Translations under genes and position numbers: made by a program | The notes under the pieces: model-generated | The model's input: only the letters and a program-made list of their open reading frames with translations | Database searches by the model: none | Told to the model about the DNA's origin: nothing | In this document: one piece after another, positions 1 to 64,000 of the stretch | How positions within the stretch are numbered: the first letter of the stretch is position 1 | How the letters are laid out: every line of letters begins with the position of its first letter | Assembly (NCBI GenBank): GCA_012841145.1 | Contig: DUVH01000011.1 | Coordinates: 24,904 to 88,903, forward strand | Reading direction: 5' to 3' | DNA: 64,000 bases | Source of the DNA: Clostridiaceae bacterium | GTDB lineage: Bacteria; Bacillota; Clostridia; Saccharofermentanales; DTU023

Positions 1-1
1 C

Positions 2-1477
2 CCTGAGAATTGCATTCAGTGCAACCAGTGCGCGTACGTCTGTCCGCACGCTGCCATTCGTCCGTTCCTTCTCGATGAAGAGGAGAAGGCGAATAAGCCT
101 GAATCGTTTGAGACGATCAAAGGCATGCGCCCCTATGACGCATACGATTTCCGTATGCAAGTTTCGGCGCTCGACTGTACAGGCTGCGGCTCATGTGCGC
201 AGACATGTCCCAGCAAAAACAAAGCGCTTGTAATGGAGCCTCTCGAGGATCAGCTCGTAGAAGCGAATAATTGGGAATTCGCGCAGACACTGTCGAGCAA
301 GGAGAATCCCATGAACAAGACGTCCGTCAAGGGCAGCCAGTTCGAGCAGCCGCTGCTCGAGTTCTCGGGTGCCTGTGCCGGTTGCGGTGAGACGCCTTAC
401 GTTCGTTTGGTGACGCAGCTCTTCGGCGATCGCATGATGATCGCGAACGCGACGGGATGCTCTTCAATTTGGGGCGGTTCGGCGCCGTCGATGCCGTATT
501 GTGTCAACAAGGACGGATTCGGACCGTCGTGGGGCAACTCTCTGTTTGAAGATAACGCGGAGTACGGTCTCGGTATGCACCTCGGCGTCAAACAGTTGCG
601 CAACCGCGTGACGGAGTTTATCTCTCTGCTGAACGAAAAAGAAATCCCGGAAAGCTTAAAGGAAGCCATCGGTGTTTGGCTCGAGCGCAAAGATGAGAAA
701 GAGCCCGCACGCGAAGTGGCGGACGCTTTCCTGAGCGCGTTGAATGAAGCGGATCTTACCGGTGAGGCGGCGGAGCTTCGCGAGAAGATCCTTGAGCTTC
801 AGGACTATCTGATGCTCCGTTCGACGTGGATCATCGGCGGTGACGGCTGGGCTTACGACATCGGCTACGGCGGACTCGATCACGTCTTGGCGTCCGGTGA
901 AGATGTCAACGTCCTCGTTCTCGACACGGAAGTCTACTCCAATACGGGCGGCCAAGCCTCCAAGGCGACGCAGCTCGGAGCGGTGGCACAGTTTGCCGCC
1001 GGCGGTAAAACGCTCAAGAAGAAAGACCTCGGCATGATGGCGATGTCATACGGTTACGTCTACGTCGCTCAGATTGCAATGGGAGCCAGCCAGGCGCAGA
1101 CGCTGCGCGCCTTACGTGAAGCAGAAGCCTGGAACGGCCCTTCGATCGTCATCGCGTACGCTCCGTGCATCAACCACGGTATTCGCGGCGGTATGTCGAA
1201 GACTCAGCAGCGCGAGAAAGACGCCGTCGAGACAGGGTACTGGCATCTGTGGCGTTATAATCCGCAGGCGACGGCCGAAGACGAGACGAAGAATCCCTTT
1301 ACGCTCGATTCGAAACCTCCGACGCGAGACTACACGGAGTTCTTGAAAGAGGAAGTCCGCTACACGTCGCTCTACCGGAAGTACACTGCGGACAAAGTCG
1401 AAGAGATTTTCTCGCTCGCCAGAAAAGCCGCGGAAGAACGTTATCAGAGTTACATCCGCTTGGCGGAACAAGGCTGA
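2..1477 (+). CDS. nifJ: Pyruvate:ferredoxin (flavodoxin) oxidoreductase, C-terminal part
   Basis: The gene is cut by the window edge; the frame is open from base 2, so the listed ATG at 125 is internal. PFOR oxidatively decarboxylates pyruvate to acetyl-CoA and reduces ferredoxin in the cytoplasm of anaerobes. Two 4Fe-4S ferredoxin motifs are visible, CIQCNQCAYVCP right at the edge and CTGCGSCAQTCP about 50 residues later. The TPP-binding domain follows, with GDGWAYDIGYGG and DTEVYSNTGGQ. The C-terminal YTSLYRKYT region is typical of the single-chain enzyme. The upstream pyrimidine-binding and CoA domains lie outside the window. A hairpin terminator follows the stop. Confidence 0.96.
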   Translation, partial: PENCIQCNQCAYVCPHAAIRPFLLDEEEKANKPESFETIKGMRPYDAYDFRMQVSALDCTGCGSCAQTCPSKNKALVMEPLEDQLVEANNWEFAQTLSSKENPMNKTSVKGSQFEQPLLEFSGACAGCGETPYVRLVTQLFGDRMMIANATGCSSIWGGSAPSMPYCVNKDGFGPSWGNSLFEDNAEYGLGMHLGVKQLRNRVTEFISLLNEKEIPESLKEAIGVWLERKDEKEPAREVADAFLSALNEADLTGEAAELREKILELQDYLMLRSTWIIGGDGWAYDIGYGGLDHVLASGEDVNVLVLDTEVYSNTGGQASKATQLGAVAQFAAGGKTLKKKDLGMMAMSYGYVYVAQIAMGASQAQTLRALREAEAWNGPSIVIAYAPCINHGIRGGMSKTQQREKDAVETGYWHLWRYNPQATAEDETKNPFTLDSKPPTRDYTEFLKEEVRYTSLYRKYTADKVEEIFSLARKAAEERYQSYIRLAEQG

Positions 1478-1531
1478 TTTTTTGCCATAGCAGTTCATTC
1501 GTTTGACAAATGAGCTGATCAAAAAAGAAAT

Positions 1532-1569
1532 AACGGGCGCTTATCCGTGCGAGGGTGGGCGCCCGTTTG
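1532..1569 (+). terminator. Intrinsic terminator after PFOR
   Basis: A perfect 9-bp stem, AACGGGCGC pairing with GCGCCCGTT, is preceded by an A-rich run and followed by a short T-rich stretch. It separates the PFOR gene from the DnaD-domain gene. Confidence 0.65.
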
Positions 1570-1664
1570 TAAACTGTGGAAATTTCTTCATTATTTGTGA
1601 GACAATAAGTGTTCGGAAGCTCTTACTTATAGTGAATAATTTTGTCGGGGAAGGGAGGATCTAT

Positions 1665-2684
1665 ATGAGAATCAAAGACAGCCGATCGATCATCTTCAGC
1701 GATACACCGATTCCTGATCTTTTCATTCAGGACATGATGCCGAAATTGAGCGGGAACGCTGTCAAGAGCTATCTGTTTCTCAACAGCGTCTTCCAGAACG
1801 GTTCCCGTAAAGCGACGCGTGCCGATCTTGCCGATCGCTTGGGTATTTCTGAGGAGGCCGTCGATGACTCTCTTCTCGAATTGCAGCGCATGCACCTCAT
1901 CACGGTGGGCGATCAGGACATCTCCATCAACGACTTGAAAATGCAGGAATTGCAGAAGCGGTATCGCCCTGTCTCATCATCGACACCGAAAGAGATCGTC
2001 GGACGCGAGGCGATCCATAAGGAGCGCGAGATGATCGTCAACCAGATCAACATGACATTTTTCCAAGGGATGATGACGTTCACCTGGTACGATCACATTG
2101 ACCGATGGTTTGAAGTTTACGGGTTTGATCCTGAAGTGATGTTCGTTCTGTTCCAGGAAGCCGCCAACAATAACCGCCTGAACGGTCCGGGCTTTGCCAT
2201 GCGAGTGGCGGAAGATTGGGCGTCTGCGGGTGTCAAAACTTATGAGCAGCTTTCACGTTATTACACGCACTTTTTGAAAAAAAATGAACTGAAGGCGCTC
2301 GTCGGCAAACGCTTGAGACGTAAAATGACAGAATACGACCTCAAAGATGTCGATATGTGGGTCGACGAATACGGCTTCGGCGAAGATATTATTGAAGAGG
2401 CGCTCTCGAAGACGCGAGGCGCGTCCAATCCGAGCGTGCGCTATGTGACCGCCGTGTTAAAAGATTGGTATGAGCACAACTTGAAAACGCTTGAGGATGT
2501 TCGCTCCTACGAAGAAAAGCGTACGGCGGAAATGAGCGCGCTGCGAGGGAAAGCCGCTTCACTACGGCGCGATAATCGAGATAACTTTACGCTTGACGCC
2601 TCCCGGAACACAGGCGTGGAGGTCGGTACCGGCATCAGAATGCCGCGCCTCATGTCCGATACGACGGACGAAGAGCATGATTAA
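1665..2684 (+). CDS. DnaD/DnaB_2-domain replication initiation protein
   Basis: The protein has 339 residues from the chosen start. The ORF track opens 54 codons earlier, but ATG 1665 has the strong upstream sequence AAGGGAGGATCTAT, and the extra codons run through the PFOR terminator. The N-terminal third looks like a winged helix (TRADLADRLGISEEAVDDSL). The C-terminal half carries DnaD-type helical domains, for example FFQGMMTFTWYDHIDRWFEV and NPSVRYVTAVLKDWYEHN. In Bacillota such proteins (DnaD, DnaB) remodel origin DNA and help load the replicative helicase. The next gene is a DnaI/DnaC-type ATPase, which supports that role. I cannot tell whether this is the functional DnaB or DnaD equivalent. 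Confidence 0.85.
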   Translation: MRIKDSRSIIFSDTPIPDLFIQDMMPKLSGNAVKSYLFLNSVFQNGSRKATRADLADRLGISEEAVDDSLLELQRMHLITVGDQDISINDLKMQELQKRYRPVSSSTPKEIVGREAIHKEREMIVNQINMTFFQGMMTFTWYDHIDRWFEVYGFDPEVMFVLFQEAANNNRLNGPGFAMRVAEDWASAGVKTYEQLSRYYTHFLKKNELKALVGKRLRRKMTEYDLKDVDMWVDEYGFGEDIIEEALSKTRGASNPSVRYVTAVLKDWYEHNLKTLEDVRSYEEKRTAEMSALRGKAASLRRDNRDNFTLDASRNTGVEVGTGIRMPRLMSDTTDEEHD

Positions 2685-2754
2685 AGATGATTCGCCTTAT
2701 GTCCGAAAAGCCGGATGACGAACGCGATTCGCAATTGAGGTTTAGCAGAATTAT

Positions 2755-3759
2755 ATGGCAAACTTGACGGACAAAATCAACGGTGAGATTATTCGCGTGT
2801 ACGAGAGACGGCGGCACAACGCTTTTGCTGCACGTGACGCCCGCATAGCGTCGCTCTATGCCGGTTATCCTGAGCTGGAAGACTACGACAGGAAACTTCG
2901 CAGCGCGGGACTCGCTCGACTGATGTCGGCTATGGAAGCGACAGGCGGCGATGAAGGCGCTTTCGACCGAATTGCGTCGGAGCGTCAGACGTTTTTAAGT
3001 GAACGCGGTATTGAAGATGGGTACGATAAGCCTGTCTTTTACTGTCGCGCGTGTGAAGATACAGGGAGGATTCAGAATAAGTGGTGCTTTTGCAGGAGAC
3101 AAATCCTGCAGGATATTCTGCCTGCCTATTTTCCCGACTCCATGTCGCCCGACCATACGTTTGCCGAGTTTAATCTCAATCTTTACGACAGCGCCTCGTC
3201 CGACCGCAATCACGCCTCTTCGGCGCGCGAGATTATGGCGAAGAATTTACAGGCGGCCCAATTCTATACATCGAATTTCTTTCAACTGCAAGATCGACAA
3301 CTGTTTTTCAGCGGCGATCCCGGTACAGGAAAAACTTTTCTCATGCAGTGTATCGGCCACCGCCTTATGGAGGAAGGTGTCGCCGTCATTTACATTTCTG
3401 CGCCCAACCTGTTCGATCTCATTACACGATATAAGCGCTTGCAGCAATCTTTTCGTCCCGATCCCGACCAGTTGGAGGAGGCGACAATGCTGAACAATGC
3501 TTTCTTGACATGGGATCTCCTGCTCATTGACGATCTCGGAACGGAATTGGCGACACAAGAGACGTTCGCACAGCTGCTCGGACTGCTCGACACGCGGCAC
3601 AACCGTCAGCTCGCGACGATCATCGCCTCGAATCTCAAAGTACCCGATTTTGCGAAACAATATGACAGCCGCATCGCCAGCCGGCTGATGGGTAATTTCC
3701 TGATTTACAGTTTCCCGCCCGGTGACTTGAGGCTGCGTCATCTGAAAGAAGGCGGTTGA
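2755..3759 (+). CDS. DnaI/DnaC-like helicase loader ATPase
   Basis: This 334-residue AAA+ protein probably loads the replicative helicase at the origin. A Cys-rich zinc-binding-like segment (CRACEDTGRIQNKWCFC, about residues 98-114) precedes the ATPase core. The Walker A motif is GDPGTGKT and Walker B is LLLIDDLGTE, and a sensor-like SN pair lies near the end. The N-terminal 90 residues are helical, as in DnaI proteins that use this part to bind the helicase. It follows the DnaD-domain gene by 70 bp. The ribosome-binding site (TTGAGG) is rather distant, so the start is less certain than the identity. Confidence 0.88.
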   Translation: MANLTDKINGEIIRVYERRRHNAFAARDARIASLYAGYPELEDYDRKLRSAGLARLMSAMEATGGDEGAFDRIASERQTFLSERGIEDGYDKPVFYCRACEDTGRIQNKWCFCRRQILQDILPAYFPDSMSPDHTFAEFNLNLYDSASSDRNHASSAREIMAKNLQAAQFYTSNFFQLQDRQLFFSGDPGTGKTFLMQCIGHRLMEEGVAVIYISAPNLFDLITRYKRLQQSFRPDPDQLEEATMLNNAFLTWDLLLIDDLGTELATQETFAQLLGLLDTRHNRQLATIIASNLKVPDFAKQYDSRIASRLMGNFLIYSFPPGDLRLRHLKEGG

Positions 3760-3769
3760 GGACGGCATT

Positions 3770-4192
3770 ATGCGCGTAGGTGTCGATCTCGTCAGTGTTA
3801 CAAGGTTCCAAAAAGCCTTGGATCGCCACCGCGAACGCTTTTTAGCGCGTATTTTTACTGAGCGCGAACGCAACTTATGTTCCGGAGATACGCGCCGGCT
3901 TGCCGGTCGCTTCGCTTCGAAAGAGGCCGTTTCGAAGGCATTGGGAACGGGTATCGGACGGCTCGGTATCTCGTTTCAAGATATAGAGATCGACGCGGAC
4001 GAAATGGGTATGCCCTCTGTCGTTCTGTACGGTGCGGCGAAGGCGAGATTCTCACAGCTGGGATGCGTTTCCGTCGCTCTCAGCATTTCTCATGAAAATG
4101 AGTACGCCGTGGCGTTTTGTGTTATGAAGACAGATACGTCGGCGAGTCGCGAGACTTCGGCGGGCGGAGAGGGTTCTGCCAATGAAGGATGA
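3770..4192 (+). CDS. acpS: Holo-[acyl-carrier-protein] synthase
   Basis: AcpS transfers the phosphopantetheine arm of CoA onto acyl carrier protein in fatty-acid synthesis. The 140-residue protein starts with the family signature MRVGVDLVSVTRF, whose Asp binds Mg2+. It continues with FTERERNLC and GRFASKEAVSKALGTGI, the second conserved motif. AcpS is usually about 120 residues; the last 20 here (TDTSASRETSAGGEG) are an extra Ser/Gly-rich tail. The gene starts 10 bp after dnaI and overlaps the next gene by 11 bp, which suggests one transcript. Confidence 0.93.
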   Translation: MRVGVDLVSVTRFQKALDRHRERFLARIFTERERNLCSGDTRRLAGRFASKEAVSKALGTGIGRLGISFQDIEIDADEMGMPSVVLYGAAKARFSQLGCVSVALSISHENEYAVAFCVMKTDTSASRETSAGGEGSANEG

Positions 4193-5387
4193 AAACCCCG
4201 TGACGAAACAAAACGGTTCTAAGAACGATGTGCCGGAGACGAAGACATCGAAAGAGAAGATAACGATCCGCCGCGGGCCGGGATATGTTCCGGGACTTAT
4301 TGAATCGGACGAGGAGACTCAGCGCAGGAAACCGATCTACATTGATGCGAAAAAGAGACGGCTTCCGCCTTGGGCAATTGCCATGATTGTTCTTCTAGCG
4401 CTTATGTTGGGACTCTTTCTCGTTTTGCCGCAGGTAATCGAAAAGAAACGTTCCGAGCCGGCCGTTGTCACTCCGACGGATTCGGAGCAGACGGAGTCCG
4501 ATGATCCTTCCAATCCTCATCTGGGCGTCGTGAAAGTGTCTTCCGCGCCGCTTTTCGACTCGGCGGAGATGCGCGGCAAGCGTATCGCAGAATTGCTTCT
4601 CAATGAGCCCGTCACGATTCTTGATGCGAATCATCGCACGATGATCAAAGTACGGGCGTCAGACGGAACGGTCGGATTTCTGTCACGTGATGATGTAAGT
4701 GCCGATGTACGTTCCCTGTCTCCTGCGGGCGCCGTCCTGAAATTGATCGTGCGTACGCCGTATAAGCGTGTGATGACGCACGCGCGAGGCGGCACTTTGC
4801 TCGTGGAAGCGCCAATGGGGTCTATTCTCTACGCGGACTATCGAAACGGTGATTTGCTCCGCATCAAGTTGCCCGATGGTCAGGCGGGATGGGCGAATAC
4901 GACGGGTTTGTTCTTGCTTGACCCGCTTGACACGATCGAGGTCGATCACTTCTACGAACAATTCTCGTCGGCATTGATGGCTTATTACAATCGTCCTCTC
5001 GTGCCGGGCGGCGTAACGGTGCGCGGCATTAGTCCGGAAGGCGCCGTCTTCATCGCGGCGAGACTGAACGGGCTGGATCTCCCGCGTACGCTGAATGAGC
5101 TCGCTCGTGAAGGGGAGACGGTCGAGTTGACGATAGACGCCGAGGGACATAAAGAATTGAATGATCTCATGATTGGCGATCTTTTGTTTATTCATAAAAT
5201 CAGTGACCCGGCGGTACTCGAGTCCGTCGCGATTCGCGTCGATGACGGGCAGATTCTTGTTGCTTTCCCGAATCGACAGACGCTTCAGCTTATCGATGTC
5301 GAATCGAAACAGGCACGGGAACTTGCTTTGCGTATTACGGCCGTCCGACGGCTGAATCCGCCTTTTTCTGTCGATATCACGGAATAA
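4182..5387 (+). CDS. Membrane-anchored SH3-like protein with a degenerate NlpC/P60 domain
   Basis: The protein has 401 residues. A charged cytoplasmic N-terminus is followed by one membrane helix (about 64-83) and then an extracellular part. That part holds two bacterial-SH3-like segments (about 115-175 and 195-247) and a C-terminal region that aligns without gaps to the core of NlpC/P60 peptidases. In that family the core reads G-x-D-C-S-G followed by LPR[ST]; here it is GISPEGAVFIAARLNGLDLPRT, so Asp and Cys are replaced by Ser284 and Pro285. Later the GDL-F-F motif survives as GDLLFI, but the His of HVGIYLG is Ser348 in SVAIRVDDG. I infer a wall-binding or scaffolding protein without peptidase activity. 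The start has GGAGAGGG upstream. Confidence 0.7.
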   Translation: MKDENPVTKQNGSKNDVPETKTSKEKITIRRGPGYVPGLIESDEETQRRKPIYIDAKKRRLPPWAIAMIVLLALMLGLFLVLPQVIEKKRSEPAVVTPTDSEQTESDDPSNPHLGVVKVSSAPLFDSAEMRGKRIAELLLNEPVTILDANHRTMIKVRASDGTVGFLSRDDVSADVRSLSPAGAVLKLIVRTPYKRVMTHARGGTLLVEAPMGSILYADYRNGDLLRIKLPDGQAGWANTTGLFLLDPLDTIEVDHFYEQFSSALMAYYNRPLVPGGVTVRGISPEGAVFIAARLNGLDLPRTLNELAREGETVELTIDAEGHKELNDLMIGDLLFIHKISDPAVLESVAIRVDDGQILVAFPNRQTLQLIDVESKQARELALRITAVRRLNPPFSVDITE

Positions 5388-5512
5388 ACGCGATTGTTGC
5401 TGAAATATTCCATTTTTTACGAATTCGACCCCGCTTTTATGAAATGACGTCCGTAATCTATTATTGGTGGGCGCAAAACACCATCTCAAAATGAAAATAC
5501 AAGGAGAAAAAT

Positions 5513-6478
5513 ATGAAAAAGAACAAAATGAAAATGGTCACTCTGATAATATCGGCTCTGTTCCTTTTTGCCGCCGTTGTCGGCTGCGCGAAGGGTGCAG
5601 ATTTAAAGGATGGCACCGGCACCATTCTTCTTCGTGTCAATCCTGAGATTTCCGTCCATTATGATGCTGAAGGTCTCGTGACGAACGTTGTGCCCGAGAA
5701 CGATGACGCCAAATTGGTTGTCGAGAATGTCAGAGATTTGAAGGGCGAACAGGTACGCCCCGCGGTGAAAGAACTTGTCACAGCGATCAATGATGCAGGA
5801 TTCTTCGTCGACGAAATCGACGGAAGTTCGCGCAACATCACGATTGAAATCGCTAAAGGCTCTGTTTTCCCCGAAGAGGCATTCGATAAGCTTATCGCCA
5901 AAGATGTTAACTCTACGCTCAAGTCAATGAACGTGGAATCGAAAGTGATCGGAATCGACTTTTCTGATTACGATGATTCAGATTTTTCCGAACCGACAGG
6001 CGACTTCATCTCGGTTGAGCAAGCGAAAGAGATCGCTCTCGCTCACGCAAAAGTTGATGCCTCAAAAGCGAAATTCGATAAAGCGGAGCTCGAGGATGAT
6101 GACAATGTCGCGTACTACGACATTGAGTTCAAAGTCGACGGAGTCGAGTTTGAATATGAAATTGACGCTGTGAGCGGTCAAGTTCTGAAGTATGAACGTG
6201 ACGACAAGGACGTGAGCGACTACGACGATGACAATGATAATGACGCCGACGACAGCGATCACAAGTCACCGACCAAGCCGACTGAGGACGACAGCGACTT
6301 CGACGATGACAGCGATCACAAAGCTCCGACGAAGAAGACGACCAAACCGACTGAAGACGACAGCGACTTTGACGACGACAGCGATCACAAAGCTCCGACG
6401 AAGAAGACGACCAAACCGACACAGGATGACAGCGACTTTGACGATGACAACGACGACGACAGCGATTACGACGATTAA
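5513..6478 (+). CDS. Lipoprotein with RsgI-like and PepSY-like domains and an acidic repeat tail
   Basis: The 321-residue product begins with a lipoprotein signal peptide; the lipobox is AAVVGC with Cys25. Residues about 38-145 (ILLRVNPEISVHYDAEGLVT and onward) resemble the extracellular middle domain of RsgI-type anti-sigma factors. Residues about 165-232 (ISVEQAKEIALAHAKVD through YEIDAVSGQVLKYE) look like a PepSY domain. The C-terminus is a very acidic Asp/Ser-rich tail with 23-residue repeats and Lys/Thr/Pro spacers, and could bind cations or the cell wall. There is a good ribosome-binding site (AAGGAGAAAAAT). A strong terminator ends the unit. The function is unknown. Confidence 0.75.
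   Translation: MKKNKMKMVTLIISALFLFAAVVGCAKGADLKDGTGTILLRVNPEISVHYDAEGLVTNVVPENDDAKLVVENVRDLKGEQVRPAVKELVTAINDAGFFVDEIDGSSRNITIEIAKGSVFPEEAFDKLIAKDVNSTLKSMNVESKVIGIDFSDYDDSDFSEPTGDFISVEQAKEIALAHAKVDASKAKFDKAELEDDDNVAYYDIEFKVDGVEFEYEIDAVSGQVLKYERDDKDVSDYDDDNDNDADDSDHKSPTKPTEDDSDFDDDSDHKAPTKKTTKPTEDDSDFDDDSDHKAPTKKTTKPTQDDSDFDDDNDDDSDYDD
6281..6475 (+). repeat. 69-bp in-frame tandem repeat, nearly 3 copies
   Basis: Copies begin at 6281, 6350 and 6419, exactly 69 bp apart, and encode the unit TEDDSDFDDDSDHKAPTKKTTKP. The third copy is shortened and ends the lipoprotein. Copies one and two differ only at a few synonymous sites. Confidence 0.9.
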
Positions 6479-6524
6479 TCGTTAATCGGCTGAACTGTAA
6501 TACGATTTCATAATAATTCTAATA

Positions 6525-6602
6525 GCTTGCACATCGGTTTTGCTCTTCCCCCCGGTCCCATCAATGATGGCGACAGATGCAAAGCCGATGTGCTATTTTT
6601 AT
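6525..6602 (+). terminator. Intrinsic terminator with long loop
   Basis: The arms GCACATCGGTTTTGC and GCAAAGCCGATGTGC pair over 15 bp with one G-U pair and enclose about 35 nt, followed by TATTTTTAT. This closes the lipoprotein unit and insulates the VTC-domain gene. Confidence 0.85.
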
Positions 6603-6663
6603 GGAGATCAACGCGACGCTAAACTCCGATGGATGACTGCTTTTAACTGAGGAAGGAAAACCC

Positions 6664-7338
6664 GTGAAACTTCGTCATGAACTGAAACACGAGATCAATT
6701 TTGCCGATCATCTCCTGCTCAAAAACAGGCTTCGAAAGATTCTTCCGCACGACCGGCACGTAGGGCCGGAAGGCGAATATCTCGTCAGAAGTCTCTATTT
6801 CGATGATCCGTTCGACAGGGCTCTCACGGAAAAAATCAGCGGCGTCAACTTGCGCGAGAAATTTCGTATCCGCTGCTACAATCAGGATTTTTCATGGATT
6901 CGACTGGAGAAGAAGAGTAAACGCCGCGGCTTAAGTCACAAACAGGCGGCACGTTTGACGGAAGATGAGGTTCGGTCGATACTCGACGGAGAATATACTT
7001 TTCTATTGAAAAGTGACATACCGTTACTTCAGGAGTTTTACTTCAACTTAACAAGTCGCTTGCTGCGTCCCTGTGTCATCGTGGAGTACTACCGCGAGCC
7101 ATTTGTTCACCCTGCGGGAAACACGCGCGTTACGCTCGATCGCGACATCAGAACAAGCGGAAGGAATATCGACTTCTTCGCGATCGATCCGCTGCAAATA
7201 CCGACAGACGTGGCTTTCGCCGTCCTTGAGGTGAAGTATGATCAGTTTCTTCCAGAGTTTATCGCGGACGCCATTCAAATCGGCCCCAGGCGGAGCGGCG
7301 CTTTTTCAAAATATGCGCACAGCCGCAAATACGACTAA
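6664..7338 (+). CDS. VTC-domain polyphosphate polymerase-like protein
   Basis: The 224-residue protein belongs to the VTC/triphosphate-tunnel family, whose yeast member VTC4 makes polyphosphate from ATP. The tunnel-type charged strands are visible: KFRIRCYN, IRLEKKSKRRG, VEYYREPF, RVTLDRDI and LEVKYD, which supply the Arg/Lys and Glu residues expected to bind phosphates and metal. There is no membrane segment, so it should act in the cytoplasm. The start is GTG with GGAAGGA upstream. It is the first gene of a three-gene set with DUF4956 and CotH, an arrangement recurrent in Bacillota and Actinomycetota whose role is not settled. Confidence 0.87.
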   Translation: MKLRHELKHEINFADHLLLKNRLRKILPHDRHVGPEGEYLVRSLYFDDPFDRALTEKISGVNLREKFRIRCYNQDFSWIRLEKKSKRRGLSHKQAARLTEDEVRSILDGEYTFLLKSDIPLLQEFYFNLTSRLLRPCVIVEYYREPFVHPAGNTRVTLDRDIRTSGRNIDFFAIDPLQIPTDVAFAVLEVKYDQFLPEFIADAIQIGPRRSGAFSKYAHSRKYD

Positions 7339-7397
7339 ACAGGAAAACAGAACCTTTCAACGAGGTTAAATATTTACAGCGAAAAGAGGAAAGATTC

Positions 7398-8069
7398 ATG
7401 AGTTTCAGAGATATCTTCAAGTCCAGATTCCTTGAGAACGTGACGAGCATTTCCATCCTTGACATGGCGCTTGCCATGGTGCTCTCGTTCTTCGTCGGAC
7501 TGTTCATCTTTTGGATTTATAAATTGACGTATCGTGGTGTGATGTACTCGTCGAGCTTCGGTGTGACGCTCATCGGTCTCACAATGATCGCCACGCTCGT
7601 TATTCTGGCCGTTACAAGCAATGTCGTTCTATCGCTTGGAATGGTGGGTGCTCTGTCCATCGTCCGTTTCAGGTCGGCGATTAAAGAGCCGCTCGACATC
7701 GCGTTCTTATTCTGGAGTATCGCTGTCGGCATTGTCATCGCTGCCGGTCTGTTGCCGCTTGCCGTTTTCGGCAGTCTTTTCATAGGCATCATTCTCGTCA
7801 TTTTCGTTAGCTGGAAATCGCACGACAACCCTTTCATTTTGATCCTGCGCTGTCATTCGGAGGAGGCTGAAACGGCGGCAAAATCCGTCTTGGAGGCAAA
7901 TATCAAGAAACTCGTTCTTAAAAGCAAGAGCATCCGCGAAGGTGAGATCGAGCTCCATTACGAGGTTCGTCTCAAAGATGACGAGACTTCCTTTCTCAGC
8001 ACGATCGCGGACACTGAGGGAGTTCTCGACATTGTTCTCGTCAGCTACAAGGGTGATTACGTCGGATAA
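7398..8069 (+). CDS. DUF4956 family membrane protein
   Basis: The 223-residue protein has three to four membrane helices in its first 145 residues (for example MALAMVLSFFVGLFIFWIY and AVGIVIAAGLLPLAVFG). Between them is the conserved loop GMVGALSIVRFRSAIKEP. The C-terminal 75 residues are a soluble, probably cytoplasmic domain. It sits between the VTC and CotH genes, matching the common VTC-DUF4956-CotH order. No enzymatic function is known to me; a membrane partner for the VTC enzyme is a reasonable guess. Confidence 0.85.
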   Translation: MSFRDIFKSRFLENVTSISILDMALAMVLSFFVGLFIFWIYKLTYRGVMYSSSFGVTLIGLTMIATLVILAVTSNVVLSLGMVGALSIVRFRSAIKEPLDIAFLFWSIAVGIVIAAGLLPLAVFGSLFIGIILVIFVSWKSHDNPFILILRCHSEEAETAAKSVLEANIKKLVLKSKSIREGEIELHYEVRLKDDETSFLSTIADTEGVLDIVLVSYKGDYVG

Positions 8070-8113
8070 CGGCCTGTGGGCCCAAAATCTGACGGCGCGT
8101 TAGGGAGGCGCTC

Positions 8114-9538
8114 ATGCTCAAGCATCGGTACATTGACAAGATTTGTCTTGCGGCGGCCATACTTATGGTCGTCCTTATGATCGTGTTTATGAACGCCGGT
8201 TCGTTTGGGCTGAGGACGTATCATGGCTCGCCCGGCTATGTCGATCGCCTTTTTGATATGAGCTGCGTTCACTCGATCGACTTTACTTTAGACGAGTCGG
8301 ATTGGCAGAGTATTTTAGAAAACCCGCACGCAAAGGAATACGTCCCCGCCACGATCTCCATTGACGGCGATGAGATCGCCAATGTCGGTCTTCGCGTCAA
8401 GGGGAATAATTCGCTCAATCAGATTTACAAGTACGGTTCCAAGCGCTTCAGCCTTAAAGTTGAATTTGATCATTACGAAAAAGGACAGACGTATTTCGGA
8501 CTCGACAAGCTCTCGCTGAATACTTCTTTTCAAGACAATGCTTTCATGAAAGATACGATAACCTACGAGATGATGCGTGAGATGAAAGTCCCCGCACCGC
8601 TTACAAGTCACGCATTCATTCGCGTCAATGGTAGAGATTGGGGACTGTTCGTCGCTATTGAAGAAATCGAGGATGCCTTCGTTCGCAGAAACTACGGCAT
8701 GAATCGCGGAGAGCTCTACAAACCGAAGTATCGCCGGCTGAGCGATCAGAACGACGATATCGCCCTCATTTACACGGGTGACGAATTCTGGCGTTACGAA
8801 AACATTTTCCGCCATTCCGTCTTTAAAGTTAATGACGCCGATAAGGCGAGATTGATCGAAGCGCTCAAAATCCTTGCAGAAGGGAAAGACTTGGAGTCAG
8901 CGCTCGATATCGAGGCATTGCTCAGGTTTTTTACCGTCCAGACATTCGTTGTCAATCTCGACAGCTACCTTGGCAAAACCGGGCACAACTATTTTCTTTA
9001 CGAAAAAGACGGCAAGATTTCGATGCTTCCATGGGATTACAATCTCGCTTTCGCAACGTACGCGCTCGGCATGACCGATCCCATCAATGATTCGACGCTT
9101 TTTGTAAACTATCCGATCGATACGCCGGCTCCGATGGAGGTGATGATCCGCCGGCCGCTCTTTGTGCAGCTCATGTTCAACAGCGAATACGTCGAAAGAT
9201 ATCACGATCTCTACGACGATTTCCTGATAAAGTACATGGAAAGCGGTCGTTTCGAGGAGAAGGTAGATTCTATCCGCGACATGATCTCGCCTTATGTCAA
9301 GCGAGATCCCACAAAGTTCTGCTCGCACGACGACTTCCTTCTCGCCGTCGATACGCTCAAGGATTTTTGCCTCCTGCGCGCACAAAGTGTGCGCGGCCAA
9401 CTTGACGGCACGATTCCGTCAACGTTCAAAGGACAGGCAAATAACCCTGAAACCTTAATCGACGCTTCTTCCGTTTGGGTTCCGGATCTCGGTGATTTCG
9501 AAGATATGCGAAATCTCGTTGACGGTCTTCTCCCTTAG
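8114..9538 (+). CDS. CotH-family kinase, membrane-anchored and extracellular
   Basis: The 474-residue protein has an N-terminal membrane anchor (about 12-32) followed by a CotH kinase domain. CotH of Bacillus is an atypical protein kinase that phosphorylates spore-coat proteins; in Clostridia related domains occur on surface proteins. Family motifs are visible: GLRVKGNNSL near residue 95, and GHNYFLYEKDGKISMLPWDY near 290, with the Asn and Asp expected to bind metal and nucleotide. Ribosome-binding site GGGAGGC. It ends the VTC-DUF4956-CotH set; the next gene has its own promoter. Confidence 0.88.
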   Translation: MLKHRYIDKICLAAAILMVVLMIVFMNAGSFGLRTYHGSPGYVDRLFDMSCVHSIDFTLDESDWQSILENPHAKEYVPATISIDGDEIANVGLRVKGNNSLNQIYKYGSKRFSLKVEFDHYEKGQTYFGLDKLSLNTSFQDNAFMKDTITYEMMREMKVPAPLTSHAFIRVNGRDWGLFVAIEEIEDAFVRRNYGMNRGELYKPKYRRLSDQNDDIALIYTGDEFWRYENIFRHSVFKVNDADKARLIEALKILAEGKDLESALDIEALLRFFTVQTFVVNLDSYLGKTGHNYFLYEKDGKISMLPWDYNLAFATYALGMTDPINDSTLFVNYPIDTPAPMEVMIRRPLFVQLMFNSEYVERYHDLYDDFLIKYMESGRFEEKVDSIRDMISPYVKRDPTKFCSHDDFLLAVDTLKDFCLLRAQSVRGQLDGTIPSTFKGQANNPETLIDASSVWVPDLGDFEDMRNLVDGLLP

Positions 9539-9588
9539 TTTTTATTGAAATTATCTTGTAAGACCTTTACCTCAAACGAGTCGATTTG

Positions 9589-9617
9589 TTGACTTTACAC
9601 AGAAAAATCGTTAAAAT
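9589..9617 (+). promoter_or_regulatory. SigA-type promoter for the nucleoside transport operon
   Basis: TTGACT and TAAAAT are separated by exactly 17 bp, 86 bp before the BMP lipoprotein start. This is the best match to a housekeeping promoter in this intergenic region. Confidence 0.75.
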
Positions 9618-9702
9618 GCGTTTAAAAGCAAGTAAAAGTAAATGAGCGTCGTCTCGTCTTTGACGGCGCCCTAAAACTTGCAATTCATGAAGGAGTGAAA
9701 AG

Positions 9703-10890
9703 ATGAAAAAATTTTTTGCAATTTTGCTCGTCGCTCTGATGGTATTTACTGTCGTCGCATGCGACAAAAAACCGGTCGAACCCGGCACGTCAGGCAGTGA
9801 AACAGCAGATCCCGGCACCGAACCCGGCGGCGATCCCGGCGGTGATCCCGGCGGAGAACCCGATCCGGAAAAGAAGGTCTACAGCGTTGTTCATTTGGTC
9901 AACGGGAACCTCGGAGATAAATCGTTCTTCGACTCTGCCAATACGGGTCTTACCCAATTGGAGGCGGACGGACGCATTACGCTGAAGACGATTGAGATGG
10001 GCGGAACGGATGCCGACCAGCCGAAATGGCAGGAGACCCTGAATGAGGTCGCCGAGAGCCAGCTGTACGATCTCGTTGTTTGCGGCACGTACCAGATGCC
10101 CGACTACCTGAAAGAGACGGCGACGGCTTACCCCGATCAGAAGTTCCTCATCTACGACGACACGACGTACGTCGGCGAAAACGAGAACGTTGTCAATGTC
10201 AGCTACAGGCAGAACGACATGGGCTACCTGATCGGTGTCTACGCGGCGGCTATGACAACGAAAACGGACATTGACAAAATCAACCCCGAGAAAGTCGTCG
10301 GATTTATCGGCGGCGTCGACAGCCCCGTCATCAACGACTTCCTGTACGGATTCCTGACGGGCGTCCAGGCGACAGATCCTGAAGTTAAGGTAGACACGCG
10401 CTACGTCAACAGCTACGTTGATACGGCGACGGCGAAAGAGATGGGTCTCGCGATGATCAACGATAACAACGTCGACATCATCTGGGGCGTTGCGGGCCTG
10501 TCAGGCAACGGCGGAGCCGAGGCGGCGCTCGAGTCGGGTAAAGCCTGGTTCATCGGCGTCGACTCCGATCAGGAGCTCACACTTTCCGCCGAGCTTGCGG
10601 CGATCACGCTGACATCGGGACTCAAGAACATCGGACAATCACTCATCTGGGTCTTTGATGAGTGGGATGCCGGCCGCACCTATTGGGGTACGGAAGTCAA
10701 CCTCGGACTCGTCGAGGGCGGTGTAGGTTTCGTCTCGGATAAGAACTTCAAGAACATTGCACCACAAGATGTCCAAGATCTTGTTCTCGAAGCTGAACAG
10801 GACGTTCGCGACAAAAAAGTTGAAGTTCCTTCGGCTATCGGCGACGACACGAACGGCGTCATCGTCATGCGTGATGAAATGCAGCCGTAA
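9703..10890 (+). CDS. BMP-family nucleoside-binding lipoprotein of an ABC transporter
   Basis: The 395-residue protein has a lipoprotein signal (lipobox VVAC) and a Gly/Pro/Asp-rich spacer (EPGGDPGGDPGGEPDP). It then has the periplasmic-binding fold of the BMP/PnrA group, which binds purine nucleosides: VVHLVNGNLGDKSFFDSA at the start of the mature domain and FIGVDSDQE late in the protein. It is the substrate-capturing component for the ATPase and two permeases that follow. The two nucleoside hydrolases further down support nucleosides as ligand. Ribosome-binding site AAGGAGTG. Confidence 0.93.
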   Translation: MKKFFAILLVALMVFTVVACDKKPVEPGTSGSETADPGTEPGGDPGGDPGGEPDPEKKVYSVVHLVNGNLGDKSFFDSANTGLTQLEADGRITLKTIEMGGTDADQPKWQETLNEVAESQLYDLVVCGTYQMPDYLKETATAYPDQKFLIYDDTTYVGENENVVNVSYRQNDMGYLIGVYAAAMTTKTDIDKINPEKVVGFIGGVDSPVINDFLYGFLTGVQATDPEVKVDTRYVNSYVDTATAKEMGLAMINDNNVDIIWGVAGLSGNGGAEAALESGKAWFIGVDSDQELTLSAELAAITLTSGLKNIGQSLIWVFDEWDAGRTYWGTEVNLGLVEGGVGFVSDKNFKNIAPQDVQDLVLEAEQDVRDKKVEVPSAIGDDTNGVIVMRDEMQP

Positions 10891-10938
10891 GCGCGACTTA
10901 TTTTATCCGTTGAATATGGTGATACCTGAGTGAAATGA

Positions 10939-10974
10939 AGGGGGATCTGCTTGCGGATCCCCCTAATGTGTTTT
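10939..10974 (+). terminator. Hairpin between the binding protein and ATPase genes
   Basis: AGGGGGATC pairs perfectly with GATCCCCCT over an 8-nt loop; a T-run appears about 6 nt later. Placed after the first gene of the operon, it probably terminates part of the transcripts or protects the 3' end, so the binding protein is made in excess. Confidence 0.7.
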
Positions 10975-11016
10975 GGGCGACTCGTATGGAGTTGCGGAGA
11001 CAGGAGAGCGAAACGC

Positions 11017-12579
11017 ATGGAAGCAGTACATGAACTTGTCGTTCGCATGGAAAAGATCACCAAGATCTATCCGAACGGCATCGCAGCGAATCGCGATGTC
11101 GATTTCTCCGTTAGAAAAGGTGAAATTCATGCTCTCATCGGAGAGAACGGAGCAGGGAAATCAACTCTGATGAAAATCCTTTTCGGACTGGAGCAGCCGA
11201 CAGACGGTGCGATTTATCTGAACGATGAGCGGGTTAACCTTTCATCGCCTCTCGAGGCGATCAGCAAAGGTATAGGCATGGTGCATCAGCACTTTATGCT
11301 CGTTCCGAGTTTGACGGTCGCCGAGAATATCGTTCTCGGTATGGCGCCAAAAAAAGGCGGGCTCTTTATAGACTATAAGGAGGCCGTCCGTTTAACGCGC
11401 GAATACTCGGAAAAATATAACTTATTTGTAGAACCCGACGCGCGCGTTGCCGATATCGCCGTCGGTATGAAGCAGAAAGTCGAGATCTTGAAAGCTCTCG
11501 TTCGCGGTGCACATGTTTTAATTCTCGACGAACCGACTGCCGTTTTGACGACGCAGGAGACGGTTGAATTATTTCAGGAATTAAAAAACCTTAGAGAGCA
11601 GGGTTTTACGATTATCTTTATTTCGCACAAACTGAAAGAGATCAAAGAGCTGACCGACCGCATCACGATCATGCGCGCGGGACGCTCGGTCGGCGTCTAT
11701 GATACGGATTCGATCACAGAGCAGGAAATTTCAAGATTGATGGTCGGTCGCGATGTCGTGCTCAAAATGGATAAACCGGAAGCTGTTCCCGGTGAGCACG
11801 TCCTGCGCGTCGAAGATTTGCATTACGTCAACGAGTGGGGCAAAAAGATGCTCGATGGCGTCTCTTTTTCTGTCCGTCAAGGTGAAATCGTAGGTATAGC
11901 CGGCGTAGAGGGAAATGGCCAGCGCGAACTTGTCGATATTCTCTTTGGCTTGAAATTGCCTGATTCCGGCGATGCGACGGTCGACGGTCAGTCTCTGATC
12001 GGTCTGCCGCAGGCACAGATAAGAACGCTCGGCGTCTCGTACGTTCCTGAAGACCGCATGACATTCGGTATCGCTCAGACTGCGAATATTCAGGAGAACA
12101 TGGTCTCAGACCGTTACAGGCAAAAGAAATTCAACAAAGGGCCGCTCTTCAAAATGAAGTCGCTGAACGATGAGAGTGACCGTCTCATCGTGGATTACGC
12201 CGTGCTCTGCAAATCGCGCGCCCAAGAGGTCGGAATGCTCTCAGGAGGCAATATCCAGAAGGTCGTCGTCGCGCGCGAGTTCTCCAGTGACCCGATCCTT
12301 ATCATCGCCGACCAGCCGACGCGCGGCATTGATGTAGGCGCGACGGAATTAATCAGAAACAGACTCGTCGATCTGTCACGCGCAGGGGCGGCCGTACTTC
12401 TCGTATCGGCCGATTTGAATGAAGTTATGGAATTATCGGACAATCTCATCGTCATGTACAATGGCCAAATTGCCGGTTACTTCGATGACGGGCAGTGGGA
12501 CGATTTGATGATGGGTGAGTATATGCTCGGACTGAAACGTCAGAGCGACGATGAGATCAGGAGGGCATGCCATGCGTGA
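11017..12579 (+). CDS. Nucleoside ABC transporter ATPase, two ABC domains
   Basis: The chosen ATG at 11017 has CAGGAGAG upstream and gives 520 residues; the ORF track start lies inside the hairpin. There are two tandem ATPase domains, as in the RbsA/YufO group. The first has GENGAGKSTLMKILFGL and LILDEPTAVLTTQE. The second has a modified P-loop (GVEGNGQRELVDILFG) and LSGGNIQKVVVAREF with IADQPTRGIDVGA. Such proteins energise both permeases as a single chain. It overlaps the first permease by 8 bp. Confidence 0.94.
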   Translation: MEAVHELVVRMEKITKIYPNGIAANRDVDFSVRKGEIHALIGENGAGKSTLMKILFGLEQPTDGAIYLNDERVNLSSPLEAISKGIGMVHQHFMLVPSLTVAENIVLGMAPKKGGLFIDYKEAVRLTREYSEKYNLFVEPDARVADIAVGMKQKVEILKALVRGAHVLILDEPTAVLTTQETVELFQELKNLREQGFTIIFISHKLKEIKELTDRITIMRAGRSVGVYDTDSITEQEISRLMVGRDVVLKMDKPEAVPGEHVLRVEDLHYVNEWGKKMLDGVSFSVRQGEIVGIAGVEGNGQRELVDILFGLKLPDSGDATVDGQSLIGLPQAQIRTLGVSYVPEDRMTFGIAQTANIQENMVSDRYRQKKFNKGPLFKMKSLNDESDRLIVDYAVLCKSRAQEVGMLSGGNIQKVVVAREFSSDPILIIADQPTRGIDVGATELIRNRLVDLSRAGAAVLLVSADLNEVMELSDNLIVMYNGQIAGYFDDGQWDDLMMGEYMLGLKRQSDDEIRRACHA

Positions 12580-13693
12580 CAAAAGGATGGTTCTCTTCGG
12601 CTTCGTGCGCGGAGCCGCGGCGATCGCGCTTGCGCTCGCTGTCGGAGCGATTTTTATCTTTCTCAGTTCGGATGAGCCGTTTACGGCATTGCGCTACTTG
12701 TTGATCGGGCCGTTTGTCAGCTATCATGGCGGTGTCACAGCTTTCAACACGCAGAACTTCTACCAAGTTCTCGCAGCCATGATTCCGACTATTTTTACCG
12801 GACTCGCCGTTTGCGTCATGTTCTCCGCCAACCAGTTCAACCTGGCGGCTGAGAGCTGTGTGCTCGTGGGCGGATTTGTCGGGTCGCTCATCGGCATCTA
12901 CGTCAACATGACAACGGGCTGGCACGCCGTCGTTTGCGTGCTCGTGGCGTCCGTCGTCTGCGGTCTGATTATGCTGATACCCTCCGTGCTCAAGGTAAAG
13001 TTGGGAGCGAGCGAGATGGTGACGAGCCTCATGCTTAACTTCGTGTTGTTGTACATTGTGCTCCACTTTCTCAATTACCATTTCGCCGATCGCTCAAAAG
13101 GCGCGACGATGACGTTCCCGTTCTTGGAATCGGCGAAAATTCCTTCGATCGTTCCGGGCAACAGCAAATTGACATGGGGCTTTGTCATCGCGATCATCGT
13201 TTCTTTGCTCGTCTGGATCTTCATGTACCGGACGCGCTGGGGCTACGCGATCAGGATGATCGGAATCAATGAATCGTTCTCGCTCTATTCGGGCATGAAT
13301 GTCGGCGGAACGATTATTCTTTCCTCCGTGATCGGCGGTCTTTTATCGGGAATGGGCGGAAGCCTTGAGGTTCTCGGCCGCTACAACACGTTCGTGTGGC
13401 GGGAGCTGCCGGGCTACGGCTGGACGGGCGTGACAATTGCGATATTGGCGAAAAACAACCCCGGCGCCGTGCCGCTCGCGGCGTTCTTTCTGGCGTACCT
13501 GAACAAGGGATGTCAATTGATGTCGACACACAGTGATGTCCCGAGCGAGATGATCGATATTATTCAGGCGGCCATCTTCCTCTTCTTCGCGGCGGAGCAG
13601 TTCCTGTCCGGTTTCAGGCAGAAGCTTGTTGTCAAGACAACGCGCGAGGAATTGATGAGAACAGAGTCGCTCACAGCGACGGAAGGAGAGTGA
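12572..13693 (+). CDS. Nucleoside ABC transporter permease 1 (YufP-like)
   Basis: The start chosen is ATG 12572, with AGGAGGGC upstream and an 8-bp overlap with the ATPase, giving 373 residues. About eight to ten hydrophobic helices are visible. The family signature region reads GASEMVTSLMLNFVLLYIV and is followed by GYGWTGVTIAILAKNNP. The protein pairs with the next gene to form the membrane channel. The C-terminus is a short charged cytoplasmic tail. Confidence 0.92.
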   Translation: MRDKRMVLFGFVRGAAAIALALAVGAIFIFLSSDEPFTALRYLLIGPFVSYHGGVTAFNTQNFYQVLAAMIPTIFTGLAVCVMFSANQFNLAAESCVLVGGFVGSLIGIYVNMTTGWHAVVCVLVASVVCGLIMLIPSVLKVKLGASEMVTSLMLNFVLLYIVLHFLNYHFADRSKGATMTFPFLESAKIPSIVPGNSKLTWGFVIAIIVSLLVWIFMYRTRWGYAIRMIGINESFSLYSGMNVGGTIILSSVIGGLLSGMGGSLEVLGRYNTFVWRELPGYGWTGVTIAILAKNNPGAVPLAAFFLAYLNKGCQLMSTHSDVPSEMIDIIQAAIFLFFAAEQFLSGFRQKLVVKTTREELMRTESLTATEGE

Positions 13694-13697
13694 GTCC

Positions 13698-14651
13698 ATG
13701 TTTGAGCAATTAATTCAATCTATTTTTCAAGCAGATTTTCTGTTCATCATTATCAGGATCACGGCTCCCATTCTCTTCGCCGCTCTGGCGGCCGTCATCT
13801 CGGAGAAGGCCGGCGTCGCCAACATCGGTCTCGAGGGAATGATGATGATTACCGCTCTGTTCGGTTTCCTGTTTGCTTATTGGACGCAGAGCTGGATCAT
13901 CGGCGTTCTCGGCGCGATGTTTGTAGGTATTTTGTTAGGTCTTATGATGGGGTTCTTTTCATTCAAGCTGAAGACGGACATTATCCTCTCCGGTATTGCC
14001 GTCAACATGCTGGGAGCGGGCGGGACGATCTTTTTACTCAATATGTTTACCGGACTTCGCGGTAATACGGGTGCGCTCGTGTCCCCGAACATTCTGATCC
14101 CCACGATCGATATCCCGCTTATTGACAAAATACCCATTCTCGGCGAGATCCTATCGGGACACGCCATCCTGACTTATCTGGCGTTTATATTCGTCTTTCT
14201 GATGCGTATTTTCCTTTATAGAACACCTCTCGGCCTCAAAATCCGCGCAGTCGGCGAGAATCCGAACGCCGCGTCGAGTGTCGGTGTCAGCGTGATTAAG
14301 ATGAAGTATATCGCGATCGCCATGTCAGGAGCGCTTGCGGGTCTGGGCGGCGCGTTTATGTCGATGTATTACTCACAAGGCTGGAATCAGGGCATGGTTG
14401 CCGGACGGGGCTTCATCGCGCTCGCCGCTCAAGCGATGGGAAGAGGTGAACCTGTAGGCGCTATGTTCTCATCTCTTCTTTTTGGTTTGGCACAGGCGAT
14501 GAAGACAAAAGTCTCCGGGTTGCGCGGGATGGCAAGCTACAACTACCTGATCGAGATGATCCCTTACGTCGTGACGATTGTCGGACTCGTTTTCTACGCG
14601 ATGAGCATTAAGCGGAAAGCTCGAAAGCACCAGCTGCGTCCGATTAAATAA
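13698..14651 (+). CDS. Nucleoside ABC transporter permease 2 (YufQ-like)
   Basis: The 317-residue protein has about eight membrane helices. Typical motifs are EKAGVANIGLEGMMMITALF at the N-terminus, LSGIAVNMLGAGGTIFL in the middle and GRGFIALAAQAMGRGEPVGA before the last helices. It starts 4 bp after permease 1 with GAAGGAGAG as ribosome-binding site. It is the second half of the heteromeric channel. Confidence 0.93.
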   Translation: MFEQLIQSIFQADFLFIIIRITAPILFAALAAVISEKAGVANIGLEGMMMITALFGFLFAYWTQSWIIGVLGAMFVGILLGLMMGFFSFKLKTDIILSGIAVNMLGAGGTIFLLNMFTGLRGNTGALVSPNILIPTIDIPLIDKIPILGEILSGHAILTYLAFIFVFLMRIFLYRTPLGLKIRAVGENPNAASSVGVSVIKMKYIAIAMSGALAGLGGAFMSMYYSQGWNQGMVAGRGFIALAAQAMGRGEPVGAMFSSLLFGLAQAMKTKVSGLRGMASYNYLIEMIPYVVTIVGLVFYAMSIKRKARKHQLRPIK

Positions 14652-14674
14652 AACCTTGAAGACGGAGCAATAAG

Positions 14675-15619
14675 ATGAAGAAAATACCAGTGATTCTTGA
14701 CGGCGATCCCGGTCATGATGACGCGATCGCATGGGTTCTTGCGAATTCTCGACCGGAACTCGATATTCTTGCCGTCACAACGGTAGGCGGCAACCAGACG
14801 CTTGCAAAGACGACGTACAACGCCGGTCGTATCTTGTCTTTGATCGGCTTGAACGTTCCGCTTGCGGGGGGACGCTCTAAACCTTTGCTCGCCGACCTGA
14901 TCGTCGCGCCCGGTGTTCACGGCGTTACGGGGCTCGATGGACCCGAGCTGCCGGAGCCTGCGCGCGATGTCGTCGAGGAGGAAGCCGTTGAACTGATGGC
15001 TCGCCTTCTGGAGAAGAGTGATGTGCCGATTGTTCTTGTTCCCACCGGGCCGTTGACGAATATCGCTTCGCTCTTGTTGCTGCGTCCCGATTTGAAAGAA
15101 AAGATTGATCATATCTACATGATGGGCGGCGGCATCACGAAAGGTAATTGGACAGCCGCCGCGGAGTTCAACATTCTCGTCGACCCCGAAGCGGCTGATA
15201 TCGTCTTTCGTTCAGGAGTGCCGGTTACTATGGCGGGACTCGATGTAACGGAACAGGCGCTCGTCCGCCCGGAGGACATCGAACGCATCAATTCGGTAGG
15301 AAATGATGTGGCGCGAATTGTCGCCGGCTGGCTCGAGTTTTTCTATCAATTTCATCAGCCGTTAGGTTATGAAGGCGCCCCCGTACACGATGCGGTGGCG
15401 ATCGTGGCGATGGTGCGTCCCGAGCTTTTGAAGATGCGGGAGATGTACGTGGAAGTCGAGCTTCAGGGTGACTACACGCGCGGCGCGACGGTAGGTGATT
15501 ACTATGGGCTTCTCGGGCAGAAACCGAACGCGACGTGTATCATGGATATTGACCGCGAGGCGTTCATTGAACTTCTGATCGAGTCGGTCGCATCGTACGG
15601 GGAAGGAGCAGCAAAATGA
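14675..15619 (+). CDS. Inosine/uridine-preferring nucleoside hydrolase 1
   Basis: The 314-residue enzyme splits ribonucleosides into base and ribose. The N-terminal Ca2+-binding signature is clear (ILDGDPGHDDAIAWVLA), as are VPTGPLTNIASLL, MMGGG and the FNILVDPEAADIVF motif. The conserved late His-Asp is in APVHDAVAIVAM. Lying directly after a nucleoside transporter, it probably feeds imported nucleosides into base salvage and ribose catabolism. The stop overlaps the start of the second hydrolase (ATGA). Confidence 0.93.
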   Translation: MKKIPVILDGDPGHDDAIAWVLANSRPELDILAVTTVGGNQTLAKTTYNAGRILSLIGLNVPLAGGRSKPLLADLIVAPGVHGVTGLDGPELPEPARDVVEEEAVELMARLLEKSDVPIVLVPTGPLTNIASLLLLRPDLKEKIDHIYMMGGGITKGNWTAAAEFNILVDPEAADIVFRSGVPVTMAGLDVTEQALVRPEDIERINSVGNDVARIVAGWLEFFYQFHQPLGYEGAPVHDAVAIVAMVRPELLKMREMYVEVELQGDYTRGATVGDYYGLLGQKPNATCIMDIDREAFIELLIESVASYGEGAAK

Positions 15620-16548
15620 AGAAAATACCTGTCTGGTTTGATTGCGACACAGGTGTCGATGATGCCATCGCGCTTATTCTCCTGAGTCAACTCGAATTAT
15701 TTGAAGTCGTCGGCGTTTCAACAGTTGCCGGCAACGTCGACCTCGATAAAACGACAGCCAATACGCTTCGAGTGCTCGATCTCTGCCACGCTCCGTACCC
15801 CGTCTTTCGCGGCGCGGCGCAGCCAATGATGCGCTCGCAGATCTCAGCGTCTTATGTCCACGGCGCCGACGGCCTCGGCGGCGTGATGCTGCCGGAATCG
15901 GATCGGAAGCCGGAATCCATTCCCGCATGGGATGCGCTCTATCAGGCAGCCGTAAAATATGCGGGCGAGCTCGTCCTGATTGCCGTCGGTCCGATGACGA
16001 ACATCGGATTGACGCTCACGAAGTACAAAGATTTTCCCGGACTCATTAAGAGAATCGTCATTATGGGCGGCGCAGCCGTCGGCGGCAACGTGACGCCTTC
16101 CGCCGAGTTCAATATACTCGCCGATCCCGAGGCCGCCGCGATGCTTTTCGATTGCGGCGTGCAAGTTGAGATGTGCGGACTCGATATGACGATGAAGGCC
16201 TATCTCACACGGGAAGAGCTTGATGAATTGGGGTGTCTTGGGAGTCCGCAGGCGGCGTTTGCGCGCGACTGCCTCCAACGGGCGCTGAAATTCGGTGAAT
16301 CGTATCAGCTGCCCGGAGTCGCTTTCCACGATCCCGCCGCCGTTTTGTACGCTGCTGACGACACGATGTTTGAAGCGTATCCTGCATGGGTTCGAGTCGA
16401 GACGAAAGGATCGAGTACGTACGGCAAGACCGTTACCGATCTCTACTCCGACAAAAAGTATGAAATGCGAGAGCATCTCGTTGTCGCCGACATCGATCGC
16501 GATGCGTTCAAGGCGCGGCTGTTTGAGTTGTTCGCTCGTTTTAAATGA
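15616..16548 (+). CDS. Inosine/uridine-preferring nucleoside hydrolase 2
   Basis: This 310-residue paralogue of the preceding gene has the motif WFDCDTGVDDAIALILL, then IAVGPMTNIGLT, IMGGAAVGGN, FNILADPEAAAML and VAFHDPAAVLYA. All the metal-binding and catalytic positions I can check are present. Sequence divergence between the two copies suggests different preferences (for example purine against pyrimidine), but specificity cannot be read from the sequence. It overlaps the upstream stop by 4 bp, so the two are translationally coupled. Confidence 0.92.
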   Translation: MKKIPVWFDCDTGVDDAIALILLSQLELFEVVGVSTVAGNVDLDKTTANTLRVLDLCHAPYPVFRGAAQPMMRSQISASYVHGADGLGGVMLPESDRKPESIPAWDALYQAAVKYAGELVLIAVGPMTNIGLTLTKYKDFPGLIKRIVIMGGAAVGGNVTPSAEFNILADPEAAAMLFDCGVQVEMCGLDMTMKAYLTREELDELGCLGSPQAAFARDCLQRALKFGESYQLPGVAFHDPAAVLYAADDTMFEAYPAWVRVETKGSSTYGKTVTDLYSDKKYEMREHLVVADIDRDAFKARLFELFARFK

Positions 16549-16572
16549 TATCGGAACAATGGATCGGTTCGG

Positions 16573-16578
16573 TATAAT
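16573..16578 (+). promoter_or_regulatory. Possible -10 element before the oxidoreductase gene
   Basis: A perfect TATAAT lies 38 bp before ATG 16611. No convincing -35 is visible at 16-18 bp, so this is weak. If real, the oxidoreductase has its own transcript in addition to operon readthrough. Confidence 0.35.
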
Positions 16579-16610
16579 AAACACGAGAAGTGATCAAGGG
16601 GGCGACCGCG

Positions 16611-17234
16611 ATGAGACGCCTTTCGGGAGTTTTGCGCATGACAAAAAATGTCTTATATATCGATTGTTGCATTCGAGGTGAAGAATCGCGTACGCGTCAA
16701 TTGGGGGAGGCTTTCCTCTTCGGGTTGGCGATCCGCGAGACGTTTACGGTCGAGCGGCTGACGCTCATGGAAGAGCCGCTCATCCCTCTTGCGGGCGATT
16801 TTTTTCTGCAGCGCGAACGTCTCCTTGAAAACGGGGAGTTGTCGCACCCGCGTTTTCGCTATGCGCATCAATTTGCTTCAGCCGATCGTATTGTGATCGC
16901 GGCGCCATTCTGGGATTTGAGTGTGCCCGCTCTCCTCAAAATCTATATCGAAAACATCAGCGTTCAGGGAATTACGTTTGACGTCGACGAGGACATGGGA
17001 CTCTTCGGGATCTGCCGTGCCGAGAAGATGTTTTTCCTGACGACGAGGGGAGGCGACTATCGTCAATCGCCGCTTGAGACAGGTATTCCGATGATGCGCA
17101 ATCTCGCGACATTTTTCGGCATAAAGGAATTCGACTACGTGGCGGCCGACGGACTCGATCTTCTGATCGAACCGCCCGAAGTTATCTTGGGACGCGCCAT
17201 CCGCGAAGCGCAGGATCGTGCTGTCGTCTGGTAA
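16611..17234 (+). CDS. Flavodoxin-fold NAD(P)H oxidoreductase (azoreductase-like)
   Basis: The protein has about 207 residues. ATG 16611 is favoured by AAGGGGG seven bases upstream; ATG 16638 (MTKNVLYIDCC) is also possible, and the ORF track uses GTG 16590. The fold starts with NVLYIDCCIRGEESRTRQL, the phosphate-binding loop of FMN-dependent NADH-azoreductases and quinone reductases. ADRIVIAAPFWDLSVPALLKIYIE is the typical second flavin-contact region and FLTTRGGDY the third. It follows the nucleoside operon; no functional link is evident. Confidence 0.85.
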   Translation: MRRLSGVLRMTKNVLYIDCCIRGEESRTRQLGEAFLFGLAIRETFTVERLTLMEEPLIPLAGDFFLQRERLLENGELSHPRFRYAHQFASADRIVIAAPFWDLSVPALLKIYIENISVQGITFDVDEDMGLFGICRAEKMFFLTTRGGDYRQSPLETGIPMMRNLATFFGIKEFDYVAADGLDLLIEPPEVILGRAIREAQDRAVVW

Positions 17235-17257
17235 GCGCCGGCACGGAAAATAAATGT

Positions 17258-17287
17258 TTGACACGCTCTCGCGCTTCGTGTTACTAT
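17258..17287 (+). promoter_or_regulatory. SigA-type promoter for rpmG-secE-nusG-rpl genes
   Basis: Consensus TTGACA and TACTAT are separated by 18 bp, about 80 bp before rpmG. This is a strong candidate for the start of the whole ribosomal protein unit. Confidence 0.75.
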
Positions 17288-17295
17288 ACATGATG

Positions 17296-17334
17296 CTTGT
17301 CAGACGCGGGAGTCTTTTTTTTTGCGCGGACAAG
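17296..17334 (+). promoter_or_regulatory. Nested inverted repeat with T9 run in the rpmG leader
   Basis: CTTGTC and GACAAG form the outer arms. Inside, AGAC and GTCT form a short stem that runs into nine T residues. The T-run directly after a small stem just downstream of the promoter could be an attenuator; the inner stem is only 4 bp, so this is tentative. Confidence 0.35.
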
Positions 17335-17369
17335 TTGTCTCGATACATGAAACAGCGGAGGGAACCACC

Positions 17370-17534
17370 ATGGCAAAACCGGGTGCACGAGAGAGAATTA
17401 CGCTTGCCTGTTCGGAATGTAAGCAGCGTAACTACAATACAAAAAAGAATAAGATGCATACGCCTGAAAAGTTGGAGCTGAACAAGTTTTGCAAGTTCTG
17501 CAATAAACATACAATTCATCGCGAAACGAAGTAA
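17370..17534 (+). CDS. rpmG: 50S ribosomal protein L33
   Basis: The 54-residue protein is translated from ATG 17370, with GCGGAGGG upstream; the listed ORF start is too early. It is the zinc-binding form with two CxxC knuckles, CSECKQRN and [24 protein letters not shown] is the family signature. L33 sits near the E-site tRNA on the large subunit. The rpmG-secE-nusG order is standard in Bacillota. Confidence 0.96.
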
Positions 17535-17557
17535 CGCGTACTCACGGGAGTAATCTT

Positions 17558-17959
17558 ATGGCGAGCAAAAAGAGAAGAGGTGCGGCGACCCGCGACAGTA
17601 AGGGTGCGGCAGACCGCGACAAAAAAGGAACAAAACGCGCAGCAGCGAAAAAAGACGCTAAGCCGTCCATTTTTGCACGTCTGAAAAAATGGTTTGTGAA
17701 CATCATCACAGAACTGAAACGCGTCATGTGGCCTGACAAAAAGAAACTGAAACAGAGCACGATGACGGTTTTGCTGATCATTGCGATTTCGACCGTTGTG
17801 ATTCTTGTCTTCGATTCCGTGATTGCGTTTATCCTGCGCACGTCGGGCTTCTATTCGTCAAAACCAGCGACTCCTGAGACGACGGAACCTCCTGCGATCG
17901 TAGAGACAACGGAACCCGCCGAGACAGGGGATACGACGAGCACCGGAGAAGAATCATGA
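17558..17959 (+). CDS. secE: Preprotein translocase subunit SecE, with extended termini
   Basis: SecE clamps SecY in the Sec translocon. The core is recognisable: FVNIITELKRVMWPDKKKL (amphipathic helix and hinge) followed by one membrane helix, MTVLLIIAISTVVILVFDSV. The total is 133 residues against about 60-75 for typical Bacillota SecE. The extra length is a Lys/Arg/Ala-rich N-terminus of about 45 residues and a Thr/Glu/Pro-rich C-terminus of about 30 (for example ETTEPPAIVETTEPAE). By known topology the tail faces outward. The stop overlaps nusG by 4 bp. Confidence 0.92.
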   Translation: MASKKRRGAATRDSKGAADRDKKGTKRAAAKKDAKPSIFARLKKWFVNIITELKRVMWPDKKKLKQSTMTVLLIIAISTVVILVFDSVIAFILRTSGFYSSKPATPETTEPPAIVETTEPAETGDTTSTGEES

Positions 17960-18504
17960 CGGAGACTTCTGATAAAAACAATCAAGAAGCGCTCTGGTAC
18001 GTCATTCACACGTATTCGGGATACGAGAATCGCGTCAAGGCGACTCTTGAAATGATTATCGAGAACCGCGGACTTCAGGACATGATTCAGGAAGTCCTCG
18101 TTCCCGTCGAGACTGTTCTTGAGATCAAAGACGGCAAACGCCGTACGTTTGAACGGAAGATTTATCCCGGCTATGTCCTTGTCAAGATGATTTTGACAGA
18201 TGATATCTGGTACATCGTTCGCAATACGCGCGGTGTTACCGGTTTTGTCGGTCCGTCCAGCACGAACCCTGTGCCTCTGACCGACGATGAACTCGGTATG
18301 ATGGGACTCGATTCCGATTGGGAACCCGTCATGGATTACGAAGTAGGCGACGAAGTGCGCATCATCAACGGGCCTTTGGAAGGCTTCGACGGAAAAGTTG
18401 ACGAGATCAACATTGATAAGAAGAAGGTTACCGTCACTGTGTCGATGTTCGGTCGTGAGACTCCCGTCGAACTGGAGTTGACACAGGTCATACGTCAGCC
18501 GTAA
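17956..18504 (+). CDS. nusG: Transcription termination/antitermination factor NusG
   Basis: The 182-residue protein has the NGN domain (WYVIHTYSGYENRVKATLE at the start and FPGYVLV-type motif IYPGYVLVKM). A C-terminal KOW domain follows (GDEVRIINGPLEGFDGKVDE). It binds RNA polymerase and modulates pausing, and couples to ribosomes or Rho. Location between secE and rplK is the canonical one. Confidence 0.97.
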   Translation: MTETSDKNNQEALWYVIHTYSGYENRVKATLEMIIENRGLQDMIQEVLVPVETVLEIKDGKRRTFERKIYPGYVLVKMILTDDIWYIVRNTRGVTGFVGPSSTNPVPLTDDELGMMGLDSDWEPVMDYEVGDEVRIINGPLEGFDGKVDEINIDKKKVTVTVSMFGRETPVELELTQVIRQP

Positions 18505-18632
18505 ACTATATCTTCGCCGTGAGAGGCGGAGGCGTGTCCTTTGCGACAATACGATGAGACGGCAGATATGATCTGCCTTGATCATAATAAAAATATCCTT
18601 TCGAGGATCAAAAAGAAATGGGAGGTGGCTGA

Positions 18633-19064
18633 ATGGCTAAACCGATTACCGCCTATGTGAAGCTTCAGATTCCGGCGGGACAAGCGACGCCGGCGCCGCC
18701 GGTAGGACCAGCTCTTGGACAACACGGGCTCAACATCGCCCAGTTTGTCAGAGAATTTAATGAACGGACACAAAAAGATATCGGTCTTGTGATCCCCGTC
18801 GTGATTACGGTATATCAGGATCGAACGTATTCCTTCATTACGAAAACTCCGCCGGCAGCAGTGTTGCTGAAAAAAGCATGTAACTTGGAGAAGGGGTCGG
18901 GTGAACCCGACAAGAAGAAGGTCGCGACCGTGCCTTGGTCTGAATGTGTCCGCATAGCCGAACTCAAAATGGAAGACTTGAATGCGTCGGATGTCGATTC
19001 CGCAGCGCGTATGGTTGCAGGGACTGCCCGCAGTATGGGCATCGTCGTTGACTACGACAAATAA
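18633..19064 (+). CDS. rplK: 50S ribosomal protein L11
   Basis: The 143-residue protein has the L11 signature [20 protein letters not shown] at the N-terminus and [13 protein letters not shown] at the C-terminus. L11 forms the GTPase-associated centre with 23S rRNA and L10-L12. Ribosome-binding site GGGAGGTGG. The 128-bp gap after nusG holds no gene. Confidence 0.97.
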
Positions 19065-19081
19065 GAAGGGAGGGACCTGTT

Positions 19082-19774
19082 ATGAAACGCGGTAAACGTT
19101 ATAAAGAAGCGGCAAAACTGGTTGATTCCCAGAAGACTTACGAGCCTGATGAGGCGCTCGATCTCGTGATCAAGACGGCGACGGCAAAGTTTGACGAAAC
19201 AGTCGAGATCCATCTTCGCATGGGCGTCGACTCGCGTCGTGCCGACCAGCAGATTCGCGGAACGGTCATTCTTCCGCACGGAACGGGTAAGGACATGAGA
19301 GTGCTCGTGTTCGCCAAGGGTCCTGCGGCCGATCAGGCAAAAGAAGCGGGCGCCGACTACGTCGGTGCGGAAGATCTCGCTGAAAAGATTCAGAAAGAAG
19401 GCTGGCTCGAATTTGATGTCGCGATTGCGACTCCCGACATGATGGGTATCGTCGGTCGTCTCGGCCGGATACTCGGACCTCGCGGCCTGATGCCCAACCC
19501 TAAATCAGGTACGGTGACGCCCGACGTGGCGCAAGCCGTCAGCGAGGCGAAAGCCGGTCGTATCGAGTATAGGCTCGAGAGACAGAACATCATTCACTGC
19601 CCTATCGGTAAAGTGTCGTTCGGAACGGAAAAGCTGCTCGATAACTTTGACGCACTGCTCGACGCCGTCATCAGGGCAAAACCGGCAGCCGCGAAGGGAC
19701 AATACATCCGTCGCTGCACGCTGGCAAGCACGATGGGCCCCGGCGTTCGTACGAACCCGAAGCTCTCGAAGTAA
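19082..19774 (+). CDS. rplA: 50S ribosomal protein L1
   Basis: The 230-residue protein carries typical L1 motifs: [40 protein letters not shown] and the C-terminal [11 protein letters not shown]1 builds the mobile stalk by the E site and often represses its own operon. It follows rplK by 17 bp with AAGGGAGGG as ribosome-binding site. Confidence 0.97.
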
Positions 19775-19814
19775 AAACGATCGCCCATCGTATAATGGGC
19801 ACAAAACAGAATAA

Positions 19815-19927
19815 TACCTTCAACGCCGAAGAAAGCAGGAATCGTAACGATATAAACAGGTCAAGCTGTCCCGCCGAGGTGGATGGACGAACTTATTGTG
19901 CGCCCCTCTGCCGCTCGCGGAGGGGTG
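19815..19927 (+). ncRNA. L10 leader (autoregulatory RNA for rplJ-rplL)
   Basis: The spacer before rplJ contains the conserved parts of the L10 leader: CGCCGAAGAAAGCAGG, then CCCGCCGAGGT. It ends in an 11-bp hairpin (CGCCCCTCTGC with GCGGAGGGGTG, including G-U pairs), which could act as the attenuator stem. In other bacteria the L10(L12)4 complex binds this RNA and lowers expression of rplJ-rplL. A GCCCAT/ATGGGC inverted repeat containing TATAAT lies just upstream (19785-19800) and may include a -10 element. Confidence 0.75.
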
Positions 19928-19955
19928 TTAAATATTAGAAGGAGGTAAGTGCCGC

Positions 19956-20573
19956 ATGCCCAGTAAAAAAGTACTGGAGAGAAAGAAGAATCAGGTCACG
20001 TCGCTCGTCAACGAGCTGAAAGACGCGGAATCAATCGTTTTTGCGGATTTCAAGGGCCTGAACGTCACGCAGGATACGGAAATGCGCGCCGCTTTCAGGA
20101 GCAAGGGCCTCACGTATCGTGTCGTCAAAAACACGATCTCTGAACGAGCATTTGAACAACTCGGCATCAAAGGGCTGGAAGAAACGCTCAAAGGCCCGAC
20201 AGCCATCGCCTACAGCAAGGAAGACGTTGTTCTCGCTCCGCGTTTGATGCGCGAGTATTCTGAAAAGTTCAGAAGGCTCAAAATCAAGGGCGGAGTTATC
20301 GGCGGTGAAGTCCAAGAGATCGACTACATCATGGCGCTGTCACGCGTAGAGTCGCGAGAAAAACTTTACGGACAATTGCTCTTCATGATGCTCTATCCGT
20401 TGACGGCATTCGCTCAGGTCGCCGGTCAAATCGCGGAAAAAGGCGCCGAATCAGGTGTTGAAAGGGTCGCGGATTTGTTAACGGCAGATGGCGGAGCGAT
20501 AAAAGAGGCCGCCAAAGATGACGGCGCAGATGCCGCAAACGAAGCGGAAGAAGCATCGGGAGAGGAAAGTTAA
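19956..20573 (+). CDS. rplJ: 50S ribosomal protein L10, with acidic tail
   Basis: The protein has 205 residues against about 165-175 usually. The N-terminal globular domain is clear (VFADFKGLNVTQDTEMRAAF, YRVVKNTI, LKGPTAIAYSKED). The C-terminal helix that binds L7/L12 follows. The last 30 residues are an extra Asp/Ala/Glu-rich stretch (DDGADAANEAEEASGEES). Start ATG 19956 has AGAAGGAGGT upstream. Confidence 0.95.
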   Translation: MPSKKVLERKKNQVTSLVNELKDAESIVFADFKGLNVTQDTEMRAAFRSKGLTYRVVKNTISERAFEQLGIKGLEETLKGPTAIAYSKEDVVLAPRLMREYSEKFRRLKIKGGVIGGEVQEIDYIMALSRVESREKLYGQLLFMMLYPLTAFAQVAGQIAEKGAESGVERVADLLTADGGAIKEAAKDDGADAANEAEEASGEES

Positions 20574-20642
20574 GTAGTAAAAGCGAAGGGGAATCAATAG
20601 CCTCTCAACCACGAAGCAGGTGCTTATGCACAGCACCGGTTG

Positions 20643-20709
20643 TCTGTTCCAACAGGAAGACATAGAACAGAAAAACTAATAATTTATATGATGTTCGCAG
20701 GAAGCGAAC
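20643..20709 (+). other. Two small hairpins in the rplJ-rplL spacer
   Basis: TCTGTTC pairs with GAACAGA, and GTTCGC pairs with GCGAAC over a 5-nt loop just before the rplL ribosome-binding site. The 164-bp spacer has no gene. The hairpins could adjust L10:L7/L12 stoichiometry by processing or translation; this is inference. Confidence 0.35.
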
Positions 20710-20737
20710 GTGCTCTACATCAGGAGGTAGACTGAAA

Positions 20738-21121
20738 ATGGATAAAGATAAACTCGCCGGAATCCTTGAAAGTGTAAAAGGTCTGACGATTCTTGAACTG
20801 AATGAACTCGTAAGAATGATGGAAGACGAGTTCGGCGTCTCTGCCGCAGCGATGGCGATTGCCGCACCGTCAGCCGACGGCGCCGCAGGCGGAGCTGAAG
20901 AAGAAGTTAAAACGGAATTTGACGTAATCCTCAAGAATGCCGGACAAGCGAAAATTGCCGTCATTAAAGCCGTGCGCGAGATCACGGGCCTCGGCCTGAA
21001 AGAGGCGAAAGGCCTCGTCGACGCGGCTCCGAAGGCGATCAAAGAAAAGGTCAGCCGTGAGGAAGCGGAAGACGCCGCCAACAAGCTTAAGGAAGCTGGA
21101 GCGGAAGTCGAAATCGAGTAA
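20738..21121 (+). CDS. rplL: 50S ribosomal protein L7/L12
   Basis: The 127-residue protein has the N-terminal dimerisation helices ([19 protein letters not shown]), an Ala/Gly-rich hinge, and the C-terminal factor-binding domain ([20 protein letters not shown] and [15 protein letters not shown]). It forms the stalk that recruits translation GTPases. A terminator follows, so rpoB and rpoC are not co-transcribed here. Confidence 0.97.
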
Positions 21122-21152
21122 CGTTTTGACTTTTACTGATTCGAATTGTAAA

Positions 21153-21189
21153 GGGGAGGTTGTTTCAAAGCGCAACCTCCTCTTTGTTG
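21153..21189 (+). terminator. Intrinsic terminator after rplL
   Basis: GGAGGTTG pairs perfectly with CAACCTCC over a 10-nt loop, extended by weaker pairs, and is followed by TCTTTGTTGTT. It ends the rpmG-to-rplL unit. Confidence 0.8.
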
Positions 21190-21514
21190 TTATTGGAATT
21201 CTCTACCTATCGTTCAAATATTGACCGTGCCGAATACTCTAGAGTCTCTCATGAAGCATATGAGTCATTCGATTGTTGTGCAAGCACATACTTGCTTTTC
21301 TTTAACCTGTCGTTCAGAAAGGGCAAAATGCCGATAATCGCTGTGCAAACGACGAGAGGGGCTTTTCTAGATATGTGCTAGAATAACAAACGGTTCGATT
21401 ATATGACAGCGTGTGATGAAATTGACGTTATCCATATTAGGCGAGCCGTTGAACGTATACATTCGGAAGTGACGATAAAGGTGTTGCACTTCCTCGAGAA
21501 AGGAAATGAATAAT
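21190..21514 (+). promoter_or_regulatory. Non-coding region upstream of gap, with a possible extended -10
   Basis: I see no convincing gene in these 325 bases; the 73-residue ORF in the track lacks a recognisable product or ribosome-binding site. TGCTAGAAT at 21376-21384 fits an extended -10 element without a clear -35, and would give a leader of about 125 nt before gap. Confidence 0.4.
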
Positions 21515-22597
21515 ATGGCAATTAGAGTTGCAATTAACGGATTTGGACGTATCGGACGTCTCGTCTTCAAAGGTCTCGTCGAGCGCGGACTGCTTGATAA
21601 CGGCGTTGATCTCGTCGCTATCGTCGCAAGAAACACGAAAGCCGACTACTTTGTTTACCAGCTGAAATACGACTCCACACAGCATCGTTGGGAGCGCGAT
21701 ATTGCGGCGGAGAAGTCGGATCCCTCGCTTGAGGAGAACGACGTAATCGTGGTTGACGGCAAGCACAGGATTCAGTGCGTACTCGCCGGCACTTCCCCCT
21801 CAGACCTCGACTGGAAGAGCTTGGGCGTTGACTATGTCATCGACAGTTCAGGTAAGTTCAACGACTACGACAAAGCGATGGGACACATCGACGTAGGGGC
21901 TAAGAAGGTTCTCCTGACCGCTCCGGGTAAAGGTCCCGTGCGCACGCTCGTCATGGGCGTCAACGAAGGCGAATACAATGCGAAAGAAGACCTCATCGTC
22001 TCGAACGCCTCTTGTACGACAAACTGCCTTGCGCCGGTCGTTCACGTACTCCTTAAAAACGGACTCGAAATTGAAAAGGGTCTGATGACAACCATCCACG
22101 CGTACACCGCGTCGCAGAAAGTCCTTGACGGAACCTCGCTCAAGAACTGGCGTCTCGGCCGCACAGCGGCGGAAAACATCATTCCGACGACGACGGGAGC
22201 CGCTAAAGCCGTCGGTCAGGTTCTTCCCGCCGTGAAGGGCATTATGACAGGTATGGCGTTCCGCGTGCCGACACCGACAGGTTCAGTTGTTGACTTGACC
22301 GTTCTTCTGAAGAATGACAGCTCCATCGAAGAGATCGACGCGATGATGAAGGAAGCGTCAGAGACGTACTTGAAGGGTATTTTGAAGTACACGAAAGACC
22401 CTATCGTCTCGACCGACGTCATCCAAGATTCACATTCTTCAATTTACGACTCCGAGGCGACACTCAAGAACAATCTCCCCGACGAGAAACGCTTCTTCAA
22501 ACTCGTTTCGTGGTATGACAACGAGTGGGGCTACTGCGAGCGGACGATCGACCTTTTGCTCTACATCGCAAAAGAAGACGAAAATGCCGGTGTGTAA
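21515..22597 (+). CDS. gap: Glyceraldehyde-3-phosphate dehydrogenase, type I
   Basis: ATG 21515 is chosen over ATG 21506 because AAGGAAA sits at the right distance; the product is 360 residues. The NAD-binding motif is INGFGRIGRLVFKG and the catalytic Cys lies in SNASCTTNCLAP. YDNEWGYCERTIDL is the C-terminal signature. It catalyses the NAD-dependent oxidation step of glycolysis. It is about 25 residues longer than common GapA, mostly from small insertions. A strong terminator follows, so it is monocistronic. Confidence 0.96.
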   Translation: MAIRVAINGFGRIGRLVFKGLVERGLLDNGVDLVAIVARNTKADYFVYQLKYDSTQHRWERDIAAEKSDPSLEENDVIVVDGKHRIQCVLAGTSPSDLDWKSLGVDYVIDSSGKFNDYDKAMGHIDVGAKKVLLTAPGKGPVRTLVMGVNEGEYNAKEDLIVSNASCTTNCLAPVVHVLLKNGLEIEKGLMTTIHAYTASQKVLDGTSLKNWRLGRTAAENIIPTTTGAAKAVGQVLPAVKGIMTGMAFRVPTPTGSVVDLTVLLKNDSSIEEIDAMMKEASETYLKGILKYTKDPIVSTDVIQDSHSSIYDSEATLKNNLPDEKRFFKLVSWYDNEWGYCERTIDLLLYIAKEDENAGV

Positions 22598-22653
22598 CCG
22601 CCAACGAAAACTTCTCGCTAACCGACCATAAACAACCCCCCTTATTGGTAGGT

Positions 22654-22698
22654 ATAACGCGCCTCTTTCCTTAACCGGAGAGGCGTGTTATTTTTTTA
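22654..22698 (+). terminator. Intrinsic terminator after gap
   Basis: AACGCGCCTCT pairs with AGAGGCGTGTT (one G-U) over a 12-nt loop and is followed by seven T, then ATTTTT. This is a textbook rho-independent terminator. Confidence 0.92.
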
Positions 22699-22789
22699 TT
22701 TTTCTTAAATCATCTTCTATTACTGCAATCCTGTACGGTTGCTATCAGAGCCCTCATGTTTTCTTGTTGATCTTTGGCTCTTAGGCCAC

Positions 22790-22818
22790 TTTACAAGTGT
22801 GGCGGATCGTCCTAAAAT
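22790..22818 (+). promoter_or_regulatory. SigA-type promoter for the atp operon
   Basis: TTTACA and TAAAAT are separated by 17 bp, 58 bp upstream of atpB. There is no other promoter-like sequence between the gap terminator and atpB. Confidence 0.6.
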
Positions 22819-22876
22819 AATTCAGTCGAGCTGATCTTCGTTTTGGTAAGTACGCTCGAAGGGAGGAGATGGGGGT

Positions 22877-23707
22877 ATGACGGATAGTTTTTCTCAAATT
22901 TTCTTTAACAAGCTATGGGAACATCTGAAACCGGGAGGTCGTGATCTTGGTGAGACGATTCGGTCGTCCATTGACTTTGGACCGGTTTGGAATATCCGTA
23001 TCGGAGATGTGACGATTCCGGTGACGGGCGCGATGATCTCGCTGGTGACGAGTGTTCTAATTCTCATCGTTCTCGCGCTGTGGTTGCGTCGCGGTCTGCG
23101 CAAACACGGGATCTCAGGGAAACAGGCGCTCACAGAGAAACTTTACCTGATCGTGATCAATCTATGTGAAAGTTTCGGGATGAATCGTCAGCAAGCGGAG
23201 ATCGTCCTGCCGTGGACATTGACGCTAGGGTTGTATATATTCCTGAACAACGCCATCGCCGTCATGCAATTCCCCGCGCCCGCCATGAATCCAGCCGTGC
23301 CGTTGTCGTTCGCGCTGTTTGCCGTAGCGCTGGTCGTCGTGATGGGAATCAGACTTCTCGGGTTGAAGGGTTTTTGGTATTCACTGATCAACCCAATCCC
23401 CGGATTATTGCCTTTTAACATAATCGACTATTTAATCAAACCCGTCTCGCTGGCACTCCGTCTGTTCGGAAACGTGTTCGGCGGTTTTATATTGTTGCAA
23501 TTCGTCAAGACGGTCATGCCTCTCATCCTTCCATCGATTTTAGGTCTATGGTTCGATGTGGCGGCGGGGCTTTTACAAGCCGTAATCTTTATGTATCTCA
23601 CGACGTCTTACATCGGTGAGGTCGTGGAAAAATCAAATAGTACAGCCGAGCAAATTGCTCAGAAGAAACAATCAAAAAAGAGACAACTATTAGAAGAGAA
23701 GGTATAG
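22877..23707 (+). CDS. atpB: F0 ATP synthase subunit a
   Basis: The 276-residue membrane protein forms the ion half-channels next to the c-ring. About five to six helices are visible. The essential Arg is in the conserved SLALRLFGNVFGGFILL, and the last helix pair contains AVIFMYLTTSYIGE. It starts with GGGAGGAG upstream. There is no atpI before it. It is the first gene of B-E-F-A-G-D-C. Confidence 0.94.
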   Translation: MTDSFSQIFFNKLWEHLKPGGRDLGETIRSSIDFGPVWNIRIGDVTIPVTGAMISLVTSVLILIVLALWLRRGLRKHGISGKQALTEKLYLIVINLCESFGMNRQQAEIVLPWTLTLGLYIFLNNAIAVMQFPAPAMNPAVPLSFALFAVALVVVMGIRLLGLKGFWYSLINPIPGLLPFNIIDYLIKPVSLALRLFGNVFGGFILLQFVKTVMPLILPSILGLWFDVAAGLLQAVIFMYLTTSYIGEVVEKSNSTAEQIAQKKQSKKRQLLEEKV

Positions 23708-23715
23708 GTACAGTT

Positions 23716-23943
23716 ATGGACAAAAGTTTAATTGCTTTGGCGGCAGCGCTTGCCATCGGAGTCGTCGGCAGTATCGCGGCTCTCGCCATTTCAAAGCTGG
23801 CAAGTAAGGCGTTCGAATCGATGGCGAAACAGCCTGAAGTCGCTCCCAGAGTTCAGACATCGCTTACGATCGGTATCGTCTTTATCGAGACGGTCGCCAT
23901 TTATGCGCTCGTCGTGTCGCTTCTGCTCATCTTCGTATTTTAG
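23716..23943 (+). CDS. atpE: F0 ATP synthase subunit c, unusual helix 1
   Basis: The 75-residue protein forms the rotor ring. Helix 2 has the ion-binding Glu in FIETVAIYALVVSL, and the polar loop KAFESMAKQPEVAPRV is canonical. In helix 1 the usual GxGxGxG packing motif is replaced by larger residues (aligned positions read I, A, A, S in SIAALAISKLASKA). The Gln of the classical Na+ motif is Ile here, which favours protons; that is inference by hand alignment. Confidence 0.93.
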   Translation: MDKSLIALAAALAIGVVGSIAALAISKLASKAFESMAKQPEVAPRVQTSLTIGIVFIETVAIYALVVSLLLIFVF

Positions 23944-23958
23944 TGAGAGGGTAGACCC

Positions 23959-24513
23959 ATGTATGATTTCATCGCCGAAAAGGCGATCGACTTCACTTCT
24001 CCGGAGGTGCTGGCGGGATATTTGGCCACAGGTATCATCGCCGTTGTCGGGTTGCTTATTACCGTCTTTGTTTATAAAAAAATCCTCTACAAACCGCTAC
24101 GCAAAGTGATCAACGAACGTCAACAGGAAGTGGATCATTCGATTACAGGTTACGATGAACGCGAGCGTGAACTGAGCGAGCGCGAATCGTTGATGGAAGA
24201 GAGGGAGCGGGAGCAGCAGCAGTTGTTGGCGGATCAGCGTGCCGAGGCGATGGCGCAAGTCGAAGAGGAGCGTAAAAGAATTCTCTCGGAGGCCGAAGTG
24301 AAGGCAAGCGCCAGACTCGATGATGCCGATCGCGCGATCGAGGAAATGCGAGCGCGAGAGGAAGAGCGCGTCTACCGCAAAGCCGTGGAGTTGGCGATCA
24401 CCACGATCAGCCGACTGGAAGACCGCACAGTTGCTCCCGAAGAGGCGAAGGTATTGGATGATTCCGTTCGAGCGACTGCGAATCTGCCGAAGGAGGTCGG
24501 CCTTGAATCCTGA
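23959..24513 (+). CDS. atpF: F0 ATP synthase subunit b
   Basis: The 184-residue protein has one N-terminal membrane helix ([18 protein letters not shown]) and a long charged coiled coil ([21 protein letters not shown] and onward). It forms the peripheral stalk. There is no fused delta domain at its C-terminus. Its last codons overlap the alpha start, and its 3' end lies at the edge of the 117-bp duplication described separately. Confidence 0.9.
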
Positions 24514-26170
24514 TTTTGTCAAGCAGGAGGCATTGCGACTCGTCAGAGAGGATCTTCTGGAGAAAAGGGAAGTACAGTCTTGGAGCGAGTACCGGGAGCA
24601 ACTTCCCGTGGGTGACGGGGCGGATCCTGATTTTGTCAAGCAGGAAACATTGCGGCTAGTCAGAGAAGATCTTCTGAAGAAAAGAGAAGTAAAGCCTTGG
24701 TACGAGTACAGAAAGCGACTCCCGAAAGAGAGCGGAACCGTTCTCTCAATTGCTGACAGTATCGCGCAAGTTTCGGGACTGTCGGGATGTATGTACGGTG
24801 AGATTGTCCGCTTCAGAGATGAGCAGTACGGTATCGCCATGAATCTCGGCGCCGACTCGGTTGGCGTCATGATGATTACGGGTGACCGTCTGAAATCGGG
24901 TGACGTCTGTTACAGCAGCGGCGAGACGGTTCGCGTACCTGTCGGTGAGGCAGTGCTTGGCCGCGTTCTCACACCTCTCGGACAACCGATCGACGGCGGT
25001 CCGGAGTTTCCCGCATCAACGCCCGATCGCCCCATTGAGTATCCGGCTCCTTCGATTTTGGCGAGAAAACCGGTCAGTATCCCGCTTGAGACGGGGATCA
25101 CGGCCATTGACGCCATGGTGCCGATCGGTCGCGGTCAGCGCGAGTTGATTATAGGCGATCGACAGACGGGAAAGACGACGATCGCTATCGATACGATCCT
25201 CAATCAGAAGGGTAAAGGTGTCTATTGCTTCTACGTCGCCATCGGCCAGAAGATGTCGACCATCGCAGAACTTTATCACCTTTTCAAGCGGATGGGCGCT
25301 TTAGAATATACGACGATGATTGTCGCGTCAGCTTCCGATACGGCAGGAGTCCAGTATCTTGCTCCTTATGCGGGGTGTGCCATGGCGGAGTCTTTCATGT
25401 ACGACGGAAAGGATACGCTCGTCGTCTACGATGACTTGACGAAGCATGCACAGGCCTACCGCGCCATTTCACTTCTATTGCGTCGACCTCCGGGTCGTGA
25501 GGCGTTTCCCGGTGATGTCTTTTATCTGCACTCGAGACTTCTCGAGCGTGCCGCTCAGCTCAGTGATGAGTATGGCGGCGGTTCGATGACGGCTCTGCCG
25601 ATCGTCGAGACGCAGGCGGGTGATATCTCAGCTTATATTCCGACCAACATCATTTCCATAACGGACGGCCAGATCTATCTTGAGACCGATCTGTTTTTCG
25701 CGGGTCAAAGGCCGGCGATCAACGTCGGGTTGTCTGTATCGCGTGTCGGCGGCGACGCGCAGCGTCCGGCGATGCACCAGATCGCGGGACCGCTTCGTAT
25801 TGCCCTTGCGCAATATAGAGAGAAAAAAGCTTTTGCGCAATACGGCGCCGATATCGACGACGCGACGCGAACTCAAATCGCGAAGGGCGATCGCCTGATG
25901 CTTCTCCTGAGTCAGAATCCGCTTCAGATGCGCACACTGGCGAAATCGCTCGCCGTTCTCTCTCTCGGTACGCGCGATTCGTTCAGCGATATACGGGAAG
26001 CCGATTTACCGCGCATGGCGAAGTTTTTCATGGATGCTCTGCCTGAAATGGCGCCGGATCTTGTGGCGACATTGGAATCGGGAGAAAAGTTTGATGAGAA
26101 CCTGCACGAAAGAGTACTGAAAGCGTGGCAGACGTTCCGATCGGATTTTGAGAGCAGAGGTTCGCGTTAG
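24503..26170 (+). CDS. atpA: F1 ATP synthase subunit alpha with duplicated N-terminus
   Basis: The start is TTG 24503 with a perfect AAGGAGG six bases upstream, overlapping atpF by 11 bp and giving 555 residues (about 503 is typical). The extra length is a tandem duplication of the N-terminal segment: [20 protein letters not shown] at residue 3 and [20 protein letters not shown] at residue 42. The beta-barrel and nucleotide domains are normal: [17 protein letters not shown]-loop, [13 protein letters not shown], and the Arg-bearing [10 protein letters not shown]. In other species the alpha N-terminus binds the delta subunit, and no delta gene is present here. Confidence 0.93.
24507..24740 (+). 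repeat. 117-bp tandem duplication across the atpF/atpA junction
   Basis: The sequence beginning ATCCTGATTTTGTCAAGCAG occurs at about 24507 and again at about 24624, exactly 117 bp (39 codons) apart. The first copy includes the atpF stop codon and the atpA start region. The two copies are similar but diverged at both DNA and protein level. Confidence 0.88.
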
Positions 26171-26250
26171 CGAAGAGGTTTGTATCTCAGTAGATGCGGC
26201 CTTTGTCGGTTCATTCTATACAGCATAAAATCACTTAGGGACAGGGAGAC

Positions 26251-28667
<2,417 letters not shown>

Positions 28668-28691
28668 TTGGGAAACGGGGATGGAACGAAC

Positions 28692-29132
28692 GTGAAACCG
28701 ATGAAGCTGACATTGTTGACACCGATCGGATCGTGGACATACGATGACGGCGATCTTGTCGTTGTGACGACAAAAGACGGATCGCAAGGTTTCATGCGCA
28801 ATCACCTTCCAACCATTGTGGAGGTCATCCCGGGACCCGTAAGATACCGCATTCCCTCGTCCGATCAGGGCGGGGAGAGGTGGCGCGTCATGGTCGTGTC
28901 AGTCGGTTATGCGGAAGTGCAGGCAGATGAGGTTACCGTCGTTGTGAATGCCGCCGAGATGCCGGATACGATCGACCGCGAACGCGCGGAACGGGCGCTC
29001 AAACGGTCTTTAGAAATATACAACGATCCCGAAACGAATGACACACGACGTACTCACGCGCGCCATGCGATTCGTCGCGCGAAAGCGAGAATTGATTTTC
29101 ATAAACGTTACGTCGAACAGGCTGAGTCTTAA
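28692..29132 (+). CDS. atpC: F1 ATP synthase subunit epsilon
   Basis: GTG 28692 is preferred, with GGGGA ten bases upstream; the track start (TTG 28668) overlaps the atpD stop. The product is about 146 residues. The N-terminal beta-sandwich is visible (MKLTLLTPIGSWTYDDGDLV and GSQGFMRNHLPTIVEV). Two C-terminal helices follow, which in this family can inhibit ATP hydrolysis. It is the last gene of the operon, with a terminator just downstream. Confidence 0.9.
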   Translation: MKPMKLTLLTPIGSWTYDDGDLVVVTTKDGSQGFMRNHLPTIVEVIPGPVRYRIPSSDQGGERWRVMVVSVGYAEVQADEVTVVVNAAEMPDTIDRERAERALKRSLEIYNDPETNDTRRTHARHAIRRAKARIDFHKRYVEQAES

Positions 29133-29150
29133 ATCACACAAAATATATTG

Positions 29151-29195
29151 TCTCAAAAATGTAAGGGGTGTTTCGTTTGAGAACCCCCTTTTCCG
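29151..29195 (+). terminator. Terminator between converging atpC and OPT transporter genes
   Basis: AAGGGG pairs with CCCCTT and weaker inner pairs extend it, followed by TTCC; an alternative stem TCTCAAA/TTTGAGA overlaps it. It lies between two genes that converge, so it may serve both strands. Confidence 0.6.
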
Positions 29196-29221
29196 TTTCC
29201 AAGATTACGTTCAGGACACGA

Positions 29222-30898
29222 TCACACGAAAAGTCCGATGATGGCGAGGATTGTACCTGTCAGTCCCTCGCCTCCGAGCAAGCCGGCGGCGCCCATTTGA
29301 ATCGACCGCTGGCCGTCCTGTGTCATCGTTTTGCGCGTGACGAATTCAAAGAGTCCGCCGATAAAAATCGGTATTGCGAGACCGTATCCCGCGAGCATCA
29401 TGCCGATACCGATGATCATCGCCGGTACCTTTAAGAGCGTAAGAAGACATCCCGCAACGGCTCCGATGATGAAGAAGGCGGGATCGCCGATCCCTTGTAC
29501 CATCGCGGCGACGCTGTGTGCCTGCGCGGCCGGAAGACCGGCTTCCGCACCGATTCCTCCGGCGGAATAGATGATCGCCAGAATAGCGATGGAAGCCGTC
29601 ATGGCTCCGAATAGACCGCCGATCAGTTCGATGAGGTACTGTGCCGTGGGATTCGTCTTGAGGATAGCGCCGGCTTTGTAGTCGTTCATCATGTCACCGG
29701 CGTATCCGCAGGCGACGGCTACGATGGCGGCGATGAAAAACGCGTGTGTCGAATTGACGTTAACGACGACACGTATGGCGAGAAGGACGATAATGCCGAA
29801 CAGCTCCATCGGATTGATCCCTGTCTGTCCCGTAATAATCGAAGACATCATCGAGGCGAAAAAGACGCCGCCCATCAACAGGATCGCCGGCAGAACCTTC
29901 AATCCGATCACGATCGATAAGACGAACGCGATGGCGACAAGACCTAGCGATAAAAACGTGATCCCTTTGCCGGATGTCCCGAGGGTTGCTTTTGTCGTAC
30001 CGCGTTTTTTCTTTCCTTTGCCAACCGGTTTGCTATGATCTTTTCGTAATGAGCTGACAACAAACGTAATGAGCGTACCGGCGCCCGCACCGACCATGAG
30101 AGCGATGGCGGTCGTCAGATTCCAGCCTGAAAAAGAAGCATCTACGCCTTCCCATCCGTTGGAGGACGCCATGCGGAGGAGAATGAAACGGCCAAATGTC
30201 GTTATGGCGGCACCGGCAAGCCAATAAGCGGTTGATGAGAAGCCGATCAGCGTACCGATTCCGAGCGCCATGGGAGAGAGCTGGAGCGAGAGAGGGATTC
30301 CGGCAACTGAGAAAGCAACCAGAGGGGGAATAAGTTGAAATTTGTCCCGAAGGAGTGTGATGACGGCCGCGATGGCGAGAAATCCGAAGAGCACGAGCGC
30401 CCTCATGCCGCCCGATTCTCCGGCAGATAAAGTCGCGGCGGCAGCTTTGCCGATCGGGTAGGGCAAATCCATCTGTTCGATATTGCGTTTACGGAAAAGC
30501 CAGCAGAGCGTTGTGCCGATCAATACGCCGGCAAAGGCGATCATCATGACGGTGGGAAGATGCTGTTTAATAAAATCTCCGGCCGTCTGTCCGCCTGATC
30601 GATCGACCTTCCATATTCCTGTAATGAAAAGCCCGGGAATAGTAAAAACTAGACCGCCTGCGACCATGGCGCCCGCGTCGATACCCGTTGCGGCGACATG
30701 GATCTCATTGACATCACGACGTCCGAACATCCGCATGACGATCATCGCCAAGACGGTGACGAAGATGGTCGGCCACGGGAGAGCGCTCGCGCGTAGCGCA
30801 ATGTAGCTTGAGGAAGCCGTGATGAGAACGGCTCCGGGGATAACAAGCAAAATTGCCCGCCAAGTGAGATGTTTTACCGATGTGCGCTTGTCATTCAT
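29222..30898 (-). CDS. OPT-family transporter (oligopeptide or metal-chelate)
   Basis: The start on the minus strand is ATG at 30898, with GGAGG nine bases upstream; the track begins six codons earlier. The 558-residue protein has about 14-16 membrane helices. Family features include the early EIHVAATGIDAGAMVAGGLV, QMDLPYPIGKAAAATLSAGE, and late CGYAGDMMNDYKAG with QYLIELIGGLFGA. OPT proteins import small peptides or metal chelates using the proton gradient; the substrate cannot be read from sequence. A Lys-rich loop (KPVGKGKKKRG) sits midway. It stands alone on the opposite strand. Confidence 0.88.
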   Translation of the reverse strand: MNDKRTSVKHLTWRAILLVIPGAVLITASSSYIALRASALPWPTIFVTVLAMIVMRMFGRRDVNEIHVAATGIDAGAMVAGGLVFTIPGLFITGIWKVDRSGGQTAGDFIKQHLPTVMMIAFAGVLIGTTLCWLFRKRNIEQMDLPYPIGKAAAATLSAGESGGMRALVLFGFLAIAAVITLLRDKFQLIPPLVAFSVAGIPLSLQLSPMALGIGTLIGFSSTAYWLAGAAITTFGRFILLRMASSNGWEGVDASFSGWNLTTAIALMVGAGAGTLITFVVSSLRKDHSKPVGKGKKKRGTTKATLGTSGKGITFLSLGLVAIAFVLSIVIGLKVLPAILLMGGVFFASMMSSIITGQTGINPMELFGIIVLLAIRVVVNVNSTHAFFIAAIVAVACGYAGDMMNDYKAGAILKTNPTAQYLIELIGGLFGAMTASIAILAIIYSAGGIGAEAGLPAAQAHSVAAMVQGIGDPAFFIIGAVAGCLLTLLKVPAMIIGIGMMLAGYGLAIPIFIGGLFEFVTRKTMTQDGQRSIQMGAAGLLGGEGLTGTILAIIGLFV

Positions 30899-30962
30899 AC
30901 GTTCAATCCTCCACACTTATCTCAACGATATCGCATGATCGGTGAATTTTCGTAATGTATCC

Positions 30963-30971
30963 ACTATACCA
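30963..30971 (-). promoter_or_regulatory. Possible extended -10 promoter for the OPT gene
   Basis: On the minus strand TGGTATAGT fits an extended -10 element about 65 bp upstream of the start. No clear -35 is present, and the site overlaps a CACGTG palindrome. Confidence 0.4.
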
Positions 30972-31078
30972 CGTGTGATTTTTCAACCGTGCTTTTTCGT
31001 TTCGGCAATTGAATGAATCGATCAGGAAAGATGATGCATTTGATGTACTGTGTGACGGCAGAGAATGAGACGATACTG

Positions 31079-31084
31079 TATAAT
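31079..31084 (+). promoter_or_regulatory. -10 element upstream of hpf
   Basis: A perfect TATAAT lies 59 bp before hpf. No good -35 is visible at standard spacing, so an additional activator or another sigma factor is possible. Confidence 0.45.
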
Positions 31085-31142
31085 AACAAACATCAGAAAG
31101 CGACCGAATTTGAAAAGGTCGTCATGAAAGGAATCGGATGAA

Positions 31143-31682
31143 ATGAGACTGGAAATTTTTGGCCTGAACATGCGCATCAATGACACGCTTCGAGCGGCGA
31201 TCGAACAAAAAATGGACAAGTTTAACCGCTTTTTTGATGAGAGCGCTCGCGGCGAGGTGAAACTTCAGCCTGAAGGGAACAACGTGCGTGCGGAGGTTAC
31301 GATTAACATTCGAACACATTTCTATCGCGCGGAATCTGCCGCGTCTGAGGCGATGACGGCCGTTGAGCAAGCGATCGCCAATATGGAGGGTCAAATACGC
31401 AAATATAAGTCACGTATGAAGAAACGGACAAAGGATTACTCCTACATGGAGGCATATTTCGAGCAGCAGGAGGCGCTGAGAGAAGAGCCTGTTGAAGATG
31501 AATTCCGTATTATTCGTCGCAAATCGTTCCCGATCGACGCGATGACGCCCGATGAGGCGACGCTCCAGATGGAACTGCTCGGGCATTCGTTCCTCATATT
31601 CCTTTCCAGTGAAACGGATAAAGTCTGTGTTGTGTACAAGCGCGATGACGGCGATTACGGCTTGATCGAGCCTGAATATTAA
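31143..31682 (+). CDS. hpf: Ribosome hibernation promoting factor, long form
   Basis: The 179-residue protein has the N-terminal YfiA/HPF domain that sits in the decoding region of idle 30S subunits (MRLEIFGLNMRINDTLRAAI, with AEVTINIRTHFYRAESAASE). The C-terminal domain mediates 100S dimers (IRRKSFPIDAMTPDEATLQM and VVYKRDDGDYGLIEPEY). The two-domain form is standard in Bacillota. It is normally induced on entry to stationary phase; the visible -10 element is listed separately. Confidence 0.95.
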   Translation: MRLEIFGLNMRINDTLRAAIEQKMDKFNRFFDESARGEVKLQPEGNNVRAEVTINIRTHFYRAESAASEAMTAVEQAIANMEGQIRKYKSRMKKRTKDYSYMEAYFEQQEALREEPVEDEFRIIRRKSFPIDAMTPDEATLQMELLGHSFLIFLSSETDKVCVVYKRDDGDYGLIEPEY

Positions 31683-31734
31683 TCGTTACTCGCCATCACT
31701 TACTATGGATACACAAGCAATCGAGAGGTGACAT

Positions 31735-34131
31735 GTGACTTCATTTGAAGACTCCGTTTTGCTGAAGAATTTGAACTCTGAACAGAAGCGGGCCGTACTG
31801 ACAACAGAAGGTCCGCTTTTGATACTTGCGGGCGCAGGATCGGGCAAGACGCGCGTTATCACGCGCCGTGTCGCTTGGCTCATTCGGCAGCTTGGCGTAC
31901 ACCCTGCGCGCATTTTGGCGATCACTTTTACGAACAAAGCGGCGAACGAAATGAAAGAGCGCATCGAGCGGCTCATCGGACTGGAAAGTCGCGGGTCGTG
32001 GATCGGAACTTTTCATTCGATGATGCTGCGCATACTGCGAAGGTACGGCAGTCTGCTCGGATACCGATCGTCCTTCACCATCTTTGACACGACGGATCAG
32101 CGCCGAGTCATGGCGGATGTGCTTAAAGAACTGAAAATAAGCGAACGTATTCTGTCTCCGAGAGAAGCGCTCGCCATGATCAGCAGGTACAAGAACGATG
32201 ACGTGAGTCCGGAGGAGCTCGAGAGTAGATCGAGCGGTTATTACATCGACCGGCAGAGAGTCGATATTTATCGTGCTTATCAGAAATCTTTGTTCGAGAA
32301 GAACGCCCTCGATTTTGACGATATTCTGACGCAGACGCTCAGACTCTTCCGCGAACATCCGCACGTACTGGAAAACTGCCAACAGCAATTCACGTATATA
32401 CTCGTCGATGAATATCAGGACACGAACGTCGTCCAGTATGAACTCATTCGGCTTCTGTCGGCGAAAAGTCGCAATCTCTGTGTCGTCGGAGATGACGACC
32501 AGTCGATATACGGCTTTCGAGGAGCGACCATACGCAACATTCTCGATTTTGAAGACGATTTCCCCGACTGTACCGTCATACGCTTGGAACAGAACTATCG
32601 TTCGACGAAGACGATTCTCGCAGCGGCGAACCAAGTGATTCAAGAAAATCGGTCTCGCAAGAAGAAAACGCTGTGGACGGCGCACGGTGAGGGGGAACCG
32701 ATCCTCATGTATCGCGCCGCCGACCACATAGACGAGGCGAGATTCATCGCGCGCGAAGTACAGCGCCGTTTTCAACTCGCGGATGATCATGAGGAGATCG
32801 AAATTGCCGTCCTCTACCGCATGAACGCCTTGTCGCGCAACCTCGAGTTTGCGCTTCGCGAGCTCGGTATCGAATACATTATTTACGGCGGGACGCGCTT
32901 TTACGACCGCGCCGAAATCAAAGACGTAACGGCTTACCTCTCATTGATTCAGTCACCGGAGGATGAGATCGCTTTTCGACGCGTCATCAATCAGCCGCGG
33001 CGCGGGATCGGAGCCGTCACGCTTGAGCGTTTGGCAGAATTCGCGGGGCAGAGGGGACTGACGCTGTTTGAGGCGGCGAGGCGAGCCGGTGAAGATCCCG
33101 ATCTGGCGCGTGCCGCCGGCAGACTGACCTTGTTTGTCAAGATGATCGATACACTGCGCGATGCGCTTTTATCCGAGGAACTCTCGTTTGCTGAGTTTGT
33201 GAGGATGGTCGAAGTTGACTCAGGACTGATCGCTTATTATCAGGAACTTAAAGCGCGCGGCGATGTCGAAGCCGGGTCAAGGTTGGAGAACCTTGAGGAA
33301 TTGATTTCTGACGCCATTGAGTTTGAAGCGCGTCTCGATACCGAGTCGCTCGACGATATCTGGGAATTGTCGCACGATGATGAGCTGCGCGAGGAACTCA
33401 TCACAGACCGCTCGCTTAAAGGCGTTCTCAGGCTGTTTCTCGAGCGTGCCGTCCTTTACACCGATCAGGACAAAGAGCGCGAGACGCCGAAAGTGAGCCT
33501 CATGACGGTTCACAGCGCGAAAGGACTTGAATTCAGCACGGTCTTTATCATGGGCGCGGAGGAAGGCATTTTCCCCAGCATGCAATCGTTTCAGGAACCG
33601 GACGGCATAGAAGAGGAAAGGCGTCTTGCTTACGTCGCCGTTACGCGTGCCAAAAGGGAACTCATCATAAGCTCGGCAGTCTCAAGGCTGTTGTTCGGAC
33701 ATACGCAATATAACCCGCCCTCGCGATTCAGTGACGATATCTCGGAAGATCTCGTTGAGAAAAGAGGTGTCTACGGCGGATATCTCGATTCGGACGGCAG
33801 CGACGGCATGAGTTCGTCAGAGCACGGAGAATTCTTTAGGGACATGGTCAACAGCGTCCTGAAAAAGAGACACGCTGTCGAAGCGCAGGAAGATGAAAGA
33901 GTGTATAAGGCGGTGACGAGCCGCCAAATGGATCCTCTGCCGAAGAAGGAATCGTCGGGTCTTGATGTTTCCGAACTGAAGCCGGGCGATACCGTTCGAC
34001 ATGTGACGTTCGGTATCGGAGAGATTCAGAAAATCACGGAGACGGGCGATGACGCGATCCTGGTCATTGATTTTGACGGCCGGATTAAGCGCTTCATGGC
34101 GAGCCAGTCGGCTTTGTCGATCGATGAATAA
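31735..34131 (+). CDS. pcrA: ATP-dependent DNA helicase PcrA (UvrD/Rep family)
   Basis: The 798-residue superfamily 1A helicase starts at GTG 31735 with GAGAGGTGA upstream. Helicase motifs are all visible: LNSEQKRAV (Q motif), AGAGSGKTRVITRR (I), GTFHSMMLRIL, LVDEYQDTNVVQYEL (II), VGDDDQSIYGFRGA (III), LEQNYRST (IV), LMTVHSAKGLEFSTVFI (V) and AYVAVTRAKREL (VI). The C-terminal Tudor-like module known to bind RNA polymerase is present (GDTVRHVTFGIGEIQKI). It acts in repair and in removing obstacles from DNA. Confidence 0.96.
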   Translation: MTSFEDSVLLKNLNSEQKRAVLTTEGPLLILAGAGSGKTRVITRRVAWLIRQLGVHPARILAITFTNKAANEMKERIERLIGLESRGSWIGTFHSMMLRILRRYGSLLGYRSSFTIFDTTDQRRVMADVLKELKISERILSPREALAMISRYKNDDVSPEELESRSSGYYIDRQRVDIYRAYQKSLFEKNALDFDDILTQTLRLFREHPHVLENCQQQFTYILVDEYQDTNVVQYELIRLLSAKSRNLCVVGDDDQSIYGFRGATIRNILDFEDDFPDCTVIRLEQNYRSTKTILAAANQVIQENRSRKKKTLWTAHGEGEPILMYRAADHIDEARFIAREVQRRFQLADDHEEIEIAVLYRMNALSRNLEFALRELGIEYIIYGGTRFYDRAEIKDVTAYLSLIQSPEDEIAFRRVINQPRRGIGAVTLERLAEFAGQRGLTLFEAARRAGEDPDLARAAGRLTLFVKMIDTLRDALLSEELSFAEFVRMVEVDSGLIAYYQELKARGDVEAGSRLENLEELISDAIEFEARLDTESLDDIWELSHDDELREELITDRSLKGVLRLFLERAVLYTDQDKERETPKVSLMTVHSAKGLEFSTVFIMGAEEGIFPSMQSFQEPDGIEEERRLAYVAVTRAKRELIISSAVSRLLFGHTQYNPPSRFSDDISEDLVEKRGVYGGYLDSDGSDGMSSSEHGEFFRDMVNSVLKKRHAVEAQEDERVYKAVTSRQMDPLPKKESSGLDVSELKPGDTVRHVTFGIGEIQKITETGDDAILVIDFDGRIKRFMASQSALSIDE

Positions 34132-34163
34132 CGCCCGGGGAGAACGCGATGGAGGTAAATGCG

Positions 34164-35312
34164 ATGCTTGACAACGAAGAAACGTCCCTTCAATGCCCAC
34201 GCCTGCAAAAGGAGCGGGTGGAGCGCAATTCGCTGAATCCGAGAGCGGCGCTCTCGTCACAAAGTCGCGGCCGCTTGCGCCCTGAAAGCGAATGTGCTGT
34301 TCGAACCGCTTATGAGCGTGACATCGGGCGCATCATTTATTCGATGCCTTTTAGACGCCTTCGTCATAAGACGCAAGTCTTCTTTGATCCCCAGAATGAT
34401 CACGTCTGTACGCGTATGGAGCACGTCCTGTACGTCAGCTATCTGGCGGAGACGATCGGGGGCGCGCTCGGTTTGAACCGGGAGCTGACACGTGCCATCG
34501 CGCTCGGACACGACATCGGCCATGCGCCGTTCGGTCATGCAGGTGAAGTCGTGCTCGACGCTCTACTTCATAGTTACGGCAGTGAGTTTATCTTTCGCCA
34601 TGAGCGCCACGGCCTGCGCGTGATCGATATTTTGTCTGAGCATAAAAGCGTTCACGGTCTCAACTTGACGTTTGAAGTTCGGGACGGCATCGCCTCGCAT
34701 TGCGGTGAGCAGTACGATGAAATTATGCTCACGCCGAAGCGCGACAAGCGCGAAGAGGATCTCGCGAAAGGAGCGCTCACGCACGATCCGCCGGCAACGC
34801 TTGAGGGATGTCTCGTTCGTTTTACCGATCGGATCGCATACGTAGGCCGCGATATCGAGGATGCGACGCGAAGCGGATTGCTTTCGTTCGAAGAGTTGCC
34901 CTATGACTTGCGCTCCACGCTCGGTCACAACAACAGCGAGATCGTGAACACGCTCGTGAACGACATCGTCCAGAACAGTACAGGGCGTGACGCCATCGCG
35001 ATGAGTGAACGAATCGGAAGAGCGCTCCAACGACTGATCGAGATCAATGTCGACAGAATCTACAAGGCCCCGCGTGTCAAGCGGTACGAGAATCAAGTGC
35101 GCAACGTGCTCGAGGGGCTTTTTGAATACTATCTGCAGTGCGCGGAGCAAGGCGAACCGAACAGTAAGGAGATGCCTTCCGTCGCTTTTTGGGAATATGT
35201 AGAGCGCCATCCGGAGCAGGACGCCGACCCGCTGCGTATTGTCACAGACTACATCGCGGGTATGACCGATCCGTACGCAAACCGCATGTTCAACACGATC
35301 TACGGCATGTGA
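34164..35312 (+). CDS. dgt: dGTPase-like HD-domain triphosphohydrolase
   Basis: ATG 34164 has GGAGGT seven bases upstream and gives 382 residues; the track ATG at 34149 overlaps that site. The HD metal site is seen in RMEHVLYVSYL (H), AIALGHDIGHAPFGHAGE (HD) and the later ITDRIAYVGRDIED-type segment FTDRIAYVGRDIED (D). RRLRHKTQVFFDPQNDHVCT is a family signature. These enzymes hydrolyse dGTP or other dNTPs to the nucleoside and triphosphate. It is followed by a second HD hydrolase. Confidence 0.92.
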   Translation: MLDNEETSLQCPRLQKERVERNSLNPRAALSSQSRGRLRPESECAVRTAYERDIGRIIYSMPFRRLRHKTQVFFDPQNDHVCTRMEHVLYVSYLAETIGGALGLNRELTRAIALGHDIGHAPFGHAGEVVLDALLHSYGSEFIFRHERHGLRVIDILSEHKSVHGLNLTFEVRDGIASHCGEQYDEIMLTPKRDKREEDLAKGALTHDPPATLEGCLVRFTDRIAYVGRDIEDATRSGLLSFEELPYDLRSTLGHNNSEIVNTLVNDIVQNSTGRDAIAMSERIGRALQRLIEINVDRIYKAPRVKRYENQVRNVLEGLFEYYLQCAEQGEPNSKEMPSVAFWEYVERHPEQDADPLRIVTDYIAGMTDPYANRMFNTIYGM

Positions 35313-35343
35313 CGACGCTTGAGAGTAAGGGATAGAGATAACG

Positions 35344-35988
35344 ATGAATACTTCATTTTTTGCGATGATCCACCGTATGCGCTACATCAACCGTTGGGGA
35401 CTGATGAGGAATACGGAACTCGAAAATATCCAAGAGCACTCGCACGACGTCGCGGTGATCGCGCATCTGCTCGCGATTCTTCGCAAGTCGAAATTCTCGG
35501 AGGGGAGAGTCTGCCCCGATCCAGCGTTTGTCGCAACGCTCGCTCTGTACCACGATCTGCCCGAAATCATCACGGGCGATATGCCGAAACCGCTCAAGTA
35601 CCACAACCTCCCGATGGAGACGACGTACAAAGAAATTGAGCGCGAGGCGATCGAAGTCCTGCTCGCGATGCTCCCAGAAGAACTTAGATGTGAGTACAGC
35701 ACATTCCTGCTTCCCGATCGTGATGACGCCGTCGTAGCGGAGGCGCTCATACTCGTCAAGGCGGCCGACTGCTTCTCGGCGTACATCAAGTGTCTCGACG
35801 AGCAAAAAGTCGGCAATCGCGAATTCGAGCGCGCGAGGGTCGAAGTGGGGGAGAGACTCGACGCGTTCGGGCTTCCCGAGGTCGATTGGTTCAAGAAAAA
35901 CGCTCTTCCTGCGTACGCCAAATCGCTTGATGAGATAAACTTTGATTTCAATTTGAATACAAGTGATTGCGGTGATAATGCATTCTGA
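35344..35988 (+). CDS. HD-domain 5'-deoxynucleotidase (YfbR-like)
   Basis: The 214-residue protein matches the YfbR group, which dephosphorylates deoxynucleoside monophosphates. It shows the characteristic start MNTSFFAMIHRMRYINRWGL, then NIQEHSHDVAVIAHLL (first His), LYHDLPEIITGDMPKPLKY (HD pair) and VKAADCFSAYIKCLDE (last Asp). It follows the dGTPase-like gene by 31 bp, so the two probably work together on the deoxynucleotide pool. Confidence 0.92.
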   Translation: MNTSFFAMIHRMRYINRWGLMRNTELENIQEHSHDVAVIAHLLAILRKSKFSEGRVCPDPAFVATLALYHDLPEIITGDMPKPLKYHNLPMETTYKEIEREAIEVLLAMLPEELRCEYSTFLLPDRDDAVVAEALILVKAADCFSAYIKCLDEQKVGNREFERARVEVGERLDAFGLPEVDWFKKNALPAYAKSLDEINFDFNLNTSDCGDNAF

Positions 35989-36125
35989 TGACAAAAAGAA
36001 TACAGCGTATTGAACAAGGCGTATATTGATTAGCTAATTAATCTCTGTCGGCGTAAGATATATCCGACTATGTCGATTTAAACTAATATATTTAAATAAT
36101 AAAATTAAGTAAACAGAGGTGTTTT

Positions 36126-38369
36126 TTGTTTTTTAGAAGTCGTATGATGAATCTGCGACAATCTGATGAATCGAGAGCGCGCAGACGCATGAGTATAAAA
36201 CGATCGATCGTTTTTATTCTCGTCGCCGTCTTATTTGCGTCCGTCTGTTTCACGACGGCGCCAAACGCTGCTCCTCCCGAGGGAGAGGAGATCGGCAAGA
36301 TCGGTCAAATTCGAACAGCGAATGGTGCTTCTCTGAGAAGTCAACCGACGAGAAGATCATCAAGGCTGAGCTTGCTACGTATATGTTTCCCCGTTGAAAT
36401 ATTGGCGAAAGTGGTAGGCCAAGAGGTTGACGGTGTCAATACGTGGTATTACGTTAAAGCGGGCACGCTTGAAGGCTACGTACATTCAACGCTCGTGATG
36501 TTGCCTATGGTACCTCCCCCGAAAGTTGATCCGGATTTTGAAGCGTATATGACAGATCAAGGATTCCCGGAGAGCTACAAGCCGAATCTTCGCTCGCTAC
36601 ACTACAAGTACCCTAATTGGGTTTTCAAGGCTCAACATATTAAAGATGTTGATTCGCCGAAAAGCAACCGTAAGCCGTTGATCTTCCAAAAAGCTTTAGA
36701 TGCCGAGTCGAAGCCGGGCATTAATATGGTATTCCGTAGTTCTCTTCTTAGTCATCGGTCTTACGAATCCAGTGACTATTATTATTGGAACGATTATAAG
36801 GGTAGTGAGATGAATGCGTGGAAGATTTATGATGCTGGCGGATGGATGGGTGCAAGCCGCGAAATTATTGCATACTCGCTTGATCCTCGCAATTTTTTGA
36901 ATGAACAGCAGATATTCCAGTTTGAGCTATTGAGTTATAACAAGGAAGTGCATACGGTCGAACCCGTTCAAATGGCGATCGCTGGTACTTTTATGGATAA
37001 GGAGATTGATGAGGAGACGGGGGAGGAGACCGGAGAGGTGAAGAGAGTTACGTTTACCGATCATCGAGACGATACAACCCGGACCTTGACATATCCTGAG
37101 ATTTTTATCGAGGCAGCTGAAATCACAAACGTCAATCCTTTTTTCTTAGTGCAGCGTTGCCTGATGGAGGTTAGTCGCGACGGATCGAACTCTGTCTTTG
37201 GAAAAGTAGAAGGATATGAGAATTACTATAACTTCTACAATATTGGTGCAACAGCTGGTGGTTCTCCTATAGCAAACGGATTAAAGTATGCGCGCTATGG
37301 CAGAACCGGATCAGGTCCTACAGCAGATGAACAAGAGCGATATTGGCTTCCGTGGAATAATCAATGGCGTGCCATTATCGGCGGCGCATTCTGGATCGGG
37401 AGCGGCTATATTAACAAAGGCCAAGATACACAGTATTCACAAAAATTTAATATAGACGGCGATTCGTTAACCACCACGTATGGGCATCAATACATGGGTA
37501 ATGTCTACGCTCCTTGCTATGAAGCGGCGCGTGTCTACGGGATGTATGAAAAAGAGGGTCTTCTCAACATGCCGTTCGTGTTCAAGATACCGGTGCTTGC
37601 AGAATTGCCTGAAGCGCCTTCACCGTACCCAACAAGTAATGAGAGTCTCAGCAACTGGCTGAAATCTGTATCGATTTCCGCGGGTACACTCACGCCCGCG
37701 TTTAACCCGGAAATTTATTCGTATTCTGTCACGGTCGACGCTACTGTGAACGAGATTACGATTTCAGGCGAGCCGTTCCACGAAAAATGCACGGTCAATA
37801 ACACGGGGATACATCCGCTCAATGAGGGTGAGAACACTATCGTGTTAGAGGCCGTTTCTGAACGTGGGACGAAGCGCCAGTACACCATTGTCGTTAACAA
37901 AACGGATCAAATTCCTACCGTTATTAACCCGACGGTCAATGACAGCTATGTGACGCGCGAAGGACTTCTTCTGAACGCCTGTCCCGAGGCAGGAAGGAAT
38001 CAGGCGGGCAAAATTCGTGCCGCACTCGATATCCCCGAGAGAATGACCGTTACGATAAAGGACGCTATGGGGAATGTCGCAACGGATGAAACGCTCCTAG
38101 GGACGGGTGCGACGATCGAGTGGTTTGAAGGTTCGGCGTCATCACCTTCCGCAACATTGACACTCGTGATCTATGGAGATACATCAGGAGACGGGTTCAT
38201 TAACTCTGACGATTTGACAGAAATATTGGAACAAATGTACAAGGGTGTTGATTTTCCGTCTGCTGTTTTAAAAGCTATGGATACTACGCGCGATGGATTC
38301 ATCAACTCTGACGATTTGACGGATGTGCTTGTACACATGTATAAGGGGCAGCCTATCGATCAACAGTGA
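36126..38369 (+). CDS. Secreted glucosaminidase with SH3 and C-terminal dockerin domains
   Basis: The protein has 747 residues from TTG 36126 (GAGGTG upstream, slightly close); ATG 36144 or 36189 are alternatives, the last giving a tidy signal peptide (MSIKRSIVFILVAVLFASVC). After the signal come an SH3-like domain (about 55-125) and a LytD-like endo-N-acetylglucosaminidase domain (about 135-500; SLHYKYPNWVF, GGWMGASREIIAYSLDPRNF, YNFYNIGATAG). Then follow a cadherin-like beta-sandwich (about 515-600) and a type I-like dockerin (about 684-740). The dockerin has two calcium loops, GDTSGDGFINSDD and DTTRDGFINSDD. It probably cuts peptidoglycan glycan strands. By eye the gene is AT-richer than its neighbours. 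Confidence 0.88.
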   Translation: MFFRSRMMNLRQSDESRARRRMSIKRSIVFILVAVLFASVCFTTAPNAAPPEGEEIGKIGQIRTANGASLRSQPTRRSSRLSLLRICFPVEILAKVVGQEVDGVNTWYYVKAGTLEGYVHSTLVMLPMVPPPKVDPDFEAYMTDQGFPESYKPNLRSLHYKYPNWVFKAQHIKDVDSPKSNRKPLIFQKALDAESKPGINMVFRSSLLSHRSYESSDYYYWNDYKGSEMNAWKIYDAGGWMGASREIIAYSLDPRNFLNEQQIFQFELLSYNKEVHTVEPVQMAIAGTFMDKEIDEETGEETGEVKRVTFTDHRDDTTRTLTYPEIFIEAAEITNVNPFFLVQRCLMEVSRDGSNSVFGKVEGYENYYNFYNIGATAGGSPIANGLKYARYGRTGSGPTADEQERYWLPWNNQWRAIIGGAFWIGSGYINKGQDTQYSQKFNIDGDSLTTTYGHQYMGNVYAPCYEAARVYGMYEKEGLLNMPFVFKIPVLAELPEAPSPYPTSNESLSNWLKSVSISAGTLTPAFNPEIYSYSVTVDATVNEITISGEPFHEKCTVNNTGIHPLNEGENTIVLEAVSERGTKRQYTIVVNKTDQIPTVINPTVNDSYVTREGLLLNACPEAGRNQAGKIRAALDIPERMTVTIKDAMGNVATDETLLGTGATIEWFEGSASSPSATLTLVIYGDTSGDGFINSDDLTEILEQMYKGVDFPSAVLKAMDTTRDGFINSDDLTDVLVHMYKGQPIDQQ

Positions 38370-38424
38370 TTTTAGAGAGGAAGGCGAAGCTGTATAAATC
38401 AGGATATGCTATGCATCGCTTGCA

Positions 38425-40731
38425 ATGAAAACAATGAAACTGTTAAAGCTCAATAAGGCTTTGTTTCAAATTGATTGGTTAAAGAAGATGAAGAAGATAC
38501 ATTTATTTACATACGTACTTGCCACTCTATTTTTGATTGTGCTTCTTGTGCCGACACAAGTTCACGCAGCCAATCGATCCGTCACAATTTCAGCACCTAG
38601 CGAAGTTAACGTTGGTGAAAAATTTACTGTGACACTCGGCTTTACTCCTGAGGCTCCTACTAAGAACTTTGACTTTACTTTGGTCTACGATAGCTCATTG
38701 GTCAAATACACGGGAGTTAGGAATAATTTGACGGGATCAGATGAATACAAAATACAAGTCGACCAACCGAAGGCAAACCAGCTGAGGATTGGTACAGGGG
38801 TTTCATATAACCCTATGCTTGACGGTGAGATGGTTGGAAAGCGGGCTGCCTCAGTCCAGTTTGAGGTTCTTCAGAGCGGTAGTGTTACCTTTAGTTTTGT
38901 CAATGCCGCTGATGGCATTAAAGACAATACTAAAGAGTGGAGTGCCACTAAAACAGTAAAGCTCACCGATGCGCAGTCGCCTAAAGTGACTGAAGCACCG
39001 ACGACAACGACCACCACCACCACAACCACGACGACAGCGACAACACCAAAGACAACAACGAAAACGACGACTCCGAAGACGACGACAAGCAAGACGACAA
39101 CGAGTAAGACAACGACTTCGTCAACACCGACATCCGAGACGACGCCGGAAGTGACAAGGCCGGTCATCGCATTCTCCGCCAAGCGATACGACGGGGTGAG
39201 TCTTAGTGTGCCGGAATCGGTGCCGTTGGATGAGAATCTTCCTGCCTCTTTTAATGCTGTCGATATCAACGACTATGAAGAGGCGATGACCGTATATCGT
39301 TCTTCGACGCTGCCGTATACGCTTTTCTGGTTAGCGGACGAGGGAGACAATGCGCGCTTCTACTACTGCGACGAGGAGACGTCCCTCTACGTTCCCTTCT
39401 TCAGAACGGAATGGTCGTCTCGGTATTTCACGTTCTCGATCGTTCCTGACGATCAGCTGCCGGAGGGATTTGAGCTTGCAACGCTTGATATCCGCGACCA
39501 GAAAGTACCTGTCTATGTTCCCGTTAAGGGTTTTTACATGACGCATCAATCGTATTTCGATCTGATGTCCAAAGTCGATTCCGATACAAGTTTGCCCGAT
39601 TGGCGCCTCTATGAGGGTGAAGCGACACAACCGACATCTACCGAACCGTCCGAATCGAGCGATAAGACGACGGGAGATTCCACTGATCCAAGTTCTTCGA
39701 CACCCTCGGACGGAAACGGTCAGCTGACTTGGCAAGGCGTCCCGGTTGAGATACCTGATGACATTCTCTTAGTCGCTCTCAGAATGAATGACAGCGAGAA
39801 GAAGATGCTCTACTTCTATGATCGAACGATCGACTCGCTTATTCGCGCCGATCTCTGGCTTGTGCCGTTGGCGCGGACTTTCCTTGACCGCGACGAATCG
39901 GCAGTCGAAGTTCAGCCGACGACAGTTCCGACTGAGCCCTCAACGACTCCGAGCGAAGGCGAGTTGGTGACCGACGAGCCGAACACGGTGACGCTGTTCG
40001 GTCTGACGATGCCTAAATGGGTGCCGATCGCGGCGGTGGCTATCTTGATCGTTCTTCTGATCCTTCTGATTCGCGGTATCGTACGTGCGAAGAAGGAAAA
40101 AGGACCTGAGTTCGATTTTCATTTAGATCGTGAAACATATGATGACGATCAGGGCGATGCTCTGTCTTTCGACGAGGTGCCGGAAAGTGACGATGCCGCG
40201 AGTATACAGGATTCGTGGAAGCGTTTAGGGATCGTCGACGTGTCGGATCGATCGCCGGATACCGAGGAGTGGGATTCTGCTCAAGAGGAATCGTTCGACT
40301 TGATACCCGACCACGAAGAATCGTCTGATACGGTGTCGGATAGCGAAGAGCTTCTTGACGATTCGGCAGCGGCATATGACGAGAAGTCATCAGACGTCGA
40401 GGAAACCGTGACGGCTGTTCCTCCCGTGCAGCCACCTGTCCGGCGCTTGGAAGGCGAGTGGGGCGATCTTCAAAGGGCCGTGGAACGATCGTCAGCGCGT
40501 CGACAAGGACGCGAGCCTTTGTTGGACGATGTAATTGAAGAAGAAACCGTATCGCAGGACGCTGTTCACAATGAAATGGAGACGGAACCGGTTGAAGAAA
40601 CAAGCAAACGCATCATACAGCCCGGAAGGGGAGGCAGTCGCCCGATACGACGTGTGCCCTTGAAACGTCTCCGGAGCGCTGAAGAAAGTACGCAGGAACA
40701 CGATCAACCTCTCGACGAGGACGAACTATGA
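38425..40731 (+). CDS. Membrane-anchored cohesin-domain protein with acidic cytoplasmic tail
   Basis: The 768-residue protein has a signal region ending near VPTQVHA (about 48). A cohesin-type beta-sandwich follows (about 51-181; SAPSEVNVGEKFTVTLGF, NFDFTLVYDSSLVKYTGV), then a Thr/Lys-rich linker (188-240). Two unfamiliar segments come next, each with a V-P-[DE] strand and a YFYDR/FYYCDE-like stretch. A membrane helix lies at about 532-552 (PIAAVAILIVLLILLI), and a roughly 215-residue acidic tail should face the cytoplasm. The gene upstream encodes a dockerin, the natural cohesin ligand. The start has no clear ribosome-binding site; ATG 38488 is an alternative. Confidence 0.85.
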   Translation: MKTMKLLKLNKALFQIDWLKKMKKIHLFTYVLATLFLIVLLVPTQVHAANRSVTISAPSEVNVGEKFTVTLGFTPEAPTKNFDFTLVYDSSLVKYTGVRNNLTGSDEYKIQVDQPKANQLRIGTGVSYNPMLDGEMVGKRAASVQFEVLQSGSVTFSFVNAADGIKDNTKEWSATKTVKLTDAQSPKVTEAPTTTTTTTTTTTTATTPKTTTKTTTPKTTTSKTTTSKTTTSSTPTSETTPEVTRPVIAFSAKRYDGVSLSVPESVPLDENLPASFNAVDINDYEEAMTVYRSSTLPYTLFWLADEGDNARFYYCDEETSLYVPFFRTEWSSRYFTFSIVPDDQLPEGFELATLDIRDQKVPVYVPVKGFYMTHQSYFDLMSKVDSDTSLPDWRLYEGEATQPTSTEPSESSDKTTGDSTDPSSSTPSDGNGQLTWQGVPVEIPDDILLVALRMNDSEKKMLYFYDRTIDSLIRADLWLVPLARTFLDRDESAVEVQPTTVPTEPSTTPSEGELVTDEPNTVTLFGLTMPKWVPIAAVAILIVLLILLIRGIVRAKKEKGPEFDFHLDRETYDDDQGDALSFDEVPESDDAASIQDSWKRLGIVDVSDRSPDTEEWDSAQEESFDLIPDHEESSDTVSDSEELLDDSAAAYDEKSSDVEETVTAVPPVQPPVRRLEGEWGDLQRAVERSSARRQGREPLLDDVIEEETVSQDAVHNEMETEPVEETSKRIIQPGRGGSRPIRRVPLKRLRSAEESTQEHDQPLDEDEL

Positions 40732-41219
40732 AAAAAATAGTGACACGTATGAAGGATCTGTTCTTCACACGTGAGTTCATTCGCTATTTCATCTCGGGTG
40801 TTATCGCGACGATCGTGGATCTTGCCGTGTTCACGCTGCTCAGCCGATGGCTCGGTCTGGGGCAATGGTACCTGTCGAATCTTCCCGCGATCATCGCGTC
40901 CGTCGTTGTCGCCTATGTGTTGAACCGCGTATGGGTCTTCCGTTCGACCGATCATTTTTTCAAAGAGTTTCTACGGTTTACCGGTACACGTGTCGCCATT
41001 TCAGTTTTCTTCATCTATCTGGTTTATCCGCTCTTTTATTACGGGTTCAATATGACGTATGAAGTATTTACAGGACTTCCGCTCGCCAGACTGATCGCGC
41101 TTCTTTTCGTGATTCTCGGCAATCGCGTTTCGGGCAAGTTTTACGTGTTCAAGGATGAACACTGTCGCAGCGATGTCGAAAAGGAAAGCGATGATCGCGT
41201 CTCGCCGCATAATCCTTAG
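40728..41219 (+). CDS. GtrA-like family membrane protein
   Basis: The 163-residue protein has four membrane helices and GtrA motifs: FIRYFISGVIATIVDLAVF at the start, AYVLNRVWVFRS in the middle and ILGNRVSGKFYVFKD near the end. GtrA proteins help move polyprenyl-linked sugars across the membrane for wall polymer or antigen decoration. It overlaps the cohesin gene by 4 bp (ATGA), so the two are translationally coupled. Confidence 0.9.
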   Translation: MKKIVTRMKDLFFTREFIRYFISGVIATIVDLAVFTLLSRWLGLGQWYLSNLPAIIASVVVAYVLNRVWVFRSTDHFFKEFLRFTGTRVAISVFFIYLVYPLFYYGFNMTYEVFTGLPLARLIALLFVILGNRVSGKFYVFKDEHCRSDVEKESDDRVSPHNP

Positions 41220-41281
41220 CACGATTATCGGGATACACTGTGCGTAATGGTGGCAATTCGTATAGATTACGACCCAATGAC

Positions 41282-41311
41282 GTGACGTTCCTGTTAAATA
41301 TCTGTTATGAT
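41282..41311 (+). promoter_or_regulatory. Possible promoter for folC
   Basis: GTGACG and an extended -10 TGTTATGAT are separated by 18 bp, about 35 bp before folC. The -35 matches four of six consensus positions. Confidence 0.45.
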
Positions 41312-41346
41312 TTTCTGTAGTTTTTCCGGAGGGTTTTGAGTATTTA

Positions 41347-42753
41347 ATGAATATAAATGATGCACTGAATACAATTAATAAAGCTGAGGTGTTCGGGGCG
41401 AGCTTGAGCTGCGACCGTGCGCTCAGTCTATACCGTCACCTTGGTGACCCGTGGCGCTATATGGAATCATTTCATGTCGCCTGTACGAACGGAAAAGGCT
41501 CGATCAGCAGTTACCTGACGCATATCCTGTGTCAAGCAGGTCATAAAGTCGGATGGTATACGTCGCCTTATCTCGTTCGTTTTAATGAGCGCATACGCGT
41601 GCTCGACGGACCTTCCGATCTTGAGCGTTACGATGCCGATTTGACGACTGGAGAAATTCCCGATGCCGATGTCGTACGTCTGATGGGCACAGTCGGGAAA
41701 GCTGCTGAAGCAGTCGCGGAAGAGACCGGGATGAACGTGACACAATTTGACATGATCACGGCCGTCGCTTTTCTCTGGTTTAAAGAACAAGGTTGTGATT
41801 ACGCTGTCCTAGAGACGGGACTCGGCGGGCGCCTCGACTCGACCAACATCCTCGAGAAGCCTGTCGCTGTTCTGATGGCGTCGCCCGGATACGATCACAT
41901 GGATCGTCTCGGCAATACGATGGCGGAAATCATGAGCGAGAAGGCCGGCGTCATTAAATATGAGACGCCTGTCTATGCGTACACGCCTTCGGACGCGCTT
42001 CTCTCGCCGGACGACGCGGCGGTGGCGCATGGCGTGCTTGTGGAGAGATGCCGAGAGTTGAGTGCCTCTCTTACGTTTGTCGGATATGACGACATCGAGA
42101 TTCTGGAGTACGGAAGAGAGGGGCAGAGGTTCCGTTCGCGTCACACGGGACACGAATACTCGACGAAGCTTCTCGGGCCTTACCAGCCGATCTACGCGAT
42201 GCAGTCGGCGCTCGCCATTTCGAATGCGGGATTGGCGGACATGGAAGCGATCCATCGCGGAATTGAGACGACAGTCTGGCCCGCGCGACTGGAAGTCCTC
42301 TCGCGGTCACCCTTTATCCTGCTTGACGGCGCACATAATCTTCAGGGAATGCTTGGCCTTAAGGATGCGCTTTGTCGCTTGTCCGACGGCGATCCCGTCG
42401 TCTTCGTACTCGGACTCTTCGCCGATAAAGATTACGAGAAGATGCTGAGGGCGCTCTTGACCGATTCGAATATCGCCGTCGCCGGCATTGTCTCGACGGA
42501 ACCGCCGAGCGAACGAAAACTCGATGCCGAGACTTTGGCAAAAACAGCTGCCGAGATCTTGGTGCATAATGGTAGAGAAGCAACTGTCGTCGCGGAGGCA
42601 GATATAGACGCGGCGTTAGAAAAAGCGCTGTCGATTGCGGAAGAGAGCAAGGCGATCGTTTGCGCTTGCGGCTCTCTCTACTTGGCGGCAGGCGTTAAAT
42701 CTGCCGTGCATGACCTTTTAGGCAGGAAAGCAGAGGTCTGTACCTGCAGTTGA
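41347..42753 (+). CDS. folC: Folylpolyglutamate synthase / dihydrofolate synthase
   Basis: The 468-residue Mur-ligase-family enzyme adds glutamates to folates. Motifs: P-loop CTNGKGSISSYL, VGWYTSPYLVRFNERI, YAVLETGLGGRLDSTN, GYDHMDRLGNTMAEI and FILLDGAHNLQGM. GGAGGG lies 13 bases before ATG 41347. It is a little longer than the usual 420-440 residues. A TPR-like membrane protein follows by 16 bp. Confidence 0.94.
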   Translation: MNINDALNTINKAEVFGASLSCDRALSLYRHLGDPWRYMESFHVACTNGKGSISSYLTHILCQAGHKVGWYTSPYLVRFNERIRVLDGPSDLERYDADLTTGEIPDADVVRLMGTVGKAAEAVAEETGMNVTQFDMITAVAFLWFKEQGCDYAVLETGLGGRLDSTNILEKPVAVLMASPGYDHMDRLGNTMAEIMSEKAGVIKYETPVYAYTPSDALLSPDDAAVAHGVLVERCRELSASLTFVGYDDIEILEYGREGQRFRSRHTGHEYSTKLLGPYQPIYAMQSALAISNAGLADMEAIHRGIETTVWPARLEVLSRSPFILLDGAHNLQGMLGLKDALCRLSDGDPVVFVLGLFADKDYEKMLRALLTDSNIAVAGIVSTEPPSERKLDAETLAKTAAEILVHNGREATVVAEADIDAALEKALSIAEESKAIVCACGSLYLAAGVKSAVHDLLGRKAEVCTCS

Positions 42754-42769
42754 GGAAGAAGGACCGAAT

Positions 42770-43606
42770 ATGGATTATACGAACGCTCCCGTAAAAAATA
42801 AGGCAAATGTATTCGATTGGGATCGCGTGATCTCAAAGTACGCAAAGCTTGACAGCATGCCTCGCGAGCTGCCTGTCTCGGTGAGTGAACGTGAAAGAAT
42901 CCTATCCGTTTATAATCGCGCGATTGACCAGATAAGAACAGACAATACGGATGTCGCGATGATCGCGCTCGAAAAAGTGAGCGTGCGCTGGCCGCATTTT
43001 ATTGAGGCGTCGAGTCTCTACGGACTTCTGCTCGCAAAAACACAGCGTTTTGCCGAAGCTGAGAAGCAGTTCGAGAAAGTACTGCTCGCTTTGCCCGATG
43101 CCGATATCGCGCCGGCAGTCAATGAGTGGCGCAAGGAAGCGCGTCAAGAGCGTATCAGAGAAGAGGCGCGCGACAGCTCAAGGAGAAGAAGAGAGCACAA
43201 GCTTTTACCTGTCCGTGCGAGTCTCGCGAGCAGCGGTATTCTGCAGCGCGCGGCGGATGAAGACGGTACGGGGCGCGTACAGATGGCGTCCAAGAGAGAG
43301 CAGGAGGAAGTCCTGCGCTCTGGAGGCGATTATGCGCAAGGCTCCTCTTCTGCTCGTACAGGAACGACTAAGCTTTTTCAAGTCGCGATCATTGCCGTAA
43401 TCGTCGCATCAATCTTGTTTCTTATTTTCTATTTTGTGATTCGACCGTCAATCGTCGCAAATGAAAATCGACGGGAACGCCTTGAGTGGCTTGAAGCGGC
43501 ACTCTCTGAACGCGCGGGAGAGAATGAGTCGATCGGTGAAATTTTAGACGCGTACCGCAAGGCGTTCGGTGAGCTTGACGTCAATGCCGCTGAGCTGGTT
43601 GAGTAA
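42770..43606 (+). CDS. TPR-like protein with C-terminal membrane helix
   Basis: I do not recognise a named family. The 278-residue protein has a helical repeat region (about 40-130; LSVYNRAIDQIRTDNTDVAM and SLYGLLLAKTQRFAEAEKQF) that resembles two to three tetratricopeptide repeats. A basic linker follows, then one membrane helix (about 203-225; VAIIAVIVASILFLIFYFVI), and a short glutamate-rich end. It sits between folC and the carboxypeptidase gene; its stop is 10 bp before the dacF start. The topology suggests a cytoplasmic adaptor for envelope proteins. Confidence 0.65.
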   Translation: MDYTNAPVKNKANVFDWDRVISKYAKLDSMPRELPVSVSERERILSVYNRAIDQIRTDNTDVAMIALEKVSVRWPHFIEASSLYGLLLAKTQRFAEAEKQFEKVLLALPDADIAPAVNEWRKEARQERIREEARDSSRRRREHKLLPVRASLASSGILQRAADEDGTGRVQMASKREQEEVLRSGGDYAQGSSSARTGTTKLFQVAIIAVIVASILFLIFYFVIRPSIVANENRRERLEWLEAALSERAGENESIGEILDAYRKAFGELDVNAAELVE

Positions 43607-43616
43607 GGAGCGTGCG

Positions 43617-45194
43617 ATGCATATAGGACGGAGCGGCAGACAGGAAAAAAGAGTGATAACGGCCGATCGTACTTTTCTCAAGTACCGGACAGCTTTCATC
43701 TTGTTTTTGGTTTTGTCGCTTACCGTCGTTTTTAGTAACGTATCCTATGTGGCCGCGATTGATGACGGTTGGATGACCTATGAAGAAGTCAAAATTGACT
43801 CTTACTGTGTTATTGACGGGAATACGGGAGAAGTCATCTTAGAACACAACGCCGATGTACGTCGCCAAAATGCAAGTACGACGAAGATTATGACGGCGCT
43901 CACGCTCTTAAACGATGAAAACTACGACCCCGACCTCCTCCTGAAAGTCTCCAAGCCCGCCATCACGCTGAGGGATCCGCGATCCGCACGAATTAAAGGT
44001 CTCAAAGAGGGGGATGAGATCCGCACTCTCGACGCGCTGGGCGCGCTTCTCATTGCGTCTGCCAACGATGTATCGCGCGTGATTGCCCAGAATTACGGCG
44101 GCGCTTACGGCGCGATTGACCCTGACAATCTGAATGATCCCGAGATGTCGCAGGAATTATTCATGAAAAAGATGAATATTCTGATCAATGAAATGGGTCT
44201 TGAGAACACGCACTTTACAAATCCCGCAGGTTTCGATACGCCCGATCGAAGTCACTATACGACGGCGCGCGACATCGCCTACATCACGCTTGAAGCGTTG
44301 AAAAATCCGCAAATAGCGCACATCGTGGGACTTCGACGTTATCGGCTGCCGTCCGACGAGAATCACAAAGACGCTTTCTGGGCTCCGATGTCCAACTCGA
44401 ACGGGCTCATTATGTACGGGGCGGACATGCTTGAATCGCAGTACTTTGTTCGGTATACAGGCGTCAAGACAGGTACGACGCCTCAGGCAGGCAAGTGTCT
44501 CGTCGGTTCCGGCGTGACACAGGACGGAAGGCTGATCATCTGTGCCGCGCTCGGGATCACGCTGCCAAGCGCTTACGCATCGAACCAGATGTATGCGCGA
44601 GCCATTCCGGTGCGCGCACTCATGGAGGAAGGGGCGAAAAGGCTTGGTTGCCCCGTCATTGAGAATCGCGTTCACCTCCTGACACCGACCTTTCCCACTG
44701 TGCCGGCGACAACGAGTGTCGTGCCGTCTGAACCCTCCGACGCGCAGGATCCTGATGATTCGAGCCGTCCTGATGTGAATGTTTTTCCCGGTGTCATCGG
44801 GAGCGAATCCGGATCGACCGATGAACCTGGCGAAACAGGTTTGCTTGCGATTTTCAAAGCCCTGCCGGTCACATTCCAAATTTTGATGGCAATCGGTCTC
44901 TTGGCCGTTTTGGTTCTTTTCATATGGCTCTTCGTACGTGTCGCGGGGAGCGGCAGGCGTCGCAGGCCGCGACGTGCCGTTTCAAGAGATCGGACATACG
45001 ACGCAAGACGCCAACACCACGATCCTAGGCGTCGTCAGCAGATACAAAGAGAGCCGTACAGCGGCGAAGTGCGCCGTTCCCGACCTTCCGGCCAAGCGCA
45101 TCGTCCGTCGCAACGCCCGGCTCGTCCTCCTCGAACCTTGAGTAATCGACCGCCCGTGCGAGATCTCGACGATTCGCGTCGACCGCGCAGATAG
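43617..45194 (+). CDS. D-alanyl-D-alanine carboxypeptidase (DacF-type) with Arg-rich tail
   Basis: ATG 43617 with TAAGGAG six bases upstream gives 525 residues. A signal peptide (about 27-47) precedes an S11 peptidase: SxxK in RRQNASTTKIMTAL, SxN in IASANDVSRV and KTG in TGVKTGTTPQAGKCLVG. It trims the terminal D-Ala of peptidoglycan stem peptides. After a Pro/Ser-rich linker there is a membrane helix (about 420-442), then about 80 Arg/Pro-rich residues (GSGRRRRPRRAVSRDR and onward) that should lie in the cytoplasm. The extra helix and basic tail are unusual for this family. Confidence 0.92.
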   Translation: MHIGRSGRQEKRVITADRTFLKYRTAFILFLVLSLTVVFSNVSYVAAIDDGWMTYEEVKIDSYCVIDGNTGEVILEHNADVRRQNASTTKIMTALTLLNDENYDPDLLLKVSKPAITLRDPRSARIKGLKEGDEIRTLDALGALLIASANDVSRVIAQNYGGAYGAIDPDNLNDPEMSQELFMKKMNILINEMGLENTHFTNPAGFDTPDRSHYTTARDIAYITLEALKNPQIAHIVGLRRYRLPSDENHKDAFWAPMSNSNGLIMYGADMLESQYFVRYTGVKTGTTPQAGKCLVGSGVTQDGRLIICAALGITLPSAYASNQMYARAIPVRALMEEGAKRLGCPVIENRVHLLTPTFPTVPATTSVVPSEPSDAQDPDDSSRPDVNVFPGVIGSESGSTDEPGETGLLAIFKALPVTFQILMAIGLLAVLVLFIWLFVRVAGSGRRRRPRRAVSRDRTYDARRQHHDPRRRQQIQREPYSGEVRRSRPSGQAHRPSQRPARPPRTLSNRPPVRDLDDSRRPRR

Positions 45195-45260
45195 TCTGCT
45201 GCCTCTTCACGAAAGCCAATCCACTTGGTATCTGGCGATTCACGTGGATCGCGTCGATAG
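45162..45260 (+). repeat. Degenerate copy of the dacF 3' end, 66 bp downstream
   Basis: The last ten sense codons plus stop of dacF (ending CGCGCAGATAG) reappear 66 bp later as GGCGATTCACGTGGATCGCG followed by TCGATAG. Read in the same phase the copy gives VSGDSRGSRR and stop, against DLDDSRRPRR and stop in the gene. Confidence 0.7.
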
Positions 45261-45354
45261 TCAGATCAACATATGTCCTTAGACAGAGAAAACGTGCGAA
45301 TAACGATTGAAACAGTCGAATTCAGCCGATTTGTAAAGTTATTTTGAAAACGTG

Positions 45355-45383
45355 TTGACACGAACGAAACATCCTGTTAAGAT
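45355..45383 (+). promoter_or_regulatory. SigA-type promoter for rplM-rpsI
   Basis: TTGACA and TAAGAT are separated by 17 bp, 57 bp before rplM. The short leader contains the 9-bp direct repeat GTGTCGCGC twice; whether it is an L13-binding leader cannot be decided by eye. Confidence 0.8.
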
Positions 45384-45440
45384 GGTCACCGTGTCGCGCA
45401 GATTTGTGTCGCGCGCAATAGTTGGAGGAAGATATTAACG

Positions 45441-45869
45441 ATGAAAACGTATATGCCGAAAGCAAGCGAGGTGAATCGCCGCTGGTATCTCGTCGACGCC
45501 GAAGGAAAAATCCTCGGACGATTGGCTACTGAGATTGCATCCATCTTACGTGGAAAAAATAAACCGGAGTACACCCCTCATATGGACATGGGTGATTTTG
45601 TCGTCGTCGTGAATGCCGACAAAGTGGTGCTCACCGGCAAGAAAGAGCAACAGAAACTCTACCGGCGTCATACCGGCTATCCGAGCGGTTTACGCGAAGT
45701 TCCTTATGAGCGCATGATGGCGAAACATCCCGAACGCGTTTTGGAAAAGGCCGTTCGCGGTATGTTGCCGAAGAATTCGCTCGGACGTGCGATGTTCCGC
45801 AAGCTCAAAGTCTATGCGGGACCGAACCACAAGCACGAGGCGCAAAAGCCTGAGAAAATCGAGTTATAG
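45441..45869 (+). CDS. rplM: 50S ribosomal protein L13
   Basis: The 142-residue protein has the L13 signatures [40 protein letters not shown] and [20 protein letters not shown]. It is an early-assembly protein of the large subunit. It forms the usual pair with rpsI, 18 bp downstream. Confidence 0.97.
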
Positions 45870-45887
45870 TGACGGGAGAACAGAGAT

Positions 45888-46289
45888 ATGGCTAACCAGC
45901 AAGGATTTTTTTACGGAACGGGACGCAGGAAGGAAGCCGTGGCGCGCGTCAGGCTATACCCCGGCTCCGGCAGGATTACAGTCAATAAGAAACCGTTCGA
46001 TGAGTATTTCCCTTTGGAGACTCTTCGCATGATCGTGCGTCAGCCCATCGTCGCCGCAAACGTTTCCGATCGCTATGACATTGTCGTCAATGTGCGCGGT
46101 GGCGGTATTGCAGGTCAGGCGGGCGCCATTCGCCATGGGATCGCCCGCGCTCTCGTCGATGCCGACAGTGAGCAGTATAAGAAGACTATGAGAAAGCACG
46201 GATTCCTGACGAGAGACGCGCGTGTCAAAGAGCGCAAAAAGCCGGGACTCAAAAAAGCGAGAAAAGCTTCTCAATTCTCCAAGCGTTAA
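45888..46289 (+). CDS. rpsI: 30S ribosomal protein S9
   Basis: The 133-residue protein shows [40 protein letters not shown] and the C-terminal basic tail ending in SKR, which reaches the P-site tRNA. A perfect terminator follows, so rplM-rpsI is a two-gene unit. Confidence 0.97.
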
Positions 46290-46320
46290 TGCGCCGGGAC
46301 AAATCTTATTATGTATTCGT

Positions 46321-46352
46321 AAAAGTGGCAGATCTGACTCTGCCACTTTTCG
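46321..46352 (+). terminator. Intrinsic terminator after rpsI
   Basis: AAAAGTGGCAGA pairs perfectly with TCTGCCACTTTT over a 6-nt loop. The A and T ends make it potentially bidirectional. Confidence 0.9.
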
Positions 46353-46364
46353 GCTGTGGGGAAG

Positions 46365-46904
46365 ATGTATCGTCATACAGTTGACGGGGGCAATGTGGAG
46401 TTGTTGGAATTATCTGTCAAAACGAGATCGGCAGAAGAGACGCGAGAGCTCGGAAGACTCTTTGCGACGGTGCTCCGTGCGCGCGACATCGTCTTGATGA
46501 CGGGAAGTCTCGGAGCCGGCAAGACTTGTTTTGTTGGCGGCGTGGCGGAGGCGCTGCGCGTCAAAGGATACGTGTCGAGTCCGACTTTCACGCTTCTTCA
46601 TGTTCATGAACCTGCCGATGCAGGGCAGGCTCAACTCAACCATTTCGACGTCTACCGACTTGATGACGCCGATGATTTTATTAGGCACGGTTTTGACGAG
46701 ATTTCCTATCATGACGGCATCACACTCATCGAATGGGGCGACCGCGTTCGAGACGCGCTCCATGAAGATCCGATTGAACTCGCCATTACGTTCGGTCAGG
46801 ATGACGATGAGCGCATCCTTCATTTTGTTTTTCCTGATGGAAGAGAAACTGACGGCGACGCGTTCCGCCGGCTTTTAGACGGCGTGGAAAGGCGGGAGCA
46901 ATGA
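46365..46904 (+). CDS. tsaE: tRNA t6A biosynthesis ATPase TsaE
   Basis: TsaE is the ATPase partner of TsaB-TsaD in making N6-threonylcarbamoyladenosine at position 37 of tRNA. The P-loop is MTGSLGAGKTCFVGGVAEAL; SPTFTLLHVHE and HFDVYRLDDADDF are family motifs, and LIEWGDRV is the conserved Trp-containing end. The start is uncertain: ATG 46365, GTG 46356 and GTG 46395 are all possible and none has an ideal ribosome-binding site. It overlaps tsaB by 4 bp. Confidence 0.92.
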   Translation: MYRHTVDGGNVELLELSVKTRSAEETRELGRLFATVLRARDIVLMTGSLGAGKTCFVGGVAEALRVKGYVSSPTFTLLHVHEPADAGQAQLNHFDVYRLDDADDFIRHGFDEISYHDGITLIEWGDRVRDALHEDPIELAITFGQDDDERILHFVFPDGRETDGDAFRRLLDGVERREQ

Positions 46905-47611
46905 TCACACTCGGAGTCGATACATCGGGGAAGACGTTGTCGGTCGCCGTCCTTAAGGGCGACGTTCCCGTCGCGGAATTGCTCCTTTCAACAGGATATC
47001 GCCATGGCGTGACGCTACAGCCGGCCATCGAATATATCCTCGGACAGGCCGATCTCAATGTAAAAGATGTCGATCTCTTCGCGGTGACGACGGGGCCCGG
47101 TTCCTTTACGGGAATTCGAATCGGCCTCTCTTCGGTCAAAGCGATGGCGTATGCCGCCGGAGCGAAAGCCGTCGGCGTCTCTTCATTGCACGCTTTGGCG
47201 CGTTCGGCTGTAAATGACGATCGCCCTGTCTTCGCCATGTTTGATGCGCGAGGCGGACGCGTGTTCGGCGGTTTGTTCAGGGGAGACGAGCACGTTCTCG
47301 GAGGTGAGCCTCAAACGATCGCTCAATGGATTGAATCGATTAGGCACAAGATCGCTCCCGGTGAGGTTGTGACGCTGACAGGTGACGGCGTCGATGTCTT
47401 TCGACAAGCGGCCGAGAGCGACGATCTCGCTCTCTTATTTGACATCGCGTTTGCGCCCGTTCATCAGCGTGTCATACGCGCTTCCGTCGTTGCGAACATA
47501 GCGATGGAGCGGCTTAAAGCCGGCGAGGCGGAGACTGATCCGTTCCTGCTCGACGCGCACTACGGCCTTCTTTCCTCGGCGGAACGCGCCGGTCTCGGAC
47601 AGAAGACGTGA
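46901..47611 (+). CDS. tsaB: tRNA t6A biosynthesis protein TsaB
   Basis: The 236-residue ASKHA-fold protein dimerises with TsaD. Typical stretches are ITLGVDTSGKTLSVAVLKGD, FAVTTGPGSFTGIRIGLSSV and KAVGVSSLHALA. tsaD is not in this window. It is translationally coupled to tsaE and followed by rimI, the usual order. Confidence 0.94.
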   Translation: MITLGVDTSGKTLSVAVLKGDVPVAELLLSTGYRHGVTLQPAIEYILGQADLNVKDVDLFAVTTGPGSFTGIRIGLSSVKAMAYAAGAKAVGVSSLHALARSAVNDDRPVFAMFDARGGRVFGGLFRGDEHVLGGEPQTIAQWIESIRHKIAPGEVVTLTGDGVDVFRQAAESDDLALLFDIAFAPVHQRVIRASVVANIAMERLKAGEAETDPFLLDAHYGLLSSAERAGLGQKT

Positions 47612-47629
47612 TGTGTCGCTCTCTTTCAT

Positions 47630-48199
47630 ATGCGGCGTTACATGAATAATACAGTTAAAAGGCATAATTCGATGGCAGGAGGAGAAGAGAAGCGTCCGCG
47701 ATCTTATCGTTACGTTGCGCCTAACAAGTCGCTTTGGGTGGTAAGAGAAGCGGCGTCGAGGGATCTCGGCGATCTCGTGGCGCTCGACGACATCGCAAAG
47801 CCCGTCCCGTGGGGTAAAGACGCCATCGCAGGATTCATCGGGCGTGTACCGGGTGTCTTCGTTCTCTGTCCCTCGAACGGCGCCGGTGCGTCGCTTGGCG
47901 CTCCCGTCGGTTTTGTCATCGCGCGGTGGCTCGGCGACGAGTGCGAGATTATGTCGATCGGCGTTCACCCCCTGTACCGCCGTCAGGGCCTTGGGCGCAT
48001 GTTGATGGATGCGGTCAGGAGAACAGCCTTGGCACACGGGAAGTCGTCATGGATCCTAGAGGTGCGCGAACATAACATGGCCGCGCTGTCCCTCTATGAA
48101 AGCTGCGGATTTGTCAAGGTCGGCCAAAGGCCGGGCTACTATCTCGATACGGGCGAAGACGCCATTTTAATGAGAGGTACTCTTGCCGACAGCGACTAA
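47630..48199 (+). CDS. rimI: Ribosomal-protein-alanine N-acetyltransferase-like GNAT protein
   Basis: The 189-residue protein ends in a GNAT domain: CEIMSIGVHPLYRRQGLGRM has the acetyl-CoA-binding RRQGLG, and LEVREHNMAALSLYESCGFV is the typical C-terminal motif. RimI acetylates the N-terminus of S18 in other bacteria. About 35 extra residues precede the domain; ATG 47672 may be the true start, but no candidate has a clear ribosome-binding site. It follows tsaB by 18 bp. Confidence 0.85.
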   Translation: MRRYMNNTVKRHNSMAGGEEKRPRSYRYVAPNKSLWVVREAASRDLGDLVALDDIAKPVPWGKDAIAGFIGRVPGVFVLCPSNGAGASLGAPVGFVIARWLGDECEIMSIGVHPLYRRQGLGRMLMDAVRRTALAHGKSSWILEVREHNMAALSLYESCGFVKVGQRPGYYLDTGEDAILMRGTLADSD

Positions 48200-48312
48200 A
48201 AACGCTTTTTTCGCGATGCTGACTTGACAAAATAACTGAATTTATCGTGCGATCGACAAGAAATTAGTCGAAATAGACGTATTAAGCTGTTCAAACACTG
48301 ATTGACAGTGTC

Positions 48313-48342
48313 TTGACCTGATTTTTATACTGATTTTACGAT
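48313..48342 (+). promoter_or_regulatory. Possible promoter for the HPr-like gene
   Basis: TTGACC and TACGAT are separated by 18 bp, 41 bp before the start. A second TTGACA lies at 48224-48229 without a good partner. The 184-bp spacer holds no gene. Confidence 0.5.
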
Positions 48343-48383
48343 TATATTCCTGGCTGTCGGGATGTCCGGAACGGAGGAACGCC

Positions 48384-48641
48384 ATGTCAAAAAAAGGTGT
48401 CGTCTTTCATTGTAAAGAGGAGACATTAATGAAAGCGATCGCGATGGTTATCCAAATATCGTCTAATTTCGATTCAAGTATTTTTATTGAAAAAGACGGT
48501 CGCCGTGCGAACGCTAAAAGCCTGCTCGGCGTTCTGTCTCTCGGAATTGAGCAGGGTGATTATCTCACCATCACTGCCGAAGGTGACGATTCTGAAGAGG
48601 CGCTGAAGAAGCTCACACAGTACGTAACGGCCGACGCGTAA
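48384..48641 (+). CDS. HPr-like protein lacking His15 (Crh-like)
   Basis: The 85-residue protein is clearly of the HPr fold: the regulatory-Ser region reads NAKSLLGVLSLGIEQGD, with Ser exactly at position 46. The active-site loop that in HPr reads GLHARPA is KEETLMKAIA here, so position 15 is Leu and position 17 is Lys. It cannot accept phosphate from Enzyme I at His15, but could still be a target of HPr kinase at Ser46. Bacillus Crh, which has Gln15, works this way in carbon catabolite control. It stands alone before uvrC with GGAACGGAGG as ribosome-binding site. Confidence 0.85.
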   Translation: MSKKGVVFHCKEETLMKAIAMVIQISSNFDSSIFIEKDGRRANAKSLLGVLSLGIEQGDYLTITAEGDDSEEALKKLTQYVTADA

Positions 48642-48684
48642 AAGTCGGCGGAGCTTTCACCGTCTAGAGGGGGTCATCTATCGG

Positions 48685-50649
48685 ATGACAGCACTTCAAA
48701 CGAACAAAAAAATATTTAACGCACAACTTGAATTGGTGCCAAGTGAACCCGGTGTCTACCTCATGCGTGACAAGTCGGGTTCTGTTTTGTACGTGGGAAA
48801 AGCGAACTCGTTAAGGCAGCGTCTCGCCAACTACTTCACCGCGAACCCCGATGTCGACGACCGTATCGCCTCCATGATCTCGCGTATCGCCTCGTACGAT
48901 ACGATCATCTGCGACAATGAATTGGAAGCTTTCATCTTAGAGGCGAATCTCATTAAAAAGTACCGGCCGCGCTACAACATTCTCATGCGTGATGACAAGG
49001 AATACCCCTACATTCATGTCACGCTTCAGGAGGAATTTCCTCGTGTCATGAGAGCTTTTCGTGTCGGTGAGGACATCGAGGAAGGAGCGCGATACTTCGG
49101 TCCGTGGCTGAGCGGCGACGTGAACCGCGCGTTGCAGGCGCTCGGCTCGATTTTTCCTCTCCGGCGCTGCAAGCGTGACTTGCCGCGCGAGATAGGGAAA
49201 GAGCGGCCTTGTCTCAATGCCCATATCGGGCGCTGTCTTGCTCCTTGCGCAGGTCGGATTTCGAAGGAAGAGTACAGGCAGATTGTCGATGAGGTCTGCC
49301 TTTTCCTTGAGGGACGCACGGACGACTTGATCAAGAAACTGCACAGCGAAATGTTGGCGGCATCCGACAGGCTCGACTTTGAGGAGGCTACCGTTTTGCG
49401 CGGGAAATGGCAGGCGCTCAACCGATTGCGTGAACAGCAGCGCGTCGTCGATGTCGCCGGAGGCGACCGCGATATTCTGGCGCTTCACCGCAACGGCTAC
49501 GAAGTCGCCATCGCGAAACTTGAAGTGAGAGATGGGCGCGTGACAGGGTGCGTCCATACGTTTGCCGAGGATAGCGGCGGTCACGACGGCACGTATTTTT
49601 CGTCGTTCATACGCGACCATTACCGCGTCTCGTCGCAAATACCTCCCGAAATTCTCGTGTCGGCTTTGCCGGACGAGGTGGAGCTGCTCACGCTCTTTTT
49701 ACGCGAAAAGCGCGGTCACTCCGTCACGATACGTCGTCCGCAGCGAGGATCGAAAAAAGCGCTTTTGGAGCTGGCGATGACGAATGCCGATCGGGCGTTG
49801 ACGCGGCGTGCGCTCTCTCGCGGCTCCGATCCTCATGTGCTCGAACAGACGCTCATGTTGCTCGGTCGCCTTGTCGGACTTGATCGCCTTCCTTTCCGCA
49901 TTGAAGCGTATGATGTCTCGCACCACGGGAAAGGAGCGAGGTCGGGCTCTATGGTCGTCTTTCAACAAGGCAAACCTGAGAGAGGGTCGTACAGGCACTT
50001 TTCGATCAAAGGATTTGAGGGGATTGATGACTACAAAGCGCTCAAAGAAATCGTAAGTCGGCGACTTGACCGCCTAGATGAGGAGTCGTTCGGCAATCGG
50101 CCGGATCTCATCCTTGTCGACGGAGGTATCGGTCATGTAGCTGCCGTGCTCCCTCTCGTGGAGAGACACGGTCTCTTTGTCGCAGGTATGGTGAAAGATG
50201 ACCGCCATCGCACGCGCGGACTCGTCCTTTCGTCCGGTAATATCGTAGAACTGGCGACAGCGGGATCGCTTTGCCAATACCTAAGTGAAGAAGAACGCGG
50301 CGAATGCGAAGACGACCGCGGCGAATGTGAAGACGACCGTCAGCGGGAGACGGAAGACGCGCGAGCGAAGAGGCTCGGCCTTCTCCATTTGCTGACGTCG
50401 ATTCAGGACGAGGCGCACCGGTTCGCCTTGCGCCACAATCGTAAAGTACTCGAAAAACGCGCGATGCGCTATGCGCTTGAAGCTATACCTGGCGTTGGCC
50501 CCGCGCGGAGAAAACGGCTGCTTGAACATTTCGGCACGAGTAAAAAGATCAGTGAAGCGAGCTTAGAAGAGTTGATGAGCGTCAAAGGTATACCACACAC
50601 GGTGGCGGAAGCGGTGTACAATCATTTTCAAGAACAAACGCGCCGGTAG
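48685..50649 (+). CDS. uvrC: Excinuclease ABC subunit C
   Basis: The 654-residue nuclease makes both incisions in nucleotide excision repair. In order: GIY-YIG domain (EPGVYLMRDKSGSVLYVGKA), Cys cluster RRCKRDL and CLNAHIGRCLAPC, UVR domain (about 205-240), the RNase H-like C-terminal nuclease (RIEAYDVSHHGKGARSGSMV, LILVDGGIGHVAAV), and two helix-hairpin-helix motifs at the end. An acidic insertion near residues 535-560 contains two 7-residue repeats and is described separately. Confidence 0.96.
   Translation: MTALQTNKKIFNAQLELVPSEPGVYLMRDKSGSVLYVGKANSLRQRLANYFTANPDVDDRIASMISRIASYDTIICDNELEAFILEANLIKKYRPRYNILMRDDKEYPYIHVTLQEEFPRVMRAFRVGEDIEEGARYFGPWLSGDVNRALQALGSIFPLRRCKRDLPREIGKERPCLNAHIGRCLAPCAGRISKEEYRQIVDEVCLFLEGRTDDLIKKLHSEMLAASDRLDFEEATVLRGKWQALNRLREQQRVVDVAGGDRDILALHRNGYEVAIAKLEVRDGRVTGCVHTFAEDSGGHDGTYFSSFIRDHYRVSSQIPPEILVSALPDEVELLTLFLREKRGHSVTIRRPQRGSKKALLELAMTNADRALTRRALSRGSDPHVLEQTLMLLGRLVGLDRLPFRIEAYDVSHHGKGARSGSMVVFQQGKPERGSYRHFSIKGFEGIDDYKALKEIVSRRLDRLDEESFGNRPDLILVDGGIGHVAAVLPLVERHGLFVAGMVKDDRHRTRGLVLSSGNIVELATAGSLCQYLSEEERGECEDDRGECEDDRQRETEDARAKRLGLLHLLTSIQDEAHRFALRHNRKVLEKRAMRYALEAIPGVGPARRKRLLEHFGTSKKISEASLEELMSVKGIPHTVAEAVYNHFQEQTRR
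50296..50337 (+). repeat. 21-bp in-frame duplication in uvrC
   Basis: CGCGGCGAATGCGAAGACGA and its neighbour copy CGCGGCGAATGTGAAGACGA are directly adjacent, 21 bp apart with one substitution, and encode RGECEDD twice. Confidence 0.9.
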
Positions 50650-50680
50650 GCGATTAGACGATGAGAATAGAAGACACGAC

Positions 50681-51433
50681 ATGAAGCTGTTTGCCATTTC
50701 AGATCTCCATCTCGCTCAATCCGTCGACAAACCGATGGACATTTTCGGGAGCCGTTGGGCGAATCATATTGAGCGTATCGTCGAACATTGGCGACGCGAC
50801 GTCTCGGACGGAGATGCCGTGCTCATCGGAGGCGATATCTCGTGGGCAAAATCGCTTGAGGAAGCCGAGCTGGATTTTGGCTTGTTGAACGTGTTGCCGG
50901 GCGAGAAGATACTTCTGCGCGGCAATCACGACTACTGGTGGACGACGAAGAGAAAGATGGAGCAGTTCTGTTTCGAGAAAGGTTTTCACACGCTGCGCTT
51001 TCTTAGAAACGACGCGATTACCGTCGCGGGCTTTCACGTGTGCGGGGCGCGTGGCTGGCTCTTGCCTCAGGACAAGGATTTTTCAAAAGATGACGAGAAA
51101 ATATTGAACCGCGAGCGCATCAGACTGGATCTATCATTAGAGGATCTGGGACGACTGAGAAAGAGTGAAGGACGTGAGAGGTCGAGCATCGCACTGATGC
51201 ACTATCCACCTATCTCAGAAGAGGGCGATCCGTCGATTCTGAGTGTGCGACTGGAAGAGGAAGGCGTCGACGTATGCGTGTTCGGCCATATTCACCACGC
51301 CGTGCCGTTTTATCTGGAAGGACCGAAGATCAATGACGTCAAATACCTTATTTCCTCGTGCGATCAGCTTGATTTTCGACCGCTTTATATTGGAGAAGAC
51401 GGCGTGTTTGATCATACTGAATCGAAGAACTGA
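50681..51433 (+). CDS. Calcineurin-like metallophosphoesterase
   Basis: The 250-residue cytoplasmic protein has all five metal-site motifs: FAISDLHLA (DxH), LIGGDISWA (GD), LRGNHDYWW (GNHD), ALMHYPPI (H) and FGHIHHAVPF (GHxH). Homologues of this size often lie near yicC and gmk in Clostridia; the substrate is not known. It starts 31 bp after uvrC. Confidence 0.9.
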   Translation: MKLFAISDLHLAQSVDKPMDIFGSRWANHIERIVEHWRRDVSDGDAVLIGGDISWAKSLEEAELDFGLLNVLPGEKILLRGNHDYWWTTKRKMEQFCFEKGFHTLRFLRNDAITVAGFHVCGARGWLLPQDKDFSKDDEKILNRERIRLDLSLEDLGRLRKSEGRERSSIALMHYPPISEEGDPSILSVRLEEEGVDVCVFGHIHHAVPFYLEGPKINDVKYLISSCDQLDFRPLYIGEDGVFDHTESKN

Positions 51434-51450
51434 TTGAAATAGGAGCGATT

Positions 51451-52338
51451 ATGCCAAAAAGTATGACAGGTTACGGGAGAGCCGTTGCGACGGACGGAAC
51501 GAGGACATTCCGTGCTGAATGTCGTTCCGTCAACCACCGTTTTCTCGAATTATCGATACGGATGCCGTCCGCCTTTAACGCGTGTGAAACGAATATACGC
51601 GCGAAAGCACAGGAATATTTAGCGCGCGGGCGCGTTGAGATTAGAATCATGGAAGAAGCAGGCGGAGTGCTGCAGGGCCGGATCGTCATCGATAAGAACC
51701 TCGCCCGATCGTATTTAGATGCCTTGGCTGAACTCGAACTCATTGCGGGGGAGACAGCGGTCGATCGAGTCGAGTGGCTGTCGCGGTGCGACGGTGTTCT
51801 TTATGCCGGACAGGAGGATGATGACGATGAGCACGTCGCCGCACTCATCATTGAGGCCGTCGAAGGTGCCCTTCAAAAACTCAACGATGCGCGCGAAGAA
51901 GAGGGCAACTTTATCGCGAATGATTTGCTCGATAAAGTCGCGGAGTTTAGAGAGCACACCGCCCTCGTAGAGGAACGCGCCTCCGAGATGCCGACAATCT
52001 ACCGTGAGAAACTGTTGGCGAGGGCCGAGGAATTGCTTGAAGAGAAAAGGCCTGAGTGGTATGACGACCAGCGTCTTTTTGCGGAGACCGCGCTTTACGC
52101 CGATCGGGCGTCGATCGATGAAGAAGTGACGCGTCTCGCCGCGCATATCAGCGCTTTGGAAGACGGTCTCCGCTCAACGGAACCGGTCGGAAGACGGCTC
52201 GACTTTCTCATTCAGGAAATCTTGAGAGAGACGAATACAATCGGATCGAAGGCGGGCGATCTCGTGTTGACGCAGACAGTAGTCGAGATGAAGACGCTGA
52301 TCGAAAAAATCCGCGAACAAGTCCAGAATCTTGAGTGA
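51451..52338 (+). CDS. YicC-family endoribonuclease
   Basis: The 295-residue protein begins with the family signature MPKSMTGYGRA and RAECRSVNHRFLELSIRMP. It ends with RLDFLIQEILRETNTIGSKA followed by EMKTLIEKIREQVQNLE. YicC proteins are hexameric endoribonucleases in E. coli. The gene begins a yicC-remA-gmk-rpoZ cluster that is common in Bacillota. Confidence 0.93.
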   Translation: MPKSMTGYGRAVATDGTRTFRAECRSVNHRFLELSIRMPSAFNACETNIRAKAQEYLARGRVEIRIMEEAGGVLQGRIVIDKNLARSYLDALAELELIAGETAVDRVEWLSRCDGVLYAGQEDDDDEHVAALIIEAVEGALQKLNDAREEEGNFIANDLLDKVAEFREHTALVEERASEMPTIYREKLLARAEELLEEKRPEWYDDQRLFAETALYADRASIDEEVTRLAAHISALEDGLRSTEPVGRRLDFLIQEILRETNTIGSKAGDLVLTQTVVEMKTLIEKIREQVQNLE

Positions 52339-52348
52339 GGTGAGGGAG

Positions 52349-52609
52349 ATGTCTTATGAAATGATACCGGTGGGACACGGTAATTTCGTTGCCAGAGCGC
52401 GCCTGATCGCCGTCGTGACATCGGATTCGGCGCCTGCGAGGCGGCTGATACAAGACGCGCGAGATCGTTTTTCGCTCATCGATGCGACGGGCGGGCGGAA
52501 GACGCAGTCAGTCTTGGTGATGGACAGCGACCATGTGGTGATCTCTGCCATCAAGCCGGAATCGCTTCAGCTCGGATGTGGAGATAAGGAGGACGATAAC
52601 GATGAGTAA
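52349..52609 (+). CDS. remA: RemA/DUF370 DNA-binding regulator
   Basis: ATG 52349 gives 86 residues; the track start is six codons too early and overlaps yicC. The family core is unmistakable: VGHGNFVARARLIAVVTSDS, then APARRLIQDARDRFSLIDAT and VLVMDSDHVVISAIKPE. In Bacillus RemA activates biofilm matrix and osmoprotection genes as an oligomeric DNA-binding ring. It overlaps gmk by 8 bp. Confidence 0.92.
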   Translation: MSYEMIPVGHGNFVARARLIAVVTSDSAPARRLIQDARDRFSLIDATGGRKTQSVLVMDSDHVVISAIKPESLQLGCGDKEDDNDE

Positions 52610-53219
52610 TTCCCAAAAAGCGAGTCATAAGAGGGGGCTGCTTGTCGTGTTGAGCGGTCCGTCCGGCGTCGGTAAAGATTCTGTCATTAAGGCGCTCATC
52701 GCGGATAATCCGAGTCTTTTCCATTCGATCTCCGTGACGACTCGCAAGCCACGCGCAGGCGAGGAGAACGGTGTTGCCTACCACTTTGTCTCCAAGGAAG
52801 AATTTCGTTCACTGATTGATGAGGGCGACATGCTCGAGTATGATTTTTATTGTGACGAGTATTACGGAACGCTTAAATCGCTCATTACGGAAAAGACGGA
52901 CAAGGGGATCGACGTCCTGCTTGATCTGACGGTAAAGGGAGCCCTTGAGCTCAGAAAAAATGACTCCAATGGCGTGCTGGTTTTTTTAATGGCGCCCTCA
53001 CTGGACGTCTTGCGTAAGCGACTGGTCGATCGCGGGACGGAAAGCCTCGAGCGCATCGATCAACGCCTAAAAACCGCCGAGCGCGAAATGGGCTGCATTG
53101 AGTCGTTTGACTATCTTGTCATCAACGATGTAGTGGAAGACGCCGTTTCGGACATCAAAGCGATTATGAGATCCGAAAAGAGGCGCGTGACAAGGCTTTT
53201 TGTTGACGAGAGTGAATGA
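52602..53219 (+). CDS. gmk: Guanylate kinase
   Basis: ATG 52602 has AAGGAGGAC upstream and gives 205 residues. It phosphorylates GMP to GDP. The P-loop is LSGPSGVGKDSVIKAL (the usual GKGT is GKDS here), and the GMP-binding segment reads SISVTTRKPRAGEENGVAYH. It is linked with remA and rpoZ as in many Bacillota. Confidence 0.95.
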   Translation: MSNSQKASHKRGLLVVLSGPSGVGKDSVIKALIADNPSLFHSISVTTRKPRAGEENGVAYHFVSKEEFRSLIDEGDMLEYDFYCDEYYGTLKSLITEKTDKGIDVLLDLTVKGALELRKNDSNGVLVFLMAPSLDVLRKRLVDRGTESLERIDQRLKTAEREMGCIESFDYLVINDVVEDAVSDIKAIMRSEKRRVTRLFVDESE

Positions 53220-53232
53220 GACAGAGTATAAT
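53203..53232 (+). promoter_or_regulatory. SigA-type promoter for rpoZ
   Basis: TTGACG (inside the end of gmk) and a perfect TATAAT are separated by 18 bp, 63 bp before rpoZ. Confidence 0.7.
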
Positions 53233-53295
53233 TTATAAGGTTGTCGTTTTTTAACGATTAATAGAGATAAAGAGCTAAACGGATGGGAGTTATCA

Positions 53296-53805
53296 ATGTT
53301 GACATATCCTTCAATTGAATCGTTATTGCCGCGAGCGGAGAATCGATATGTGCTTGCGATGTTGACCGCCAGAAGAGCGCGGCAACTGACTTCGGGAGCG
53401 AGACCGACAGTCGATTCGGGGACACCGAACAACGTGTCGCTCGCCAGCGAAGAGATCGCGGCAGGAACCGTCGTCTACCGTTACGGCAAATGGGACGTCG
53501 TCGTACCCGAGCATCCGTTGATTATTGCGGCCAGAGAAGCGGCTGAACGTGAAGCGCGCGCGAAAGAAGAAGAAGAGCGCCTAGAAGAGCAGAGCCGGCT
53601 CATGCGTCAGGCCGACCGCTATTCCGATGAGGATGTCTTCAGCCAGGCCGGTATTACGGCGGAGGACGCGTCCCTGATCGCAGAACGCCTGATCGCCCAG
53701 CTTGAGGCCGAAGAGCGCAAGGCGGCCGCGGAAGAGGAAACCGAGAAATCCGCTGAGGAATCTGAAGCTGAAACGGCGGAAGAAACGGAACTGATCGAAG
53801 AATAA
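53296..53805 (+). CDS. rpoZ: RNA polymerase omega subunit with acidic C-terminal extension
   Basis: The first 75 residues match omega: MLTYPSIESLLPRAENRYVL and AMLTARRARQL, with NVSLASEEIAAGTVVY. The total is 169 residues, about twice the usual 65-90. The extension is a Glu/Ala-rich, probably helical region (AAREAAEREARAKEEEERLE, then AEEETEKSAEESEAETAEET). The context (gmk upstream) supports the call. Confidence 0.85.
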   Translation: MLTYPSIESLLPRAENRYVLAMLTARRARQLTSGARPTVDSGTPNNVSLASEEIAAGTVVYRYGKWDVVVPEHPLIIAAREAAEREARAKEEEERLEEQSRLMRQADRYSDEDVFSQAGITAEDASLIAERLIAQLEAEERKAAAEEETEKSAEESEAETAEETELIEE

Positions 53806-53855
53806 TCGCATACGACAAAACAAGGTGATCAACTGAAAACGGGGAAAGGACTCTC

Positions 53856-55250
53856 ATGTCAAGAAAACAGCATGCCCTCGCGGATATTGTCGCACTATGC
53901 AACAACAGGGGCTTTATTTACCAAGGATCTGAAATTTACGGCGGTCTTGCCAATTCGTGGGATTATGGTCCGTACGGCACGACGCTGAAGAATCGTATTA
54001 AGGCGGCTTGGTGGCGTCGTTTTATCGAGACGTGCCCGCTTAATGTCGGGATCGACGCGGCGATACTGATGAACCCGCAAGTTTGGGTCGCATCGGGGCA
54101 CGTCGCAGGTTTCTCCGATCCGATGATCGACTGCAGGGAGTGTCGTTCGCGTGCGCGCGCCGACCAGCTGATCGACAACTGGAATGTCGAGCAGGGCATT
54201 GAGCTCAATGTCGACGGCTGGGAGAACGAGGCACTTCACGCCTATATTCATGAGCATGAAATTCCGTGCCCTCAGTGCGGAGCGCACAACTATACTGACG
54301 TCCGCAAGTTCAATCTGATGTTCAAGACGTATCAGGGCGTCACGGAAGACAGCCTCTCTGAAATTTATCTTCGTCCTGAGACGGCACAGGGCATCTTTGT
54401 CAACTATCGAAATGTCCAACGCACGTCGCGCAGGAAAATCCCTTTCGGGATCGGGCAGATCGGTAAAGCATTCCGCAACGAAATTACACCGGGGAACTTT
54501 ATTTTCAGGACGCGCGAATTTGAGCAGATGGAGCTTGAGTTCTTCTGTGAACCCGGCACCGATCTCGAATGGTTCGAGTATTGGTGTGACTTCTGTGTCG
54601 AATGGCTGAACGACCTCGGATTGCCGGAGGACAAGCTCCGTATGCGCGCTCACAGCCAAGAGGAGCTCTCCTTCTACTCGCTTGCGACGACCGATATCGA
54701 ATACCTGTTTCCTTTCGGCTGGGGTGAGCTCTGGGGCATCGCCGACAGAACCGATTACGACCTGAAGCAGCACATGGAGCATGCAAAAGAAGATTTAAGT
54801 TATTTCGATCCTGAAAAAGGTGAAAAATACATCCCGTATGTCGTCGAGCCTTCGCTCGGCGTCGACCGCCTTGTTCTGGCCATGCTAAGCGAAGCGTACG
54901 ATGAAGAAGAGTTGCCGAACGGTGAGAAGCGGACGGTCTTGCGGTTTGCGCCTTTCTTGGCGCCCGTACAAGTCGCCGTGTTGCCGCTTTCCAACAAGCT
55001 TCGTGAAGAAGCCGAGAAAGTGTATCTTGAGCTCGTCAAGCATTACGTCTGCGAATTTGACGACCGTCAATCGATCGGCAGGCGTTATCGCCGTCAGGAT
55101 GAGATCGGAACGCCATACTGCGTGACATTCGACTTCGATTCGCTCGACGATCACGCAGTGACGATCCGCGAACGCGATTCGATGGAGCAAGTGCGCGTAC
55201 TCATCGATCAACTTGTAAGTTATTTCGACGGTAAGTTCGACCTGCCGTAG
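53856..55250 (+). CDS. glyQS: Glycyl-tRNA synthetase, single-chain dimeric type
   Basis: The 464-residue class II synthetase is the alpha2 type. Motifs: [20 protein letters not shown] at the N-terminus, [17 protein letters not shown] (motif 2 region), [20 protein letters not shown] and the C-terminal [14 protein letters not shown] (motif 3). [11 protein letters not shown] and CPQCGAH give a zinc-like Cys set. The anticodon-binding domain is at the C-terminus. No T-box leader fits in the 50-bp spacer upstream. Confidence 0.96.
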
Positions 55251-55325
55251 AAAATAGATAAGCAGAACATGCCGCCGATTATTGGCAATCGGTGCTTTCT
55301 AAAACCGAAAATTGGAGGAATAAAA

Positions 55326-57953
55326 ATGACGAAATACGTCTACATGTTTTCTGAGGGAAACACTTCGATGCGTAACTTGTTGGGCGGTAAAGGTGCCAAC
55401 CTCGCCGAGATGGTGGGGATGGGTTTGCCTGTGCCGAACGGATTTACAGTCACGACGGAAGCTTGTAATCGCTACTATGGCGACGAAGAGAAGATAGCTC
55501 CGGAGATCGTTGAGGAGATCTTCGAATCGCTCACAAAACTTGAAAAAGAGACAGGAAAAGAATTCGGTAATCCCGAAAAGCCGCTACTCCTGTCCGTGCG
55601 CTCAGGTGCTCGCACCTCGATGCCCGGTATGATGGACACGGTTCTTAATCTGGGTTTGAACGATGCCGTCGCGGAAGGCTTGACGAAACTGACCGATAAT
55701 CGCCGTTTCGTTCTCGACAGCTATCGCCGTTTCATTATGATGTTCGCCGATGTCGTGATGAATATTTCGCGTACATTTTTCGAAGGAGCGTTGGATCGCG
55801 TCAAAGAAGAAGCAGGTATTACGCAAGACATCGATTTGTCCGTCGCCGACCTAGAAAAAGTTTTGGTCGAGTATAAAGAGATTTACGAGCGCGAGCAGGG
55901 TGAATCTTTCCCGCAAGACGTGAAAAAACAGCTTATCTTGTCAGTCGAAGCCGTCTTCCGCTCATGGAATACAGATCGCGCCGTCTACTACCGTCAGATG
56001 AACAACATCCCTTCACACTGGGGAACAGCCGTCAACGTCCAAGAGATGGTCTACGGCAATATGGGTGAAACGTCAGGCACGGGTGTCGCTTTCACGCGCA
56101 ACCCCTCCACGGGCGAAAATGAGCTCTATGGTGAGTACCTCATGAATGCGCAGGGTGAAGACGTCGTTGCCGGTGTCCGCACGCCGCTGACGATTGATCA
56201 CTTGGAAGAGCAGATGCCGGATGTCTTTAAGCAGTTTTCCGACATTGCGAATCAGCTGGAAGCGCACTATGGCGATATGCAGGATCTCGAGTTTACGATC
56301 GAGAACGGCAAGCTCTTTATTCTTCAGACGAGGAGCGGTAAGCGCACGGCGATGGCCGCACTCCAAATTGCCGTTGATATGGTGACGGAGGGGATGATCT
56401 CGCGCGAAGAAGCGCTGCTCAGCATCGATCCGAAACAGCTCGACGCTTTATTGCACCCCGCATTCGATCCCGACGCGCTCGCCAAAGGCAAGCGGATCGC
56501 GAAAGGCTTACCGGCTTCCCCGGGGGCTGCTTACGGCCAGATTGCCTTTACGGCGGAGCAGGCGGCAAAAGCTAAAGAAGAAAACCGTCTCGTCATCCTC
56601 GTCCGTGAAGAGACGTCTCCGGAGGATATCGCGGGCATGAATGCCGCCGCGGGTATCTTGACCTCAAGGGGCGGAATGACTTCTCATGCGGCCGTTGTGG
56701 CGCGTGGCATGGGCAAGTGCTGTGTCGCCGGGTGTTCGGAAGCCATCATCAATGAGATGGCGCAGACACTGACGATCGGTGACAATGTCTATGGCCCCGA
56801 TTCGTTTATTTCGCTTGACGGGTCGACGGGGATCGTGTACGAAGGTCAAATCGAGACGCGTGAAGCTGAAATGTCGGGCAACTTCCAAGTGATTATGGAG
56901 TGGGCCGATGAGATCAGCGACATGAAAGTCCGCGCGAACGCCGACACGCCTCATGACGCGCAGGTCGCCCGCGACCTCGGCGCCGTGGGTATTGGTCTTA
57001 CGAGGACGGAGCACATGTTCTTTGAAGCTGATCGTGTTTTCCTGTTCCGTCAGATGATCGTCGCACGTAATGAAGACGCGAGAAGAGCGGCGTTGGCGAA
57101 AATTCTTCCGATGCAGCAAGAGGACTTCTACGGTCTGTTCCGTGTGATGGACGGCTTGCCGGTCATCATTCGCCTGCTCGATCCGCCGTTGCACGAGTTT
57201 TTGCCTACTTCGGAGAAGGAAATCGAAGAACTTGCCAAGGAACTCGGTATTACACACGAGCGTCTCAAGGACATCGTGACAGAGCTTAGCGAGATCAACC
57301 CGATGCTCGGTCACCGCGGATGCAGACTCGCTATCAGCTATCCCGAGATTGCAGAGATGCAGACTGAAGCGATCATCAAGGCAGCCCTGCAGGCGACGGC
57401 AGACGGATATACCGTAATACCGGAAATCATGGTGCCGTTGATCGGTGAAGTTAAGGAACTCGAGTATCTCAATCGCGTGATCAAGGATACGGCTGATCGT
57501 CTCATCGCCGAGTCAGGTCAGTCTCTCAAGTACTTGGTTGGAACGATGATCGAGATCCCGCGTGCATGTCTCCTGGCGGACGATGTCGCGATGGAAGCCG
57601 ATTTCTTCAGCTTCGGCACGAATGACTTGACGCAGATGACGTACGGGTTGTCGCGTGATGACGCCGGAAAAATTCTCGAGACGTATTACGAGAAAGGCAT
57701 CTATGACGCAGATCCGACGGCGCATCTCGACCGTCCCGGAGTCGGCAAGCTGATGAGAGTTGCCGTTGACCTCGGCCGTAAGGCGAAACCTGATCTCGAA
57801 CTCGGTATCTGCGGTGAACACGGAGGCGATCCGTATTCCGTCGAGTTCTGTCAGATTCTCGGACTTGACTACGTCTCATGCTCGCCGTTCCGCGTTCCGA
57901 TCGCGCGCCTTGCCGCAGCTCAGTCGGCGCTTCGTTATCCGCGCGAAAGCTAA
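55326..57953 (+). CDS. ppdK: Pyruvate, phosphate dikinase
   Basis: ATG 55326 with TTGGAGGAA upstream gives 875 residues, the normal length. It interconverts PEP, AMP and PPi with pyruvate, ATP and Pi, and in anaerobic fermenters commonly runs in glycolysis. N-terminal ATP-binding domain: MSEGNTSMRNLLGGKGANLA-like start and GETSGTGVAFTRNPSTGENE. The phospho-His lies in LTSRGGMTSHAAVVARGMGK. The C-terminal PEP barrel shows GIGLTRTEHMFF and LGICGEHGGDP. Its 3' end is duplicated downstream. Confidence 0.97.
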   Translation: MTKYVYMFSEGNTSMRNLLGGKGANLAEMVGMGLPVPNGFTVTTEACNRYYGDEEKIAPEIVEEIFESLTKLEKETGKEFGNPEKPLLLSVRSGARTSMPGMMDTVLNLGLNDAVAEGLTKLTDNRRFVLDSYRRFIMMFADVVMNISRTFFEGALDRVKEEAGITQDIDLSVADLEKVLVEYKEIYEREQGESFPQDVKKQLILSVEAVFRSWNTDRAVYYRQMNNIPSHWGTAVNVQEMVYGNMGETSGTGVAFTRNPSTGENELYGEYLMNAQGEDVVAGVRTPLTIDHLEEQMPDVFKQFSDIANQLEAHYGDMQDLEFTIENGKLFILQTRSGKRTAMAALQIAVDMVTEGMISREEALLSIDPKQLDALLHPAFDPDALAKGKRIAKGLPASPGAAYGQIAFTAEQAAKAKEENRLVILVREETSPEDIAGMNAAAGILTSRGGMTSHAAVVARGMGKCCVAGCSEAIINEMAQTLTIGDNVYGPDSFISLDGSTGIVYEGQIETREAEMSGNFQVIMEWADEISDMKVRANADTPHDAQVARDLGAVGIGLTRTEHMFFEADRVFLFRQMIVARNEDARRAALAKILPMQQEDFYGLFRVMDGLPVIIRLLDPPLHEFLPTSEKEIEELAKELGITHERLKDIVTELSEINPMLGHRGCRLAISYPEIAEMQTEAIIKAALQATADGYTVIPEIMVPLIGEVKELEYLNRVIKDTADRLIAESGQSLKYLVGTMIEIPRACLLADDVAMEADFFSFGTNDLTQMTYGLSRDDAGKILETYYEKGIYDADPTAHLDRPGVGKLMRVAVDLGRKAKPDLELGICGEHGGDPYSVEFCQILGLDYVSCSPFRVPIARLAAAQSALRYPRES

Positions 57954-58027
57954 TCGTGGCAGGCGCGCAGTAAGGACGAACGAGGCGACTACAGTCGGCG
58001 CTTCGTTATCCGCGCGAAAGCTAATCG
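57921..58027 (+). repeat. Exact 36-bp repeat of the ppdK 3' end
   Basis: CAGTCGGCGCTTCGTTATCC plus GCGCGAAAGCTAATCG occurs at 57921-57956, covering the last codons and stop of ppdK. It is repeated without a mismatch at 57992-58027, 71 bp downstream. The lack of divergence suggests a recent event. Confidence 0.95.
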
Positions 58028-58041
58028 ATATTTGTTGATTG

Positions 58042-58090
58042 TGGCGGTTGTGAGGAAGTCGCAAAAACAGACTCCTCGCGACCGCCTTTT
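58042..58090 (+). terminator. Intrinsic terminator after ppdK
   Basis: GGCGGTTGTGAGGAAGTC pairs with GACTCCTCGCGACCGCC with two G-U pairs and one bulge, followed by TTTT. It lies just after the repeated ppdK end. Confidence 0.88.
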
Positions 58091-58124
58091 AAATTGCACT
58101 ATGCTGTAAGATCGGGAGAACTGA

Positions 58125-58943
58125 GTGGAAAAAGAACAAGGAGAAATAAAGAGAAAACGTATTCCGGAGATCGATTTTCTTCGCGGGTTCGCTTTGCTCC
58201 TGATGATATGGCACCATGCGATGTACGATGTCCGATATGTCTTCCATGTCGACGCTTTCGCGTTTCAGGATTCCTACTGGTTTTACGATATCGGGCGCTC
58301 TGTCATCCTCGCTCTATTTCTTCTCGTGTCTGGCGTCAGTACAAGATTTTCTGCCAATAATTTGATGCGCGGTCGGCGCATGGTCATCTTCTCGGCGTTG
58401 GCGACAGTTTTATCCGCTGTCCTTCATGTGATCACCCGATGGACCGGCGTCATTTTCTTCAATGTGATCCATGTGATCGCTTTTTCGACGTTTCTTTACG
58501 CCGTTATCGAGCATCTATTCATCGTCAGATATGCAAATGCGTCCAACAGCTCGATCGATATGGAGTGGCAAAAGGCGAAGATGATCGGCTTTTTGATCGC
58601 GTTCGGTGTACTTGCGGTCATTCTCGGCTATGTCATTATTCCGATCTTGCCGGAAGAGACGCTCAATCCTTTGTTCGTCATGCTTGGTTCGTCCGTTGCG
58701 GGTGTTGACACGCTCGACCAGTTGTCTCTTTTGCCGTATCTCGGTTATTACCTGCTCGGCGCTGCCATCGGGCAAACGCTTTACGCGTCAGGTGAGCCGC
58801 TGTGGAAGAATGAGAAGAGTAGGGTCTATTCAATCAGCCTTCCCGTCTTATTCATGGGTAGGAATGCTCTCGCCGTCTATCTACTTCACCAGCCCATCTT
58901 GCTAGCAGTTTTATGGGTCTTGTCAAAGACGGGGTTATTCTAA
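58125..58943 (+). CDS. DUF1624 / heparan-alpha-glucosaminide acetyltransferase-like membrane protein
   Basis: The 272-residue protein starts at GTG 58125 with GGGAG upstream. It shows the DUF1624 start RIPEIDFLRGFALLLMIWHH and then about seven membrane helices. ALFLLVSGVSTRFSANNLMRG, VIFFNVIHVIAFSTFLYAVI and the final NALAVYLLHQPILLAVL are typical. This group resembles acyltransferases that move acyl groups across the membrane onto sugars; activity here is unproven. The 3' end is echoed downstream. Confidence 0.85.
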   Translation: MEKEQGEIKRKRIPEIDFLRGFALLLMIWHHAMYDVRYVFHVDAFAFQDSYWFYDIGRSVILALFLLVSGVSTRFSANNLMRGRRMVIFSALATVLSAVLHVITRWTGVIFFNVIHVIAFSTFLYAVIEHLFIVRYANASNSSIDMEWQKAKMIGFLIAFGVLAVILGYVIIPILPEETLNPLFVMLGSSVAGVDTLDQLSLLPYLGYYLLGAAIGQTLYASGEPLWKNEKSRVYSISLPVLFMGRNALAVYLLHQPILLAVLWVLSKTGLF

Positions 58944-59070
58944 TTATTACGAGGTCGACAAGAAACGCTTATTTTATGAGTTTTGTCAAAGACGGGTTTT
59001 TCTAATTTTGCGAGGACGACAAGGAACACTTATTTTATGAGTTTTGTCAAAGACGGGATTTTTCTAATGA
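58921..59070 (+). repeat. Tandem copies of the DUF1624-gene 3' end, 63 and 61 bp units
   Basis: TGTCAAAGACGGG starts at 58921 (inside the gene), 58984 and 59045. The first two units also share GACAAGRAACRCTTATTTTA and end in TGAGTTT; the third is partial and runs to TTTTTCTAATG. The array fills the whole spacer before hemZ. Confidence 0.92.
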
Positions 59071-59101
59071 AAAGTGACAAAGTCAGTCCGGAGCTGTCCA
59101 G

Positions 59102-60790
59102 ATGACGCTGACGATTGAGGCGATCGGCTACGACGGGGCGACGGCGCTCGCTGAAATTGCGAGCCTTTTTTTCAATCGTCCGAGAATCAGGACTGACGGT
59201 CGCATTCAGATTCCTTACGGAGATCGAGTGAGGATTGAATCCCTCATTCACGAAGGAGAAGATCTTAGTCTCACCATCACGACGACAAAATTCACCGAAG
59301 ATACGCGCGACGATACACGATGGGTCGCGAGCGATTCAATTTCTTATGACATTCCAAAAGATGAATGGAGACGGGAAGCAAAGCGACAGCTCTACGTCAT
59401 CTTGTCGCGTGAGACGGGGATTTACTTTCCGTGGGGAGCTCTCACGGGAGTACGCCCTACACAGATCGTCTGTCAGGAAATCGAGCGCGCAATGCGGAGG
59501 GGGATAGACACAAAACGAGGATGGTACGCGGAAATCTTTGACCGTATGACACAGTACTGGCAGCTCTCCGAACAAAAATCCGCGCTCGCCATCGAGACGG
59601 CGCTTTCGGAACAGCGCATCTTGGCATCGTTAGCCTATCCGAAACCGATCAGTGCAATGACAGCAGGTAACCGCGACAACCCTCTCGTTCAGAGAGCGGA
59701 TGCAGCCTATCCCCCTGTTCAGGAGCCTCCCGTTCATAGAGCGGATGCCGCCTATCCCCCCGTTCAGCATCCCCCCGTTCAGGGGGTGGATGCCGTCAGT
59801 CCTTACGTTCAGGAACCAAATACCGCCTATCCTTTTGTCGTCTACGTCGGCTTGCCGTTCTGTCCGAGTCGCTGTGCATACTGCAGTTTCATCGCTCGCG
59901 ATGCAAAGCGTCATGTGGAGTTGCTGGAACCTTACGTGGAAGCCGTCATCTTGGAAGTCGAGAGAACGTTCTCCAACGGATTTAAAGGTGAAGTCGCTGC
60001 CGTATACTTCGGCGGCGGTACGCCTACGAGCCTGCCTGCTCCTTTGTTCGAGCGCTATCTCGACGGCGTTCTGAAATCGATACCGCTAATACCCGATGCC
60101 GAACTGACGATGGAAGCGGGGCGGCCCGACACGATCGATGAGGAGAAACTTGAGATCATCCGCGACAAAAATTTCCGACGACTTTGCATTAATCCGCAGA
60201 CAATGCGCGATGAGACTCTCCGGGCGATCGGTCGTGATCACACCGTCGAAGAAACAATCAAAGCTTATGAATTGGCACGTGCCATGGGATTTCAAGATAT
60301 TAACATGGATCTCATCGCCGGTCTTCCGGGAGAGGGCGCGACAGAATTACTCGAGTCGATCACCAATATTATGGAACTTGAACCCGAGAGCGTGACACTG
60401 CACACGCTGGCGGTGAAACGCGGATCCGCTTTGATTGAAGGCGATGTGCCGCACGCCGTCTTTCATCCCGACAGGGCGTTGATCGATGCCGTCGAACAGT
60501 CGCACGCGATGCTCCGCTCATACAATTATGCGCCATACTATCTCTACCGACAGCGAAACTGTCGCTCAGGCTTGGAGAATACAGGTTTTTCCAAAGAAGG
60601 TTATGCATCCATATACAATGTCGCTATGATGAGCGATGCTGTTCCCGTGATCGGATTCGGCAGCGGTTCAACATCAAAAGCGATACGAGGCCGACAAGCG
60701 AACCGTGTCCATAACCCCAAAGATTTGTCAGTCTATATCAGTCGTGTCGAAGAACAGGTTGAAAAGAAACGAGCGCTTTTCAGTTTATGA
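59102..60790 (+). CDS. hemZ: HemZ-type coproporphyrinogen III dehydrogenase, radical SAM
   Basis: The 562-residue protein has a roughly 170-residue N-terminal domain typical of HemZ (RETGIYFPWGALTGVRPTQI). The radical SAM core follows with the cluster motif CPSRCAYCSF, then AAVYFGGGTPTSL, DINMDLIAGLPGE and TLHTLAVKRGS. A 45-residue Pro/Ala/Asp insertion made of three 15-residue repeats lies between the two domains, which explains the extra length. The family is linked to anaerobic porphyrin synthesis, but no other heme gene is in the window. Confidence 0.92.
   Translation: MTLTIEAIGYDGATALAEIASLFFNRPRIRTDGRIQIPYGDRVRIESLIHEGEDLSLTITTTKFTEDTRDDTRWVASDSISYDIPKDEWRREAKRQLYVILSRETGIYFPWGALTGVRPTQIVCQEIERAMRRGIDTKRGWYAEIFDRMTQYWQLSEQKSALAIETALSEQRILASLAYPKPISAMTAGNRDNPLVQRADAAYPPVQEPPVHRADAAYPPVQHPPVQGVDAVSPYVQEPNTAYPFVVYVGLPFCPSRCAYCSFIARDAKRHVELLEPYVEAVILEVERTFSNGFKGEVAAVYFGGGTPTSLPAPLFERYLDGVLKSIPLIPDAELTMEAGRPDTIDEEKLEIIRDKNFRRLCINPQTMRDETLRAIGRDHTVEETIKAYELARAMGFQDINMDLIAGLPGEGATELLESITNIMELEPESVTLHTLAVKRGSALIEGDVPHAVFHPDRALIDAVEQSHAMLRSYNYAPYYLYRQRNCRSGLENTGFSKEGYASIYNVAMMSDAVPVIGFGSGSTSKAIRGRQANRVHNPKDLSVYISRVEEQVEKKRALFSL
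59687..59821 (+). repeat. 45-bp in-frame tandem repeat in hemZ, 3 copies
   Basis: Units start at 59687, 59732 and 59777 and encode VQRADAAYPPVQEPP, VHRADAAYPPVQHPP and VQGVDAVSPYVQEPN. The first two are close copies; the third has diverged. Confidence 0.93.
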
Positions 60791-60829
60791 ACTGGGCAAT
60801 TTGCGACAGGCTGCCCACAATAAGAAAGA

Positions 60830-60975
60830 CTACAACTCGACGACTTCACGTTCGTTACATATGCTCAACGCAGTTTACATTAATGGAGCTGTAACTCGAC
60901 GACTTTGCTTTCGTTCGCTACACATTGCTCAACGCAGTTATCGTTAATAGAGCTACAATTCAATGACTTCAATCT
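60830..60975 (-). repeat. Degenerate copies of the phosphoesterase 3' end, 59 and 64 bp apart
   Basis: CTACAACTCGACGACTTC at 60830, CTGTAACTCGACGACTTT at 60889 and CTACAATTCAATGACTTC at 60953 are related. The last is the real end of the minus-strand phosphoesterase gene (stop plus the codons for EVIEL). Read on the minus strand, the other two give REVVEL followed by a stop, and SKVVEL followed by Gln. Both also share GCTCAACGCAGTT. The array fills most of the spacer to hemZ. Confidence 0.85.
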
Positions 60976-61864
60976 CGCTCATTTTCCGGTTTCTATTCTC
61001 GACAAAAGTAATCGTCACGATATCGGGTCGTGCGAAAAATCGCGCGTGAATGTGAACCGTTCCGAGCCCGGAGCTCACGATTTGCGTGAGCTGATCTCCG
61101 ATCCGATAGAATCCTTTCCAGTATCTTATACCCATCGGCGGACGGATCAGCGGTATACCGAAAAAGGTCACCTGACCGTGGTGCGAATGTCCAGAAAGGA
61201 CAATAGCAGGCCCTTGCGCCGGTAATGACTTGGCAAACCAGTCAGTTTCATGTACGAGATAAAGCGAAAAAATTATGTCGTCAGTGAGACCTGCCGATCG
61301 GGCACATTGTTTCTGAATGCACGAGAATGAGCCGCGGTCGAGTGTAGGCTCACCGTGCAGCGCATCGGCGAACGCCCAGACGGGGAGACCGTCTAACTCC
61401 ATGCCCTCGTTTTCAAGTATGGTGAACCCTGCCTCTCGCAACAGTGAAATCGTCCATTCTCGGTAGCGCGGCGCCTCCACATCATGATTACCGAAGATTG
61501 CCCACTTCCCCAAAGGGGCATTGAGTGAAGCCAGTGCACGAAGAATCGCAGAACGAAATTCCGTGTCGCCAAGAGGTGTTCTTTCCTCCACCAAATCCCC
61601 GCCGAAGATGATGGCGTCCGGTTTCTCGCGCATGATGGCGCGCATTCTGTGGCGAAGAAGTGTTTCCGAAGTGGCTGAGCCGACGTGAAGATCGGAAAAA
61701 AACACAATCCTTTTGCCTACGCACGGGATACGTTTGTAGTAAGAAGGAAAACGGATCGCGATCTTGCGACGTTTGACCCAACGCGGTTCGATGAAAAATC
61801 CGTAGAGCAAACAGAACGCCCCGAATCCGAGGATTGAGAAAAGAACGATCAGCGCGATATCCAT
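60953..61864 (-). CDS. Membrane-anchored metallophosphoesterase (YkuE-like)
   Basis: The 303-residue protein has an N-terminal membrane helix (about 4-26; ALIVLFSILGFGAFCLLYGF). The calcineurin-like motifs follow: FFSDLHVGSATSE, IIFGGDLVEE, AIFGNHDVEAPRYR, LVHETDW and LSGHSHHGQVTF. Proteins of this group in Bacillota act on lipid-linked or other phosphoesters near the membrane. The gene converges with hemZ. Its ribosome-binding region is weak, and no promoter was identified. Confidence 0.9.
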   Translation of the reverse strand: MDIALIVLFSILGFGAFCLLYGFFIEPRWVKRRKIAIRFPSYYKRIPCVGKRIVFFSDLHVGSATSETLLRHRMRAIMREKPDAIIFGGDLVEERTPLGDTEFRSAILRALASLNAPLGKWAIFGNHDVEAPRYREWTISLLREAGFTILENEGMELDGLPVWAFADALHGEPTLDRGSFSCIQKQCARSAGLTDDIIFSLYLVHETDWFAKSLPAQGPAIVLSGHSHHGQVTFFGIPLIRPPMGIRYWKGFYRIGDQLTQIVSSGLGTVHIHARFFARPDIVTITFVENRNRKMSEIEVIEL

Positions 61865-61973
61865 GCATCAAGATTAACACAGGGGAAACGCTTTTTATCG
61901 AAAGTCATGGGGTGAAGTTTGGCTGAGACATCGGACTATAAAAAAATCCTGCACCAAGTCATTTTCGGAGAGA

Positions 61974-62012
61974 AAAGGTCGCCCCACGACACGATCTGTC
62001 GCGAGGCGACCT
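61974..62012 (-). terminator. Intrinsic terminator for the NCS2 permease gene
   Basis: On the minus strand GGTCGCC and GGCGACC form the base of a long stem whose CGACA/TGTCG arms continue it, followed by TTTTCTC. It lies about 90 bp after the permease stop. Confidence 0.85.
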
Positions 62013-62098
62013 CCCCTCAATTATCATCGGCATTGTATAAGCGACCGATGGAGTTGGATTAAGTTACAGTCTCATGCAACCTCGAAACGTGAGACGCC

Positions 62099-63463
62099 TT
62101 ATCCGAGGAAGATCATCTTCAAGATGAAGATGATAGCGAGAACGTACATCAGCGGGCTGATCTTCTTGAACTTGCCGGTGAGCATGTTGATGAGAACGTA
62201 GAAGATGATGCCCCACATGATGCCAGCCGAGATGCTGTAGAAGAACGGCATCGCGATGAGCGTGATGTACGCGGGGATCGCTTCCGTCAAATCATCGAAG
62301 TCAACCTTCAGGATGGCCGACATCATCAGGAATCCGACGTAGATCAAGGCTGCAGCCGTCGCGAATGATGGGATCGCAATGAAGATCGGTGATAAGATGA
62401 TCGCAACTAGGAAGAGGACACCCACTGTCAAAGGCACGAGACCTGTACGTCCGCCTTCCGCGACACCTGCAGAACTTTCAACGAACGTCGTGACGGTCGA
62501 TGTTCCGCAGATGGCACCGACGGTTGTGCCGACGGCGTCAGCGAGCAGAGCGCCTTTAATGCCGGGCAGACGTCCTTCTTCATCGAGCATATTGCTTCTC
62601 GAAGCAACACCGACAAGCGTTCCCAGTGTATCGAAAATGTCGACGAACAGGAAAGAGAACATGATGATGAAGAAGTCGGCGACATTGAAGTTCGCAAACG
62701 CGGCGGAACTGAAGCACTGTCCGAACAGCGATCCGAACCCTGCAAAATCAGGCCAGCTCCAAGAAGGATAGAGCGAAAAGAATCCGGCTTCAGGATTAGG
62801 GACATAAAGCCCTATGGCTTGAGCCAAGATACCAACAACCCAGATGCCTAGCATACCGATTAGTAGAGCGCCTCTCACTTTCTTGTATGCGAGGACTGCG
62901 ATAAAGATGACGCCCAAGAGCGTGAGGATCGCATAGATACCCGCCGTTTTGATTGAATCTTTATAGACAACTTCTGACAGAAGAGTCGCGGGATTGTCTT
63001 GAACGATCTTACCGTTCTGGAGTCCGATGAAGGCGATGAACAGACCGATGGCGGCACCGACGGCATTTTTGAGTGACAGCGGGATCGAGTTGAAAATCGC
63101 TTCGCGCACATTCGTCAACGACAACAAGATGAAGATAATACCTTCAAGGAAGACAGCGAAGAGCGCGAACTGCCATGAGTAACCCATACCCAGAACGACC
63201 GTATAGGCGAAATAGGCATTAATTCCCATGCCTGGTGCGAGCGCGAACGGTAGATTGGAAAAGAACGCCATACAAAAACAGGCGATAGCCGACGAGATAG
63301 CTGTCGCGATCAAAACTCCCCCCACGCTCATTCCTGTTACACCCAAGATTGAGGGGTTGACCGCCAAGATGTACGCCATTGTCATAAATGTCGTCAGGCC
63401 GGCGGCAAGCTCCCCTTTCACGTCTACACCGTGTTCCTTGAGCTTAAACCATTTTTCAAACAT
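62099..63463 (-). CDS. NCS2-family purine permease (guanine/hypoxanthine or adenine)
   Basis: The 454-residue protein has about 13 membrane segments. Family marks: LKEHGVDVKGELAAGLTTFM at the start, PGMGINAYFAYTVVLGMGYS, FLFVDIFDTLGTLVGVASRS and GTSTVTTFVESSAGVAEGGR. These identify the PbuG/PbuO (AzgA-like) subgroup, which imports purine bases with protons. AAGAGGAGG precedes the start. Together with the nucleoside transporter and hydrolases upstream in the window it suggests strong reliance on purine salvage. Confidence 0.94.
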   Translation of the reverse strand: MFEKWFKLKEHGVDVKGELAAGLTTFMTMAYILAVNPSILGVTGMSVGGVLIATAISSAIACFCMAFFSNLPFALAPGMGINAYFAYTVVLGMGYSWQFALFAVFLEGIIFILLSLTNVREAIFNSIPLSLKNAVGAAIGLFIAFIGLQNGKIVQDNPATLLSEVVYKDSIKTAGIYAILTLLGVIFIAVLAYKKVRGALLIGMLGIWVVGILAQAIGLYVPNPEAGFFSLYPSWSWPDFAGFGSLFGQCFSSAAFANFNVADFFIIMFSFLFVDIFDTLGTLVGVASRSNMLDEEGRLPGIKGALLADAVGTTVGAICGTSTVTTFVESSAGVAEGGRTGLVPLTVGVLFLVAIILSPIFIAIPSFATAAALIYVGFLMMSAILKVDFDDLTEAIPAYITLIAMPFFYSISAGIMWGIIFYVLINMLTGKFKKISPLMYVLAIIFILKMIFLG

Positions 63464-63824
63464 ACAACAACCTCCTCTTAATGGTTGGCTTCGACGAACG
63501 TCTCATATAATATCGAAGCTAATGTTAATAAAAACACGATACCATTAATTTGTGAACGATTGTTGAACTTGTACACAAACTTTCACAAAGTTGTAATTTC
63601 TGCATGAGAGAATGCATATATGCTTTCAACAATATACAATCAATTTGTTAAATCTTGACCAAAATCATCTTAAGCGGATCACTGCTAAAGAGTAATCGAG
63701 TTCAGCATAAAATGGCATTTCGCCAACAGCTGGTCTAATAACTTCTATACGTTTCGACAAATTGACTGCCTCCACCGGCGGTTGACACAAACTCTCTCAT
63801 CCGTACCCAACATTTATCGTTAGA
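63464..63824 (-). promoter_or_regulatory. AT-rich upstream region of the NCS2 gene with inverted repeats
   Basis: No gene is visible here. GCTTCGA and TCGAAGC (63488-63519) frame an 18-nt loop in the probable leader. TTTGTGAA and TTCACAAA (63549-63589) form a second, more distant pair that could be an operator. I looked for purine riboswitch core sequences and did not find them. Confidence 0.35.
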
Positions 63825-64000
63825 CTTCAAGTATGAGCGACTACGTGTGGAGACAACTTCAAGCAAGAGTGATGACGTATAGGCACGACTTTGAACAAGA
63901 GTGATGACGTTTGGGAACAGCTTTTAGCACGAGCCATTACGTTTGTGAACAAATTCGGACACGAGCGATGACGTGTGAAAACAGCTTCGAGCATGAGCGA
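63825..64000. repeat. Degenerate 32-bp tandem array running off the window
   Basis: Related units start at 63825, 63857, 63889, 63921, 63953 and 63985, always exactly 32 bp apart. A rough consensus is CTTCAAGCACGAGCGATGAC followed by GTGTGGGAACAA. Units touch directly with no spacers. The array continues past the window end. By analogy with the other arrays here it may be derived from the end of a minus-strand gene further on. Confidence 0.9.

Follow-up and report, generated by a model that had tools for sequence, protein, structure and literature searches.

The HPr-like gene and its neighbours

The stretch of DNA analysed here, hereafter the window, comprises 64,000 nucleotides of contig DUVH01000011.1 from a Clostridiaceae bacterium, and carries on its forward strand (48384–48641) a gene for a His-less, Crh-like HPr homologue of 85 residues. 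The open reading frame is exact, with an ATG start and no interruption, and profile searches show that its product is the single HPr domain of the genome. A Shine-Dalgarno sequence, GGAGG, lies 6 nt 5' of the ATG (48373–48377, forward strand), and a consensus match identifies a candidate promoter further upstream (48302–48331, forward strand; TTGACA and TATACT separated by 18 nt, 11/12 matches). Direct reading, together with an alignment of orthologues (A1), bears out the residues that the first-pass annotation had singled out, namely Leu15, Lys17 and an intact Ser46 region. Codons 15 to 17 (48426–48434, forward strand) specify Leu15-Met16-Lys17 in place of His15-Ala16-Arg17, with Leu15 encoded by TTA at 48426–48428 and Lys17 at 48432–48434, such that Leu15-Met16-Lys17-Ala18 stands where the phosphoacceptor motif reads His-Ala-Arg-Pro. 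The Ser46 loop is complete: the AGC codon for Ser46, the expected HPr kinase target, is at 48519–48521 (forward strand) in the motif NAKSLLG, within RRANAKSLLGVLSLGI.

This is a real gene. Orthologues are present in 55 of the 59 genomes surveyed in the order, dN/dS is approximately 0.07–0.16 in comparisons with four genomes of the same genus (G001, G004, G009 and G006), and the AlphaFold model predicts the HPr fold, an open-faced beta-sandwich, with confidence (mean pLDDT 93.9). The protein matches Pfam PF00381 (PTS-HPr) at 71.8 bits against a cut-off of 23, and the predicted model agrees with known members of the family, with TM-scores of 0.88–0.90 to the best HPr/Crh structures and top PDB matches that are all HPr or Crh.

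The gene ends at 48641 and uvrC begins 43 nt 3' of it (48685–50649, forward strand); the two are likely co-transcribed, and uvrC is a conserved neighbour within the orthologous group, with the HPr gene directly upstream of uvrC in most orthologues. Further downstream is ppdK (55269–57953, forward strand), encoding a pyruvate phosphate dikinase that is not an enzyme I (EI) although it is the only homologue of the enzyme I family in the genome; relatives also retain its linkage with the HPr gene. We note that a RemA-like protein is encoded between yicC and gmk (52331–52609), matching NF046064 at 96 bits, below the cut-off of 140.

A genome with HPr kinase and no enzyme I or LacI-family regulator

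The assembly to which the window belongs (G000) is 1.57 Mb and 91% complete, and the absence of ccpA or ptsI from it therefore rests partly on relatives. Searches for hprK, ccpA, ptsI and a second HPr, as the first-pass annotation had proposed, recovered the first and none of the other three. The single hprK gene is intact, encodes 310 residues and lies outside the window, at L072:5442-6374, in an hprK-murB-rapZ-whiA cluster. Its product is a full member of its family: it matches TIGR00679 over the whole length of the model at 359.6 bits (cut-off 240), has an intact Walker A motif (GESGVGKS) and aligns end to end with the solved kinase 1KO7, and its catalytic domain aligns with 1JB1. Within this cluster whiA is directly 3' of rapZ (L072:7488-9325), with no yvcK seen between them.

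The enzyme I model TIGR01417 finds in G000 only the ppdK product encoded in the window, far below its cut-off, and it is on the missing enzyme I and the missing His15 that we base the statement that G000 has no PTS. A phosphocarrier role for the window protein is rejected on the same two counts, and the phosphotransfer that the first-pass annotation had called impossible is ruled out in practice. Its suggestion that this might be the only HPr left in an organism without a PTS is likewise supported, as is that of a pure regulator working with HPr kinase. The proposed involvement of CcpA is not supported: searches of G000 with a model for ccpA (TIGR01481) and one for the LacI HTH (PF00356) both gave no match, and with no LacI-family regulator there is therefore no CcpA. 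Joint absence of hprK and ccpA had been put forward as evidence against a Crh-like role; of the two, ccpA is absent and hprK is present.

Conservation and variation among relatives in the order

Among the 59 genomes of the order survey, which includes the relatives of G000, hprK is found in 52 and EI in 18. All 18 genomes with EI also carry a separate HPr with His15, often adjoining ptsI, so that where the PTS is present each of two HPrs has its own task; same-genus genomes G001, G004, G005, G009 and G011, for example, have EI and a canonical HPr as well as the orthologue of the window gene. A separate His15 HPr occurs in only one of the EI-less genomes (G057), so that where the PTS is absent the Ser46 protein otherwise remains alone. 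The sister genomes G003 and G006 have neither EI nor any other HPr. Two genomes, G018 and G029, lack all four of the orthologue, hprK, EI and LacI proteins.

LacI-family genes are present in many relatives, and in none of the 59 genomes does a LacI protein score above the curated cut-off for ccpA. Six genomes retain the protein and hprK and lack both EI and any LacI HTH: G003 (97% complete), G006 (95%), G037 (99%), G040 (98%), G053 (98%) and G056 (100%). In the last four of these, the best listed matches to the ccpA model span only its ligand-binding part.

The typical orthologue in the order has the motif xxMKA(I/V)A..IQ..S...RRANAKSLLG. In alignment A1 Ser46 is invariant in 27/27 orthologues, and A42, N43, K45, S46, L47, L48, G49, S52 and L53 never vary, as against position 15, which is variously L, Q, H, E, D, S or P. 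From these sequences Leu15 is best described as lineage-specific, with Lys17 and the Ser46 loop as the conserved part. In one EI-less genus (g3; G015, G021, G027, G031 and G034) the uvrC-linked protein of this MKA type has His15 followed by Met16-Lys17, which shows that residue 15 drifts.

A second, very divergent family of His-less HPr-like proteins of about 78 residues (SGRYxVDAKSIMGIFSLDLSKP; alignment A2; L348–L361) is present in 31 of the 59 relatives, and also in eight genomes of the class survey described below, from families f15 and f36, that have hprK and no ordinary HPr. Its members may be another HprK substrate. When sought as a hidden second HPr, this family was absent across the whole genus of G000.

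Distribution across the Clostridia

An evenly sampled survey of 196 Clostridia genomes finds EI in 82 of them, hprK in 153 and some protein of the HPr family in 159. The 114 genomes without EI keep or lose HPr and hprK jointly: 75 have both, 29 have neither and 10 are mixed (75/2/8/29), giving a Fisher p of 1.5e-17, a value that treats related genomes as independent and is inflated in significance by their relatedness. The double loss of HPr and hprK occurs in at least nine families.

Gene neighbourhood and the identity of residues 15 and 17 can be compared by pooling the order and class rows. His15 is present in 20/24 of the HPrs linked to ptsI, in 53/113 of those linked to uvrC and in 7/23 of those linked to whiA, and Lys17 is present in 70/113 of the uvrC-linked proteins. 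Across the uvrC-linked group in the Clostridia residue 15 may be H, Q, E, L, D, S, N or others, and Ser46 is fixed. Many of the uvrC-linked clostridial genes annotated as 'HPr family phosphocarrier' are probably kinase-controlled regulators and not phosphocarriers, and a better name is suggested.

Two further arrangements are seen in the class. An intact GLHARPA motif is kept by the HPr of many EI-less Clostridia, often linked to uvrC (G187, G221, G125, G128, G205 and others). Four genomes of one family (G130, G152, G209 and G242; L226, L245, L236 and L230) have a divergent EI gene, scoring 375–389 bits, that adjoins an HPr in which residue 15 is Glu or Gly and residue 17 is Lys, and is paired in this way with an HPr that has no phosphoacceptor (no His15 and no Arg17).

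Proposed function and alternatives

HPr kinase is usually explained by two outputs, the slowing of PTS uptake and the activation of CcpA. Both are missing here, yet kinase and Ser46 protein have been retained jointly, under strong selection. The window protein is probably a Crh-type signalling protein that is controlled by HprK, is independent of the PTS, has lost the PTS arm of its activity and acts on a partner other than CcpA, with Ser46 phosphorylation and partner binding as the predicted steps. The HPr kinase/phosphorylase would phosphorylate Ser46 in response to the energy and glycolytic state of the cell, and the face formed by Ser46 and helix 1 would then bind or release a partner protein and alter its activity. 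The proposed contact face consists of residues 17, 20, 24, 46–49 and 53, which form the conserved face in A1 and, in the complexes of HPr with HprK and CcpA, the contact face. The specificity for kinase or partner could differ from that of known proteins, as judged by the residues themselves: Lys17 replaces the Arg of HPr and Bacillus Crh, and L47-L48 replaces I47-M48. Since the genome encodes no LacI-family protein the partner here is not CcpA; it would most likely be an enzyme, a transporter or a regulator of a non-LacI family.

Several other readings deserve consideration. The window protein might be an ordinary Crh/HPr-Ser-P co-repressor of a CcpA whose gene was missed through incomplete assembly, and we note that LacI-family genes occur in many relatives and that homologues of CcpA mediate the action of Bacillus Crh and, in a published model, of Ccel_0806 (PMC9631020, PMC3656788). 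We nonetheless consider this unlikely, as the LacI HTH is missing not only from G000 but from all six of the nearly complete genomes listed above, each of which keeps the protein and hprK, and no LacI protein in the order reaches the curated ccpA cut-off. Alternatively, EI and a true HPr could lie in unassembled DNA, with the window gene as a second copy in a PTS-bearing organism, as in the five same-genus genomes that have EI, canonical HPr and window gene together. This is less probable again, given that Leu15 cannot accept phosphate and that the sisters G003 (97%) and G006 (95%) are also without EI or another HPr; moreover, such a discovery would alter the PTS status of the genome, not the role of the window protein. 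Decay of a functionless HPr left behind by loss of the PTS would account for the disappearance of His15 and of Arg17-Pro18, but this reading is already contradicted by strong purifying selection (dN/dS 0.07–0.16), by order-wide conservation and by the concentration of invariance at the kinase-target loop, and we give it almost no credence.

Two proposals name a specific partner. The genome does encode a protein with a methylglyoxal synthase (MGS) domain, but it scores only 62 bits against a family cut-off of 146.9, appears to lack the catalytic motifs of E. coli MgsA, and persists in G018 and G029, which have lost both HPr and HprK. Methylglyoxal synthase is an unlikely partner, and that the window protein regulates it, in the manner reported for the Crh-MgsA interaction of B. 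subtilis (discussed in PMC9631020), seems to us very improbable. No more credible is a function tied to uvrC and DNA repair and not to carbon signalling: direct adjacency to uvrC is found class-wide, in the 113 uvrC-linked rows, but relatives keep the gene order beyond uvrC up to ppdK, which makes the arrangement look like a conserved housekeeping block, and co-retention of the protein tracks hprK. UvrC is itself found in genomes without a protein of this type.

The preferred reading, a Crh-type protein under HprK control with a partner other than CcpA, has a broader form on which we are evenly divided, namely that an anaerobic lineage of Clostridia related to Saccharofermentans and Mageeibacillus may possess a self-standing pathway from HprK to Ser46-HPr that operates without the PTS, CcpA or any LacI-family protein and has another target. 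With both usual outputs missing and the kinase and Ser46 protein kept, the lineage is a clean system in which to find other targets of HprK; in Bacillus such targets are obscured by CcpA and the PTS.

Phylogeny and comparison with known systems

The HPr/Crh tree that the first-pass annotation had called for was built from 65 rows with the columns around position 15 excluded, a 206-row tree being too poorly resolved; its Bacillus HPr sequence was entered by hand, and that of Crh is in agreement with the PDB alignment. All uvrC-linked proteins, including the Crh-like protein of Ruminiclostridium cellulolyticum, form one clade (support 97/94), and outside it fall the Crh and HPr of Bacillus as well as the products of ptsI- and whiA-linked genes. 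Within the clade the MKA group of the order, together with G068, is a subclade (98/90). Bacillus Crh groups instead with the whiA- and ptsI-linked HPrs. These data favour separate losses of His15 in the uvrC-linked line and in Bacillus Crh, with the direct AU test, in which the MKA group is constrained with Bacillus Crh, being borderline (p 0.053 on 71 columns). The resemblance to Bacillus Crh drawn in the first-pass annotation holds in logic; it does not extend to locus and probably not to ancestry.

The window protein has in common with B. subtilis Crh the absence of His15, the retained Ser46 loop and the HPr fold, and like the Bacillus type it is accompanied by HPr kinase. It differs in that Bacillus Crh has Gln15 followed by the retained Ala-Arg-Pro, as against Leu15-Met-Lys-Ala, and in that the CcpA target is missing from the genome. 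Its top NCBIfam match is NF010354 (PRK13782), which we take to be the Crh model, at 76.2 bits and below the curated cut-off of 123; cut-off, best tree and gene neighbourhood all place it outside Bacillus Crh. The Bacillus crh gene is located 3' of whiA, a layout that is also seen in other Clostridia. Canonical HPr (ptsH) shares with the window protein its fold and Ser46 region and differs in having His15 and Arg17; the genome of the window, moreover, has no enzyme I.

The closest known relative is the Crh-like protein of R. (Clostridium) cellulolyticum, whose structure, 7FF5, scores higher against the family profile than any other PDB entry (104 bits). It is of the same clade and is likewise His-less, with Asp15, Lys17 and RRANAKSLLG, although its motif reads GLDSKAA where that of the window protein reads ETLMKAI. 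Over 70 columns the sequence of 7FF5 shows no difference from the uvrC-linked gene of G174, a genome that has hprK and no EI, and we infer that 7FF5 is the product of Ccel_0806. The latter has been described as Crh-like and proposed to act via homologues of CcpA; its organism is thought to be without HPr and cognate EII (PMC3656788). Beyond that report, a search of the non-subscription literature on HPr-uvrC linkage and on CcpA-free HprK-Crh signalling in Clostridia yielded no direct description. CcpA homologues are present in C. cellulolyticum (PMC3656788), in contrast to the genome of the window, which has no LacI protein. It is this absence of any CcpA candidate that sets the present case apart; the kind of protein is already known, and is that of Ccel_0806.
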